Virus record (IMG/VR): IMGVR_UViG_3300033150_000421
Span: 1 to 37,945 of that record
Strand: one strand, 5' to 3'
From: a virus
Length of the DNA: 37,945 nucleotides
Every line of letters begins with the position of its first letter. Position 1 is the first letter of the stretch. Positions 1 to 37,945 of the stretch are shown here, in pieces. The position numbers and the translations under genes are program-made. The notes beneath the pieces are model-generated. The model made no database searches, was not told the origin of the DNA, and saw nothing but the letters and a program-made list of their open reading frames with translations.

Positions 1-114
1 GTGCGTTTGAGCATAGTCTATCAACCACAAGAGAATTGAAATAGTCTTAGAAGCACCTGTACCACCAGCCACTCCTCTTATTCGTTTGTTTAGTTTAAGA
101 ATTTTCTTTGTTCC
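1..114. repeat. Terminal direct repeat, left copy
   Basis: These 114 bases are identical to the last 114 bases of the window (37832-37945). The repeat lies inside the large terminase coding sequence, and the reading frame runs through the join without a break. It is therefore best read as the overlap of a circular assembly, giving about 37,831 unique bases, rather than as a packaged terminal repeat. A physical terminal repeat inside terL would be unusual. Confidence 0.95.
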
Positions 115-132
115 TGTTGTCTGTATGTACAT
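1..132 (-). CDS. terL: Terminase large subunit, N-terminal part (wraps around the window end)
   Basis: Start of the terminase large subunit gene. The ATG at 130-132 is preceded by a G-rich Shine-Dalgarno-like run (forward strand cccccc near 141-147). The peptide begins MYIQTTGTKKILKLNK and leads into the Walker A motif GGTGASKT. The codon at 112-114 equals the one at 37943-37945, so the rest of the protein is read from the other end of the window. The start overlaps the 3' end of terS by 38 bases in another frame. Joined length is 389 residues, rather short for the family. Confidence 0.85.
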   Translation of the reverse strand, partial: MYIQTTGTKKILKLNKRIRGVAGGTGASKTISILLWLIDYAQTH

Positions 133-529
133 TGGTAGTAACCCCCCCTAGTATTGGTTGTACGTTTACTTGAACTGCGGTTATGTTTTTATTGTTTAAC
201 TTTCCTTTTAACTTTAATAACGTTTCCCAGTACTTATGCCTTACACCATAATCCGGAACTTCAACGAAGTTATCTCCCGTGCCATGTATTTTCTTCGCCT
301 TAGTCATTCCTTCTGTACCGACATTAAGAAGTGCAATATCAGTTAATCCCATTTCATCCATAAGTTCTGAGAATGCAAGTTTTTGTAAGTTTTCAGACCC
401 TATCGTTCCAGCACTCTCCCTATCCTTACAATCATATACTTGCATAGCGGCTTCAGTAGCGTTTCCTGTTTCAATATACTTCTTGATCCACTTTCTTTGT
501 TTGATTGTTAGTTTGTTTCCTTTTGCCAT
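95..529 (-). CDS. terS: Terminase small subunit
   Basis: 144 residues, the usual size for a small terminase subunit, which recognises phage DNA and hands it to the large subunit. The N-terminus (KLTIKQRKWIKKYIETGN, then ATEAA) has the helix-turn-helix look of Terminase_2-type proteins. The position directly ahead of terL, with a 38-base overlap, supports the call. The start is fixed by a good Shine-Dalgarno AAGGAG six bases before the ATG. It lies downstream of the boxA-containing leader 530-672 and is the first gene of the late block. Confidence 0.85.
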   Translation of the reverse strand: MAKGNKLTIKQRKWIKKYIETGNATEAAMQVYDCKDRESAGTIGSENLQKLAFSELMDEMGLTDIALLNVGTEGMTKAKKIHGTGDNFVEVPDYGVRHKYWETLLKLKGKLNNKNITAVQVNVQPILGGVTTNVHTDNRNKENS

Positions 530-551
530 TATAATCTCCTTAATAGGCAGA

Positions 552-585
552 GCCTCTTGTATCCAACCAACAAGTATTCAGAGGC
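552..585 (-). promoter_or_regulatory. Hairpin downstream of the second boxA-like site
   Basis: Inverted repeat GCCTCT / AGAGGC, with additional inner pairing CTTGT / ACAAG around the loop TGGTTGGAT. There is no U-tract after it, so it is not a simple terminator. It follows the boxA-like sequence at 592-603 by a few bases, the order boxA then hairpin seen in lambdoid nut sites. Function as a boxB-like element is inference. Confidence 0.5.
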
Positions 586-591
586 AAGGAA

Positions 592-603
592 TGTTAAAGA
601 CAA
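592..603 (-). promoter_or_regulatory. Second boxA-like sequence
   Basis: Minus-strand TTGTCTTTAACA matches the enterobacterial boxA consensus TGCTCTTTAACA at 10 of 12 positions. It lies between the stronger boxA at 662-672 and the hairpin at 552-585 in the untranslated leader of terS. Confidence 0.45.
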
Positions 604-661
604 AACAGTATAGTCCGAAGATAATATAGTTTCCCGATTGGTTGCTTCCTCTTTTTCTGCC

Positions 662-672
662 TGTTAAAGAGC
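662..672 (-). promoter_or_regulatory. boxA-like antitermination sequence
   Basis: Minus-strand GCTCTTTAACA equals 11 consecutive bases of the rRNA-operon boxA consensus TGCTCTTTAACA, the binding site of NusB/S10. It starts directly after the stop codon of the 44-residue basic protein and precedes terS and the late genes. Position and strand fit a processive-antitermination leader. The function is inferred from the motif only. Confidence 0.55.
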
Positions 673-807
673 TTATTTTCTTCTTCTTGATTGACTTGCT
701 TTTATTGCTCTTCCTTGTCTTGCCGCTTTTGCTCTTGCACCTTTACCACGATATATCTTTCCGCGAGTTCCCCATCTATATCCACCTTTTACTTTGCGTA
801 CTGGCAT
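673..807 (-). CDS. Small Arg/Lys-rich protein of unknown function
   Basis: 44 residues, strongly basic (MPVRKVKGGYRWGTRGK at the start, RRRK at the end). The pattern GYRWG, GK-Y, QGRAIKAS resembles a small protein seen in many phages, of unknown function. It probably binds nucleic acid or a nucleoprotein. The ATG has a Shine-Dalgarno GGAAGTG and overlaps the stop of the upstream nuclease gene. Its stop codon is immediately followed by a boxA-like sequence. Being small, Arg-rich and next to boxA it recalls lambda N-type antiterminators, but that link is only a guess. Confidence 0.7.
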   Translation of the reverse strand: MPVRKVKGGYRWGTRGKIYRGKGARAKAARQGRAIKASQSRRRK

Positions 808-1185
808 TTAATCACTTCCTTTCTTTTCTTTTTTATTATAACACTCCTCTTTATATTCTTTTAATTCTAACAAAAGATTTATCCAGTCGTAAATATCCAT
901 CACTGCTAAAATTGGTCTGTAATTGCTTGTTATCATTAAAACCGGTGGTTTCATTGAACTGCTTTCACTCTTAGCCTGTTCCCAAAACTTCCATATTCTT
1001 ATCTTTTCTTGGTTTTTCGCTTCAATGGAAAATGGTAATTTCGTATATATATCACTTTTCCACGCCCACTGAGCACCACTTTGAAAAGAGGGTCGTGCCT
1101 TTGGATCTAATCCATAATGTCGTAAAAGAGATGCTATTTTTCTTTCTAGTCTTTTACCTTTTTGTCGTTTTCCAGATGCTTTCAT
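808..1185 (-). CDS. PD-(D/E)XK nuclease, Holliday-junction-resolvase-like
   Basis: 125 residues. Visible nuclease signature: a basic N-terminal helix with Glu14 (GKRLERKIA), then SGAQWAWKSDI with Asp45, then FSIEAKNQ giving Glu55-x-Lys57. This D...E-x-K arrangement is that of small resolvase-type enzymes (Hjc/RecU-like fold). A likely role is resolving branched replication or recombination intermediates before packaging, consistent with its place just upstream of the terminase genes. The exact family is not certain. Its ATG overlaps the stop of the preceding membrane protein gene (ATGA). Confidence 0.65.
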   Translation of the reverse strand: MKASGKRQKGKRLERKIASLLRHYGLDPKARPSFQSGAQWAWKSDIYTKLPFSIEAKNQEKIRIWKFWEQAKSESSSMKPPVLMITSNYRPILAVMDIYDWINLLLELKEYKEECYNKKEKKGSD

Positions 1186-1337
1186 TTTTCGTTTCTTAAA
1201 TCACTTATAGTCAAACCTAGAATTAGTCCAGCATATAACAATCCAAAAAAGAATGTTGCAAAATCACTTACATCAAATACGTAAGGGATAGTAACTATTG
1301 TCCAAACCAATAATATCCACCTTAGTGTTTTCTTCAT
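1182..1337 (-). CDS. 51-residue two-TM membrane protein
   Basis: Small gene with a clear Shine-Dalgarno (GGGGGTGATTTAC before the ATG). The protein has two hydrophobic segments, about residues 6-20 (LRWILLVWTIVTIPYV region) and 28-45 (ATFFFGLLYAGLILGL region), separated by an acidic turn, with a charged C-terminus LRNEK. Size and topology would suit a small holin or a membrane regulator, but nothing identifies it. It overlaps the next gene by four bases (ATGA), so the two are translationally coupled. Confidence 0.65.
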   Translation of the reverse strand: MKKTLRWILLVWTIVTIPYVFDVSDFATFFFGLLYAGLILGLTISDLRNEK

Positions 1338-1342
1338 GTAAA

Positions 1343-1429
1343 TCACCCCCTAACTAATAAACCAACCACACCAATAAATGTAGCGATTTGTAAAGCTATA
1401 ATTCCATTTGTCATTATAAAGTTATACAT
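1343..1429 (-). CDS. 28-residue single-TM microprotein
   Basis: MYNFIMTNGIIALQIATFIG followed by VVGLLVRG. It is almost entirely one hydrophobic segment (about residues 9-26). A Shine-Dalgarno-like GGTGATAATTT precedes the ATG, and the stop TGA lies within the Shine-Dalgarno of the next small membrane protein, so translation is probably coupled. Function unknown. The evidence is signal spacing and hydrophobicity only. Confidence 0.5.
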   Translation of the reverse strand: MYNFIMTNGIIALQIATFIGVVGLLVRG

Positions 1430-1435
1430 AAATTA

Positions 1436-1798
1436 TCACCTCCCCATTTCTTTAATTGTTCTAATTGCTTGATTTATTGCCTCGTTTAAAAAGACTCTAA
1501 ATATACCACTTTCTTCAGTACCCTTAGCTAAATCTTTATCAGCTTGAGAAATTGGCATTTTCATCTTCTCTAATTTCTCTATTATCTCTTTCTTTTGTTC
1601 TGCTAGTTCTTTAGGTAATACTTGATATATCACTCTCCACATCAAATCTTTAATCCTCTCTGGGTTACGAAAATAAATTAGTTGTCCATATTTATCTTCA
1701 GTTATCCAGCCCCACTTAACATGAACTTTATATGTTCTATTAACAATCTTATTTATTCTTTTTTCTTGTTTTTTGTTCAATGTATTTTTTTTAGTCAT
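1436..1798 (-). CDS. Hypothetical protein, ELA-x-Q/R-K/R-E motif family
   Basis: 120 residues, charged and helical, not recognised. It begins MTKKNTLNKKQEKRINK and contains LPKELAEQKKEIIEKLEKM near the middle. That resembles LADELARQREEI in the protein at 6314-6517 and LANELARERKRI in 2948-3280, so these three may be distant paralogues. No Shine-Dalgarno is visible at the chosen ATG. The A-rich start context is shared with other early genes. A hairpin lies upstream at 1833-1852. Confidence 0.6.
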   Translation of the reverse strand: MTKKNTLNKKQEKRINKIVNRTYKVHVKWGWITEDKYGQLIYFRNPERIKDLMWRVIYQVLPKELAEQKKEIIEKLEKMKMPISQADKDLAKGTEESGIFRVFLNEAINQAIRTIKEMGR

Positions 1799-1832
1799 GG
1801 TAAATTTATTATCAATAAAAATATTTTACTCT

Positions 1833-1852
1833 CCCCAACCTCATGGCTGGGG
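1833..1852 (-). terminator. Hairpin between small early genes, possible terminator
   Basis: RNA from the minus strand folds CCCCAGCC-AUGA-GGUUGGGG, eight base pairs with one G-U. A T-rich stretch (ATATTTTTATT) begins about ten bases later rather than immediately, so it is a weak or atypical terminator. It separates the gene ending at 1861 from the one starting at 1798. Confidence 0.5.
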
Positions 1853-1860
1853 ACAAAAAA

Positions 1861-2202
1861 CTATTTCTGTTCTTTTGGTAGTGGATGCTTCCACGGAAAC
1901 ATGTCAGTTATAGAATGTAGATTAACCCAAGCATCACCAACGGGTTCTACTTCATTCAAATTACCATCCTTGATAGCGTTCATAAACCTTCCTGAATCTG
2001 CTATCCAAGCACAATCTTTTAATTGAAGAAAGTTTGCCACTCTCTTAACCACCTTGCCTGTTAAGTGATATGTTACGGTTCTAATAAACAGCTTTTTTCC
2101 AATTAAATCATCCAGGTTATCAACTTCCACAACTTCATCATCACCTAGTTGGTTTTTAATTTTTTCGTATGTTTCTTCACTTATTTCTATTGTTCTACTC
2201 AT
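1861..2202 (-). CDS. Conserved phage protein of unknown function
   Basis: 113 residues from the ATG at 2200-2202, which has the Shine-Dalgarno AGGGGG about ten bases upstream; an in-frame GTG at 2211 is less likely. The segment FIRTVTYHLTGKVV, then CAWIADSGRFMNAIKDG, NEVEPVGDAWVN and the ending WKHPLPKEQK match a pattern I associate with uncharacterised proteins of metagenomic phages, sometimes encoded near structural genes. No catalytic motif is visible. It sits after a cluster of overlapping microprotein genes. Confidence 0.7.
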   Translation of the reverse strand: MSRTIEISEETYEKIKNQLGDDEVVEVDNLDDLIGKKLFIRTVTYHLTGKVVKRVANFLQLKDCAWIADSGRFMNAIKDGNLNEVEPVGDAWVNLHSITDMFPWKHPLPKEQK

Positions 2203-2214
2203 ATTTATCACCCC

Positions 2215-2292
2215 CTACCTAGACCCAGCCCAAGACCAAGACCTAGACCCAGACCACCAAAGTGTGTTTACATTATATAATTGTATATTCAT
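2215..2292 (-). CDS. 25-residue Trp/Ser/Arg repeat microprotein
   Basis: The peptide MNIQLYNVNTLWW continues with SGSRSWSWAGSR. The DNA of the second half is a hexamer-like repeat (GGTCTGGGTCTAGGTCTTGG...). The ATG overlaps the stop of the 28-residue membrane protein (GAATGA), and the stop lies next to the Shine-Dalgarno of the following gene, which is how a coupled microgene would be placed. In another frame the same repeat encodes alternating Gly-Leu, so low complexity may account for the open frame. Function unknown. Confidence 0.4.
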   Translation of the reverse strand: MNIQLYNVNTLWWSGSRSWSWAGSR

Positions 2293-2375
2293 TCTAATCC
2301 GTTTATTAACATAAAAATATATAGTCCTATTGCCAACATTAAACCAAGTATAAAGTTTCTTTTAAGATGTTTCAT
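2289..2375 (-). CDS. 28-residue single-TM microprotein
   Basis: MKHLKRNFILGLMLAIGLYI followed by FMLINGLE: a basic N-terminus and then one continuous hydrophobic segment, about residues 8-24, as in a small inner-membrane peptide or a signal anchor. The start lies inside the end of the upstream gene (2362-2526) and the stop overlaps the next start. No Shine-Dalgarno is visible; the context CAAAATGAAA matches the A-rich starts of neighbouring early genes. Confidence 0.5.
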   Translation of the reverse strand: MKHLKRNFILGLMLAIGLYIFMLINGLE

Positions 2376-2526
2376 TTTGGTTTTCTGATAGAACAATATC
2401 CCCAAATTTTATAGTTTTCATATTTTTTCTATATTTGGATTTAACCACACATCCTAATATTTCAGCAGTTTTTTTAATTTCTTCAAATTCTTTTTTACTA
2501 AGCCAAGTTTTCTCTTTCTTTTTCAT
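2362..2526 (-). CDS. 54-residue charged hypothetical protein
   Basis: Begins MKKKEKTWLSKKEFEEIKKT, then AEILGCVVKSKYRKN, and ends SENQNETS. Lys/Glu-rich and probably helical in its first half; not recognised. Its start uses the exact 13-base context AACTAAAATGAAA that also precedes the genes starting at 2686, 2946, 3280 and 5207. The upstream stop is eight bases before the ATG. It overlaps the next microprotein gene by 14 bases. Confidence 0.6.
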   Translation of the reverse strand: MKKKEKTWLSKKEFEEIKKTAEILGCVVKSKYRKNMKTIKFGDIVLSENQNETS

Positions 2527-2533
2527 TTTAGTT

Positions 2534-2686
2534 TTATTTGACTATAAATACACCCTTAATAACCTCCCCATATTTCCAGAACATTAACTTCATTAACAAA
2601 TATTTCCATTTTGGATATGTTATTTGTCTGTATCCATGATATATATACGTTTCAGCGTTAAGAATTAATGTTCTTTTCTTTTTCAT
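2534..2686 (-). CDS. 50-residue basic hypothetical protein
   Basis: MKKKRTLILNAETYIYHGYR, then QITYPKWKYLLMKLMFWKYGEV in two stretches, ending IKGVFIVK. Rich in Lys and aromatic residues. No known motif. It starts in the conserved AACTAAAATGAAA context and overlaps the stop of the upstream gene (AAATGA), so translation is likely coupled. Confidence 0.6.
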   Translation of the reverse strand: MKKKRTLILNAETYIYHGYRQITYPKWKYLLMKLMFWKYGEVIKGVFIVK

Positions 2687-2946
2687 TTTAGTTCTGGTTT
2701 ATAACTAAACCTAATATCATAATCTACTAATGCCTTTTTTAATTGTTCAAATTTACTAGCCAGTGCTTCATTTGAAACACCCTCATCTTTTGAAAGTTTG
2801 GCAAGTAAAGCCACACCTTCTATTGCTATAAATAAAGAATCCCAAGCTGAATAATCACTCGCTATAATCGTTTTACTATTCTTCTTACTCATATCTAGTG
2901 TGATAATAATTTGGTTTATTCCTTTATCGTTTATTTTCTTTTTCAT
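2683..2946 (-). CDS. Hypothetical protein, 87 residues
   Basis: Not recognised. The N-terminal half has alternating hydrophobics (NQIIITLDMSKK, KTIIASDYSAWD), followed by a hydrophobic helix SLFIAIEGVALLAKL near residues 38-52 and a charged helix ALASKFEQLKKALVDYD. It could be a small two-layer alpha/beta protein. It begins in the AACTAAAATGAAA context, with the upstream stop TAA inside that context, and its own stop overlaps the next ATG. Confidence 0.6.
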   Translation of the reverse strand: MKKKINDKGINQIIITLDMSKKNSKTIIASDYSAWDSLFIAIEGVALLAKLSKDEGVSNEALASKFEQLKKALVDYDIRFSYKPELK

Positions 2947-2947
2947 T

Positions 2948-3280
2948 TTAGTTGTTTAATTGCTTATCAAAGAAATCTAATATTTTCTCTAGTAAATCTT
3001 CCATATCATAGGCTATACTCCTTAACCACCTTATCTCTGGTTTATTATGGTCGTTGCAAAACTCGTAGATAAACTCTCTCCTTATTCTCTTTCTCTCTCT
3101 TGCTAGTTCATTGGCTAAATATTGTTTAGTTTCTTTATCAAATTTTTCACTATAAATTAACCATTTCTTATATTCTGGTGAAGGAACTTTCATAATTATA
3201 CCAATTAAAATATCTAATTTCTCAACGATTTGTTTCTCAAACCTTTTCTCTACTTCTTTATTTAATTTATTTTGTTTCAT
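2948..3280 (-). CDS. Helical hypothetical protein, ELAR motif family
   Basis: 110 residues from the ATG at 3278-3280, chosen because it sits in the exact AACTAAAATGAAA context; an upstream in-frame ATG lies within the lysozyme-like gene. The sequence is charged and helical: NKEVEKRFEKQIVEK, then KQYLANELARERKRIRREF, then LLEKILDFFDKQLNN. The ELARERKRI segment parallels LADELARQREEI in the protein at 6314-6517. Function unknown. Confidence 0.65.
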   Translation of the reverse strand: MKQNKLNKEVEKRFEKQIVEKLDILIGIIMKVPSPEYKKWLIYSEKFDKETKQYLANELARERKRIRREFIYEFCNDHNKPEIRWLRSIAYDMEDLLEKILDFFDKQLNN

Positions 3281-3285
3281 TTTAG

Positions 3286-3771
3286 TTATATTCCCATACA
3301 ACGTCCTGCAGTCCATCTAATAAATGTTCTATTGTCATTTTCAAACATTCTAAACGCATAATCCGTGTTCGTTTTCCAGTCAAATGCTTGCTCATCTGTA
3401 AGAGGATGATATTTATCGTTAATCTGAAATATACCCCTATCCCTTGAACCATCACGATTAACATTTACCGCTTTAGGATTTAGTCTTGGATTTTCTCCAC
3501 CGCATTTATCATTTCCTTTTAAGAGTAAAAATGCTTTGTCTGCGTCATCTTCAAACTTTACTTTTATATATTCTTCTATTGTGTAATCCTTCTTTATTTC
3601 TTCAATCTGAGGCTCTGGGGTGGGTTCTAAGGTGGGTTTAGGTGTTTGTAGTACTTCCATAGCTCTTGTATCTGGAATATCTTTTCCATTTTTAATATCA
3701 AAACCAACAAAGGCTACAAAGAGTAAAAAGGCTATTATGTAAATTAGTTCTTGTTTTAATTTATCATTCAT
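3286..3771 (-). CDS. Membrane-anchored lytic transglycosylase / lysozyme-like protein
   Basis: 161 residues. Domains in order: a membrane or signal anchor at about 9-23 (LIYIIAFLLFVAFVG), a Pro/Glu-rich linker about 40-60, and a C-terminal lysozyme-like domain about 65-161. The domain shows KCGGENPRLNPKAVNVN with candidate catalytic Glu93, then DGSRDRGIFQIND and HPLTDEQAFDWKTN, the usual order in SLT/lysozyme-superfamily proteins. It would cleave peptidoglycan on the outer face of the membrane. It lies in the early block, far from the lysis genes at 10.3-11.8 kb. The ATG at 3769-3771 is chosen because the hydrophobic anchor follows it. No Shine-Dalgarno is seen. Confidence 0.75.
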   Translation of the reverse strand: MNDKLKQELIYIIAFLLFVAFVGFDIKNGKDIPDTRAMEVLQTPKPTLEPTPEPQIEEIKKDYTIEEYIKVKFEDDADKAFLLLKGNDKCGGENPRLNPKAVNVNRDGSRDRGIFQINDKYHPLTDEQAFDWKTNTDYAFRMFENDNRTFIRWTAGRCMGI

Positions 3772-3784
3772 ATTTTTATATTGC

Positions 3785-3840
3785 TTAGAAAGCTGGCTCG
3801 GCTTTAGAGCATTACACCCCAAGTCCAGCCAGCGTTCTAA
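3785..3840. repeat. Long inverted repeat upstream of the lysozyme-like gene
   Basis: Arms 3785-3798 (ttagaaagctggct) and 3827-3840 (agccagcgttctaa) pair at 13 of 14 positions, with a 28-base loop. The structure overlaps the stop codon of the upstream zinc-finger gene and ends 14 bases before the ATG at 3771. There is no U-tract, so a simple terminator is unlikely. An mRNA processing or translational control site, or an operator, are possible. Confidence 0.7.
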
Positions 3841-4139
3841 ACAGCCCAAACTGGTGGATGATCCCGATTTGAGCAGAAATACCCCTTCCAAGGTTTACCG
3901 GCTTTGCTTACACCTTGCCTTGCTGTCATTGGTTGCTTACAAATTGGACAAGGAATAGTTTTGTTTGGATCGAATGTTATTTTTGGTTTCTTTCCTTTAA
4001 CTGGAATAAATCCTTTCTTTTCAAACCATGCTAACCTAACATCATGGCCTTCTACTAATTCAGTAGCCTTCTTAGCAGAGGTTACATAGTCTATTAAGTT
4101 TCCGTCTTTGTCTTGTAAATGGTATATAAATGATTTCAT
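3837..4139 (-). CDS. Zinc-finger protein of unknown function
   Basis: 100 residues. The start is at the ATG 4137-4139, overlapping the upstream stop (TCATGA). The N-terminal half (SFIYHLQDKDGNLIDYVTSA, then WFEKKGFIPVKG) is followed by a C-terminal zinc-ribbon-like part: CPICKQPMTARQG, then GYFCSNRDHPP, with Cys, Cys, Cys and His as possible ligands. Topoisomerase-type C4 fingers look similar. DNA or RNA binding is plausible. It is one of at least five zinc-binding small proteins in the early block. Confidence 0.65.
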   Translation of the reverse strand: MKSFIYHLQDKDGNLIDYVTSAKKATELVEGHDVRLAWFEKKGFIPVKGKKPKITFDPNKTIPCPICKQPMTARQGVSKAGKPWKGYFCSNRDHPPVWAV

Positions 4140-4435
4140 GATAGTTTTTCCGTACACTTTGGACAAACGTATCCATTTAATAATCTTTTGTAATCCTTTT
4201 TGTGTAAAATTCCTAAATAATGAGTTTCACCGCAATATATACATTTTCCAATTACTCCTATACCAGAATACCACTTTGTATCGTATCCATCTTTTACAGC
4301 CTCATTAAATAGTTTCTTTGATTTAAAAGTGAAATACATACCCAATCTACCAATGTGATGATTTCTGTCCGGATATTTCTTGTTAAAATGATCCACCATC
4401 TCTTTTTTGTTTTTAAAGTTATATAATGATTTCAT
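4136..4435 (-). CDS. Zinc-ribbon hypothetical protein
   Basis: 99 residues. Two CxxC knuckles in the C-terminal half, CIYCGETHYLG and CPKCTEKLS, form a probable zinc ribbon. The N-terminal half (YNFKNKKEMVDHFNKKYPDR and onward) is charged. The start overlaps the upstream stop (CTATGA) and its own stop overlaps the next ATG. Function unknown; a small nucleic-acid-binding or accessory factor is the usual interpretation. Confidence 0.65.
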   Translation of the reverse strand: MKSLYNFKNKKEMVDHFNKKYPDRNHHIGRLGMYFTFKSKKLFNEAVKDGYDTKWYSGIGVIGKCIYCGETHYLGILHKKDYKRLLNGYVCPKCTEKLS

Positions 4436-4638
4436 AGTATTTTGGTTTTAAAATAACAAGGCCCGCAAAGATCCATTTCTTCATTTTTCTCCCAAGGCTT
4501 TCTTACTAGCCATTTTGTCCATATTTTTACTCCACATTTTTTACAATAAGTTATATCCTTTTCGTGAATACCATACCAAGGACTCATTTTGTTTTTTAAG
4601 TCTTTAGCCTTTGATGTTCTGGTGTAGTGTTTTCTCAT
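4432..4638 (-). CDS. Small zinc-binding protein
   Basis: 68 residues from the ATG at 4636-4638, in the start context AATTAAAATGA, overlapping the stop of the upstream gene. An ATG at 4686 in the same frame is internal to that gene. Two CxxC pairs, YCKKCGVKI and LCGPCYFK, are spaced to bind one zinc. The segment WLVRKPWEKNEEMD lies between them. Function unknown. Confidence 0.65.
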   Translation of the reverse strand: MRKHYTRTSKAKDLKNKMSPWYGIHEKDITYCKKCGVKIWTKWLVRKPWEKNEEMDLCGPCYFKTKIL

Positions 4639-5207
4639 TTTAATTGTTGTAATACCCTCAAGTTCTTCAGGTGTCTTTTCATCCACTTATCTAATTTCTT
4701 GGCTACAGACCAAGCTGCAGACCTAGCAGACTCATCTACAAACCAAGCAGCAGACCAAGCAGCAGACCAAGCAGACCAGGCAGCAGACTCAGCAGCAGAC
4801 ATATTCTTCTTTGTTGGGTTGTTTACCCACCTTCTTGCAGCTTGTATTGCTTGTCTTGGTCTTTTATCGTTGGGGTGTTTCTTTTCAAAGTTCTTCAAGA
4901 CAAGACTAGCAGCATAAATTGAAAATAAAACGCTATCCCTTTTTGTCCATCTCCAGCTCTTTATAATTCTCATTTTTTCCCAAACTTCTTTATCATCTTC
5001 AATAATGCTTTTACCATCCACCTCAACCTTGGCTAGTATTGGACCCTGCACATAATTGAAAGCCTGATAAATACCTTTTGAACAGTGAAACCCCGATTGG
5101 CACATGTCAAGACCACCATCGTGTGTGTACCATTTACCAACCTTCCATTTCATATCACCATGCTTTGATTTATAGCCTGTTTTTAGAAATTTATATCTTG
5201 TTTTCAT
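4635..5207 (-). CDS. Phage protein with GFHCS domain and Ala/Trp repeat tail (DUF7666-like)
   Basis: 190 residues. The N-terminal domain (about 1-125) has GGLDMCQSGFHCSKG, then YVQGPILAKVEVDGK and MRIIKSWRW. This pattern recurs in phage proteins of the DUF7666 type, whose function is not known to me. Residues about 137-168 are a repeat of SAAESAAWSAWSAAWSAAW type, encoded by imperfect copies of gcagaccaagca. Such Ala-rich tails vary in repeat number between relatives. It begins in the AACTAAAATGAAA context and ends overlapping the next ATG. Confidence 0.7.
   Translation of the reverse strand: MKTRYKFLKTGYKSKHGDMKWKVGKWYTHDGGLDMCQSGFHCSKGIYQAFNYVQGPILAKVEVDGKSIIEDDKEVWEKMRIIKSWRWTKRDSVLFSIYAASLVLKNFEKKHPNDKRPRQAIQAARRWVNNPTKKNMSAAESAAWSAWSAAWSAAWFVDESARSAAWSVAKKLDKWMKRHLKNLRVLQQLK
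4698..4800. repeat. Imperfect 12-15 bp tandem repeats within coding sequence
   Basis: The forward strand shows repeated gcagaccaagca and gcagaccaagcagcagacc units. They encode the SAAWSA-type tail of the 190-residue protein. Copy-number changes in multiples of three bases would preserve the frame. Confidence 0.7.
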
Positions 5208-5383
5208 TTTAGTTTAGTAAAATCTTCATTTCCAATGGTATCAATTTTCCCCAAAAACTTCCCCGCCTCTGTATAAATGTAATAAACAATTCTCAATACG
5301 CTATCTTTTGTTCCATTTCCTTCAACAACCTTAACAATAATTCCTTTTTCTAGTCCATTAAAACGAGTGGTCTCTTTTTTCAT
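5204..5383 (-). CDS. 59-residue hypothetical protein, likely small beta-barrel
   Basis: MKKETTRFNGLEKGIIVKVV, then EGNGTKDSVLRIVYYIYTEA and GKFLGKIDTIGNEDFTKLK. Alternating hydrophobics give an OB- or SH3-like look, but no family is recognised. The ATG overlaps the stop of the upstream gene (AAAAAATGA) and the stop TGA overlaps the next ATG, so it fits the coupled row of early genes. Confidence 0.6.
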   Translation of the reverse strand: MKKETTRFNGLEKGIIVKVVEGNGTKDSVLRIVYYIYTEAGKFLGKIDTIGNEDFTKLK

Positions 5384-5580
5384 TTTTTCTTTCTTCTTGC
5401 TGTTATACCTGCGTTTAAGTATTTCCTGTATATTCTGGCTATGAATACTCTCAAACTATAAAGGTTGCGGAAAGGAATGGTTATATATTCCCAACCACCT
5501 TTTCCGTCGAATGTATCAATTCTTAATTCTTTTGTTTCTTCCTTCCATGTAAAGGAAATGTTTTTTAATTCAGTTTTCAT
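5380..5580 (-). CDS. 66-residue hypothetical protein
   Basis: Begins MKTELKNISFTWKEETKELR. The middle is GGWEYITIPFRNLYSLRVFI, the end is basic (ITARRKKK). Probably beta strands followed by one helix. Not recognised. Both ends overlap neighbours by four bases, directly downstream of the RecB-like nuclease gene, so a shared role in DNA processing is possible but unproven. Confidence 0.6.
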   Translation of the reverse strand: MKTELKNISFTWKEETKELRIDTFDGKGGWEYITIPFRNLYSLRVFIARIYRKYLNAGITARRKKK

Positions 5581-6317
5581 AATTTTATTCTATCTGGATA
5601 AACTAAGTTCTTTGGTTTTGGATTAGGATTTTCTTCTTTCCAAATAGCGTGTGCGTGTTCGAACAATTTATACATATGGTTTATGTCTTCTACCTCATCT
5701 AACTTCCAACCTTCTCCCTGAATCTTCTTTCCTGATTTATCAGCACCCCTTGTTGAGGCTCTCAAATGTAAAAGTCCAGCTCTTTCAATTTTCTCATCCA
5801 TTTTTGAGTTCCAAAGTTTTACATAAGCGGCAACCTGAATCTTATTTGTCTTGTGGATTGCATTCCCAGACTTCCAATCTATATACCAAATCTTTCCCTT
5901 CATTTTACAAATTAAGTCTAAAGTTCCCCCAAAACCTAGTTCTGGAGAAACTAAGCTAACTTCAATTCCAAGAGGTTCTGGCTTATAAGTCTTGTAGAAG
6001 TCAAAGAATCTAATCATCATCATCCATTCATCTAAGGTAAAGTTTTCTTTTTTATCTTCAGTCCATTTAATTTCCTCTCCATTTAGGAATCTTTCTATTC
6101 CATCGTGAATTTTAGAACCCTTTTCCTGTGCCCTCTTTAAGACTATATCTGCATTACTTCCAACATCTTTAAGCCATTGCATAAAGCCATATCCTTTGGG
6201 ATATACATTTAGTATGTTTGTTACTGCTGGCTGGTAGGTTTCAGTTTTTTCGTCAAAGTAGAAACGTTCATCGAGGAATGTTATTTGTTGTAAGTCTTCT
6301 TTATGTATTACTTTCAT
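5577..6317 (-). CDS. RecB/Cas4-like PD-(D/E)XK exonuclease
   Basis: 246 residues. The motif order of the RecB-family nuclease domain is visible: GSKIHDGIE with His71, GFGGTLDLI with Asp134, WYIDWKSG with Asp147-x-Lys149, and KIQVAAYVKLW with Gln161 and Tyr165. These enzymes degrade DNA ends or process recombination intermediates. No four-cysteine Fe-S cluster, as in Cas4, is seen. It may act with host recombination functions or degrade host DNA. It starts at 6317 in the context AACCAAAATGAAA, overlapping the upstream stop. Confidence 0.85.
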   Translation of the reverse strand: MKVIHKEDLQQITFLDERFYFDEKTETYQPAVTNILNVYPKGYGFMQWLKDVGSNADIVLKRAQEKGSKIHDGIERFLNGEEIKWTEDKKENFTLDEWMMMIRFFDFYKTYKPEPLGIEVSLVSPELGFGGTLDLICKMKGKIWYIDWKSGNAIHKTNKIQVAAYVKLWNSKMDEKIERAGLLHLRASTRGADKSGKKIQGEGWKLDEVEDINHMYKLFEHAHAIWKEENPNPKPKNLVYPDRIKL

Positions 6318-6517
6318 TTTGGTTGTTTCTTATATAACCCCATACTTGCAATTGTATGAGCAAGCCTATTTATTATTTCTTCTCTTTGTCTAGCTAGTTC
6401 ATCTGCTAGGAATTGTTTAACTTCATCCTTATGATATGGTCCACTAAAACCCAATACTTGTCGTTTACTAAACTTTTTATTAAATCTCTTTTCTACTGAT
6501 TTAGGTAGTTTGTTCAT
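6314..6517 (-). CDS. 67-residue hypothetical protein, ELAR motif
   Basis: Begins MNKLPKSVEKRFNKKF and contains KQFLADELARQREEIINRL. The motif resembles KQYLANELARERKRI in 2948-3280, and both have VEKRF near the N-terminus, so the two genes probably derive from one ancestor. Helical and charged; function unknown. The ATG is in the context AACTAACATGAAC, with the upstream stop TAA inside it. Confidence 0.65.
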   Translation of the reverse strand: MNKLPKSVEKRFNKKFSKRQVLGFSGPYHKDEVKQFLADELARQREEIINRLAHTIASMGLYKKQPK

Positions 6518-6518
6518 G

Positions 6519-6674
6519 TTAGTTCTTACATATTTTGTTTAATTCTTTTTCTAACCTTTTAACTAATTCCTTTAATTCTTTTGTGTCGTTCACATCCAAA
6601 AATATCTTGTTTGTTTTTCCTTTTAATTCACCTATTAAATAGGCTAAATGCGTTAAGTTCCATTTATCTACCAT
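6519..6674 (-). CDS. 51-residue hypothetical protein
   Basis: Start chosen at the ATG 6672-6674, which overlaps the stop TAG of the upstream zinc-ribbon gene; a longer in-frame start at 6713 would lie inside that gene. Sequence MVDKWNLTHLAYLIGELKGK, then DVNDTKELKELVKRLEKELN. It is amphipathic and probably helical with a coiled-coil end. Not recognised. Confidence 0.55.
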   Translation of the reverse strand: MVDKWNLTHLAYLIGELKGKTNKIFLDVNDTKELKELVKRLEKELNKICKN

Positions 6675-6850
6675 ACTGGCATTGTCCTTTCTAGAGTGGC
6701 TGTATATCCACAACCCTTACAATAAAGTGTTCCATCGGTGTCTTCAATTAGTGGAGTTGCACAAACCGGGCAAATTCCCCTGTCTGCAATTTCTAACATT
6801 ACTTCTTGACGTATTTTTTCTTTTAATTCGTCAGGTGTTTTATTTATCAT
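6668..6850 (-). CDS. Zinc-ribbon protein, first gene of a leaderless transcript
   Basis: 60 residues: a helical N-terminus (TPDELKEKIRQEVMLEI) followed by a classical zinc ribbon CPVCATPLIEDTDG and CKGCGYTA. Ribbons of this type occur in small transcription or DNA-binding factors. The ATG lies seven bases after the -10 element of a strong promoter (6858-6886), so it would be at or next to the transcription start, without room for a Shine-Dalgarno. Confidence 0.7.
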   Translation of the reverse strand: MINKTPDELKEKIRQEVMLEIADRGICPVCATPLIEDTDGTLYCKGCGYTATLERTMPVW

Positions 6851-6857
6851 TAGTTAA

Positions 6858-6886
6858 ATAATATACCTTTTGCAACCGCCTGTCAA
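6858..6886 (-). promoter_or_regulatory. Strong sigma70 promoter, early operon
   Basis: -35 TTGACA at 6881-6886, 17-base spacer, -10 TATTAT at 6858-6863. Seven bases separate the -10 from the ATG at 6850. The -35 overlaps the stop codon of the upstream gene. It should drive the genes from 6850 towards 673. Confidence 0.85.
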
Positions 6887-7041
6887 GACTCAAAATTTTC
6901 CGTATTTTCGGCATTTCTTTTTTTCGCTAATCTTGCTTTAACACTTAATTGCTGAAGTTTTTTGTAGTAATCTATACCGTATTTTTGAAGTGTCTTTTTT
7001 CCACCTTTCTTGCCGAGTGCAACTGCGTTTGGATCTTTCAT
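6883..7041 (-). CDS. Small KGG-type basic protein
   Basis: 52 residues: MKDPNAVALGKKGGKKTLQK, then YGIDYYKKLQQLSVKARLAK and a polar end. The ALGKKGGKKT-x-KYG pattern is that of small KGG/Gly-Lys-rich proteins found in bacteria and phages, with unknown molecular function; DNA binding is often suspected. Its ATG is eight bases after a perfect TATAAT (7050-7055), so the mRNA is leaderless or nearly so. Its stop codon overlaps the -35 of the next promoter. Confidence 0.75.
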   Translation of the reverse strand: MKDPNAVALGKKGGKKTLQKYGIDYYKKLQQLSVKARLAKKRNAENTENFES

Positions 7042-7049
7042 ACAACTGA

Positions 7050-7078
7050 ATTATAGCGAGTGTTTGCTAAATTTGCAA
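7050..7078 (-). promoter_or_regulatory. Sigma70 promoter for the KGG-type gene
   Basis: -35 TTGCAA at 7073-7078, 17-base spacer, -10 TATAAT at 7050-7055, and the ATG eight bases further at 7041. A second near-leaderless arrangement just upstream of the one at 6858-6886. Confidence 0.8.
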
Positions 7079-7109
7079 GTGCTTGGTATAATTATTTGAG
7101 GTTGCCTCC

Positions 7110-7153
7110 GGCGTCTGGAAGTCAATGCCAAGTTGAACTTTAATCCGGACGCC
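7110..7153 (-). terminator. Strong hairpin between genes, possible terminator
   Basis: Arms ggcgtctgg (7110-7118) and ccggacgcc (7145-7153) form nine pairs with one G-U. An inner palindrome aagttgaactt lies at 7130-7140. It starts just after the stop of the gene at 7157. No U-tract follows, so termination is not certain. The structure insulates the promoter at 7050-7078 from upstream transcription or is an RNA processing site. Confidence 0.5.
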
Positions 7154-7156
7154 TTG

Positions 7157-7339
7157 TTATTTTACTTCTTTTACACCGAATAGTTTTTTTGCTTGTTCGA
7201 CAATATCGTTTTCTTTTAACCATTCATTGTATCTTTTAAGAACCTTAATTATTTTTTGTTTGTCGCCGGATTTAATTGTTTCTATTACAAACTTTTTAAT
7301 TTCAGAGTGTGTCTTTAGTTTCATGGTATTTTTTTCCAT
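7157..7339 (-). CDS. 60-residue Lys-rich hypothetical protein
   Basis: MEKNTMKLKTHSEIKKFVIE, then TIKSGDKQKIIKVLKRYNEW and LKENDIVEQAKKLFGVKEVK. Helical and basic. The start is chosen because GGGGAAGT lies a few bases upstream; an in-frame ATG at 7357 has no ribosome site. Not recognised. It is isolated between the GC-rich noncoding stretch 7361-7530 and the hairpin at 7110-7153. Confidence 0.55.
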   Translation of the reverse strand: MEKNTMKLKTHSEIKKFVIETIKSGDKQKIIKVLKRYNEWLKENDIVEQAKKLFGVKEVK

Positions 7340-7360
7340 ACTTCCCCATTCCCCCATCTT

Positions 7361-7530
7361 GCTTTAGTGGCTATCTGTTCTTATAAGGTTTCTCCTAAGC
7401 GGTGAACCGCTTGAGGTAAACTTATTCGTTATCTTAATCTAATCCGATTTTTTCGCACCTATCGCTTGGGAGTGGCTAGTCTTTTTTCTTCGGAAACTCT
7501 TGCGAGCAAAAGCGGCCGCCACCGGGTCTC
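7361..7530 (-). other. Noncoding stretch with GC-rich, self-complementary segments
   Basis: About 170 bases with no plausible gene on either strand. They include a GC-rich patch (gcggccgccaccgggtctcc in the forward strand, 7512-7531) unlike the surrounding AT-rich DNA. There is a perfect hairpin AAGCGGT-GA-ACCGCTT near 7396-7411, a near-palindrome ctcttgcgagcaaaag at 7497-7512, and complementary GTGGC / GCCAC segments. No tRNA pattern is found. It may be a small RNA, an origin-like region or a regulatory site. Confidence 0.4.
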
Positions 7531-7872
7531 CTATACAAAACTCAACTGCTGTGTGTCTTTCCGCACCTGTTGTGTAAGATCAGTCATAGTAAATTCTTCT
7601 AGAGGAATAATATTTGGAAGTTTGCCGTAAGGCATCATGTATTTTAATCCATATTTGAAAGCCATGGTTCTATTTATACTATACATTTTTCCTTTTATCA
7701 AGAAGTTAAAAATCTTCTTATTTCCTTTTATCAAGAAGTTAAAAATCTTCTTATTTCTTGCTCTGAAATCAGCTAATCTTACACCTATTGCAAGTCTTGA
7801 TTTATATGGCCATTTTGGAAACAAAGCAGGACTAGCGTAAAAGAATTTATCTCGTTTCATGTAGTTTTTCAT
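7531..7872 (-). CDS. Basic hypothetical protein with an internal 11-residue duplication
   Basis: 113 residues from the ATG at 7870-7872, which overlaps the upstream stop (CTATGA). Basic and aromatic: MKNYMKRDKFFYASPALFPK at the start. Residues NKKIFNFLIKG occur twice in tandem near the middle because of a 33-base duplication at 7691-7756. Not recognised. It follows the HTH-type gene and precedes a noncoding region, so it may belong to the first early transcript from 8677-8705. Confidence 0.6.
   Translation of the reverse strand: MKNYMKRDKFFYASPALFPKWPYKSRLAIGVRLADFRARNKKIFNFLIKGNKKIFNFLIKGKMYSINRTMAFKYGLKYMMPYGKLPNIIPLEEFTMTDLTQQVRKDTQQLSFV
7691..7756. repeat. Two tandem 33-bp direct repeats, each with an internal palindrome
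   Basis: Copies at 7691-7723 and 7724-7756 are identical. Each contains aagaag-ttaaaaat-cttctt, a six-base inverted repeat. The unit length is a multiple of three, so the reading frame of the host gene is preserved. Perfect identity suggests a recent duplication. Confidence 0.9.
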
Positions 7873-8330
7873 AGCTCTATTTGATAGCCGCACTTTGGGC
7901 AAGTAATGTATTTTCTTTCAACCTTTAATCTGACCGGATCTTTAATTTTTTGCTTCAGGTCTGATCGTGATAGCTCTTTTGCATCGTGTAATAGATTCTC
8001 CATATTATCTTTATTAACGTGTGGAGTTACAACAGCTAGTTTAGTCCACTCTATTTCAGAAAGTCGCTCCGGAGCGACATTGTTCTCTAATACAAACTTC
8101 TTATAAATCTGAATCAATCTATAAACAGATGACCTACTAAATGCCAATTCCGGTTGTGCTATATAACTCTCAAATGTATCGTATCCTAAAACTTTATAAT
8201 ACTTATTATCTTTAATAGATTTTAATTTCTCGGCAATCATTAAAAAGTTAGAGTTAACAACACGCTTAATCTCTTTTAATTGAACATCAACCTTATAGGC
8301 AATATTAACTTTTGTTAGATTTTGTTCCAT
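7869..8330 (-). CDS. HTH-type regulatory protein with C-terminal zinc knuckle (DUF3102-like)
   Basis: 153 residues. The central part YKVLGYDTFESYIAQPEL, then FSRSSVYRLIQIYKKF, has the look of the ParB/DUF3102-type HTH proteins found in phages and integrative elements. A helical segment follows (WTKLAVVTPHVN, then DAKELSRSDLKQKI). The C-terminus CPKCGYQIEL is half of a zinc knuckle, possibly completed by dimerisation. It may bind DNA as a regulator. The start has the Shine-Dalgarno GGGGGAGAG, and the gene overlaps the upstream nuclease gene by 16 bases. Confidence 0.65.
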   Translation of the reverse strand: MEQNLTKVNIAYKVDVQLKEIKRVVNSNFLMIAEKLKSIKDNKYYKVLGYDTFESYIAQPELAFSRSSVYRLIQIYKKFVLENNVAPERLSEIEWTKLAVVTPHVNKDNMENLLHDAKELSRSDLKQKIKDPVRLKVERKYITCPKCGYQIEL

Positions 8331-8659
8331 ATCTCTCCCCCATACGTCATATCTCTTTTTAATCTATCCTTTTTCTTTCTGTTTTTCCACCATTTTGTAT
8401 CCATAAGTGGAGACCAAACTTGATATGGGATATTATTATCTCTACAAAAATCCTTAAACAATACTTGTTCTTTTCTTAATTTATCGTTCCAATCATCTCT
8501 TTTTACCTCAACAAAACCAACAACCTTTCCTTTTTTTATAATCATAAAATCGGGGAGTCCTTTTTTGGTTACTTGAAGATGGGGCTTGTTTTTACTAATA
8601 AAGTTTCTAAAAGAATTTTCCGCTTTTATTCCCTTGGGGTTTTGTGTTATACTTTTCAT
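8315..8659 (-). CDS. VRR-NUC-like PD-(D/E)XK nuclease
   Basis: 114 residues. Motif order: an N-terminal helix with Glu14 (KGIKAENSF), KKGLPDFMII with Asp37, and VGFVEVKRDDW with Glu51-x-Lys53, then RKEQVLFKDFCRDNNIPYQVW. This matches VRR-NUC domains, structure-specific nucleases frequent in phages. It is the first gene after the promoter at 8677-8705 and starts in the context AACTAACATGAAA. A role in recombination or host-DNA breakdown is plausible. Confidence 0.8.
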   Translation of the reverse strand: MKSITQNPKGIKAENSFRNFISKNKPHLQVTKKGLPDFMIIKKGKVVGFVEVKRDDWNDKLRKEQVLFKDFCRDNNIPYQVWSPLMDTKWWKNRKKKDRLKRDMTYGGEIWNKI

Positions 8660-8676
8660 GTTAGTTAACCTAACCT

Positions 8677-8705
8677 AATATATATCCTCTTGGCACTCGT
8701 GTCAA
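8677..8705 (-). promoter_or_regulatory. Sigma70 promoter with palindromic operator-like sequence
   Basis: -35 TTGACA at 8700-8705, 17-base spacer, -10 TATATT at 8677-8682. The -35 and spacer form a near-perfect palindrome TTGACACGAGTGCCAA. A second inverted repeat, CTAATATATCC / GGATATATATTAG, surrounds it. This is how a repressor-controlled early promoter looks. Transcription would start about ten bases before the ATG at 8659. Confidence 0.85.
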
Positions 8706-8718
8706 GGGGATATATTAG

Positions 8719-9015
8719 TTAAGTGGAACTTTTGTCCCTCTTATAGTATTTAACATTGGAACTTTTGTTCCGAAGTTGTCTATTTTTTTCCATTTCCTCA
8801 ATTCTTCTATGTAACTCTTTATGAACTTCTTTCTTGAGAGGATACAAATTACCTTTCCCGTCTATATCATACCAATCAAAATTTCCGTTTTTCTTGTCCG
8901 CTCTTTGAACAATATGATGTATATTATATTTAGTTCCCCTGTCTTTTTTGGGTATTCCGTATATTTCATACACCCTTTCTCTGTTTCGTTTGTAGCGTTC
9001 TCTTTCTTTACTCAC
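8719..9015 (-). CDS. HNH-type endonuclease
   Basis: 98 residues, GTG start at 9013-9015. After a basic N-terminus (SKERERYKRNRERVYEIYG) comes YNIHHIV near residues 30-36, then GNLYPLKKEVHKELHRRI. This is the His-His ... Asn ... His arrangement of HNH/ICEA-type nucleases, although the cysteine knuckles of many HNH proteins are missing. HNH proteins next to phage genes often nick DNA for packaging or host degradation. The C-terminus is basic. Confidence 0.65.
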   Translation of the reverse strand: MSKERERYKRNRERVYEIYGIPKKDRGTKYNIHHIVQRADKKNGNFDWYDIDGKGNLYPLKKEVHKELHRRIEEMEKNRQLRNKSSNVKYYKRDKSST

Positions 9016-9022
9016 TGAACTT

Positions 9023-10000
9023 CTACTTAATGTTTAAAAGGTCTTCTGCATCATCAATGTTGTCAATTATTTGTATTCGTTTAGTTGATGTGTTTAACAA
9101 AGCTATTGGATAGTAATCTCTAACACCCCCAAGAAAACCCTGTTTTTTACTCCATGAACTACCTAAATTTTTAGTTTGAACAGTCCCCACCTGGATTAAA
9201 GCCACCTCGTGTCCGTTGCGATATGCCTTTTCCATAGCACCTTTGTGTATATGCCCAGCAACAACTATATCTGCATCTTTATGTAATTCTAATGCTCTCT
9301 TGTGTGCGTGTGTTAGATTAAACGAAGATTTGAATCTTGCTATACTATGGAATGGCATTATTTTATATTCGATTCCATTAACATTTAATTTAATTATCCC
9401 CCCTTGAGTAATCAGAGGTATATTAAGTTCTCTTATTAGAAACTCATAAACATCTATACCAGCGGTTTGATACACCCAATCTACATGGCTAGGGTCATTT
9501 GTAACAGCAAGAATTTCATCTTGGTATTCTGTGAAGAACTTTTTAAGGGCTACTAATTGTGTTTGTGGTGTAACAACATCTGTCATCAATCCTTCCGTAT
9601 GCCTTCCTTTGGGAACGAAGAAATCACCCAAATCTCCTATTGCTAATGCACGCAAGTTATCATTTCTATAAAAACTAGCAAGTAATTCTTCCAGAGCGTC
9701 ATAATCAACAGCATTTGAGCCTATATGAAAATCTCCTATCGGTCTAACCCCAAACCATTTATAAGGAGTATCTATGTTAATTTCTAATTCATCTTTCCAT
9801 AGACTTTCTGTTCTTGCAAATTCTGACATCTCTTTCATTTTTCCTAGATATTCGGAGAATGTGGTGATACCAAATTTATGTTTGGGTTTGGATATTGTGG
9901 TTTCCGCTGGACTTCTAACCTCCCTTTCTTCACCTTTTGAATTTATAACTAATCTTTCTCGCATCTTTTTAATTGTTTTTTCATCGTATATCTGATACAC
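9023..10000 (-). CDS. Metallophosphoesterase
   Basis: 325 residues, GTG start. Calcineurin-like phosphoesterase signature in order: IGDFHIG (Asp90, His92), AIGDLGDF (Asp123, Asp126), a degenerate GNHD block read as TNDPSHVDW (near 167-175), FHSIARF (His218) and VVAGHIHKG (His250, His252). About 80 N-terminal residues precede the catalytic domain. Such enzymes hydrolyse phosphodiesters (nucleotides, cyclic nucleotides or DNA). In phages lacking replication genes the role may be DNA repair or anti-signalling, but the substrate is unknown. No Shine-Dalgarno; a structured leader lies at 10012-10061. Confidence 0.8.
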   Translation of the reverse strand: MYQIYDEKTIKKMRERLVINSKGEEREVRSPAETTISKPKHKFGITTFSEYLGKMKEMSEFARTESLWKDELEINIDTPYKWFGVRPIGDFHIGSNAVDYDALEELLASFYRNDNLRALAIGDLGDFFVPKGRHTEGLMTDVVTPQTQLVALKKFFTEYQDEILAVTNDPSHVDWVYQTAGIDVYEFLIRELNIPLITQGGIIKLNVNGIEYKIMPFHSIARFKSSFNLTHAHKRALELHKDADIVVAGHIHKGAMEKAYRNGHEVALIQVGTVQTKNLGSSWSKKQGFLGGVRDYYPIALLNTSTKRIQIIDNIDDAEDLLNIK

Positions 10001-10011
10001 GGCAGTTTTGT

Positions 10012-10061
10012 GGAGAGTTTTTACTTCGTTCCTTTCGGAAAACCCCTTTTATTTACTCTCC
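10012..10061 (-). promoter_or_regulatory. Structured leader of the metallophosphoesterase gene
   Basis: Perfect seven-base outer arms GGAGAGT / ACTCTCC (10055-10061 and 10012-10018) enclose an inner hairpin TTCC-GAAA-GGAA with a GNRA-type tetraloop. The structure ends 11 bases before the GTG at 10000. A translational control or protein-binding role is inferred from position. Confidence 0.6.
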
Positions 10062-10083
10062 AAACCTAGCCTGTGCTTGAGCA

Positions 10084-10305
10084 TTAGTCCTTAAGGGATT
10101 CTAGGCTTTTTCTTAATGCTTTAAGTGATTTCCTATCTTCTGCATCTATCTTTTCTTCTAAAATCTCAAACATATCATCTATTAGTTGATGCTTTAAGGT
10201 GTCCATATTTCTTCCCTCATTTTCCAATCGTTCACATTGTCTATAAGCATCAATAGATTCTCTTAACTTAATATCAAAAGGATTTTCTCTTTGTTCTTCC
10301 ACCAT
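10084..10305 (-). CDS. 73-residue acidic helical protein
   Basis: MVEEQRENPFDIKLRESIDA, then YRQCERLENEGRNMDTLKHQ and a helical end LKALRKSLESLKD. Charged and probably a helical hairpin or coiled coil. Not recognised. The start overlaps the stop of the upstream membrane protein gene (TAATG), so it is the last gene of the lysis row or the first of the early block. Confidence 0.6.
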   Translation of the reverse strand: MVEEQRENPFDIKLRESIDAYRQCERLENEGRNMDTLKHQLIDDMFEILEEKIDAEDRKSLKALRKSLESLKD

Positions 10306-10445
10306 TATTTTATGTTCTTCTTTCGTTTAACAATTTTATCCTTTTTACGTTTTAATTTCCACTCCAAATAATCTTCACTTATTATTAAATTTACCCACAC
10401 TAATAATAGGGCTATTAAACTTAGTATTCCGAGCAGTAATTTCAT
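10305..10445 (-). CDS. 46-residue single-TM protein with basic tail
   Basis: MKLLLGILSLIALLLVWVNL forms one N-terminal membrane segment (about 2-22). It is followed by SEDYLEWKLKRKKDKIVKRK, a strongly basic cytoplasmic or periplasmic tail. A strong Shine-Dalgarno GGAGGTGAG precedes the ATG. Its position directly after the holin-like gene suggests a lysis accessory, for instance a spanin-like or holin-regulating protein. There is no lipobox, so it is not an o-spanin. Confidence 0.65.
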   Translation of the reverse strand: MKLLLGILSLIALLLVWVNLIISEDYLEWKLKRKKDKIVKRKKNIK

Positions 10446-10457
10446 ATCTCACCTCCT

Positions 10458-10640
10458 TTATCCTAGTTTTTTGAAAAAGTCAGCTAAAGCACCCCAGAAC
10501 ATAACTACTAATACTGGCCATGCTTGTTCAAATTTTCCACCCTGTGCTAATACACCAAAAAATGCTGCAAGAATAGGAGCTGAAAATTTCAATAAGTTAA
10601 CTCCCCACTTTTTAAGTGCTACCTTTTTTGCTTTGGTCAT
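10458..10640 (-). CDS. Holin-like two-TM protein
   Basis: 60 residues with a basic start (MTKAKKVALKKWG) and two hydrophobic stretches, about 14-32 (LLKFSAPILAAFFGVLA) and 41-55 (PVLVVMFWGALADFF). This is the size and topology of class II holins, which make the membrane lesion that ends infection. The Shine-Dalgarno AAGGAGGTGA overlaps the stop of the peptidase gene upstream, so it would be co-expressed with it. Confidence 0.65.
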   Translation of the reverse strand: MTKAKKVALKKWGVNLLKFSAPILAAFFGVLAQGGKFEQAWPVLVVMFWGALADFFKKLG

Positions 10641-10647
10641 GTATAAT

Positions 10648-11577
10648 TCACCTCCTTAGATACTTATAAAGTATGAATTGTATAAGGTTATAATCCTTTA
10701 TAGATTCTTTCTTAGAAGCTATTAGGTCGATTTTAAGCTGCTTGTTTTTGCTTTTACAGGTATCTATGTCTTTTAATAGTTTTTCCACCTTTTCAAGTAG
10801 TTTTGTATTTTCGATAGATACACCACTAAGTTCCTTTTTAAGCGCTTCAATCTCTTTTTGTTTTTCCCAATCCTTCTTATGGAATGAATCTCTTTCTTGA
10901 TTAAGTTTTGTTTCCAATGCTTTGTAATTTGCATCCGCCTTAGATAATTGTTCAGTAAGGATTGATACTTCATCAGTTTTAGCCGAAAGCATATCATTTG
11001 TTTGCGAATATACCGTCTGGAGTTTCGATAGCTTCTCTTCACAGCTCTCATTGTCCTTTGGCGTTCCTGAGTAGAGCCTAAGACCATAGATATTAGTCGC
11101 TGGGTCGCCCCATTTAGCGTCAAAGAAATATGTTTCACCCATCCACGGGTCATTTGTAAGATATTTTCCATCATTTGTTTTTCCTATTATAAGTACAAAA
11201 TGGTCTGGTTTCTTATCATTATATACATTATCTACAAAAACTATTACTGGTTTGCGTTCATTTAAGTATTTATCAATTTTTGTTAAATCGCAAGGCGTGT
11301 TTCTACAATCAACACTTTCATCCGCCTTAATGTCTTCAAATACTTTTCCCGCTCTCCAAAAGTTTATTAAGTTTTTTGAATCTCCTGTAAATACTCCATT
11401 ATTTTTGTAAATTTCATTTAATTGTAAAGGGTCAATCTCGTGTCCATAATACCCCATCATCATTGTGTGGCATATTAAAAGACAGCCATACGAACCGATT
11501 GTTCCCGTTCCCCAACCTAATTTCTTGAGTCTAATAGACTCATCCCTTTGACTTAAAGGTAATATGTTTAATTTCAT
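10648..11577 (-). CDS. C39-like cysteine peptidase with coiled-coil tail, candidate endolysin
   Basis: 309 residues. The N-terminal papain-fold domain (about 1-170) has the nucleophile in IGSYGCLLICHTMM (Cys32), then KPDHFVLIIG (His126) and TNDPW (Asp143), the C39-like triad. It starts with PLSQRDESIRLKKLGWGTGT, a pattern often seen in phage and bacterial C39-like domains linked to cell-wall cleavage. Residues about 175-295 are a long coiled coil instead of a cell-wall-binding repeat. Location among XhlA-like and holin-like genes supports an endolysin or peptidase role in lysis. No signal peptide. The start overlaps the upstream stop (ATGA). Confidence 0.7.
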   Translation of the reverse strand: MKLNILPLSQRDESIRLKKLGWGTGTIGSYGCLLICHTMMMGYYGHEIDPLQLNEIYKNNGVFTGDSKNLINFWRAGKVFEDIKADESVDCRNTPCDLTKIDKYLNERKPVIVFVDNVYNDKKPDHFVLIIGKTNDGKYLTNDPWMGETYFFDAKWGDPATNIYGLRLYSGTPKDNESCEEKLSKLQTVYSQTNDMLSAKTDEVSILTEQLSKADANYKALETKLNQERDSFHKKDWEKQKEIEALKKELSGVSIENTKLLEKVEKLLKDIDTCKSKNKQLKIDLIASKKESIKDYNLIQFILYKYLRR

Positions 11578-11801
11578 AATAACTTAGCAAAGACTAAACT
11601 GAGAACCAAAGCACCTAAGTTTATCATAGTTAATAAATCTACTCTTGTTTTAAGTGCTTTAATATCTCCTTTTACTCCTTCTATCTCTGTTTGTAAATGG
11701 GGAATATGGTTGGTTGTTAGTCTATTTAAATCATCACACAACTCATCTACCTTTTTTTCTAGTTTAGTTACTCTGTATTTTAGTGTAGAGTTTGTTGCCA
11801 T
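11574..11801 (-). CDS. XhlA-like coiled-coil membrane protein
   Basis: 75 residues: a coiled coil about 10-55 (RVTKLEKKVDELCDDLNRL ... DIKALKTRVDLL) followed by one C-terminal membrane segment (MINLGALVLSLVFAKLL). This is the architecture of haemolysin XhlA-type proteins that work with holins in lysis. It sits directly upstream of the C39 peptidase and overlaps it by four bases. It could equally be a small holin partner of another kind. Confidence 0.7.
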   Translation of the reverse strand: MATNSTLKYRVTKLEKKVDELCDDLNRLTTNHIPHLQTEIEGVKGDIKALKTRVDLLTMINLGALVLSLVFAKLL

Positions 11802-11813
11802 ATTAGAAACTTT

Positions 11814-12866
11814 TTATGCACTTCTAATGCCAAATACAGACATTGTAATGGCAAGTTGCATACTAATAGTATTACCAGCATCAATCAATTTAAATGCTGG
11901 TCTGAATTTCCAAGTACCAGCTGTAAGTGTATAAATTTCAGAAATAGTTTGTGTTATATAATTAGTATAATTTACCAAATTCTGATTGCCCCCAAAAGTT
12001 TCTGAGGAAAAATTATCATCACTTCTTGCAATTCCAATAACTCCTTTACCCGCATCCATCTTAACCGAGTATGACCCAATGACAAGAACTTTGTAAGTTT
12101 CTCCACTTGGAATGGTAATAGATGGCTCACTTATATCTACGCTTGCCCAAGTAGTTGTTGTATTCGTTGAAAGACCAATCCAATCATAACTACTATCTGC
12201 AAGCACAATGGGTGGCATAACTGGTAGAGCTAAACCGCTCAAATTACTATCCCCAATCTCTAAAACATCAGATGTGTTTACTTTAGCAATGTTTCTTTCA
12301 GTTTCTCCGCTATCTTTTCCTTGAACGGCTTTGTCATTTGGTAGAATTATTTGGCTATCTTTAAGTGTTACTCCGTCAACAGCTATTCCATTATCTGATG
12401 TTTTCTCTGAAATAGTATCTACTTTAACTGCACCGCTAAATGTTTTATCTCCTGTAATTGTTTGTGAACCTGCAAGCATTGCCACTTTTGAATCGTCATG
12501 AGTTCCATCTTGGTTGTGTTCTTCCAAGATTCCGTCTATTAAATCCCCCCAACCCTTATTGGTGATTAAAACTTCAACAACTGCTCCCGCTGAATGAGCC
12601 TGTGCTGTCCCCTCTGCTCCTCGTACACAGTTAATTAAGTCTGTTCCCGAAACAACACCAATTACTGATTCTTCTAGTGATGGGGTTTTTGTTCCATTAG
12701 AATCAACCCTGTCAATAGTTGCTACAATGGCCGTATCTGTTGGTAGGTTTGTAGCTGATGATAATGGGATTGTTGTTACCGTATCGTCTGCCACTCCACC
12801 TGATCCAATTTGTCCCACCCATTTTCTCGCTGTTTTCTTGAATTTATCTGTATTTGCTGCTGCCAT
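11814..12866 (-). CDS. Tail fibre / receptor-binding-like structural protein
   Basis: 350 residues. The N-terminal part (KFKKTARKWVGQIGSGGVAD, then TTIPLSSATNLPTDTAIVAT, INCVRGAEGTAQAH) resembles a particle-attachment region that recurs in phage tail proteins. EEHNQDGTHDD and MLAGSQTITGDKTFSGAV follow, typical of fibre shafts. The C-terminal about 130 residues are beta-rich and may form a trimeric tip (YKVLVIGSYSVKMDAGKG, then FRPAFKLIDAGNTISMQL). Strong Shine-Dalgarno AAAGGTGGTGAT. It is the last structural gene before lysis. Confidence 0.7.
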   Translation of the reverse strand: MAAANTDKFKKTARKWVGQIGSGGVADDTVTTIPLSSATNLPTDTAIVATIDRVDSNGTKTPSLEESVIGVVSGTDLINCVRGAEGTAQAHSAGAVVEVLITNKGWGDLIDGILEEHNQDGTHDDSKVAMLAGSQTITGDKTFSGAVKVDTISEKTSDNGIAVDGVTLKDSQIILPNDKAVQGKDSGETERNIAKVNTSDVLEIGDSNLSGLALPVMPPIVLADSSYDWIGLSTNTTTTWASVDISEPSITIPSGETYKVLVIGSYSVKMDAGKGVIGIARSDDNFSSETFGGNQNLVNYTNYITQTISEIYTLTAGTWKFRPAFKLIDAGNTISMQLAITMSVFGIRSA

Positions 12867-12883
12867 TTTATATCACCACCTTT

Positions 12884-14887
12884 CTAATTAACCCAACTAC
12901 TAGGCATACGTCTGGGAATTAGGTTTCCTTTTGCTTGCAAATGAAGGAGTGTAAAATCTGTATCTGCTGTCGTCGAATAAACTTTGAACTGTAAAGCATA
13001 AATCTTTGCCCTTTTCTTAATTGCACCTTTGGTTGTTGCTTGTGCATAAGTAGAGGGAGAGTCTGTTAAATAAACTGTCCAAGTACCGTCCACCTTCTTT
13101 GCACTTGCCTGGGTTTCACTTAAATAGGATTCTCCTGGTAAATCTGTTCCCACGCCCGTATTTGAACCAAAATCTGTGATTGTCTTGGTTGCTAGTGTGG
13201 TAAAACTTGAATCCTTACCTATTCCCAAAATCTGAAACCTAACTACTCCCTTGGGTCTTCCGAGATCCACAACTGCTTCTTTTAAATTTAGAATGTCGGT
13301 TTTTCGTTTAGATACTGGTAAAAGTGGTGAAATGTAAGTTTGATTAAATGCCGTTCCTAAATCATTAAGATAGTTTTTGGATAATTCAATCAATCTAGTT
13401 CCAGACAAAGGTACATAAAGGAATCTTGTGTTGTTGTTGGTGTCTGTATATTCCAGAAAATGCCTAGCCCCTATTGACCAATCTACTGACCAATTACCCC
13501 TTTCTGTATCGTAAACAATTATTCTGTCGTTGCCCGAAGCTGATCTGGGGACTGAAATGAAGATTTTAGCATCATAGAAGTATGCGGCAATTTCACTTAT
13601 TTTATTACCCCTTAAACTTCTCCAATATGGTCTTATATTTGAGCTTCTTTCGGTTGTTCTTAAAATTCCGTAAAAGTTCTTTTCAGGACCTAGCGTAAAC
13701 CACCCCTTACGATTAGGAAATGCAATATCGTTTTCAGTTGCCACTACACCCAAGACCGACTCTGTTCCAAAAGAACCCACCACCTTCGATGCAGATGGAA
13801 TTGAAAAGGATGTACCAGCAATATCAACCCCCACGATTTTTATCTGCCAAACCGAACCCTTACCATCTGGTGTTCTACACAATGCCGTTGCCCTTCCTTC
13901 TCCTGAACCACTTTGATAATGTTTAACAGCAATGGGTAATTCACGACCCCCTTTTTCCAGATTGATCCAGCCCCCACCATAGAAATCCGAGAAGTTTCCA
14001 AGATCTTGTCCTGTACCTGAGAAATAAACTTTATATTTATCCCCCGTATCGTTTGTAGCCCATATTCGATTATTGGACACACACATTGAGATAAACTTGG
14101 GAGCGCCTGTGGTGTTTGCATCCGGAACTTCAATATAGGTATTTATTTCAAGATGACCATCATCCGCAAAGTTCGTTTCTGTAGTTGATGTTAGTAACGT
14201 TTCATATCCCGTTTCATCTGATAGATATAATTGGTAACGTTTTGCACCAGACACAGAGTTCCAAGACCAGTGAATTTTATCTGTTCCCGCTGTCCAATTA
14301 TCCCTAAGTTCACAACAAGTAATTGAGGCTTCTGTTGAACCCACGGTTTCTCCTACTTCATTTAGTGCTGTTACTTGAGCATAGTAAGTGTAAATTCCAC
14401 TCGATAAATCCCCAACATGAGAAGCCGTTAAACCCGTTGGTGCTGAGATTTCAGTGTATGTGGTTAAAACCGATCCATCATATCTTGCAAGTGGATCTGT
14501 TCCGTTTGCTATATAAAGATATCCGCCAATTTGCATAAAATAACACAAAGTTCCCGCTGTAAAAGTAGCCCCCGATATTTCGGTTAAAGCCCCCCCATCT
14601 GTTGATTTCCACGCCTTTCCATCAGAAATTGTAATAAGTTCTGTTGAGGCATCCGATTTAACATATTCTTGAGCGCCATCTATTTTTTTGTCGTGTGTAG
14701 CGCCATAATATCCTGTACCCCATCTTGTTTTCCACAATCCATCCTGAACTTGCATTAGATTTGTGCTATCTACAGCAAATTTGGGATTCATTCTAGCTTC
14801 ATCAACCAATGAATTACTACCGCCATTAAACTTATCTATTGTAAGTAATATTTCTTTTGCTTTGGTTTTTGTTGTTTTTAGTTTCAT
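12884..14887 (-). CDS. Tail nozzle / tail tubular B-like protein
   Basis: 667 residues from the ATG at 14885-14887, directly after the upstream stop (TAATATG); an earlier in-frame start would lie inside the adaptor gene. Beta-rich throughout: WKTRWGTGYYGATHDKKIDG, repeated short blades such as LITISDGKAWKST, and a fibronectin-III-like insert around 160-230 (APTGLTASHVG, then YYAQVTALNEVGETVGSTEA). Nozzle proteins of podoviruses have this size, the propeller-like repeats and this place next to the adaptor. It would close the tail tube and contact the fibres. Confidence 0.65.
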   Translation of the reverse strand: MKLKTTKTKAKEILLTIDKFNGGSNSLVDEARMNPKFAVDSTNLMQVQDGLWKTRWGTGYYGATHDKKIDGAQEYVKSDASTELITISDGKAWKSTDGGALTEISGATFTAGTLCYFMQIGGYLYIANGTDPLARYDGSVLTTYTEISAPTGLTASHVGDLSSGIYTYYAQVTALNEVGETVGSTEASITCCELRDNWTAGTDKIHWSWNSVSGAKRYQLYLSDETGYETLLTSTTETNFADDGHLEINTYIEVPDANTTGAPKFISMCVSNNRIWATNDTGDKYKVYFSGTGQDLGNFSDFYGGGWINLEKGGRELPIAVKHYQSGSGEGRATALCRTPDGKGSVWQIKIVGVDIAGTSFSIPSASKVVGSFGTESVLGVVATENDIAFPNRKGWFTLGPEKNFYGILRTTERSSNIRPYWRSLRGNKISEIAAYFYDAKIFISVPRSASGNDRIIVYDTERGNWSVDWSIGARHFLEYTDTNNNTRFLYVPLSGTRLIELSKNYLNDLGTAFNQTYISPLLPVSKRKTDILNLKEAVVDLGRPKGVVRFQILGIGKDSSFTTLATKTITDFGSNTGVGTDLPGESYLSETQASAKKVDGTWTVYLTDSPSTYAQATTKGAIKKRAKIYALQFKVYSTTADTDFTLLHLQAKGNLIPRRMPSSWVN

Positions 14888-14888
14888 A

Positions 14889-15602
14889 TTATCCGCTCTT
14901 AGCCCACCTTGCTTTACCACCCGTGCTTCCAAATCCGGCATCAGTCTTATTCATTAAATTATCTGATTGAAACCATGTGGGCATAACATTTCTGGTTTTC
15001 ATGCCTTCTAATTTTTGTGTGGCAATAGAGGCTGAAAGAGCATCTCCTTCATCTCGTCTTAGTTCTGATAACACATAATAAACTGCAAACATGGGATCGC
15101 TCATTTCAAAGGTATCTGATCCCGTTGTTAATTTAGTGGCGTTCTTGTAGTAATTATAACTAATTGTATATCCCCCGGTAATTGTAAGATTGGGATTAAA
15201 CTCAAGGGTTGGTGAACCATCCATTAAGAAGTAACACCAATTTGAAGTAGTATTCTCGTAAAGCTGGATTTCTTCTTGTTTAATTACTTTGTAAGCGGTT
15301 TTAGAAGTTCCTGAACCCAACCACACATATCCAGATGCAGGAAATCTGAAATCTGAAGGCACATCATAACTTGTATCACCAGCAGAGGTTGTTTTATCTC
15401 CATCTGAAGCATCAGCTAACTTAACAAACAATTCATTCCAGAGCATACCTTCTTCGTTTTCCCATAAATTAACTGCTATATTAAGAAGTGCTGTCCAAAC
15501 TGCATAATCCTCATCCCCCGACGAGGGAGCTGTCGAATCCGATTCATAAAGCGTATTTATGTAATCGATTGCTGAATCCAAGTCTGTAATTATTTTTGCC
15601 AT
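14889..15602 (-). CDS. Head-to-tail adaptor / tail tubular A-like protein
   Basis: 237 residues. A helical N-terminus (IITDLDSAIDYINTLYES, then WTALLNIAVNLWENEEGMLW) leads to a beta domain (YDVPSDFRFPASGYVWLG). A final helical part follows (SDPMFAVYYVLSELRRDEGD, then QKLEGMKTRNVM). This is the usual plan of gp4/gp11-type tail adaptors that sit under the portal. The ATG follows an intrinsic terminator by ten bases and there is no Shine-Dalgarno, only ATTAAAATGGCA, the same context as the 399-residue gene at 21015. Confidence 0.7.
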   Translation of the reverse strand: MAKIITDLDSAIDYINTLYESDSTAPSSGDEDYAVWTALLNIAVNLWENEEGMLWNELFVKLADASDGDKTTSAGDTSYDVPSDFRFPASGYVWLGSGTSKTAYKVIKQEEIQLYENTTSNWCYFLMDGSPTLEFNPNLTITGGYTISYNYYKNATKLTTGSDTFEMSDPMFAVYYVLSELRRDEGDALSASIATQKLEGMKTRNVMPTWFQSDNLMNKTDAGFGSTGGKARWAKSG

Positions 15603-15612
15603 TTTAATCCAT

Positions 15613-15651
15613 AAAAAAAGACGGCCTCACTCAATACGAGCTATGCCGTCT
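15613..15651 (-). terminator. Intrinsic terminator in front of the tail adaptor gene
   Basis: Stem AGACGGC / GCCGTCT with an inner CTC / GAG hairpin, followed by seven T on the transcribed strand (15613-15619). The start codon of the adaptor gene is ten bases after the T-run. A smaller hairpin CCTAC-aggagtg-GTAGG lies upstream in the same leader (15654-15670). Confidence 0.85.
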
Positions 15652-15683
15652 GTCCTACCACTCCTGTAGGTAAAGACTAATCT

Positions 15684-15712
15684 ATTATCTAACAAATTGT
15701 TATTCATGTCAA
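15684..15712 (-). promoter_or_regulatory. Late promoter upstream of a terminator
   Basis: -35 TTGACA at 15707-15712 overlapping the end of the 1363-residue gene, 17-base spacer, -10 GATAAT at 15684-15689. RNA would start near 15677 and meet a terminator within about 65 bases, before the adaptor gene. The leader contains AGTCTTTACC, weakly boxA-like. Confidence 0.75.
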
Positions 15713-18700
15713 TACTTTCTGATAGTTACTTTTGGTAATGCTTTTGCTTTTATGGTTGGCAACGCTCCCCAATCTAGGTTTATTTTGGGTTGTTTAGCTC
15801 TAACGATTGTGCTTGGTTTAAGAGTGGGCGCTTTTGGTATTGTGAGTGTGGGTATTTTAGCCGTACTCTTGGTAAATTTAATTGTTGGAACTTTGGTTTT
15901 CTTGATGGTTATTTTTACACCCTTTTTACTTTTACCTTTACTACCATAATTTCCACTTCCTGTATAGCTCCATACATCTATTCCATAATGATCCTTAATA
16001 TATTGTGCTACACCAGTCTTTTTACTTGTTAATACTCCAAACTCCCAAAGTTTGTTAATGAGTTCTTGTCGCTCTTTACCTTTCTTGTCTTTTAATTGAC
16101 TTACAGCCCATTTTGCCCTGTCTGGCACCTTTATACTTGAAGGATGGTTTTTGCCATAAGTATCTAATTGAATCTCGAATACTTGTTCTGGTCTTTCTTT
16201 CTCAATTTGTTTCTTGAGCTTAATTGCTTCATCAACATCAGCCTGTAATAAAGATATATCTTCGCCCCTGCTTCGTGCTAAGACTTTCTTTTTGTTGTAG
16301 CTGTTAATTGTAGATAGTGTGTCTTTATATATAATTCCAATATCTTCTGTGTTTGATGGCAAGCTAGCTTTTGGTGTAGCACCAACGCTTTTAACAATAC
16401 CCAACCTCTCTCCCATTGGTGGAACTTTTGTTTCCGTCTTTGGTTTAATTTTATAATTTGCATAAGTTTCTCCCACAAATCTTCTAACCAATGGTATATC
16501 GTTTGGAGATACTCTTTTACCTTCTGCTAAGTTTTTAAACACATCAAGTATTTTAGATGGTGTTTTTACATAACCAGCAAAATGTCCTTCTAAGAAGTTT
16601 TGAACAAGTAGCGGTGATATATTAAGTGCCGCACCTATCTTCTTATATGCTGTTGGTGTCCACTCATAAGCCTGTAGGTATTTAGGTTTAGATTTAAGAT
16701 AATAGGGAACTATCTCTTTAGCTTCTTGTTTTCTTGTATCATATTTATAAAAAGATTTGTTTGTTAAACCCTCCATGCTGGGTTTAATAGCTTGTGGTAA
16801 ATTACTTCCTATTGTTTTAATGGCCATTTCTTTAATCGAACCACCACCCTGAATGACTGGCAAAACATCTCCTATTGTTTGTAGTGCAAGTTGTTTAAAT
16901 GATTGCTGATCTTGTCCATATAAATGTTCTATAAAATTCTGAACTGGATTTGATGCTACGGGAACTATGTTCCCCTTTGGGAACTTCGAATACTTTACTG
17001 TTCCATCTGGATTTCTACCAGTAATTATCACAAAATTACTATCTTTAACGTATTGAGGAATTTGTTTATATTCTTCTGGATATGACGTTAGGTTGTGAAT
17101 TGTAGCAAACACCTGTGGTAAAACGGCATAGGTTGTCATTGCAAAAGCTACTTTTCCAGGTTGGTTTTTAACCGATCTAATTAGTTTATCAAACCCTTGT
17201 ACACCAACATTTAAGAAAGGAATTATTGCATTTGCAACTTTCATCTTTGCCCCCATTCTTGCGAAGTCTAATGTTGCCTCTCTTGACTCCATCATACTTA
17301 ATAGTGGATTACCAGTCTTTTTAAGTGCCTTCTTATATAATCCAACCCTGGTGGGTACTTCTGAATATTTACCAGCAATATCAAGACCTTTACTGATCCA
17401 CTTAAATAGATTTTTCTTGTTCGTTGATTCGTCAAAGTATTTTGATATGCTTTTTCTACCACTCATTTCGCCTAAATCTATTTTTGCACCAGATTTTAAC
17501 CAGCTTTGATACGCATCATCTTTTGTAAGCATTGATTTCAAACCGCTAACATAATCAACAAATGGAATGTATCCATATTTTGATGTAATACCAGCATCTA
17601 ATTGATCTCTAACTATATTTGGTATCATAAAGGCTGGATTTCTACCGGTAGCCCCCTGTCTTAAAATAGAAGCAGGTCCTCTTAACAATTTAAATATCAA
17701 TCCCATTGTTTCTTCGTTTGCACCCTTTGCAACATCAGCTATATCCTTTCCAACTTTCCAGTATTCTTTCTTCCCATTGTTCCAAGTAGTTATAGTATCA
17801 TTTCCACTTTTAGATACTTTTTCAAAACCAAGATCAACAATGTTTTGGAGATTAACTATTGCTTTAGCAACATTGTTCTTTTCTATTGCCGCACGATTTG
17901 TGTATGTGTTAGCAATTATTGACTCTACTGGGGATATTATCTTTCTTTTTGAACCTTTAATCTTTTTAATTGGCTGTGTTCCTTGCATTGTTTTGTTGGT
18001 CGGTATTCCCAAGTAGTTATCGATTTCATCCATTACCCTGTATAAAGGAGCATAATTAGGATTTTGTTTTCGCATCACATTAGCCGTATTCTTACTTATA
18101 AATCCGCTATCAATTAGTTCGTTTAACATTTTATCCTCGTATTTATATAATTGATCAGCAACTTGTTTAATACTATCCCCGTATTTTTGTTCTAGTGCAT
18201 TAACAACGGCTTTAGATTTTTCTGGATTAACTCCGTATATTTCTCTACCAGCCTTATCAAAACCAACCATTCTTTTATGTGCTAAATATGTATCTAGATC
18301 GACCTTTGGTATTCCTAGTTCGTCAGCCTGTTTAATAATTGGTTCAAGTTCTGTTTTGAAGCGATTGTTTGCAATTCCACCAGCACCAGTTAATCTTCTA
18401 ACTAAATAATCAGGATTGTATTCTGGTCTAAGTTCTGCGGATTTACCTAATTTTTTCTCTACTATTTTTACTTTTCTTGATATTGGATTATATCTATCAA
18501 CCCAGTTTGTATAAAATTCATTAGCATATTGTCGCAAACTCTTTTTGGGCTCATCTCCTATAGAACCTATATCTTCTCTACCTAGTTTTATTGTTTCTTC
18601 TGGTGATTTTATCTTAATCTTTGGGGTTTCTTTTAATATTTCCTCTGCTTCTTTTACTGTTATACCCTTCATTTTTGCATAATCTTCTGGAGAGAGTTCG

Positions 18701-19800
18701 GTTATATCTTGAGTCGTAAGTCCTATTTTGTTTTTAAGTTTGTATTTCCACAGGGGCATTACGATTCTTTCACCGGTTTCTGGATCGTATTGCATTGTTT
18801 TAACTGGAGTGGTCCAGTGTTTCCCCACATCACCCAAATAGGGTTTAAACTCCCTCCATAATTTATTTGCAACCGAACCAGCAGTTCTAAACCCTAATTC
18901 ACTTGCTGCACCAAACGCTATTTGAGAAGCTAGATATTTTTTAATATCTTCTTCGGTGCTATTATCTGGTAAATCAGCCAATCCTTGTATCATTCCTTCT
19001 ATACCACCTTTTGAAAGTATTATTCCAGCCCTCTTGAACAAGCCTGATACCGCTCTGTCATTAAATACATTACTTGTTATCTCATATAGTTTTTTGTTTG
19101 TAGGGTTTTGAGTAAAACCGATCATTTCCCCCACTTTCTTTGCTGGGTCAAATGAAACATCACCAATTAAAGGTATTTTAATCTTTGTATCTACACTAGG
19201 CACTGTTTCTGGGAGGTTGGCTTGCGACATTCCACTCAATACACCTTGAGCAACCCTTGAATATGCTTTTGGTTTCTCTCTTTGTGGTAAGCTACTTAAA
19301 AGATTTGCCCCCTGGAATAATGTAAATCCACCTTTTGTATAGGCTGGTGCAACTATCTGACCAGTTCCTTTAGCTGTTCTGGCTAACCCAGCCCCAGTCT
19401 GTAATAAGTTTCTATTATACACACCCCTTGCCGTTTGTCCTGCACCACGAAATATATTGTAAGCACCAGATCCAACTGTCTGGGCCGTGTTTATTGCCAT
19501 ATTAGCTGGAGTGTGGAAATAAGGTCTTACTTTTTGTGGTAACACATTTTCAATCATCTGTGAACCACTCCTGAGTGTTTGACCGAATAAACGAGGACTA
19601 ATGCTTTCTAATCCACGCTGTTGAACTCTACCCAATCCTTGTGCAGCCTTTGAACTCCAGAAGTTTTGTCCACGATTAGATTCTGGATTGAAGTATTGTT
19701 TTACTTGTTTTACTGGAGTAAATTTATTTTGTCTAAACCAACCACTATTATCTCCGAATAGTTTCTTTAATTTTTCTGCTAAATCTAGGATGCTGGCCAT
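15709..19800 (-). CDS. Large internal virion / DNA-ejection protein (LPD38-like)
   Basis: 1363 residues, the largest protein here. The middle third shows helical segments of the large polyvalent protein type (NPAFMIPNIVRDQLDAGITS, SREATLDFARMGAKM). Near-membrane stretches follow (VANAIIPFLNVGVQGFDKLI, VAFAMTTYAVLPQVFATIHN), a plan shared by ejection proteins that form a channel in the host envelope. The N-terminus is Gly/Arg-rich and helical; the C-terminus is a basic, repetitive tail (KIPTLTIPKAPTLKPSTIVR). No transglycosylase motif was recognised. Its start codon lies in a hairpin (19781-19817) that overlaps the upstream stop, so it is probably translationally coupled to the 399-residue gene. 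Confidence 0.7.
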   Translation of the reverse strand: MASILDLAEKLKKLFGDNSGWFRQNKFTPVKQVKQYFNPESNRGQNFWSSKAAQGLGRVQQRGLESISPRLFGQTLRSGSQMIENVLPQKVRPYFHTPANMAINTAQTVGSGAYNIFRGAGQTARGVYNRNLLQTGAGLARTAKGTGQIVAPAYTKGGFTLFQGANLLSSLPQREKPKAYSRVAQGVLSGMSQANLPETVPSVDTKIKIPLIGDVSFDPAKKVGEMIGFTQNPTNKKLYEITSNVFNDRAVSGLFKRAGIILSKGGIEGMIQGLADLPDNSTEEDIKKYLASQIAFGAASELGFRTAGSVANKLWREFKPYLGDVGKHWTTPVKTMQYDPETGERIVMPLWKYKLKNKIGLTTQDITELSPEDYAKMKGITVKEAEEILKETPKIKIKSPEETIKLGREDIGSIGDEPKKSLRQYANEFYTNWVDRYNPISRKVKIVEKKLGKSAELRPEYNPDYLVRRLTGAGGIANNRFKTELEPIIKQADELGIPKVDLDTYLAHKRMVGFDKAGREIYGVNPEKSKAVVNALEQKYGDSIKQVADQLYKYEDKMLNELIDSGFISKNTANVMRKQNPNYAPLYRVMDEIDNYLGIPTNKTMQGTQPIKKIKGSKRKIISPVESIIANTYTNRAAIEKNNVAKAIVNLQNIVDLGFEKVSKSGNDTITTWNNGKKEYWKVGKDIADVAKGANEETMGLIFKLLRGPASILRQGATGRNPAFMIPNIVRDQLDAGITSKYGYIPFVDYVSGLKSMLTKDDAYQSWLKSGAKIDLGEMSGRKSISKYFDESTNKKNLFKWISKGLDIAGKYSEVPTRVGLYKKALKKTGNPLLSMMESREATLDFARMGAKMKVANAIIPFLNVGVQGFDKLIRSVKNQPGKVAFAMTTYAVLPQVFATIHNLTSYPEEYKQIPQYVKDSNFVIITGRNPDGTVKYSKFPKGNIVPVASNPVQNFIEHLYGQDQQSFKQLALQTIGDVLPVIQGGGSIKEMAIKTIGSNLPQAIKPSMEGLTNKSFYKYDTRKQEAKEIVPYYLKSKPKYLQAYEWTPTAYKKIGAALNISPLLVQNFLEGHFAGYVKTPSKILDVFKNLAEGKRVSPNDIPLVRRFVGETYANYKIKPKTETKVPPMGERLGIVKSVGATPKASLPSNTEDIGIIYKDTLSTINSYNKKKVLARSRGEDISLLQADVDEAIKLKKQIEKERPEQVFEIQLDTYGKNHPSSIKVPDRAKWAVSQLKDKKGKERQELINKLWEFGVLTSKKTGVAQYIKDHYGIDVWSYTGSGNYGSKGKSKKGVKITIKKTKVPTIKFTKSTAKIPTLTIPKAPTLKPSTIVRAKQPKINLDWGALPTIKAKALPKVTIRKY

Positions 19801-19817
19801 GTTGAATGGCTAGATTT
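19781..19817 (-). promoter_or_regulatory. Hairpin that holds the start codon of the 1363-residue gene
   Basis: Outer arms AAATCTAG / CTAGATTT (19810-19817 and 19781-19788) and inner arms GCCAT / ATGGC (19806-19810 and 19796-19800). The ATG is part of the inner stem, and the stop codon of the upstream gene touches the outer arm. Ribosomes finishing the upstream gene would open it. Confidence 0.7.
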
Positions 19818-21015
19818 AACCAGGTAGCCAGCTGGGGTTTTGAAATAATGGTTGTTTTTCTTCAGTAGATGAACCATATCCCATTGGAAGTCTTAAATTT
19901 CCCCTTGAGTCAACCTGTATCTGTCCTGCAATCGGAGTAAGTCCAGGCAGTTCCTGTGCTAATGGCAGAATTTGCTGCATGTTCTGTTTTATCTGGTTAA
20001 TGGTAGTGCTGTTGTTTATTGCCCACTGTTGTAGTGCTGAGTATCGATCTCTTGCGTCTTGCTCAACTTGATCAAGTTGATTTTGTGCTTGAGTAAGGAT
20101 ATCTCTTGAAAGATTAGCCAAGTCTGTTGATTTACCCTGTTCACCCCGACCTATTGCTTGTCTAATCTGATTCTGTGCATTAAAAAACCAGTCTGCAATT
20201 TGCCCTATTTTCTGATCTCTTTCAAACTCTAAATTCCTAATTTCTGAATCATAAATGTTTTTGAGATTTGTTTCTCTTGCATCTATTTCTTTCATTATAT
20301 CTGCCCCCTGTCGCACAATATCACCTCTTTGGCGTGATCCCATTTTGGTTAAAGCGTATGAATACTGATTAGCTGCTGAAGAATCTCCCGCACCCATTGA
20401 ACCGAGCATTATATTCCCCGTCCTAAACATATTTCTAATGTTTGAGGTTAAATCCCTTAGTGTCCTGGCTTGATTTGATTGTGTTCTTTCTCTCTGTGTT
20501 CCAAGTAAATTTTTTCCTTGCTGAAGTTGTGTTTCTAATACATTTTGTCCTTGTGTATATTGGCTTCTTGCAATATCTTCTTGTGCGGTTCTTTGAGAAG
20601 GAAGTCCCTGATTGAGCATGTCGTTTAGACTGTTAATATAAGCATCCCAACCTGAAGAAATTTCACCTCTTAGTTGTGCGTATTGATCAGTTGTTCCACC
20701 CCCGTCACCACTCTGTCCCGTTGGCGGAACTCCTCCACCCGTTGGAGCTGGTGGGGGATTGTTATTGGTGATATTACTGGTGTTATCACCGGGTACTGGG
20801 GCACTGACATACGGAGAACGAGTGAAATAATCAGTAATACCATTATCATTCGTTTGTCCAGCGGGAAGCTCTGCTGCGTTTGCTTCAGAAACCCCAAATT
20901 CTCGTAATCCCATTAGATTTCCAGCTATTCCAGCACCACCTCTCCAAAGATTTTCCCACCCACCGCTGGTGGCCCTACTTACATCTCTTACTATATCTCC
21001 CCAATTTATTGCCAT
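19816..21015 (-). CDS. Internal virion-like coiled-coil protein
   Basis: 399 residues from the ATG at 21013-21015, which follows a terminator T-run by six bases. Layout: an N-terminal region ending in a Pro/Gly/Asn-rich linker (about 70-115, NNNPPPAPTGGGVPPTG), then a long Gln-rich helical region about 120-350 (QNVLETQLQQGKNLLGTQRE, ARDRYSALQQWAINNS). Long helical Gln-rich proteins directly ahead of the large ejection protein are typical of podovirus internal proteins. No enzyme motif. No Shine-Dalgarno; context ATTAAAATGGCA. Confidence 0.6.
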   Translation of the reverse strand: MAINWGDIVRDVSRATSGGWENLWRGGAGIAGNLMGLREFGVSEANAAELPAGQTNDNGITDYFTRSPYVSAPVPGDNTSNITNNNPPPAPTGGGVPPTGQSGDGGGTTDQYAQLRGEISSGWDAYINSLNDMLNQGLPSQRTAQEDIARSQYTQGQNVLETQLQQGKNLLGTQRERTQSNQARTLRDLTSNIRNMFRTGNIMLGSMGAGDSSAANQYSYALTKMGSRQRGDIVRQGADIMKEIDARETNLKNIYDSEIRNLEFERDQKIGQIADWFFNAQNQIRQAIGRGEQGKSTDLANLSRDILTQAQNQLDQVEQDARDRYSALQQWAINNSTTINQIKQNMQQILPLAQELPGLTPIAGQIQVDSRGNLRLPMGYGSSTEEKQPLFQNPSWLPG

Positions 21016-21021
21016 TTTAAT

Positions 21022-21051
21022 AAAAAAATCCCCACGCAAAATTGCGTGAGG
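21022..21051 (-). terminator. Strong intrinsic terminator at the end of the glycan cassette
   Basis: Nine-pair stem CCTCACGCA-ATTT-TGCGTGGGG followed by A and seven T (21022-21028). It ends transcripts of the cassette and is also directly upstream of the 399-residue virion gene, whose ATG is six bases beyond the T-run. Confidence 0.9.
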
Positions 21052-21081
21052 TGCGAACGTCACCTTGTCCGTCGATGACCT

Positions 21082-23223
21082 CTATCCTACTATACCATTA
21101 TTTTTTGGGTTGTCAAGTACTTCTCGGAAGAAGTCTGCGTAATCCTGTATGTGTGAATCTATTTGCCAATTCTTTTCCACTGTTTTAAATGCATTTTCTC
21201 CCATTGTTTTTCGTAGTTTTTTGTCCTCAATTAACTTTTTTATTGCTTTATACCAACCATTAGCTCTTTCTGCTAAGAAGCCATTTTCTCCGTGATTAAC
21301 TACACTTTGGTATTGACGAATATCTTGCCACACTCCAGGTTTCTTTGCGCTTCCACTTTCCAGAAACTTAATTGAACTTTTGGCTCGGTTATACACATTT
21401 ACTTCAAGAGGAGCTACAATAATATCCGCTTCGTCCATGTATCCGGGGAATTTATTCTTAATCCACTTATATACATCTTGGTGTCCAAAACCGTGTTCAT
21501 ACCTCCTTCCCCATTTGTTTTTGAATTTAGGTATAAACGCACCTATTGTTTTTAAAGTAACATTGGGGTATTCTTTGAAGATTTTATCAATTCCATCCTC
21601 GAATTCTTTATTCTGGAGTGAAATGAAATGGGTTGTCGAATTACCACTCCACATACATTTACCATTTCTTCTTACATATAAAGTATGGTTTGGAACTTCA
21701 ACGTCATAAATTTTTCCTTTATAGTTTTTCTTAAATTGATGTTTTGGAAAGACTTTTGTTCTAAGACAATTCTTTTTACCTGTATTTCTTAAAAAAGCGA
21801 CTGTATAACAAGGTTTTTGTCTGCTTTTAGGGATAAATCTACCTTCAATTATTGTATCTCTCTTTTTTTTCTTATAGAAGTTTGCTGACCAGCCTATTTT
21901 AAGTGCAATCTCTGTTAAATCGTCAACGAGCTTTTTTGAAGTAGTTGTTGCTCTTATCCTTCCATTTTTATCAATATTACCATCCCCAATTAAATACCAA
22001 TCTAATAGTATTTTTAATTGTCTTGGCGATAATTTCTTAATTTCTTTTGGTATATACTTTTCACTTGCACCCCCAAGTGGCCTCAAATATTTCCATAACC
22101 GCTTATTAAATATTCTTAATTGTCCTCTATCATCTCGTTTAACATTAAACCCCGCACAAGTCATTGCTGTATCTAGAACATCTAATTCTTTTGTGTCTTT
22201 TTTTTGAACAACCCCAACTTGCATACAATTAGTTAAGTTTCCCGATTTTTGCTTAAATTTATTCTTTGTAATCCAACCCTCAGCTAACCAAAACCCCAAG
22301 AACTTTAACCAATCATCCATAAATATCTTCCGAGAGCCTAGCCAAAAGAATTTTTTCTCTTTTCCCCGCCAATAGGCGTTCTTTTTAATTCTAAAACGTT
22401 TTTTATAAATGTTACTTGCTATATTTATTTTGTAGTTTTTGTCGTCAAACGTTCCAGTGTAAAGTTGATGATTGGGAGTAACTGCATAATTAACTTGTAA
22501 TCCTTCAGCGCACACCAACTTTCCATTATAAGAATACTCCATATAGTTTGTTGGTTTTTGGTATTCCAACTCTCCTGTTCTATTAAGAGTTGCAACCTTT
22601 TCGTTTTTATCTAAATCCTTAAATAACTTGAACCCATTTTCTGTCAGAATTTCAGTTTTGTCATCAAAACATCCAAAATGCAACAACCGTATATTTCCAT
22701 CATCTTTAAACTTTGATCTGTGATTATATAGTTTGAAATCAATATAGTTGGGGAATATCTTAATTTTGTCATGCGTCTTGCGTGTATTGTGAGTAATAAC
22801 GTGTTTGAGATATAAATTGGTTGTAGTCATATAATCCACCTCATTACACATAGAGGTATAGTTATTTAATGCTTCACTTCCCTTGTGGTAAACCTTGTAA
22901 GCGGAATTATCCTTCATAATGTTCCACAAGGAATCATCCAAATCAAAAATAATCTTTCTTCCATACTTTCTAGCCATAGCCCCCATTGCCGCAAAAGCCC
23001 AAGCATTACCTATGTAATTAAGATAAATAATATCATGCTCCTTAGCCACGGTTAACCAGTCCATTCTGGCTACATCTTTGTGTATATCAAATATATCAAC
23101 TTTAAAACCTGGAAGTTTGTTTAAGTGTTGCATGGGCTGGATTATTCTAACCATATCAACCCCCGAAGTTCTATCAACCGTTTGGTGGCTTGGAAGCGCA
23201 AAAATACGAATAGGTTTTTTCAT
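21082..23223 (-). CDS. Glycosyltransferase (GT4-like, GT-B fold) interrupted by an intein
   Basis: 713 residues as translated, about 369 after splicing. Extein: an N-terminal GT-B half with IIFDLDDSLW (91-100), then RLLHFG (179-184) joined to STTHFISLQ (529 on). The C-terminal half has ADIIVAPLEVNVYNRAKSSI (599-618), KFLESGSAKKPGVW and HGENGFLAE, the donor-binding E...E region of GT4 enzymes. The intein is residues 185-528, inside the conserved G-S-x-T-H loop between the two halves. The enzyme would add a sugar from an activated nucleotide donor. It is the last gene of the glycan cassette. The start overlaps the upstream stop (AAATGA). Confidence 0.9.
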   Translation of the reverse strand: MKKPIRIFALPSHQTVDRTSGVDMVRIIQPMQHLNKLPGFKVDIFDIHKDVARMDWLTVAKEHDIIYLNYIGNAWAFAAMGAMARKYGRKIIFDLDDSLWNIMKDNSAYKVYHKGSEALNNYTSMCNEVDYMTTTNLYLKHVITHNTRKTHDKIKIFPNYIDFKLYNHRSKFKDDGNIRLLHFGCFDDKTEILTENGFKLFKDLDKNEKVATLNRTGELEYQKPTNYMEYSYNGKLVCAEGLQVNYAVTPNHQLYTGTFDDKNYKINIASNIYKKRFRIKKNAYWRGKEKKFFWLGSRKIFMDDWLKFLGFWLAEGWITKNKFKQKSGNLTNCMQVGVVQKKDTKELDVLDTAMTCAGFNVKRDDRGQLRIFNKRLWKYLRPLGGASEKYIPKEIKKLSPRQLKILLDWYLIGDGNIDKNGRIRATTTSKKLVDDLTEIALKIGWSANFYKKKKRDTIIEGRFIPKSRQKPCYTVAFLRNTGKKNCLRTKVFPKHQFKKNYKGKIYDVEVPNHTLYVRRNGKCMWSGNSTTHFISLQNKEFEDGIDKIFKEYPNVTLKTIGAFIPKFKNKWGRRYEHGFGHQDVYKWIKNKFPGYMDEADIIVAPLEVNVYNRAKSSIKFLESGSAKKPGVWQDIRQYQSVVNHGENGFLAERANGWYKAIKKLIEDKKLRKTMGENAFKTVEKNWQIDSHIQDYADFFREVLDNPKNNGIVG
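21089..21116 (-). promoter_or_regulatory. Late promoter overlapping the end of the glycosyltransferase gene
   Basis: -35 TTGACA at 21111-21116, 16-base spacer, -10 TATAGT at 21089-21094. RNA would start near 21081 and run into the terminator at 21022-21051 before the virion gene at 21015. Same promoter-terminator-gene order as at 15.6 and 36.4 kb. Confidence 0.65.
21640..22671 (-). other. Intein with LAGLIDADG-type homing endonuclease
   Basis: Residues 185-528 of the glycosyltransferase. Block A starts with Cys185 (CFDDKTEILTENG). Block B contains AVTPNHQLY (Thr249, His252). Two DOD endonuclease helices follow, LGFWLAEGW near 309-317 and LLDWYLIGDG near 406-415. Block F is YDVEVPNHTLYV, and block G ends in Ser-Gly-Asn528 with Ser529 as the +1 nucleophile. 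The penultimate His of many inteins is replaced by Gly, which is tolerated in some. Both acidic endonuclease residues (Glu315, Asp414) are present, so homing may still be active. Confidence 0.93.
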
Positions 23224-23972
23224 TTTTGGGTTAATTCTATAAAAGTGTCGATTTTCTTATCCATTAGCTTAACCATATCCTTATAATGCTCCCTAAACGC
23301 CCCTGAGTCTAATCTAACATCCTTTTCATCCTTAAAGGTGAAACCATTCATTCCGGGTTCATATTTCTTTAAATCGTCTTTGGTGAGGTTTCCATAGTAT
23401 TTCACTTTACAACCACAAAGCCTTGCAATATCGTACATTGCTGATAATCTGTCATATCCATATAGTGTATGGCACTTGTTAAGTAAGTCTGCTAATCCTT
23501 TTTGATCTTTGGCTATCTCCCTATCAATCTTAATGGCGTTTTCGGGGTGTTTGAATTGATCATTTCCTTTTCCAACTAAATAACAGGTTTTTTTGCGTTT
23601 CTTGCCGTAATCCTTAAATAAATGAAGGTTTAAAATAGGAAGAAACATTAAGTGGTCTTCGTCAACACCGAGAGTGTTATATACCTCTGAAAATACAAAT
23701 ATCTTGTCTGTCTTAGGAAATTCCTTTGGTCCCAGCCTACCATATAAAGCCATTACGCCAGGGGTTTGTAAAACATACCTAACCACCGTATCTGCACCCG
23801 CAGGGTTTCCCGTATAAATCTCGGGATAAACTGCTATAAATGGAGTTTCATATTTAGCGTTTAAATAAGCCACCTGCCCCTTAACTAAGAGCCAAGCATA
23901 TAACCCATACATAACACGTATGCCTCCAGATGTAACCTCAAACGGTGGTGTCATGATCGAATATGGTTTCAT
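23220..23972 (-). CDS. Probable glycosyltransferase, GT-B-like N-terminal domain
   Basis: 250 residues. The start (SIMTPPFEVTSGGIRVMYGL) has the glycine loop that opens many GT4-like enzymes (P...SGG..V...L). Other segments: PEIYTGNPAGADTVVRYVLQ, then KIFVFSEVYNTLG, KTCYLVGKGN and CHTLYGYDRLSAMYDIARLC. It is short for a two-domain GT-B enzyme and lacks an obvious E...E donor motif, so either the donor domain is reduced or the enzyme is divergent. Coupled to both neighbours by four-base overlaps inside the glycan cassette. Confidence 0.6.
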   Translation of the reverse strand: MKPYSIMTPPFEVTSGGIRVMYGLYAWLLVKGQVAYLNAKYETPFIAVYPEIYTGNPAGADTVVRYVLQTPGVMALYGRLGPKEFPKTDKIFVFSEVYNTLGVDEDHLMFLPILNLHLFKDYGKKRKKTCYLVGKGNDQFKHPENAIKIDREIAKDQKGLADLLNKCHTLYGYDRLSAMYDIARLCGCKVKYYGNLTKDDLKKYEPGMNGFTFKDEKDVRLDSGAFREHYKDMVKLMDKKIDTFIELTQK

Positions 23973-24712
23973 ACTCCTTTTATTTTAAAACTTTTCCCTT
24001 TACTAGATACATAATTCATATATCGTATTACTTCGGCATCAAACCCCAACCTTTCATACTGGAGTTTGGGGAAATCCCCGCCTTTGGCCCAATGGTAAGC
24101 AAATACCTGTTCTTTACGGCACATCACTTTCTTGCTCTCCAGGTAAAACTCTCCTTCTCGGTTTAATGATTTACAACCATAATAATCCTTCTTTTCATCA
24201 AATAATTTCTTTTTCATCTTTTGGATTTCAGGATCGTTTTTCCAAATAAGTGAAAGTATATCGTTTTCTTTACACACATACTTTTCCGCTTTAGAATTCT
24301 CCCTCTCCCAAATATCCCAAAATTTAGGATTTCTTGAGGCTACTAACCCAGCCTGAACATATTCTTTTTCCGTTACATTCTCAACTGTTCTATTCTCATA
24401 GTCGTTAAAGTTTGTGGCAACTCCAACTTCGTAGTCGTTCTTTAACACCGCCTCAAGCCTATCAAGAATTACTGTATCTGCGTCGATTCCAACCACCAAG
24501 TCGTATTTATCGGTTAGCAGTTTTGCGAATGTTGGTCTTGCGTTATAAAAGTTAAGATTATGTTTATTAAATACATCGTTTATCACGTCATCCCTGAATA
24601 CAAACAAATCAATATCCGGGTGGAAACGTAAAAAGCTGTTTATAAACTTAGGCGTTCCAACAGGATAATAATAACTATCTGAAACCACTGTAAAAAAGGC
24701 TACTTTTTTCAT
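23969..24712 (-). CDS. GT-A-fold glycosyltransferase with DxD motif
   Basis: 247 residues. An N-terminal Rossmann-like part (KKVAFFTVVSDSYYYPVG) and the metal-binding DxD in VVGIDADTVIL (Asp77, Asp79). VGVATNFNDYENR and EYVQAGLVASRNPKFWDIWE (acceptor side) follow, then AYHWAKGG near the C-terminus with a His in the position used for metal binding in GT8-like enzymes. It would transfer a sugar from an NDP donor with Mn or Mg. Overlaps its neighbours by four bases. Confidence 0.75.
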   Translation of the reverse strand: MKKVAFFTVVSDSYYYPVGTPKFINSFLRFHPDIDLFVFRDDVINDVFNKHNLNFYNARPTFAKLLTDKYDLVVGIDADTVILDRLEAVLKNDYEVGVATNFNDYENRTVENVTEKEYVQAGLVASRNPKFWDIWERENSKAEKYVCKENDILSLIWKNDPEIQKMKKKLFDEKKDYYGCKSLNREGEFYLESKKVMCRKEQVFAYHWAKGGDFPKLQYERLGFDAEVIRYMNYVSSKGKSFKIKGV

Positions 24713-25365
24713 GGACGAGTGAATAAGACTATTATAGCTGAACTTTCATACCTCCTTGCTTCAAACCCCAAACCAATCATGTGTTTAACTAATTTTTGCC
24801 AATCTGGAAAGTGAAACTCAATCTCAATGGCTTTAATTTTGTCTGCCACTTTCTTAAATCCTTCACTTGTTAAAATCAATTCTTCTGCACCCTCAACGTC
24901 AAATTTCATAAAGTCAACCTCTTTGATTTTGTTTTTCTCAAAAAAGGTGTCCATAGCCATTGTTTTTACTTGCTCACCACCCTGTTTGTAATCATTTACT
25001 AGGGAATGGCACGTTCTATTGTCATTTAATGTATGAAGTGTCATTTCTCCATCTTTGTCGGCTATTGCTAGTTTAAATACTTCTACATTATCCCACTTGT
25101 TAAATTCTTTATTCTTTTTAAGAGCTTCGAAGTGTTCGGTTGAAGGTTCTATGGCATATAGTTTCTTAGCGTATTCTCTCATGTATTGAGTAACTATACC
25201 TATATTAGCGCCTATATCCACAACAACCATATCTTTCTTATTATTGAACATATCCACATACACTCCATCAAAATAAATCTCTTTATATATGTAAGGTATA
25301 AAGAGTTCCTCAAACTTAATGGGTTTTTTCTTTGTTCCTTTTGGATAAAATAATGCTCCTAACAT
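24709..25365 (-). CDS. FkbM-family SAM-dependent methyltransferase
   Basis: 218 residues from the ATG at 25363-25365, which has GGGGTGAT upstream; the in-frame GTG at 25374 is less likely. Motif I is VVVDIGANIGIV (48-58), acidic loop AIEPSTEHFEALKKN, then NVEVFKLAIADKDGEMTLHT and VDFMKFDVEGAEELIL. The last is diagnostic of FkbM proteins, which O-methylate sugars and other polyketide or glycan hydroxyls. In this cassette it most likely methylates a sugar of the glycan made by the neighbouring glycosyltransferases. Confidence 0.9.
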   Translation of the reverse strand: MLGALFYPKGTKKKPIKFEELFIPYIYKEIYFDGVYVDMFNNKKDMVVVDIGANIGIVTQYMREYAKKLYAIEPSTEHFEALKKNKEFNKWDNVEVFKLAIADKDGEMTLHTLNDNRTCHSLVNDYKQGGEQVKTMAMDTFFEKNKIKEVDFMKFDVEGAEELILTSEGFKKVADKIKAIEIEFHFPDWQKLVKHMIGLGFEARRYESSAIIVLFTRP

Positions 25366-25370
25366 AAAAA

Positions 25371-25913
25371 TCACCCCAATTCTTTTATATCACTAATTTG
25401 TATATGATTATCTGCTTTCCCCCAACTCCAACTTAAATCTTCTTGTCGCCATGATTCGCCATAATAACGTTTTAACCATTCAATTCTGTAATTGGGTACA
25501 TAAAATTTATAACCCTTATAATTGATTTGTTGGAGTTTCTTTAGATGTTTGGCATCCCACTTTAAATAATGACCCATACCCATATATTCTACTCTCTCGT
25601 TTTTGTACTTCCTAAATTTACCTAATAAGGAAAAGTATCCCCCTTCCCAAAAACTCTCTTTCTGATTACCGAAAATAATATAATTACCTTTTGATTCAAC
25701 CATGTTAAAATCCCTTCTTATTTTCTTTCCCATTTCTTCTGTAAATTGTTCATACCGGCAACCAACATTGATTTCTCTGTCAAACTGGTGTCTGTTCTTG
25801 TATTCGCCGGTTCTCACTATTTGCAAAAGAGTTGATCCAATTAAAAAGGTAGTTAAACCCATGCTCTTAAAGTATTCTGTTGTGTTTATTAAATGTTGTT
25901 CTATTTTTGTCAT
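25371..25913 (-). CDS. LicD-like nucleotidyltransferase-fold protein
   Basis: 180 residues. TTFLIGSTLLQIVRTGEY is a Gly-Ser loop like that in LicD proteins, followed by an acidic RHQFDREINVG. Near the C-terminus PNYRIEWLKRYYGESWR matches the P...WL...YG..W ending of LicD-type enzymes. LicD proteins transfer phosphocholine or other phospho-alcohols from a CDP donor to glycans. A cytidylyltransferase gene sits directly upstream (four-base overlap), which supports that role. The acidic motif is not canonical, so the assignment is moderate. Confidence 0.55.
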   Translation of the reverse strand: MTKIEQHLINTTEYFKSMGLTTFLIGSTLLQIVRTGEYKNRHQFDREINVGCRYEQFTEEMGKKIRRDFNMVESKGNYIIFGNQKESFWEGGYFSLLGKFRKYKNERVEYMGMGHYLKWDAKHLKKLQQINYKGYKFYVPNYRIEWLKRYYGESWRQEDLSWSWGKADNHIQISDIKELG

Positions 25914-26293
25914 TTTCTTAAACTTGTTGACGAAATCCCCTCTGTATATGGAAAATACACAAACAACACCTCCTTTAACTCGCTCTCATATTTGTTCCAA
26001 TCTTTATTATTAAACCAATCATCCCCTACAAATACAACATCAAATTTCAACTTCTTCCATTCCCGTCGCTTGTCCGTGGTAGTTTGAGGTATAGCTAAAT
26101 CCACATATTTAATATTTCTCACAATTTCTATTCTTTGTTCAAAAGGAATTTTACATTTCTTGCCTTTTTCTTTTACAAGTTTGTCGGTTGAAACACCCAC
26201 CATTAGTTTGTCGCACATGGCTTTAGCATTTCTCAATATATTAAGATGTCCGATATGAAACAGATCGAACACGCCTGTCGTATAGCCTACCAT
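25910..26293 (-). CDS. Glycerol-3-phosphate cytidylyltransferase-like enzyme (CDP-alcohol synthesis)
   Basis: 127 residues, the normal length of TagD/GCT-type enzymes. Signature motifs: GVFDLFHIGHLNIL with HxGH at 13-16, GVSTDKLVKEKGKKC, PFEQRIEIV, and YTEGISSTSLR at the end, the counterpart of RTEGISTT. It activates a phospho-alcohol (glycerol phosphate, or a related polyol phosphate) with CTP. The product probably feeds the LicD-like transferase encoded next. Shine-Dalgarno AAGGAG lies in the end of the preceding gene. Confidence 0.85.
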   Translation of the reverse strand: MVGYTTGVFDLFHIGHLNILRNAKAMCDKLMVGVSTDKLVKEKGKKCKIPFEQRIEIVRNIKYVDLAIPQTTTDKRREWKKLKFDVVFVGDDWFNNKDWNKYESELKEVLFVYFPYTEGISSTSLRK

Positions 26294-27120
26294 CCTATCT
26301 CCTTATTAAGTAATAAAAACTCTCTAGTATCCCAAGGAACGGGGAAACCTATCTTATCCCTATAAACAACATCTTTGGGGAGATATTTAACTGCTATTTC
26401 CTTTAGAATGGGTTTGTCTATCTTTTGCCCCATTGGGGCTTCCCACATCATTTGAGGTATTCCATTTTCTAAGTAAGGAAATACTACTTCCATATTAGCC
26501 GAATTACAGGCATTTTTTGCTCTATCTATTAGTGCCGGTGTATGGGTTTCTAACAAGAATCTATACATTCCCCACTCTTTCCACTTCTCAAAAGGTATTT
26601 CGTCAAATGTCGGTATCTGTAAGTATCTGTTTCTAAATGTTTGTTCATCTTTCATAAAATTCCCCGTAAGAAGTTCTGTATATCCACCAAACAATCCATC
26701 AGCTCCCTCTCCCGAAATAATTGTATTAAATCCATCTTCTTTGGCCTGAAGTGCCATTAAGTAAAGACATGGTTCGTTGGGGTGGAGTCCATCACCTTTT
26801 TGTTTTATTAGATATTCTATTGTAGAAAGGTACCTCTCCCTACTTATAAATACTGGGGTTAATTGAATGTGCAGGTGGTTTGCGACTTTTCTTGCCCATT
26901 CATACTCATTCTCTTGTCCTAATACTGCTACATAAGCCATCTGGGGTTTGTTGATAGCAGCCAATAAAGAACTATCTAATCCACCGCTTAAAAAAATAGA
27001 ATCCCCATCGGTCTTGAGTTTCTTTTCAATCTCACTAGGAACAACTCTTTTTACCTTTTTGTTATATTTAATCGGAACTCTATAGTTCGTTTTTGTATAT
27101 CTAAAAGCTAAATAATCCAT
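26287..27120 (-). CDS. Asparagine-synthetase-like ATP-pyrophosphatase domain protein
   Basis: 277 residues. The C-terminal synthetase domain of AsnB only: PP-loop FLSGGLDSSLLAAI (SGGLDSS at 45-51), ATP-binding second motif ISGEGADGLFGGY (136-147). The glutamine amidotransferase half is absent, so it must take nitrogen from ammonia or a partner, or adenylate another carboxylate. In glycan clusters such proteins amidate sugar acids or similar groups. Context in this cassette supports a glycan modification role; the true substrate is unknown. Confidence 0.8.
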   Translation of the reverse strand: MDYLAFRYTKTNYRVPIKYNKKVKRVVPSEIEKKLKTDGDSIFLSGGLDSSLLAAINKPQMAYVAVLGQENEYEWARKVANHLHIQLTPVFISRERYLSTIEYLIKQKGDGLHPNEPCLYLMALQAKEDGFNTIISGEGADGLFGGYTELLTGNFMKDEQTFRNRYLQIPTFDEIPFEKWKEWGMYRFLLETHTPALIDRAKNACNSANMEVVFPYLENGIPQMMWEAPMGQKIDKPILKEIAVKYLPKDVVYRDKIGFPVPWDTREFLLLNKEIGW

Positions 27121-27121
27121 T

Positions 27122-27289
27122 TCACAAATCTTCTACTAAAACTCTAATTCTTGCTATTTTATTCTTGTGCAAATCACTTCCCAATGCTTGTTCTGCCAAT
27201 TCAAGAATACCCGCATCATCTCTACCCGTTCTTGGAAGTAATAAAGATTTTAATTCTTTTATCACGTCTTTCTTGCTTTTCCTTGCCAT
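27122..27289 (-). CDS. 55-residue helical hypothetical protein
   Basis: MARKSKKDVIKELKSLLLPR, then TGRDDAGILELAEQALGSDL and a basic end. Probably three helices. A strong Shine-Dalgarno AGGAGGGGGTGA at the end of the transketolase gene precedes it. Not recognised. It lies between the transketolase and Asn-synthetase-like genes, so it may assist one of them. Confidence 0.65.
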   Translation of the reverse strand: MARKSKKDVIKELKSLLLPRTGRDDAGILELAEQALGSDLHKNKIARIRVLVEDL

Positions 27290-27294
27290 GTTAA

Positions 27295-27795
27295 TCACCC
27301 CCTCCTAAGATGTAAAAAACTTGGTTTGTTGTTTTTTACTAATTTGTTTATTATAGCAGGTAATTCTTCTTTTTTCTTCGGACAAAACTGTTGTATATTT
27401 GGCCACCTACTAATAACCGTGTTGTAGTGTTCACCCGACCAATGTGTAAACCCATCTTCTAGGTAATCTTTGCCCACACCCGCACCAACCAACTTAACAG
27501 GTATATTTTCATGACCTAAGTAGTTCTTAATCCACTCTACGGGGCGGTAAAGAAGAAATGGTGTGATACTGTAAACAAACGGTATTTTATCTTCTAGGGC
27601 TAATCCCACTCCAATTCCAAGCATTGCCTGTTCACTAGCTCCACAGTTTATTGTTCTATCGGGGAAATCTTCAAAATGTGAATCAAACATCTTATATCCA
27701 AGATCAGCTGTTACAAGCCATATATCCTCGTTCCCTTCCATCTGTTTGTGTAATTCGTAAGCAAACCACCCACGAATTGAATTATGTTTTTTCAT
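27295..27795 (-). CDS. Transketolase C-terminal subunit (pyrimidine-binding domain)
   Basis: 166 residues. DIWLVTADLGYKMFDSHFED, then INCGASEQAMLGIGVGLAL with the catalytic Glu55 that activates the thiamine aminopyrimidine, then PFVYSITPFLLYRPVEWI. Only this domain and part of the linker are present; the third transketolase domain is missing. It pairs with the N-terminal subunit just upstream (four-base overlap). Split transketolases occur in sugar-nucleotide gene clusters, where they move two-carbon units between sugars. Confidence 0.85.
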   Translation of the reverse strand: MKKHNSIRGWFAYELHKQMEGNEDIWLVTADLGYKMFDSHFEDFPDRTINCGASEQAMLGIGVGLALEDKIPFVYSITPFLLYRPVEWIKNYLGHENIPVKLVGAGVGKDYLEDGFTHWSGEHYNTVISRWPNIQQFCPKKKEELPAIINKLVKNNKPSFLHLRRG

Positions 27796-28406
27796 TTCAT
27801 TATCTCCTCGTATTGTTCTTTATTCATAACCACATAATGTCCCCGAACCCCCTGTAGCCAGTCGGGAAAGTCAAACAAATCTGTCTTAACCACCAATGAA
27901 GGGTAAAAGAACTGTAATCTGGTGTCTAAGAGGTCTGCGTTTGCTTTCCCCAGAGCTGTATAACCATTGGCATTACAAGTAATCCTTAAATTTTCCAATC
28001 TTAGCTCGGATGCTATCCTAAGTGCTTCCCAGACAGACCCCTCCGCACACTCCCCATCACTAATTAAAACATAACACAATCTATTACGATTGGCCAATGC
28101 CATACCTATTGCAACCGTTAATCCCATTCCAAGCGATCCAGTAGAACACCAGATACCATCTTTTATATCTCGGTTGGGGTGTGTACCATGTTTCTTGAAT
28201 AATTTTTCGGCGTCTTTTCCTTCATATTTTTCTAAAACCACATACAGCGCCAATCCCGCATGCCCATTACTTAAAATAAATGGCTCGTTCTTCTTCTTAA
28301 CCTTATATATAGCATCTATCAAATTCACCGAAGTCAAACAAGAACTAAGGTGTGATAGCTTTAGTTTATAACTAATCTCAATTATTCTTTTTTGTAGTTG
28401 ATTCAT
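27792..28406 (-). CDS. Transketolase N-terminal subunit (thiamine-diphosphate-binding)
   Basis: 204 residues. PFILSNGHAGLALYVVLEKY (NGH, His49), WCSTGSLGMGLTVAIGMALA, and the ThDP motif ISDGECAEGSVWEALR ending in CNANGY (Asp117 ... Asn145/147). The usual GDG is SDG here. With the C-terminal subunit it makes a complete active site. The gene overlaps the epimerase gene by 29 bases. The sugar it acts on cannot be told from sequence. Confidence 0.85.
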   Translation of the reverse strand: MNQLQKRIIEISYKLKLSHLSSCLTSVNLIDAIYKVKKKNEPFILSNGHAGLALYVVLEKYEGKDAEKLFKKHGTHPNRDIKDGIWCSTGSLGMGLTVAIGMALANRNRLCYVLISDGECAEGSVWEALRIASELRLENLRITCNANGYTALGKANADLLDTRLQFFYPSLVVKTDLFDFPDWLQGVRGHYVVMNKEQYEEIMK

Positions 28407-29169
28407 ATTCTTTTACCATTTCCTGTATCGACTGTTCAAGCGTCTTGCGCGGCAACCACCCATAACCCCTTGCTTTGTAGTTCAATGAAACCCATTTATT
28501 TGTGTCATAATCTCTCATTTTATCCACAACGTTGATGTTTGCTTTCTTGCCCGTAACTTCTTGAATAATATCTAGTATTGTTTGGTTCGATACTTGTTTG
28601 CCCGTTCCCAATTCAAAAATTCCCCTAGCTGAACGTGAGGATAAGTTAATAATCCCGTCAACCACATCAGACACATCAATAAAATCATGTGCGGGTTCGG
28701 GTACAAAGTTTACTAATTCATTCTCCATGCAGGAACGGATTAAAGTTGGAATCAAATGTTCTTTCTGTTCTCCTACACCTGTGATTGAAAAAGGTCTTAT
28801 TATGCAAACAGGAAGATTGTATTTTTCCATATAGGATAATAGAATTTCTTCTGCCGCCTTTTTGCTTCTTGAATACATTGTTTGTCTTGGCAATCTAACC
28901 GAAGAAGTGCTAATAAACACAAAAGACTTAAAATCCCTCTCCATCGTTTCAAGAATGTGAATTAAATCCAATATGTTTGCTTGAAGTATTTTCTTGTCAT
29001 CATCGTGGAATGACATGTTGCCGTAAGTAGAAAGAAAAAAGAACCTCTCAAAAGGCTTTAACTTGATTGTTTTAATCTTTTCGTGGGGAATAGTAACAAA
29101 CTCATCCAACCTTTCTGTGAGGTGTTTTCCTATAAATCCTGACGCTCCTGTAATATAAGCCTTTTCCAT
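28378..29169 (-). CDS. NAD-dependent epimerase / reductase (extended SDR)
   Basis: 263 residues. Rossmann motif ITGASGFIG (6-14), serine region FISTSS near 85-90, catalytic YSRSKK (Tyr99, Lys103), then PVCIIRPFSITGVG, AHDFIDVSDVVDGI and GIFELGTGKQVSN. This is the usual order of NDP-sugar epimerases, dehydratases and reductases. It is the first gene of the cassette. The ATG is nine bases after the -10 of a dedicated promoter (29179-29207), so the mRNA is nearly leaderless. Confidence 0.85.
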   Translation of the reverse strand: MEKAYITGASGFIGKHLTERLDEFVTIPHEKIKTIKLKPFERFFFLSTYGNMSFHDDDKKILQANILDLIHILETMERDFKSFVFISTSSVRLPRQTMYSRSKKAAEEILLSYMEKYNLPVCIIRPFSITGVGEQKEHLIPTLIRSCMENELVNFVPEPAHDFIDVSDVVDGIINLSSRSARGIFELGTGKQVSNQTILDIIQEVTGKKANINVVDKMRDYDTNKWVSLNYKARGYGWLPRKTLEQSIQEMVKEYESTTKKNN

Positions 29170-29178
29170 CCTGTTTTG

Positions 29179-29207
29179 ATTTTATTATTTCTTTCGTTTC
29201 TTGTCAA
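29179..29207 (-). promoter_or_regulatory. Promoter of the glycan cassette
   Basis: -35 TTGACA at 29202-29207, 17-base spacer, -10 TAAAAT at 29179-29184, ATG of the epimerase gene nine bases later. It overlaps the 3' end of the preceding small gene. With the terminator at 21022-21051 it bounds the cassette as one transcription unit. Confidence 0.8.
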
Positions 29208-29343
29208 CTTCTAACTCATCCACCATCTTTGACATTTTATTTATCAACTCTCTTAATGATTCGGCTTGTTTACTTACCAATGGAACATTAACTTGACTTA
29301 CGATGTTGATTAAAGTTATTAACTCGTCTTTTGTTAATTTCAT
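29185..29343 (-). CDS. 52-residue helical protein
   Basis: MKLTKDELITLINIVSQVNV, then PLVSKQAESLRELINKMSKM and VDELEVDKKRKK. Helical hairpin or coiled coil with a basic tail. A strong Shine-Dalgarno GGGAGGTGATAGC precedes the ATG. Similar small helical proteins are often encoded after tail fibre genes, but no function is known. Its end carries the promoter of the glycan cassette. Confidence 0.65.
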   Translation of the reverse strand: MKLTKDELITLINIVSQVNVPLVSKQAESLRELINKMSKMVDELEVDKKRKK

Positions 29344-29355
29344 GCTATCACCTCC

Positions 29356-29592
29356 CTAATCTAAAACAATTTCCTCTCGACCTTTTTCTATTGTAGCATC
29401 TCTCGTTGCATTTGTCGCTTGTTCAACCTCATAAGAAATAACTGCATTTTTAATAATTGTATATAACATTCTTTTAGCAAAGTGAGCTTTTGTTTCACTC
29501 TTTGCTTTACGAGTATCATAATCATATTTAGCACAAAAAGCATTTATTATTCGGTCTTTTTGAGCATCTGGTATTTCAAGTGAAATTATCAT
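29356..29592 (-). CDS. 78-residue hypothetical protein
   Basis: MIISLEIPDAQKDRIINAFC, then AKYDYDTRKAKSETKAHFAK and an acidic end. The start SLEIPDAQKDRIINAFC with a following helix, RMLYTIIKNAVISYEVEQA, resembles small phage proteins that follow tail-fibre genes. Function unknown. Shine-Dalgarno GAGGGGGTGGT is strong. Located between the fibre gene and the glycan cassette. Confidence 0.7.
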   Translation of the reverse strand: MIISLEIPDAQKDRIINAFCAKYDYDTRKAKSETKAHFAKRMLYTIIKNAVISYEVEQATNATRDATIEKGREEIVLD

Positions 29593-29604
29593 ATTACCAC
29601 CCCC

Positions 29605-31152
29605 TCAATTTTTATATTCCATAAAACCTTGATACAAACTTATGGTATTAGCTGCTTTAGCACTCCCCCATTCTGCTGTAACTGTTATATCCATATTTGC
29701 TGTGGTATCTATTTCCATAATACCAATAAGTATAGTATCAACATCATCTATTTGTAAATGTATGTGCATTGCTCTATTACCATTTTCACCTATTGTTCTC
29801 TGACAGGCATTACCATCTACATGCCAATAAGCACCATCTAATGCTTTGGTGGATGGTTCTAGCTTAACCTTTTCAACACCATTTATTTTAACTCTTAATA
29901 TAATCTGGTCATCAGCGGATGCAGAACCGCCATTTGAAACAACACCGTCTGCATGAAATTTGAATACATTTCCAGCTTCTAAACTATTTGCAGCCATTTC
30001 AGCAGTCCACATAGTCGTTTCAACTGTTGTGTTTTCAACCGTAACTGTTTCAACTGCTACATCTGAAGTTCTGTCTATTACCTTTTGTTTATTATTATTA
30101 GTTATGTAAAACTTACCGTCATATTCGATTGTTCCTGCTTCTGGTGTCCCCAAGAGAGTACCTTCTGTAAATTTGAGTGGTGCAGTTGAAGCGGTAGCTG
30201 TTCCTGCTGGTAAATGCAATCGTGCTGTTGGTGAACTTGTATCTATACCGATATTTTCTGCTCCACCATCTATGAAAAATAAATGAGTATCGGTATTTCC
30301 CTCCACCCTAAAATCCGTGTCTTTACCAAGTTCATTAAATACAGCCCCACCCAAAGAATTAAGTAAAATTACATCTCTATTCCAAAGGTCGGTAACTGTA
30401 AAATTCCACGTATCAACATCCGCCGCACCTAATTTCATATGAATATCTCCAGCCGAAGTTCCAGCCATCATCCATACTCCTGTTCCTGATGCTCCAGCAC
30501 CATCAAACCACCAAGCAACTCCTTGCCACGGACTATTCGCTTCTTGGATAAATAACGCATGACTCTCATCTAATGCATTTTCCAAAGTAACCCTTCCATT
30601 AGCATTAGTTAAATATAAATTATCATAATCTGCCCTAATCGAAACAGTGTTCGCAGGAGTACCATTTGATTGTTGCCAAAGCAAAATTGTTCCAAGAGAG
30701 GTAATTGCTGCTAATTGACTATCATCACTCTTTTGTATTTCTAAGATGTTGGCGGTTTGGGTAGAGTTGGCTTGGACTATGAGTTGTTGGTCATCTGTTG
30801 AACCGTCTATCATTAGTTTGGCTGTGGGGTTGGTTGTTCCAATCCCCACCCTTCCATTAGTAGTATCTACATTAAATACTGGGGTAGTATCTGCTTGTTG
30901 AATTTGAAAGAAGGTAGTACTGTTTGTACCAATCATAGTATCACCTGTTACATTTACATAACGGGTATCTAGGGCTGTGGTATCCAGTTGAATTTCCCCA
31001 TCACTATTGGTTTTTAGCCTTCGAAGTGCTGACCCATCATATCCAACTAATTCAACTGCTAATATATCAAAGTCCTCATCATAACTTGCTACAAGTACAT
31101 CCTGAGGCTTCCTTTTAGTTTGTGATTTATTCTGTGCATAAGGAACTGTCAT
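29605..31152 (-). CDS. Tail fibre / appendage protein
   Basis: 515 residues. The N-terminal domain (about 10-50, QTKRKPQDVLVASYDEDFDI, LAVELVGYDGSALRRL) is probably the particle-attachment part, since the small gene upstream encodes nearly the same domain alone. The shaft has beta-helix-type repeats such as VDTTNGRVGIGTTNPTAKLM and ENIGIDTSSPTARLHL, typical of trimeric fibres. The C-terminal about 140 residues (VAVETVTVENTTVETTMWTA and onward) look like a beta-sandwich tip. No S74 peptidase chaperone end is visible. Start overlaps the upstream stop (CTATGA). Confidence 0.75.
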   Translation of the reverse strand: MTVPYAQNKSQTKRKPQDVLVASYDEDFDILAVELVGYDGSALRRLKTNSDGEIQLDTTALDTRYVNVTGDTMIGTNSTTFFQIQQADTTPVFNVDTTNGRVGIGTTNPTAKLMIDGSTDDQQLIVQANSTQTANILEIQKSDDSQLAAITSLGTILLWQQSNGTPANTVSIRADYDNLYLTNANGRVTLENALDESHALFIQEANSPWQGVAWWFDGAGASGTGVWMMAGTSAGDIHMKLGAADVDTWNFTVTDLWNRDVILLNSLGGAVFNELGKDTDFRVEGNTDTHLFFIDGGAENIGIDTSSPTARLHLPAGTATASTAPLKFTEGTLLGTPEAGTIEYDGKFYITNNNKQKVIDRTSDVAVETVTVENTTVETTMWTAEMAANSLEAGNVFKFHADGVVSNGGSASADDQIILRVKINGVEKVKLEPSTKALDGAYWHVDGNACQRTIGENGNRAMHIHLQIDDVDTILIGIMEIDTTANMDITVTAEWGSAKAANTISLYQGFMEYKN

Positions 31153-31319
31153 AGTGCCACCTTTAACTTCCCTTCTGATGTAACGGCTATCCGTTGTAGG
31201 TTGGTTCCATCATAACCGATTATTTCCACCGCTAATATGTTAAAATCTTCATCATAACTTTTAACATACACGTCTTGTGGTTTTCTCTTTGTTTGGCTTT
31301 TTGATTTAGTTATTGCCAT
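31149..31319 (-). CDS. 56-residue stand-alone copy of the fibre N-terminal domain
   Basis: Begins MAITKSKSQTKRKPQDVYVK, then SYDEDFNILAVEIIGYDGTN and LQRIAVTSEGKLKVAL. It aligns with residues 8 on of the 515-residue fibre, sharing QTKRKPQDV, SYDEDF, ILAVE and GYDG. Both genes overlap (CTATGA), so they are translated together. Either a tandem duplication whose fibre part was lost, or a separate adaptor subunit that docks like the fibre. The start overlaps the preceding gene by 14 bases. Confidence 0.8.
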   Translation of the reverse strand: MAITKSKSQTKRKPQDVYVKSYDEDFNILAVEIIGYDGTNLQRIAVTSEGKLKVAL

Positions 31320-31731
31320 ACTTAGCAAAATCCTTTCTAATTCCTTCTGCTTCCTGTAAAAACTTAATATGAGCGGTTATGGTTGCCACTTTAACTATTG
31401 GTCTTGTTTCATCCTTCACGTTTGTTAGTTTTTCCATTTTCTTTAATTCTTTTTTGATTGCTTCTTGGTTGTTTGCCCATTCACCAGATTTTATTTTCTT
31501 CTGTATATAGCCTTCGATTATATTAACTTCCTTTTCAAATCCACCCATTCCCTCATCCCAGTATTTACCTAATTTAAAGTAATCTACTGTGTATGGATGC
31601 CCCTTGTCGGCTTCATAATCCATATATGGAACTTCCACGTTCGTAACTGATTGTGCGGGCGGTGTTTTACCTTCCCCAACTCTTTCGGGTTTAGTTGATT
31701 CCGATTTTGTTCTAAATGCTACATCTGCCAT
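31306..31731 (-). CDS. Structural-module hypothetical protein
   Basis: 141 residues. A disordered N-terminus (RTKSESTKPERVGEGKTPPA), then MDYEADKGHPYTVDYFKLGK and a helical C-terminal half (IIEGYIQKKIKSGEWANNQE, MEKLTNVKDETRPIVKVATI). Position after the major capsid gene suggests a head completion or decoration role, but no family is recognised. The ATG overlaps the upstream stop region by 13 bases. Confidence 0.6.
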   Translation of the reverse strand: MADVAFRTKSESTKPERVGEGKTPPAQSVTNVEVPYMDYEADKGHPYTVDYFKLGKYWDEGMGGFEKEVNIIEGYIQKKIKSGEWANNQEAIKKELKKMEKLTNVKDETRPIVKVATITAHIKFLQEAEGIRKDFAKYGNN

Positions 31732-32003
31732 GGTAATTTATCAAAGAAAAAGAATGTTCTTCCTATTCCCATATTTTTATCCCTCTTTTTGGCCAATCTC
31801 TCCTGTATATCTCTTACGTTTCCTTTTCTGTTTCTCCTAGCTTCTCTTACTAAAGATTTCCTTGCATCCCTCAAATATCCATCGTGTTGTTCCTCACGAA
31901 TAGTCCTCTCAACCTTCCTGATATTATGTAATGTTTCTTTATCAGGTGCGGTTTTACGAGCTTTCTCTAATTCTTTTATGTCTGCTATGCGTCCTTCATC
32001 CAT
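31719..32003 (-). CDS. Basic helical protein downstream of the capsid gene
   Basis: 94 residues from the ATG at 32001-32003. A longer in-frame GTG start at 32066 would translate through a highly structured region (32008-32060) and is disfavoured. Sequence MDEGRIADIKELEKARKTAP, then NIRKVERTIREEQHDGYLRD, then a very basic stretch (REARRNRKGNVRDI). Helical, probably RNA- or DNA-binding, or a head-completion protein. Function unknown. Confidence 0.55.
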   Translation of the reverse strand: MDEGRIADIKELEKARKTAPDKETLHNIRKVERTIREEQHDGYLRDARKSLVREARRNRKGNVRDIQERLAKKRDKNMGIGRTFFFFDKLPWQM

Positions 32004-32007
32004 ATAA

Positions 32008-32060
32008 GTTGTTATTTCTGTGTTCGGCTCCTTCACAGAAATGAAAAGAGCCGAAACAAC
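32008..32060 (-). promoter_or_regulatory. Overlapping, mutually exclusive hairpins after the capsid gene
   Basis: Three inverted repeats share this 53-base stretch. A: TTCGGCTC / GAGCCGAA (32048-32055 and 32023-32030). B: ATTTCTGTG / CACAGAAAT (32034-32042 and 32014-32022). C: outer GTTGTT / AACAAC (32055-32060 and 32008-32013). A and B interleave, so they cannot both form fully. The sequence AAGGAG between the arms is partly hidden in A and open in B. No U-tract follows. Confidence 0.75.
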
Positions 32061-32069
32061 TCTCACGAC

Positions 32070-33029
32070 TTAGGTTGCCGTGAAACGACAAGTCATAACC
32101 CAATCTGAGTTAAGAATCTTGGTCGCATAACTCCCTGCCCAAGAGATTATAGAAATTCTCCCTGCTGGTGAGTTAGAGTCAACCACGTTGGGTAATATAT
32201 AGAGCTTGGGTTTGTCCTGAGCTAAATCATAGACTCCGAAAGCATTATCTCCGTGTACGTAAGTATAGAACCTTACAACTGCGGATGCTGCTACTGATGT
32301 TGCCTCTGTTCCAGACGAAACGTCCTTATTCAAAAGCCACCTAACACCAAGCAACTCTCCCATTTCACCCCTATATAAATCCTTCACATCAGAATACGTC
32401 TTAGCATTGAGCCAAGCTGTATCTGCCATCAGGTTTATCTTGGAGTATGGGTCGGTTTTACCAATGTAAAAACCGTCTTTATACTTCATTGCCTTATTCA
32501 GCTCCAAATCCCTAACAATCATCCTAATATCGCAAGCATCGAGCGTATCACCTGCTGCGATAGTAGTCACAGAATGATCATTTCCATAATAGGAAGTACC
32601 ATTTTGCAGTTCTGCTCTGGTGAGCCTGTTAAGGGTTTCACCCATGTTCTGACCTACTAACTCGATCTTCTCCTTCAAATTGCTGTCGATTGAAACCAAT
32701 GTAAGCAATTTAGAAGTATTAACAGTAAGACCATATTCTGACAAAGTCATAGATATGGTGCAAGCTGTAATAGCACAAGTTACAGGGTTTGATGCCTCTC
32801 CAAGAGGATCGGTTATCAAAGTCAATGGCTCATATCTAGTAAAATTAACCGTTCGGCCTTCATTTACCGGATGCGTCCTCTTTTGAGCACCTTCCTCAAG
32901 AATCCTCTCATACTCTGCACGAGCCAGAAAGACCTTTTCGTAATAGGTCGATACTTCGGCTGATATATGTGCCCCTGTGGTAATGTTGGCGTTTGCTGAG
33001 CCACTTATTCCACCTCCGACTACTGCCAT
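32070..33029 (-). CDS. Major capsid protein, N4-gp56 family
   Basis: 319 residues, the expected size. The N-terminus (SAEVSTYYEKVFLARAEYER) is followed by GAQKRTHPVNEGRTVNFTRY. Then come LTLITDPLGEASNPV, MTLSEYGLTVNTSKLLTLV, and LGVRWLLNKDVSSG with YTYVHGDNAFGVYDL near the C-terminus. This order is that of N4-gp56-type HK97-fold capsid proteins, which build the icosahedral shell. A strong Shine-Dalgarno AAGGAGGTGAT precedes the ATG. The scaffold gene is upstream and a complex RNA structure lies directly downstream. Confidence 0.9.
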   Translation of the reverse strand: MAVVGGGISGSANANITTGAHISAEVSTYYEKVFLARAEYERILEEGAQKRTHPVNEGRTVNFTRYEPLTLITDPLGEASNPVTCAITACTISMTLSEYGLTVNTSKLLTLVSIDSNLKEKIELVGQNMGETLNRLTRAELQNGTSYYGNDHSVTTIAAGDTLDACDIRMIVRDLELNKAMKYKDGFYIGKTDPYSKINLMADTAWLNAKTYSDVKDLYRGEMGELLGVRWLLNKDVSSGTEATSVAASAVVRFYTYVHGDNAFGVYDLAQDKPKLYILPNVVDSNSPAGRISIISWAGSYATKILNSDWVMTCRFTAT

Positions 33030-33071
33030 GTTTTTATCACCTCCTTCTAAGCAAAGACTTAGGTAGAGGCT

Positions 33072-33884
33072 TTAACCTTGAACTATTCCCAACTCTTTCT
33101 CTAGTTCTTCGATTGTCTTGTCCTCTGCCGATTTCTCACCTTTGCGGACAGAAGTTGGTTTTAGAGCGGATTGCGAAGACTGCTTTGCTATATCCTCCGT
33201 AACCTTACCAACTTCTTTTGTTACCGCCTGTTTATAAGGTTTCATCAGTTTAGCCACAAATTTCTTAACTGATGCGTTGTACGGATCGGCTTTTATATAA
33301 GCCTCCACCGCCTCGGTAACAGTTTCAGAAAGGTCTTTGTTAAAAGTATCACTCTCAGGATCAAGTTCAGGATACTTCCTGACTACTTCATTAGATTCTT
33401 GAGTAATTCTGCTAATAGCATCCTGTTGTTTTCCCCTCAGCTTTATTAAAGCATCAGTTCTTCGGATTTGATTTGCCTCTCTTACCTTCAATCTACGATC
33501 CAGTTCAAGAGCGTCTATCTCCTCCCCAGGTGCTACTAACGGTTGCTCAGGTGGCAGTGGTTGTGGCTGATAACCAGCCTGCGGTTCTACTGAACTTGTA
33601 AGTTCTGCTACCTTTTCCGCTAATGATTGAGCTTTTGCCTCTGCTTCCGCTCTGGCTTTCGCCTCTGCCTTAGCTTTAGCATTAAGCTCCCTAACCCTTT
33701 TAGAGTAACCCTTTCTGGGCTCTGTTTCAGTTACTTCTTCTTTGGTTTCCACTTCCCCCGTCGGTTCAGTATCTACTTCAGGTTCTGCAACTTCCTCAGG
33801 TTGTTTTTCTTCTGCTACTGGCGTGGTATCAGGGATGTTTTCCATCTCATCCTTTTCGTTTAACGCCTTTTTGTTTTTATCCAT
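33072..33884 (-). CDS. Scaffolding protein
   Basis: 270 residues from the ATG at 33882-33884, with the Shine-Dalgarno GGAGGAGGTG just upstream; an in-frame ATG at 33909-33911 has none. The N-terminal third is acidic and disordered (many Glu/Pro/Thr), the centre is a coiled coil of Ala/Lys/Glu (ELNAKAKAEAKARAEAEAKA), followed by a Pro-rich part and a helical C-terminus (KKFVAKLMKPYKQAVTKEVG). Composition, length and place directly upstream of the capsid gene are those of phage scaffolding proteins. Confidence 0.8.
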   Translation of the reverse strand: MDKNKKALNEKDEMENIPDTTPVAEEKQPEEVAEPEVDTEPTGEVETKEEVTETEPRKGYSKRVRELNAKAKAEAKARAEAEAKAQSLAEKVAELTSSVEPQAGYQPQPLPPEQPLVAPGEEIDALELDRRLKVREANQIRRTDALIKLRGKQQDAISRITQESNEVVRKYPELDPESDTFNKDLSETVTEAVEAYIKADPYNASVKKFVAKLMKPYKQAVTKEVGKVTEDIAKQSSQSALKPTSVRKGEKSAEDKTIEELEKELGIVQG

Positions 33885-33907
33885 GTTGTTCACCTCCTCC
33901 CAACCAT

Positions 33908-33991
33908 GCACGAGATTATAGTGTCGGCACGAGCTTACACTTTGAGCTTTAAAGGCTCAGGTGGTATAAACCATAAACCTATGACATATAC
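33908..33991 (-). promoter_or_regulatory. Structured intergenic region ahead of scaffold and capsid genes
   Basis: Minus strand, in order: a symmetric hairpin GGTATA-tgt-CATA-ggtt-TATG-gtt-TATACC (33962-33991), a second hairpin TGAGC-ctttaaa-GCTCA (33943-33959), then a perfect TATAAT (33915-33920) flanked by direct repeats CTCGTGC (33927-33933 and 33908-33914). No good -35 is visible at the usual distance. An activator-dependent late promoter is possible. Confidence 0.5.
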
Positions 33992-34001
33992 CCCTCAACC
34001 C

Positions 34002-34214
34002 TTAACGGTTTTTAAGTATCGGCATACCTTTTTTATCCAACCCAACCATAACTTTATCCATCCCGATATAAGTTGCGTGTTCCAATTCACAACTCTTACA
34101 CACCAAGTATGGGCCTTTTTGCCTCCACTCATGATGTTCGTTTGGGCGAAAGACAAAACTTGGATTGGTAAAGTCAAGTATTTCGGTTGCTTTTTCCTCA
34201 TTTTTCTTTTTCAT
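34002..34214 (-). CDS. Small Cys-motif protein of the head module
   Basis: 70 residues from the ATG at 34212-34214; a GTG at 34226 is an alternative. It contains FVFRPNEHHEWRQKGPYLVC and KSCELEHATYIGMDK, with a CxxC knuckle and several His, so a zinc-binding fold is likely. Similar short proteins occur between portal and scaffold genes of related phages; function unknown. Another frame of the same stretch is also open but gives an unstructured, unlikely sequence. Confidence 0.7.
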   Translation of the reverse strand: MKKKNEEKATEILDFTNPSFVFRPNEHHEWRQKGPYLVCKSCELEHATYIGMDKVMVGLDKKGMPILKNR

Positions 34215-34533
34215 CTGGTTTCTCACAAGCCTCTACCGCATCTTCAACTTTATTGAGAATCCTTTTAATCATATCTTTGGTTTGAGTAATCACAACTGAA
34301 TTCCTGCCTATCTCCTCAAAACTCATTCCTTGATCCATGGCTACTTTGTTAAGGTTCTCTAAATCTCCCAACATATTCTCTGCAAATTCCCTCAAAACCC
34401 TCCATCCCGCCGTTCTGGAAAGTGCATATAGGTGTCTTTCTTCTACTGTTGCTCCTTTCTTCTTTGCGTCCTCGTCCTTCTTAATTGAGGGCATGTTGGA
34501 TACAAAAAAATCTGGTTTTATTGCTTGTTTCAT
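34198..34533 (-). CDS. Hypothetical protein between portal and scaffold
   Basis: 111 residues: MKQAIKPDFFVSNMPSIKKD, then GATVEERHLYALSRTAGWRV and LREFAENMLGDLENLNKVAM with a helical C-terminus. Mostly helical and charged. The ATG is preceded by CAAGGAATATAGA, with AAGGA as ribosome site inside the portal stop region. Probably a minor head or chaperone-like protein; not recognised. Confidence 0.65.
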   Translation of the reverse strand: MKQAIKPDFFVSNMPSIKKDEDAKKKGATVEERHLYALSRTAGWRVLREFAENMLGDLENLNKVAMDQGMSFEEIGRNSVVITQTKDMIKRILNKVEDAVEACEKPDEKEK

Positions 34534-34534
34534 T

Positions 34535-36352
34535 CTATATTCCTTGTCCTACTGGCGGTTCTGTTGGTTGTCCTTGTTGCATTGATTGTTCGGGTGGCAC
34601 TTGATTTATGTTTCCCTGCCCCTGTTGAGCCTGTTGTAGAATATTCATAAACTTCTGTTGATCTGATTCTAATATGTTATCAGCCTTTTCTTCCTCAGTC
34701 ATTTCTTCCAGTATCTTATCCCAATCCTGAATACCAGAGTTTGAAACCACTCTCTTGAATATCTCACCGAACTTGAGATTAAATCCTTCCTCTTTTAGTT
34801 TCTGTTCCAGTAGATTTCCTTGGGGAGTTTGGGATTGAAGGAATAGTTGCATTAACATTGTAAGATTATCTTGCTGTGATTTCTGGTCAATCGCATAGGT
34901 TGATCCTGAAACTATCTCATAATCATACAAAATAGAACCAGTCTTTGATTTTCCAATTGTTACTTTACCCGTCTTTTCATCGTATAAATCTCTAATCTCA
35001 GGATAGCTTCTCTCTATTTCTGCAATATCTTCATCAAACAATCTCATTACAATGGCCTTGGGTTGTTTCTTAGAAATAAGGTTAACCATTTTGGTCATTA
35101 TTTGCTTGAGAAATCTCTCCATATAGAACCTGTCAGCATTATCTCTAGTATTCTCCCTCTCTTTCTGCATTGATAAAGCTCTGGGTGTTTTACCCATACC
35201 AGGGTCGGTCTGTTGGGTCGTGGTTGTATCCGAAGTTCCAAACAAGTTAAGAATTGCCGCATTAGCCACTTGGTATGTGTTGTTAAACTGATTTATTCCT
35301 TGCGGTGAAAGTTCTATGGTTTTGGCTACATTTTGTATTTGCCCCCTTGCTAGCCATTTCTCTGCCGCACCCCATTTGAATGAACTTAGAGAGGCTACAT
35401 TATCCTTATTGATAATAATCGGGGGAAAAATAGACATTTTAACTGCATCCAGATAAAGATTCCAAACCGAGTTAACAGCCATTTGCATTGAGCCACCCCT
35501 TTCAAAGTCGCCCATTCCCATAAAGTCATCCAACAAAGGAATAGAGTATTTGCAGGCTACTGGAAGCTCACCATTTTCGTGAGGATTGGCAATATCTCTA
35601 AACTCCATATCAGCATCTACACACACATCCACCCACCTATCCCTTTCAAATTGTGTTAAAACCTCATAGTAACCAGCCTTTTTAGCAGCAACTTCTTCCG
35701 GGTATTGAGAAAGTTCCCTTTCAGATTTGGCCTTAGAAGGTCTGGTTGCCTTTGAACCAGCTTTGTCTTTTAGTTTGGTAACTATTTTATTTATGTTTTT
35801 GAACCCGTTTTGTTCTTTTAATCCCTCAAAGTATGAAAGGGGTTTCCATGTTCTTACTATTACATAATCAGAATCATTTAATGAAACCGCACCAACTTGA
35901 GGGAACACATCCCTAATATTTAGAAGCCACACATCAGGTCCTATGTATCCATTTTTACGCACATCCCAATCTATTAAAGCAAAAAAGTTCCCATATACAT
36001 TAGAATAAATATCAGCCATTCGGAGTTTAGTTAAAAAATCAAATTGAGCGTTGGCATTAGGAATAACATACTTATCAAGGATTAAATTCATCAACTGTGA
36101 AGCGCCTATATCGTTCTTGGAGATACCTTTTACTTTCCCGGTGGGAAGTTGTGCCATTACTCTATATCCCCTCTCGAGTGTTAAGGTTGATAGCTTGGGA
36201 TCAAACACTTGTGATTTAGTTTCAGCAGACACCGCATCATTCAACTGATTGTGGAATAACTTTTCCGCATTATCCCAAAGCTCTCTCTTGCTAGCAAGAT
36301 GCTGAGAAGAAACACCTTGCCTGTCTAGTATTGTATCTTTTATTTTTGCCAT
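34535..36352 (-). CDS. Portal protein
   Basis: 605 residues from the ATG at 36350-36352. The portal ring is the packaging entry and tail attachment point. Visible features: MAKIKDTILDRQGVSSQHL, WDNAEKLFHNQLNDAVSAET, GYRVMAQLPTGKVKG, VYGNFFALIDWDV, QMAVNSVWNLYLDAVKMSIF, and a Gln-rich C-terminus (FMNILQQAQQGQGNINQVPP). Length and place directly after terL fit podovirus portals. The start codon abuts the U-run of an intrinsic terminator and has no Shine-Dalgarno, so expression must depend on the state of that terminator. Confidence 0.85.
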   Translation of the reverse strand: MAKIKDTILDRQGVSSQHLASKRELWDNAEKLFHNQLNDAVSAETKSQVFDPKLSTLTLERGYRVMAQLPTGKVKGISKNDIGASQLMNLILDKYVIPNANAQFDFLTKLRMADIYSNVYGNFFALIDWDVRKNGYIGPDVWLLNIRDVFPQVGAVSLNDSDYVIVRTWKPLSYFEGLKEQNGFKNINKIVTKLKDKAGSKATRPSKAKSERELSQYPEEVAAKKAGYYEVLTQFERDRWVDVCVDADMEFRDIANPHENGELPVACKYSIPLLDDFMGMGDFERGGSMQMAVNSVWNLYLDAVKMSIFPPIIINKDNVASLSSFKWGAAEKWLARGQIQNVAKTIELSPQGINQFNNTYQVANAAILNLFGTSDTTTTQQTDPGMGKTPRALSMQKERENTRDNADRFYMERFLKQIMTKMVNLISKKQPKAIVMRLFDEDIAEIERSYPEIRDLYDEKTGKVTIGKSKTGSILYDYEIVSGSTYAIDQKSQQDNLTMLMQLFLQSQTPQGNLLEQKLKEEGFNLKFGEIFKRVVSNSGIQDWDKILEEMTEEEKADNILESDQQKFMNILQQAQQGQGNINQVPPEQSMQQGQPTEPPVGQGI

Positions 36353-36379
36353 AAAAAAAAGACGCACCTTTAGTGCGCC
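36353..36379 (-). terminator. Intrinsic terminator abutting the portal start codon
   Basis: Stem GGCGCAC-TAAAG-GTGCGTC (seven pairs, one G-U) followed by eight T, with the ATG of the portal gene beginning at the next base. It would end transcripts from terL and from the promoter at 36418-36447. Confidence 0.85.
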
Positions 36380-36417
36380 ATAAACCCCGCTAAATAGCTG
36401 TATCTGGCTAGTTTCTT

Positions 36418-36447
36418 ATTTTAACATTCTCGTCAAGTGATTGTCAA
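36418..36447 (-). promoter_or_regulatory. Promoter upstream of the portal terminator
   Basis: -35 TTGACA at 36442-36447, 18-base spacer, -10 TAAAAT at 36418-36423. The spacer holds a second, weaker TTGACG. The RNA would run about 45-50 bases before the terminator at 36353-36379. Third case of the promoter-terminator-gene order. Confidence 0.6.
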
Positions 36448-36448
36448 A

Positions 36449-36649
36449 TCATTTAACATTATATCTCAAACGACGATTTTTAACTATATTAAGTGTATCC
36501 ACAATTACCTGTCCATCTTTTAACTGCATGGTGAAAGTTATTGTTCCATAAGGTGTTTGGTTAACTTCGTTTTCTATAATTATATGTAGTGGAATGTTGG
36601 GTGACAACAACTCGTTTAACTCCGAAATACTTTTGTCGGGCATTAACAT
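36449..36649 (-). CDS. Small beta-hairpin protein, second tandem copy
   Basis: 66 residues. Contains YGTITFTMQLKDGQVIVDTL and NIVKNRRLRYNVK. It resembles GLFTFTLRINSGNIVDYNLT and YVNARQKYFGVK in the gene just upstream: G-x-x-T-F-T, a turn, then a basic end, so the two may be tandem paralogues. They overlap by 89 bases, so either the start here is further in or the first protein has gained a C-terminal extension. No Shine-Dalgarno is seen. Function unknown. Confidence 0.5.
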   Translation of the reverse strand: MLMPDKSISELNELLSPNIPLHIIIENEVNQTPYGTITFTMQLKDGQVIVDTLNIVKNRRLRYNVK

Positions 36650-36794
36650 ATTCGGTCAGGTTATAGTCAACTATATTACCACTATTTATCCTCAATGTAA
36701 AAGTAAAGAGTCCATTCCTTCTCTTTTTAATATCTCTTTCAATATCAATGTGTGGCTGAATATTGTGTTTTTTGATAGAAAGTTCGTATTTCAT
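36561..36794 (-). CDS. Small beta-hairpin protein, first tandem copy
   Basis: 77 residues from the ATG at 36792-36794, overlapping the terL stop (TTGATGA). MKYELSIKKHNIQPHIDIER, then RRNGLFTFTLRINSGNIVDY and VNARQKYFGVKRVVV. The G-x-x-T-F-T strand pair is like that of the next gene. The last 17 residues extend beyond the part shared with the copy and lie in the overlap. Function unknown. Confidence 0.55.
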   Translation of the reverse strand: MKYELSIKKHNIQPHIDIERDIKKRRNGLFTFTLRINSGNIVDYNLTEYVNARQKYFGVKRVVVTQHSTTYNYRKRS

Positions 36795-37945
36795 CAATAG
36801 AATCCTTTATCAAACATTTTGGTATCATCAGGCAATTCAGTGTCATCATCTCTAGGCCTAAGACTCTCCATTCCATATCTTAATGCATCCATTAAATGAT
36901 TAAAAATAGGAGATGGTTCGTTTATTATCTTACCTTCTTTATCTGTCAGCCATAAATAGTTTCTATATTCTTTTAATAAGTTAAGTGAGCGTTTGGTTAC
37001 ACTTATACGTTGCTCTTGAACATATTGTATTCCTTGTAAAACCGAATCTTTGCCTTTTCGTGAACCGATTATACTTACTCCGTAACTTGCTATTTCATCT
37101 ATACTCTTAGGCTCTGCGCTATCCGCTATCACCAAACCACCATCCTTGTTAAGCAAAATATCAGCTATTTGGCGATTTGACAACCCTTTCTGGTAAGTAA
37201 TCTCATCTAGTATATATCCACCGTTATAATAATAAATTGCAAGGATTGCTGTTGGATCATTCGAATATCCAAAGTCCAGTCCATATCGTTCCAGCCTTGC
37301 CTCATGGGGAATGGAGTTAATCGCTTTCCAGCCTGTATAAATTCTTCCTTCTGCTTCTCCTAAAAGTCCCAGCCCGTACACCCTCCACCAGTTCTTGTTT
37401 CCTTTACGGCTTTCAATAGCACGGACAATGTTTTTGTCTAATGCTTCATTATCCCTATAAGTAAGAATTAAGAAATCCACACCCTCTTTATTTTTTACTT
37501 CTTCGTAGAACCAGAACTCTGCTACCGGATTCCAATCCAGCCATATTATTTTATTTGTACGAACCTCTAATTGCGTGTATGTTTCGTAAGATATATTGTT
37601 TGCTTCGTTAATAAATAGAATATCCCTTCGTGGTCCTCTTACCTTTCCGGGTTGGTCTGCACTGAAGAACTCTATTCGTGAACCTGTTTCGAATATGTAT
37701 GTATAATCTGTTTTATTCCATTTATCCGGTTTGAAATATTTGTGAACTTCCATAATATTTAAGAAGTCCCTCATCGCACCACGTTTCAAATGAGGAAATG
37801 ACTCTGATACTACTGAAATCAATTCGTTTTTGTGCGTTTGAGCATAGTCTATCAACCACAAGAGAATTGAAATAGTCTTAGAAGCACCTGTACCACCAGC
37901 CACTCCTCTTATTCGTTTGTTTAGTTTAAGAATTTTCTTTGTTCC
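36794..37945 (-). CDS. terL: Terminase large subunit, main part (ATPase and nuclease)
   Basis: Packaging motor that translocates DNA into the prohead and cuts it. With the six residues encoded at 115-132 the protein is 389 residues. Numbered on the joined protein, Walker A is GGTGASKT at 23-30 and Walker B is ILFINE at 115-120, with the catalytic Glu at 120. The coupling segment WLDWNP follows near 141-146. The RNase H-like nuclease has acidic residues in YGLDFG (Asp230), VIADS (Asp281) and HLMDALRYG (Asp359). These are standard TerL features, so the family call is firm. The stop TGA overlaps the ATG of the next gene (ATGA). Apparent truncation is only due to where the circle was opened. Confidence 0.95.
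   Translation of the reverse strand, partial: GTKKILKLNKRIRGVAGGTGASKTISILLWLIDYAQTHKNELISVVSESFPHLKRGAMRDFLNIMEVHKYFKPDKWNKTDYTYIFETGSRIEFFSADQPGKVRGPRRDILFINEANNISYETYTQLEVRTNKIIWLDWNPVAEFWFYEEVKNKEGVDFLILTYRDNEALDKNIVRAIESRKGNKNWWRVYGLGLLGEAEGRIYTGWKAINSIPHEARLERYGLDFGYSNDPTAILAIYYYNGGYILDEITYQKGLSNRQIADILLNKDGGLVIADSAEPKSIDEIASYGVSIIGSRKGKDSVLQGIQYVQEQRISVTKRSLNLLKEYRNYLWLTDKEGKIINEPSPIFNHLMDALRYGMESLRPRDDDTELPDDTKMFDKGFY
37832..37945. repeat. Terminal direct repeat, right copy
   Basis: Exact copy of bases 1-114. Joining the ends makes terL one intact gene that reads from 132 down through 1 and on from 37831 to 36794. Confidence 0.95.

Follow-up and report, generated by a model that had tools for sequence, protein, structure and literature searches.

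A class 1 LAGLIDADG intein in a conserved loop of a phage GT4-like glycosyltransferase, and its relatives in viral contigs

Class 1 LAGLIDADG inteins of solved structure, such as the TliVMA intein (7qsu), PI-PfuI and PI-SceI, combine a Hedgehog/intein (HINT) fold with an inserted two-motif LAGLIDADG endonuclease, and carry Cys1, a TxxH motif, a terminal Asn and Ser+1. Inteins are usually described in proteins that handle DNA, and are expected in conserved sites (PMC2814812). In a survey of mycobacteriophages every phage intein host binds nucleic acid, and the same work describes a class 1 intein with a penultimate Gly, in the recombination directionality factor gp51 of mycobacteriophage Bethlehem, that was shown to splice (PMC5050341). 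Two further phage inteins, in the thymidylate synthase of corynephage P1201 and the large terminase of Gordonia phage GMA6, have hosts acting on nucleotides or DNA. A glycan-pathway host is known from cellular archaea, the haloarchaeal UDP-glucose 6-dehydrogenase (PMC4071816).

The viral DNA analysed here, a stretch of 37,945 nt referred to as the window, carries a full-length LAGLIDADG intein of class 1 as an in-frame insertion in a phage glycosyltransferase with a GT4-like GT-B fold (Table 1). It has the fold, the two-motif endonuclease and the four splicing features of the solved inteins but differs from them in its glycosyltransferase host, in sequence (only 9–21% identity) and in having Gly for the penultimate His. 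The P1201 and GMA6 inteins are members of the same family (27–28% identical over the whole intein), and that of P1201 also ends in WSGN/S (the slash marks the splice junction), but their insertion sites differ from that of the window. The likeness to the Bethlehem intein, which has an unlike host, is one of features. The haloarchaeal intein shares a glycan-pathway host, although in that case an oxidoreductase of a cellular organism rather than a phage glycosyltransferase.

Table 1. Features of the intein-bearing glycosyltransferase gene and adjacent cassette (window coordinates)
Feature	Position	Strand	Basis
Glycosyltransferase precursor gene, 713 aa	21082..23223	-	ORF; Pfam Glycos_transf_1 / Glyco_trans_1_4
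N-extein, 184 aa, ending ...LLHFG	22672..23223	-	Aligned to intein-free L001
Intein, 344 aa, C1 to N344	21640..22671	-	Sequence, homologues, structure model
C-extein, 185 aa, starting STTHF, including stop codon	21082..21639	-	Pfam; alignment with L001
Cys1 codon, first splicing nucleophile, block A	22669..22671	-	Invariant in 18/18 GT-loop inteins
Block B, TPNH	22468..22479	-	T65 and H68 invariant in 18/18 GT-loop inteins
First LAGLIDADG motif, LKFLGFWLAEG, acidic residue E131	22276..22308	-	D or E in 18/18
Second LAGLIDADG motif, LLDWYLIGDG, acidic residue D230	21979..22008	-	Asp in 17/18; Pfam LAGLIDADG_3
Blocks F and G, YKGKIYDVEVPNHTLYVRRNGKCMWSGN, penultimate Gly, terminal Asn	21640..21723	-	Alignment of relatives
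Ser+1 codon, acceptor nucleophile	21637..21639	-	Ser also in intein-free homologues
Cassette, probably for glycan synthesis or modification: FkbM methyltransferase, cytidylyltransferase, asparagine synthase, transketolase, epimerase, unassigned genes	23220..29169	-	Pfam

The first-pass annotation had placed an intein between HFG and STTHF, and mapping of residues C185–N528 of the ORF reproduces its ends to the base. The splice junctions of the precursor read ...LLHFG/CFDDKTEIL and ...CMWSGN/STTHFISL. Pfam assigns glycosyltransferase domains to the C-terminal flank and, above its cut-off, LAGLIDADG_3 to the insert; the NCBIfam intein_Nterm match begins exactly at residue 185 but scores below its cut-off (14.3 bits versus 24.5). 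By tblastn, the ORF matched 167 records of annotated phages, and the matches listed cover only residues ~179–559, the intein; annotated hosts among them are the P1201 thymidylate synthase, the GMA6 large terminase and mycobacteriophage nucleotidyltransferases. A search of the 37,945 nt window gave a single match, with no further intein of this family.

The joined, spliced sequence of 369 aa was used as the query against viral contigs, and a profile search then added more homologues. The closest intein-free enzyme (L001; 363 aa, 73% identical) reads LLHFGSTTHF without interruption and lies in a contig of similar gene order. With eight more from the profile search, nine related phage contigs carry an uninterrupted enzyme, in which the sequences flanking the insert are exactly rejoined, and this rules out a normal domain of the enzyme. 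In two other contigs (L002 and L015) the same junction (HFG/C...GN/STTHF) is occupied by inteins that share 76% and 64% identity with that of the window, which rules out a chance or misread junction. The site is occupied in three of the 12 distinct members of the window enzyme family recovered by a degenerate-pattern search, a proportion that is not a population frequency.

Residues C1, T65, H68 and N344 are invariant in the 18 aligned inteins inserted in this loop (GT-loop inteins), and Ser+1 follows. All splicing blocks had been reported as visible; blocks A, B and F and the terminal Asn are indeed present, but the penultimate His of block G, which is usual and not obligatory, is replaced by Gly343 in the window and in all 34 aligned relatives. 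By every other sequence and structure criterion applied, the insert is an intein. A mycobacteriophage intein with penultimate Gly splices, a change of this Gly to His having slowed the reaction, and the block F His may substitute for the missing residue, as discussed in the same study (PMC5050341). Both endonuclease motifs described in the first-pass annotation are present with their acidic residues, as in LAGLIDADG homing endonucleases. An AlphaFold2 model of the intein built from 34 sequences (mean pLDDT 94.8) has its best PDB matches in TliVMA, PI-PfuI and PI-SceI, i.e., in the HINT fold; together with the conserved residues, this suggests that the window intein splices. Between the window and L002 inteins the endonuclease part is 77% identical and the N-terminal splicing part 68%, so that constraint on the endonuclease is no weaker, as one would expect of an enzyme that remains functional.

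The missing His and the sub-threshold intein_Nterm match could also be read as signs of a dead, non-splicing intein remnant or of an ordinary part of the enzyme. The second version is already refuted by the clean absence of the insert from nine homologues. Taken as one explanation the two are scarcely credible, as related domains occur in terminases, thymidylate synthase and other proteins, the nucleophiles are retained in 18/18 GT-loop inteins, the reading frame is intact and under purifying selection, and the modelled fold matches whole inteins.

The identification of the host as a glycosyltransferase was borne out by Pfam domains above cut-off and by a model of the L001 enzyme (pLDDT 88.9), which has a GT-B fold and matches the GT4-type enzymes HepE, PglA, MshA and BshA. 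In this model the insertion point directly follows strand 181–186, taken as the first strand of the C-terminal domain in a GT4-like fold, which would put the loop on the donor side, where it had been placed previously. In GT-B enzymes the sugar donor is bound by the C-terminal domain. Three residues are invariant in the nine intein-free homologues, namely the G and S on either side of the insertion point and the H three positions past that S, so that splicing would rejoin a conserved G-S-x-T-H loop, as first described; by low entropy the six-residue window at the site ranks 26 of 358. A conserved loop at the insertion point matches the published expectation for intein sites (PMC2814812).

In the extein tree the window enzyme pairs with the intein-free L001 (bootstrap 100, SH-aLRT 98), and a single clade of the three intein-bearing enzymes (window, L002, L015) is rejected (AU p = 0.0024). 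Between the window and L002, the intein is more alike (76%) than the exteins (60%) or the other compared genes (25–64%), and dN is lower for the intein (0.17) than for the extein (0.30); saturation of synonymous sites precluded dating of the transfer. This incongruence and the excess likeness to L002 fit the spread by homing that had been proposed for the element, and sequence and phylogeny make cleavage of the empty site by the homing endonuclease most likely. In favour of an intein that was instead ancestral, inherited vertically and precisely deleted in L001 and others, with an endonuclease no longer driving spread, intein and extein distances are correlated across the GT-loop clade (Mantel rho 0.47, 0/2000 permutations). 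The window and L015 inteins (64% identical) are also no more alike than the other genes of these contigs (58–76%), and together these two results indicate that vertical descent also contributes. As the full account, vertical inheritance with losses is nevertheless improbable, since some orderings need nine precise losses, each restoring the invariant loop; the intein is more alike than the extein in 144 of 153 pairs among the 18 clade members, and more than every other compared gene between the window and L002; and the endonuclease residues are conserved. All intein-bearing loci of the window clade are on metagenomic contigs.

The element is thus very probably a splicing and homing class 1 LAGLIDADG intein in a donor-side G-S loop, a member of a lineage of GT-loop inteins, and mainly self-propagating. 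The precursor would be translated as 713 aa, and Cys1, the TPNH of block B, the block F His, the terminal Asn and the Ser+1 acceptor would excise the insert and ligate HFG to STTHF, giving the 369 aa enzyme. The encoded endonuclease would cut the corresponding DNA in the intein-free allele of a co-infecting phage, allowing the element to be copied in. In the sets searched, the lineage is confined to the G-S loop of phage-type glycosyltransferases and would have spread among enzymes down to ~20% identical; its main role may be self-propagation at a site from which it is hard to lose. The first-pass annotation had also speculated that the glycan enzyme is conditional on splicing, for which the analysis gave no supporting evidence. 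A post-translational switch of this kind, making the glycosyltransferase dependent on a signal, has precedents in other inteins, such as that of DnaB (PMC7360933), and an insertion in the donor-side loop probably leaves the unspliced precursor inactive. It is nonetheless very improbable here, as close relatives do without the intein, its distribution is sporadic, no regulation-specific feature was found, and penultimate Gly is tied to fast splicing in the single phage intein tested (PMC5050341).

Intein profile searches of viral contigs and cellular genomes recovered ~150 non-identical relatives. A tree of 152 inteins (quick search) unites those in the G-S loop in one clade (SH-aLRT 100), consisting of the window, L002, L015, L016, L017, L018, L025, L135, L136, L137, L139, L141, L142, L143, L144, L145, L146, L147, L151, L153 (with copies L155 and L156) and L177. 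They are carried by ~20 distinct viral-contig glycosyltransferases, often only 20–30% identical. The host groups led by L018, L017, L016, L146 and L135 match the intein-free window family with profile probabilities of 99.5–100. Pfam supports some hosts strongly and others to a lesser degree or not at all (L137, L153), and hosts without such support were assigned by profile alignment or the shared loop. Insertion is at the same residue as in the window in L135, and two columns later in L018, L017, L016 and L146, an offset that assumes a gapless alignment of the short loop and could be one if a gap is allowed. A single change of register is probable, as the inteins inserted at the same residue (window, L002, L015, L135) group in a subclade (94). 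For the second register, phage phi92 (WAGGASHEPDL) and LR756501 (GGGISHMVDL) provide empty alleles.

None of the 33 intein loci found in cellular genomes lies at a G-S glycosyltransferase junction. Among the tblastn matches listed for the window precursor and L144, isolated or named phages have solely empty glycosyltransferases or inteins within other genes, and none has an intein in this enzyme. Three records with flank-overlapping matches (Lak-A1, LR756508 and SRB7757) have other hosts and were rejected as occupied homologues.

The broader reading, which we favour by a little, is that homing regularly targets phage glycosyltransferases, a pattern not recognised before: one lineage would have specialised on the G-S donor-side loop and moved between ~20–30% identical enzymes, its register shifting by two residues once, and the L151 enzyme would be shared with a second intein. 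If so, phage glycan cassettes would rank with terminases as hubs for the exchange of inteins. In the L151 glycosyltransferase (L151:3473-6940) two apparent inteins are seen, one in the G-S loop and one at NHCK/C...HN/SQLKVIE, within a conserved N-x-x-K-S motif (Pfam Intein_splicing, 56 bits).

Against the literature the host is unusual, as first noted, but it is not unique, given the ~20 viral-contig enzymes and the haloarchaeal UDP-glucose 6-dehydrogenase, an earlier glycan-pathway intein host (PMC4071816). In the open-access literature, searches found no phage glycosyltransferase described as carrying an intein; what appears new is the host niche, while the mechanism is ordinary. A lineage dedicated to glycosyltransferases broadens the picture of inteins as residents of DNA-handling proteins and pinpoints a conserved target inside variable glycan cassettes. 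The natural pairs of the window or L002 with L001 are suited to the study of homing between related phages. In annotation, an overlooked intein makes such genes resemble split or oversized enzymes.

Other relatives of the intein occur in NDP-sugar epimerases (L035, L163, L109), a radical SAM protein (L043), an aminotransferase (L191) and a GTP cyclohydrolase (L190), a variety that points to a loose tie to DNA metabolism among these sequences, a set selected by similarity that does not amount to a census. The epimerase inteins (L035:2570-4594, L163:3461-6391 and L109:3-1505) are in NAD-dependent epimerase genes of two viral contigs and one Micrarchaeota contig. In the B12-binding radical SAM protein of the viral contig L043 (3398-5953), the intein is immediately followed by the cluster motif CxxxCxxC (SRGCPFSCAYCD). 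A different glycosyltransferase-like protein (L021:6925-9021), with no Pfam glycosyltransferase match, has an intein at FQW/TERKNP, possibly in an equivalent loop; it was rejected as a clade member because the intein falls elsewhere in the tree and the extein fails to align with the window family.

The gene order of the cassette next to the window glycosyltransferase is partly retained in L001, L002 and L015, and these neighbouring genes suggest a role of the host enzyme in surface glycans. Directly after the glycosyltransferase gene is a terminator-like hairpin with a T run (21030-21051, minus strand), which overlaps the listed start of ORF 19816-21063; that ORF probably begins further inside, at the ATG that opens MAINWGD. 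Just upstream of the intein-free glycosyltransferase of L001 (L001:4908-6001) are a methyltransferase-like gene and a gene resembling adenine-specific DNA methyltransferase, a pair missing from the window, so that this edge of the cassette is variable.
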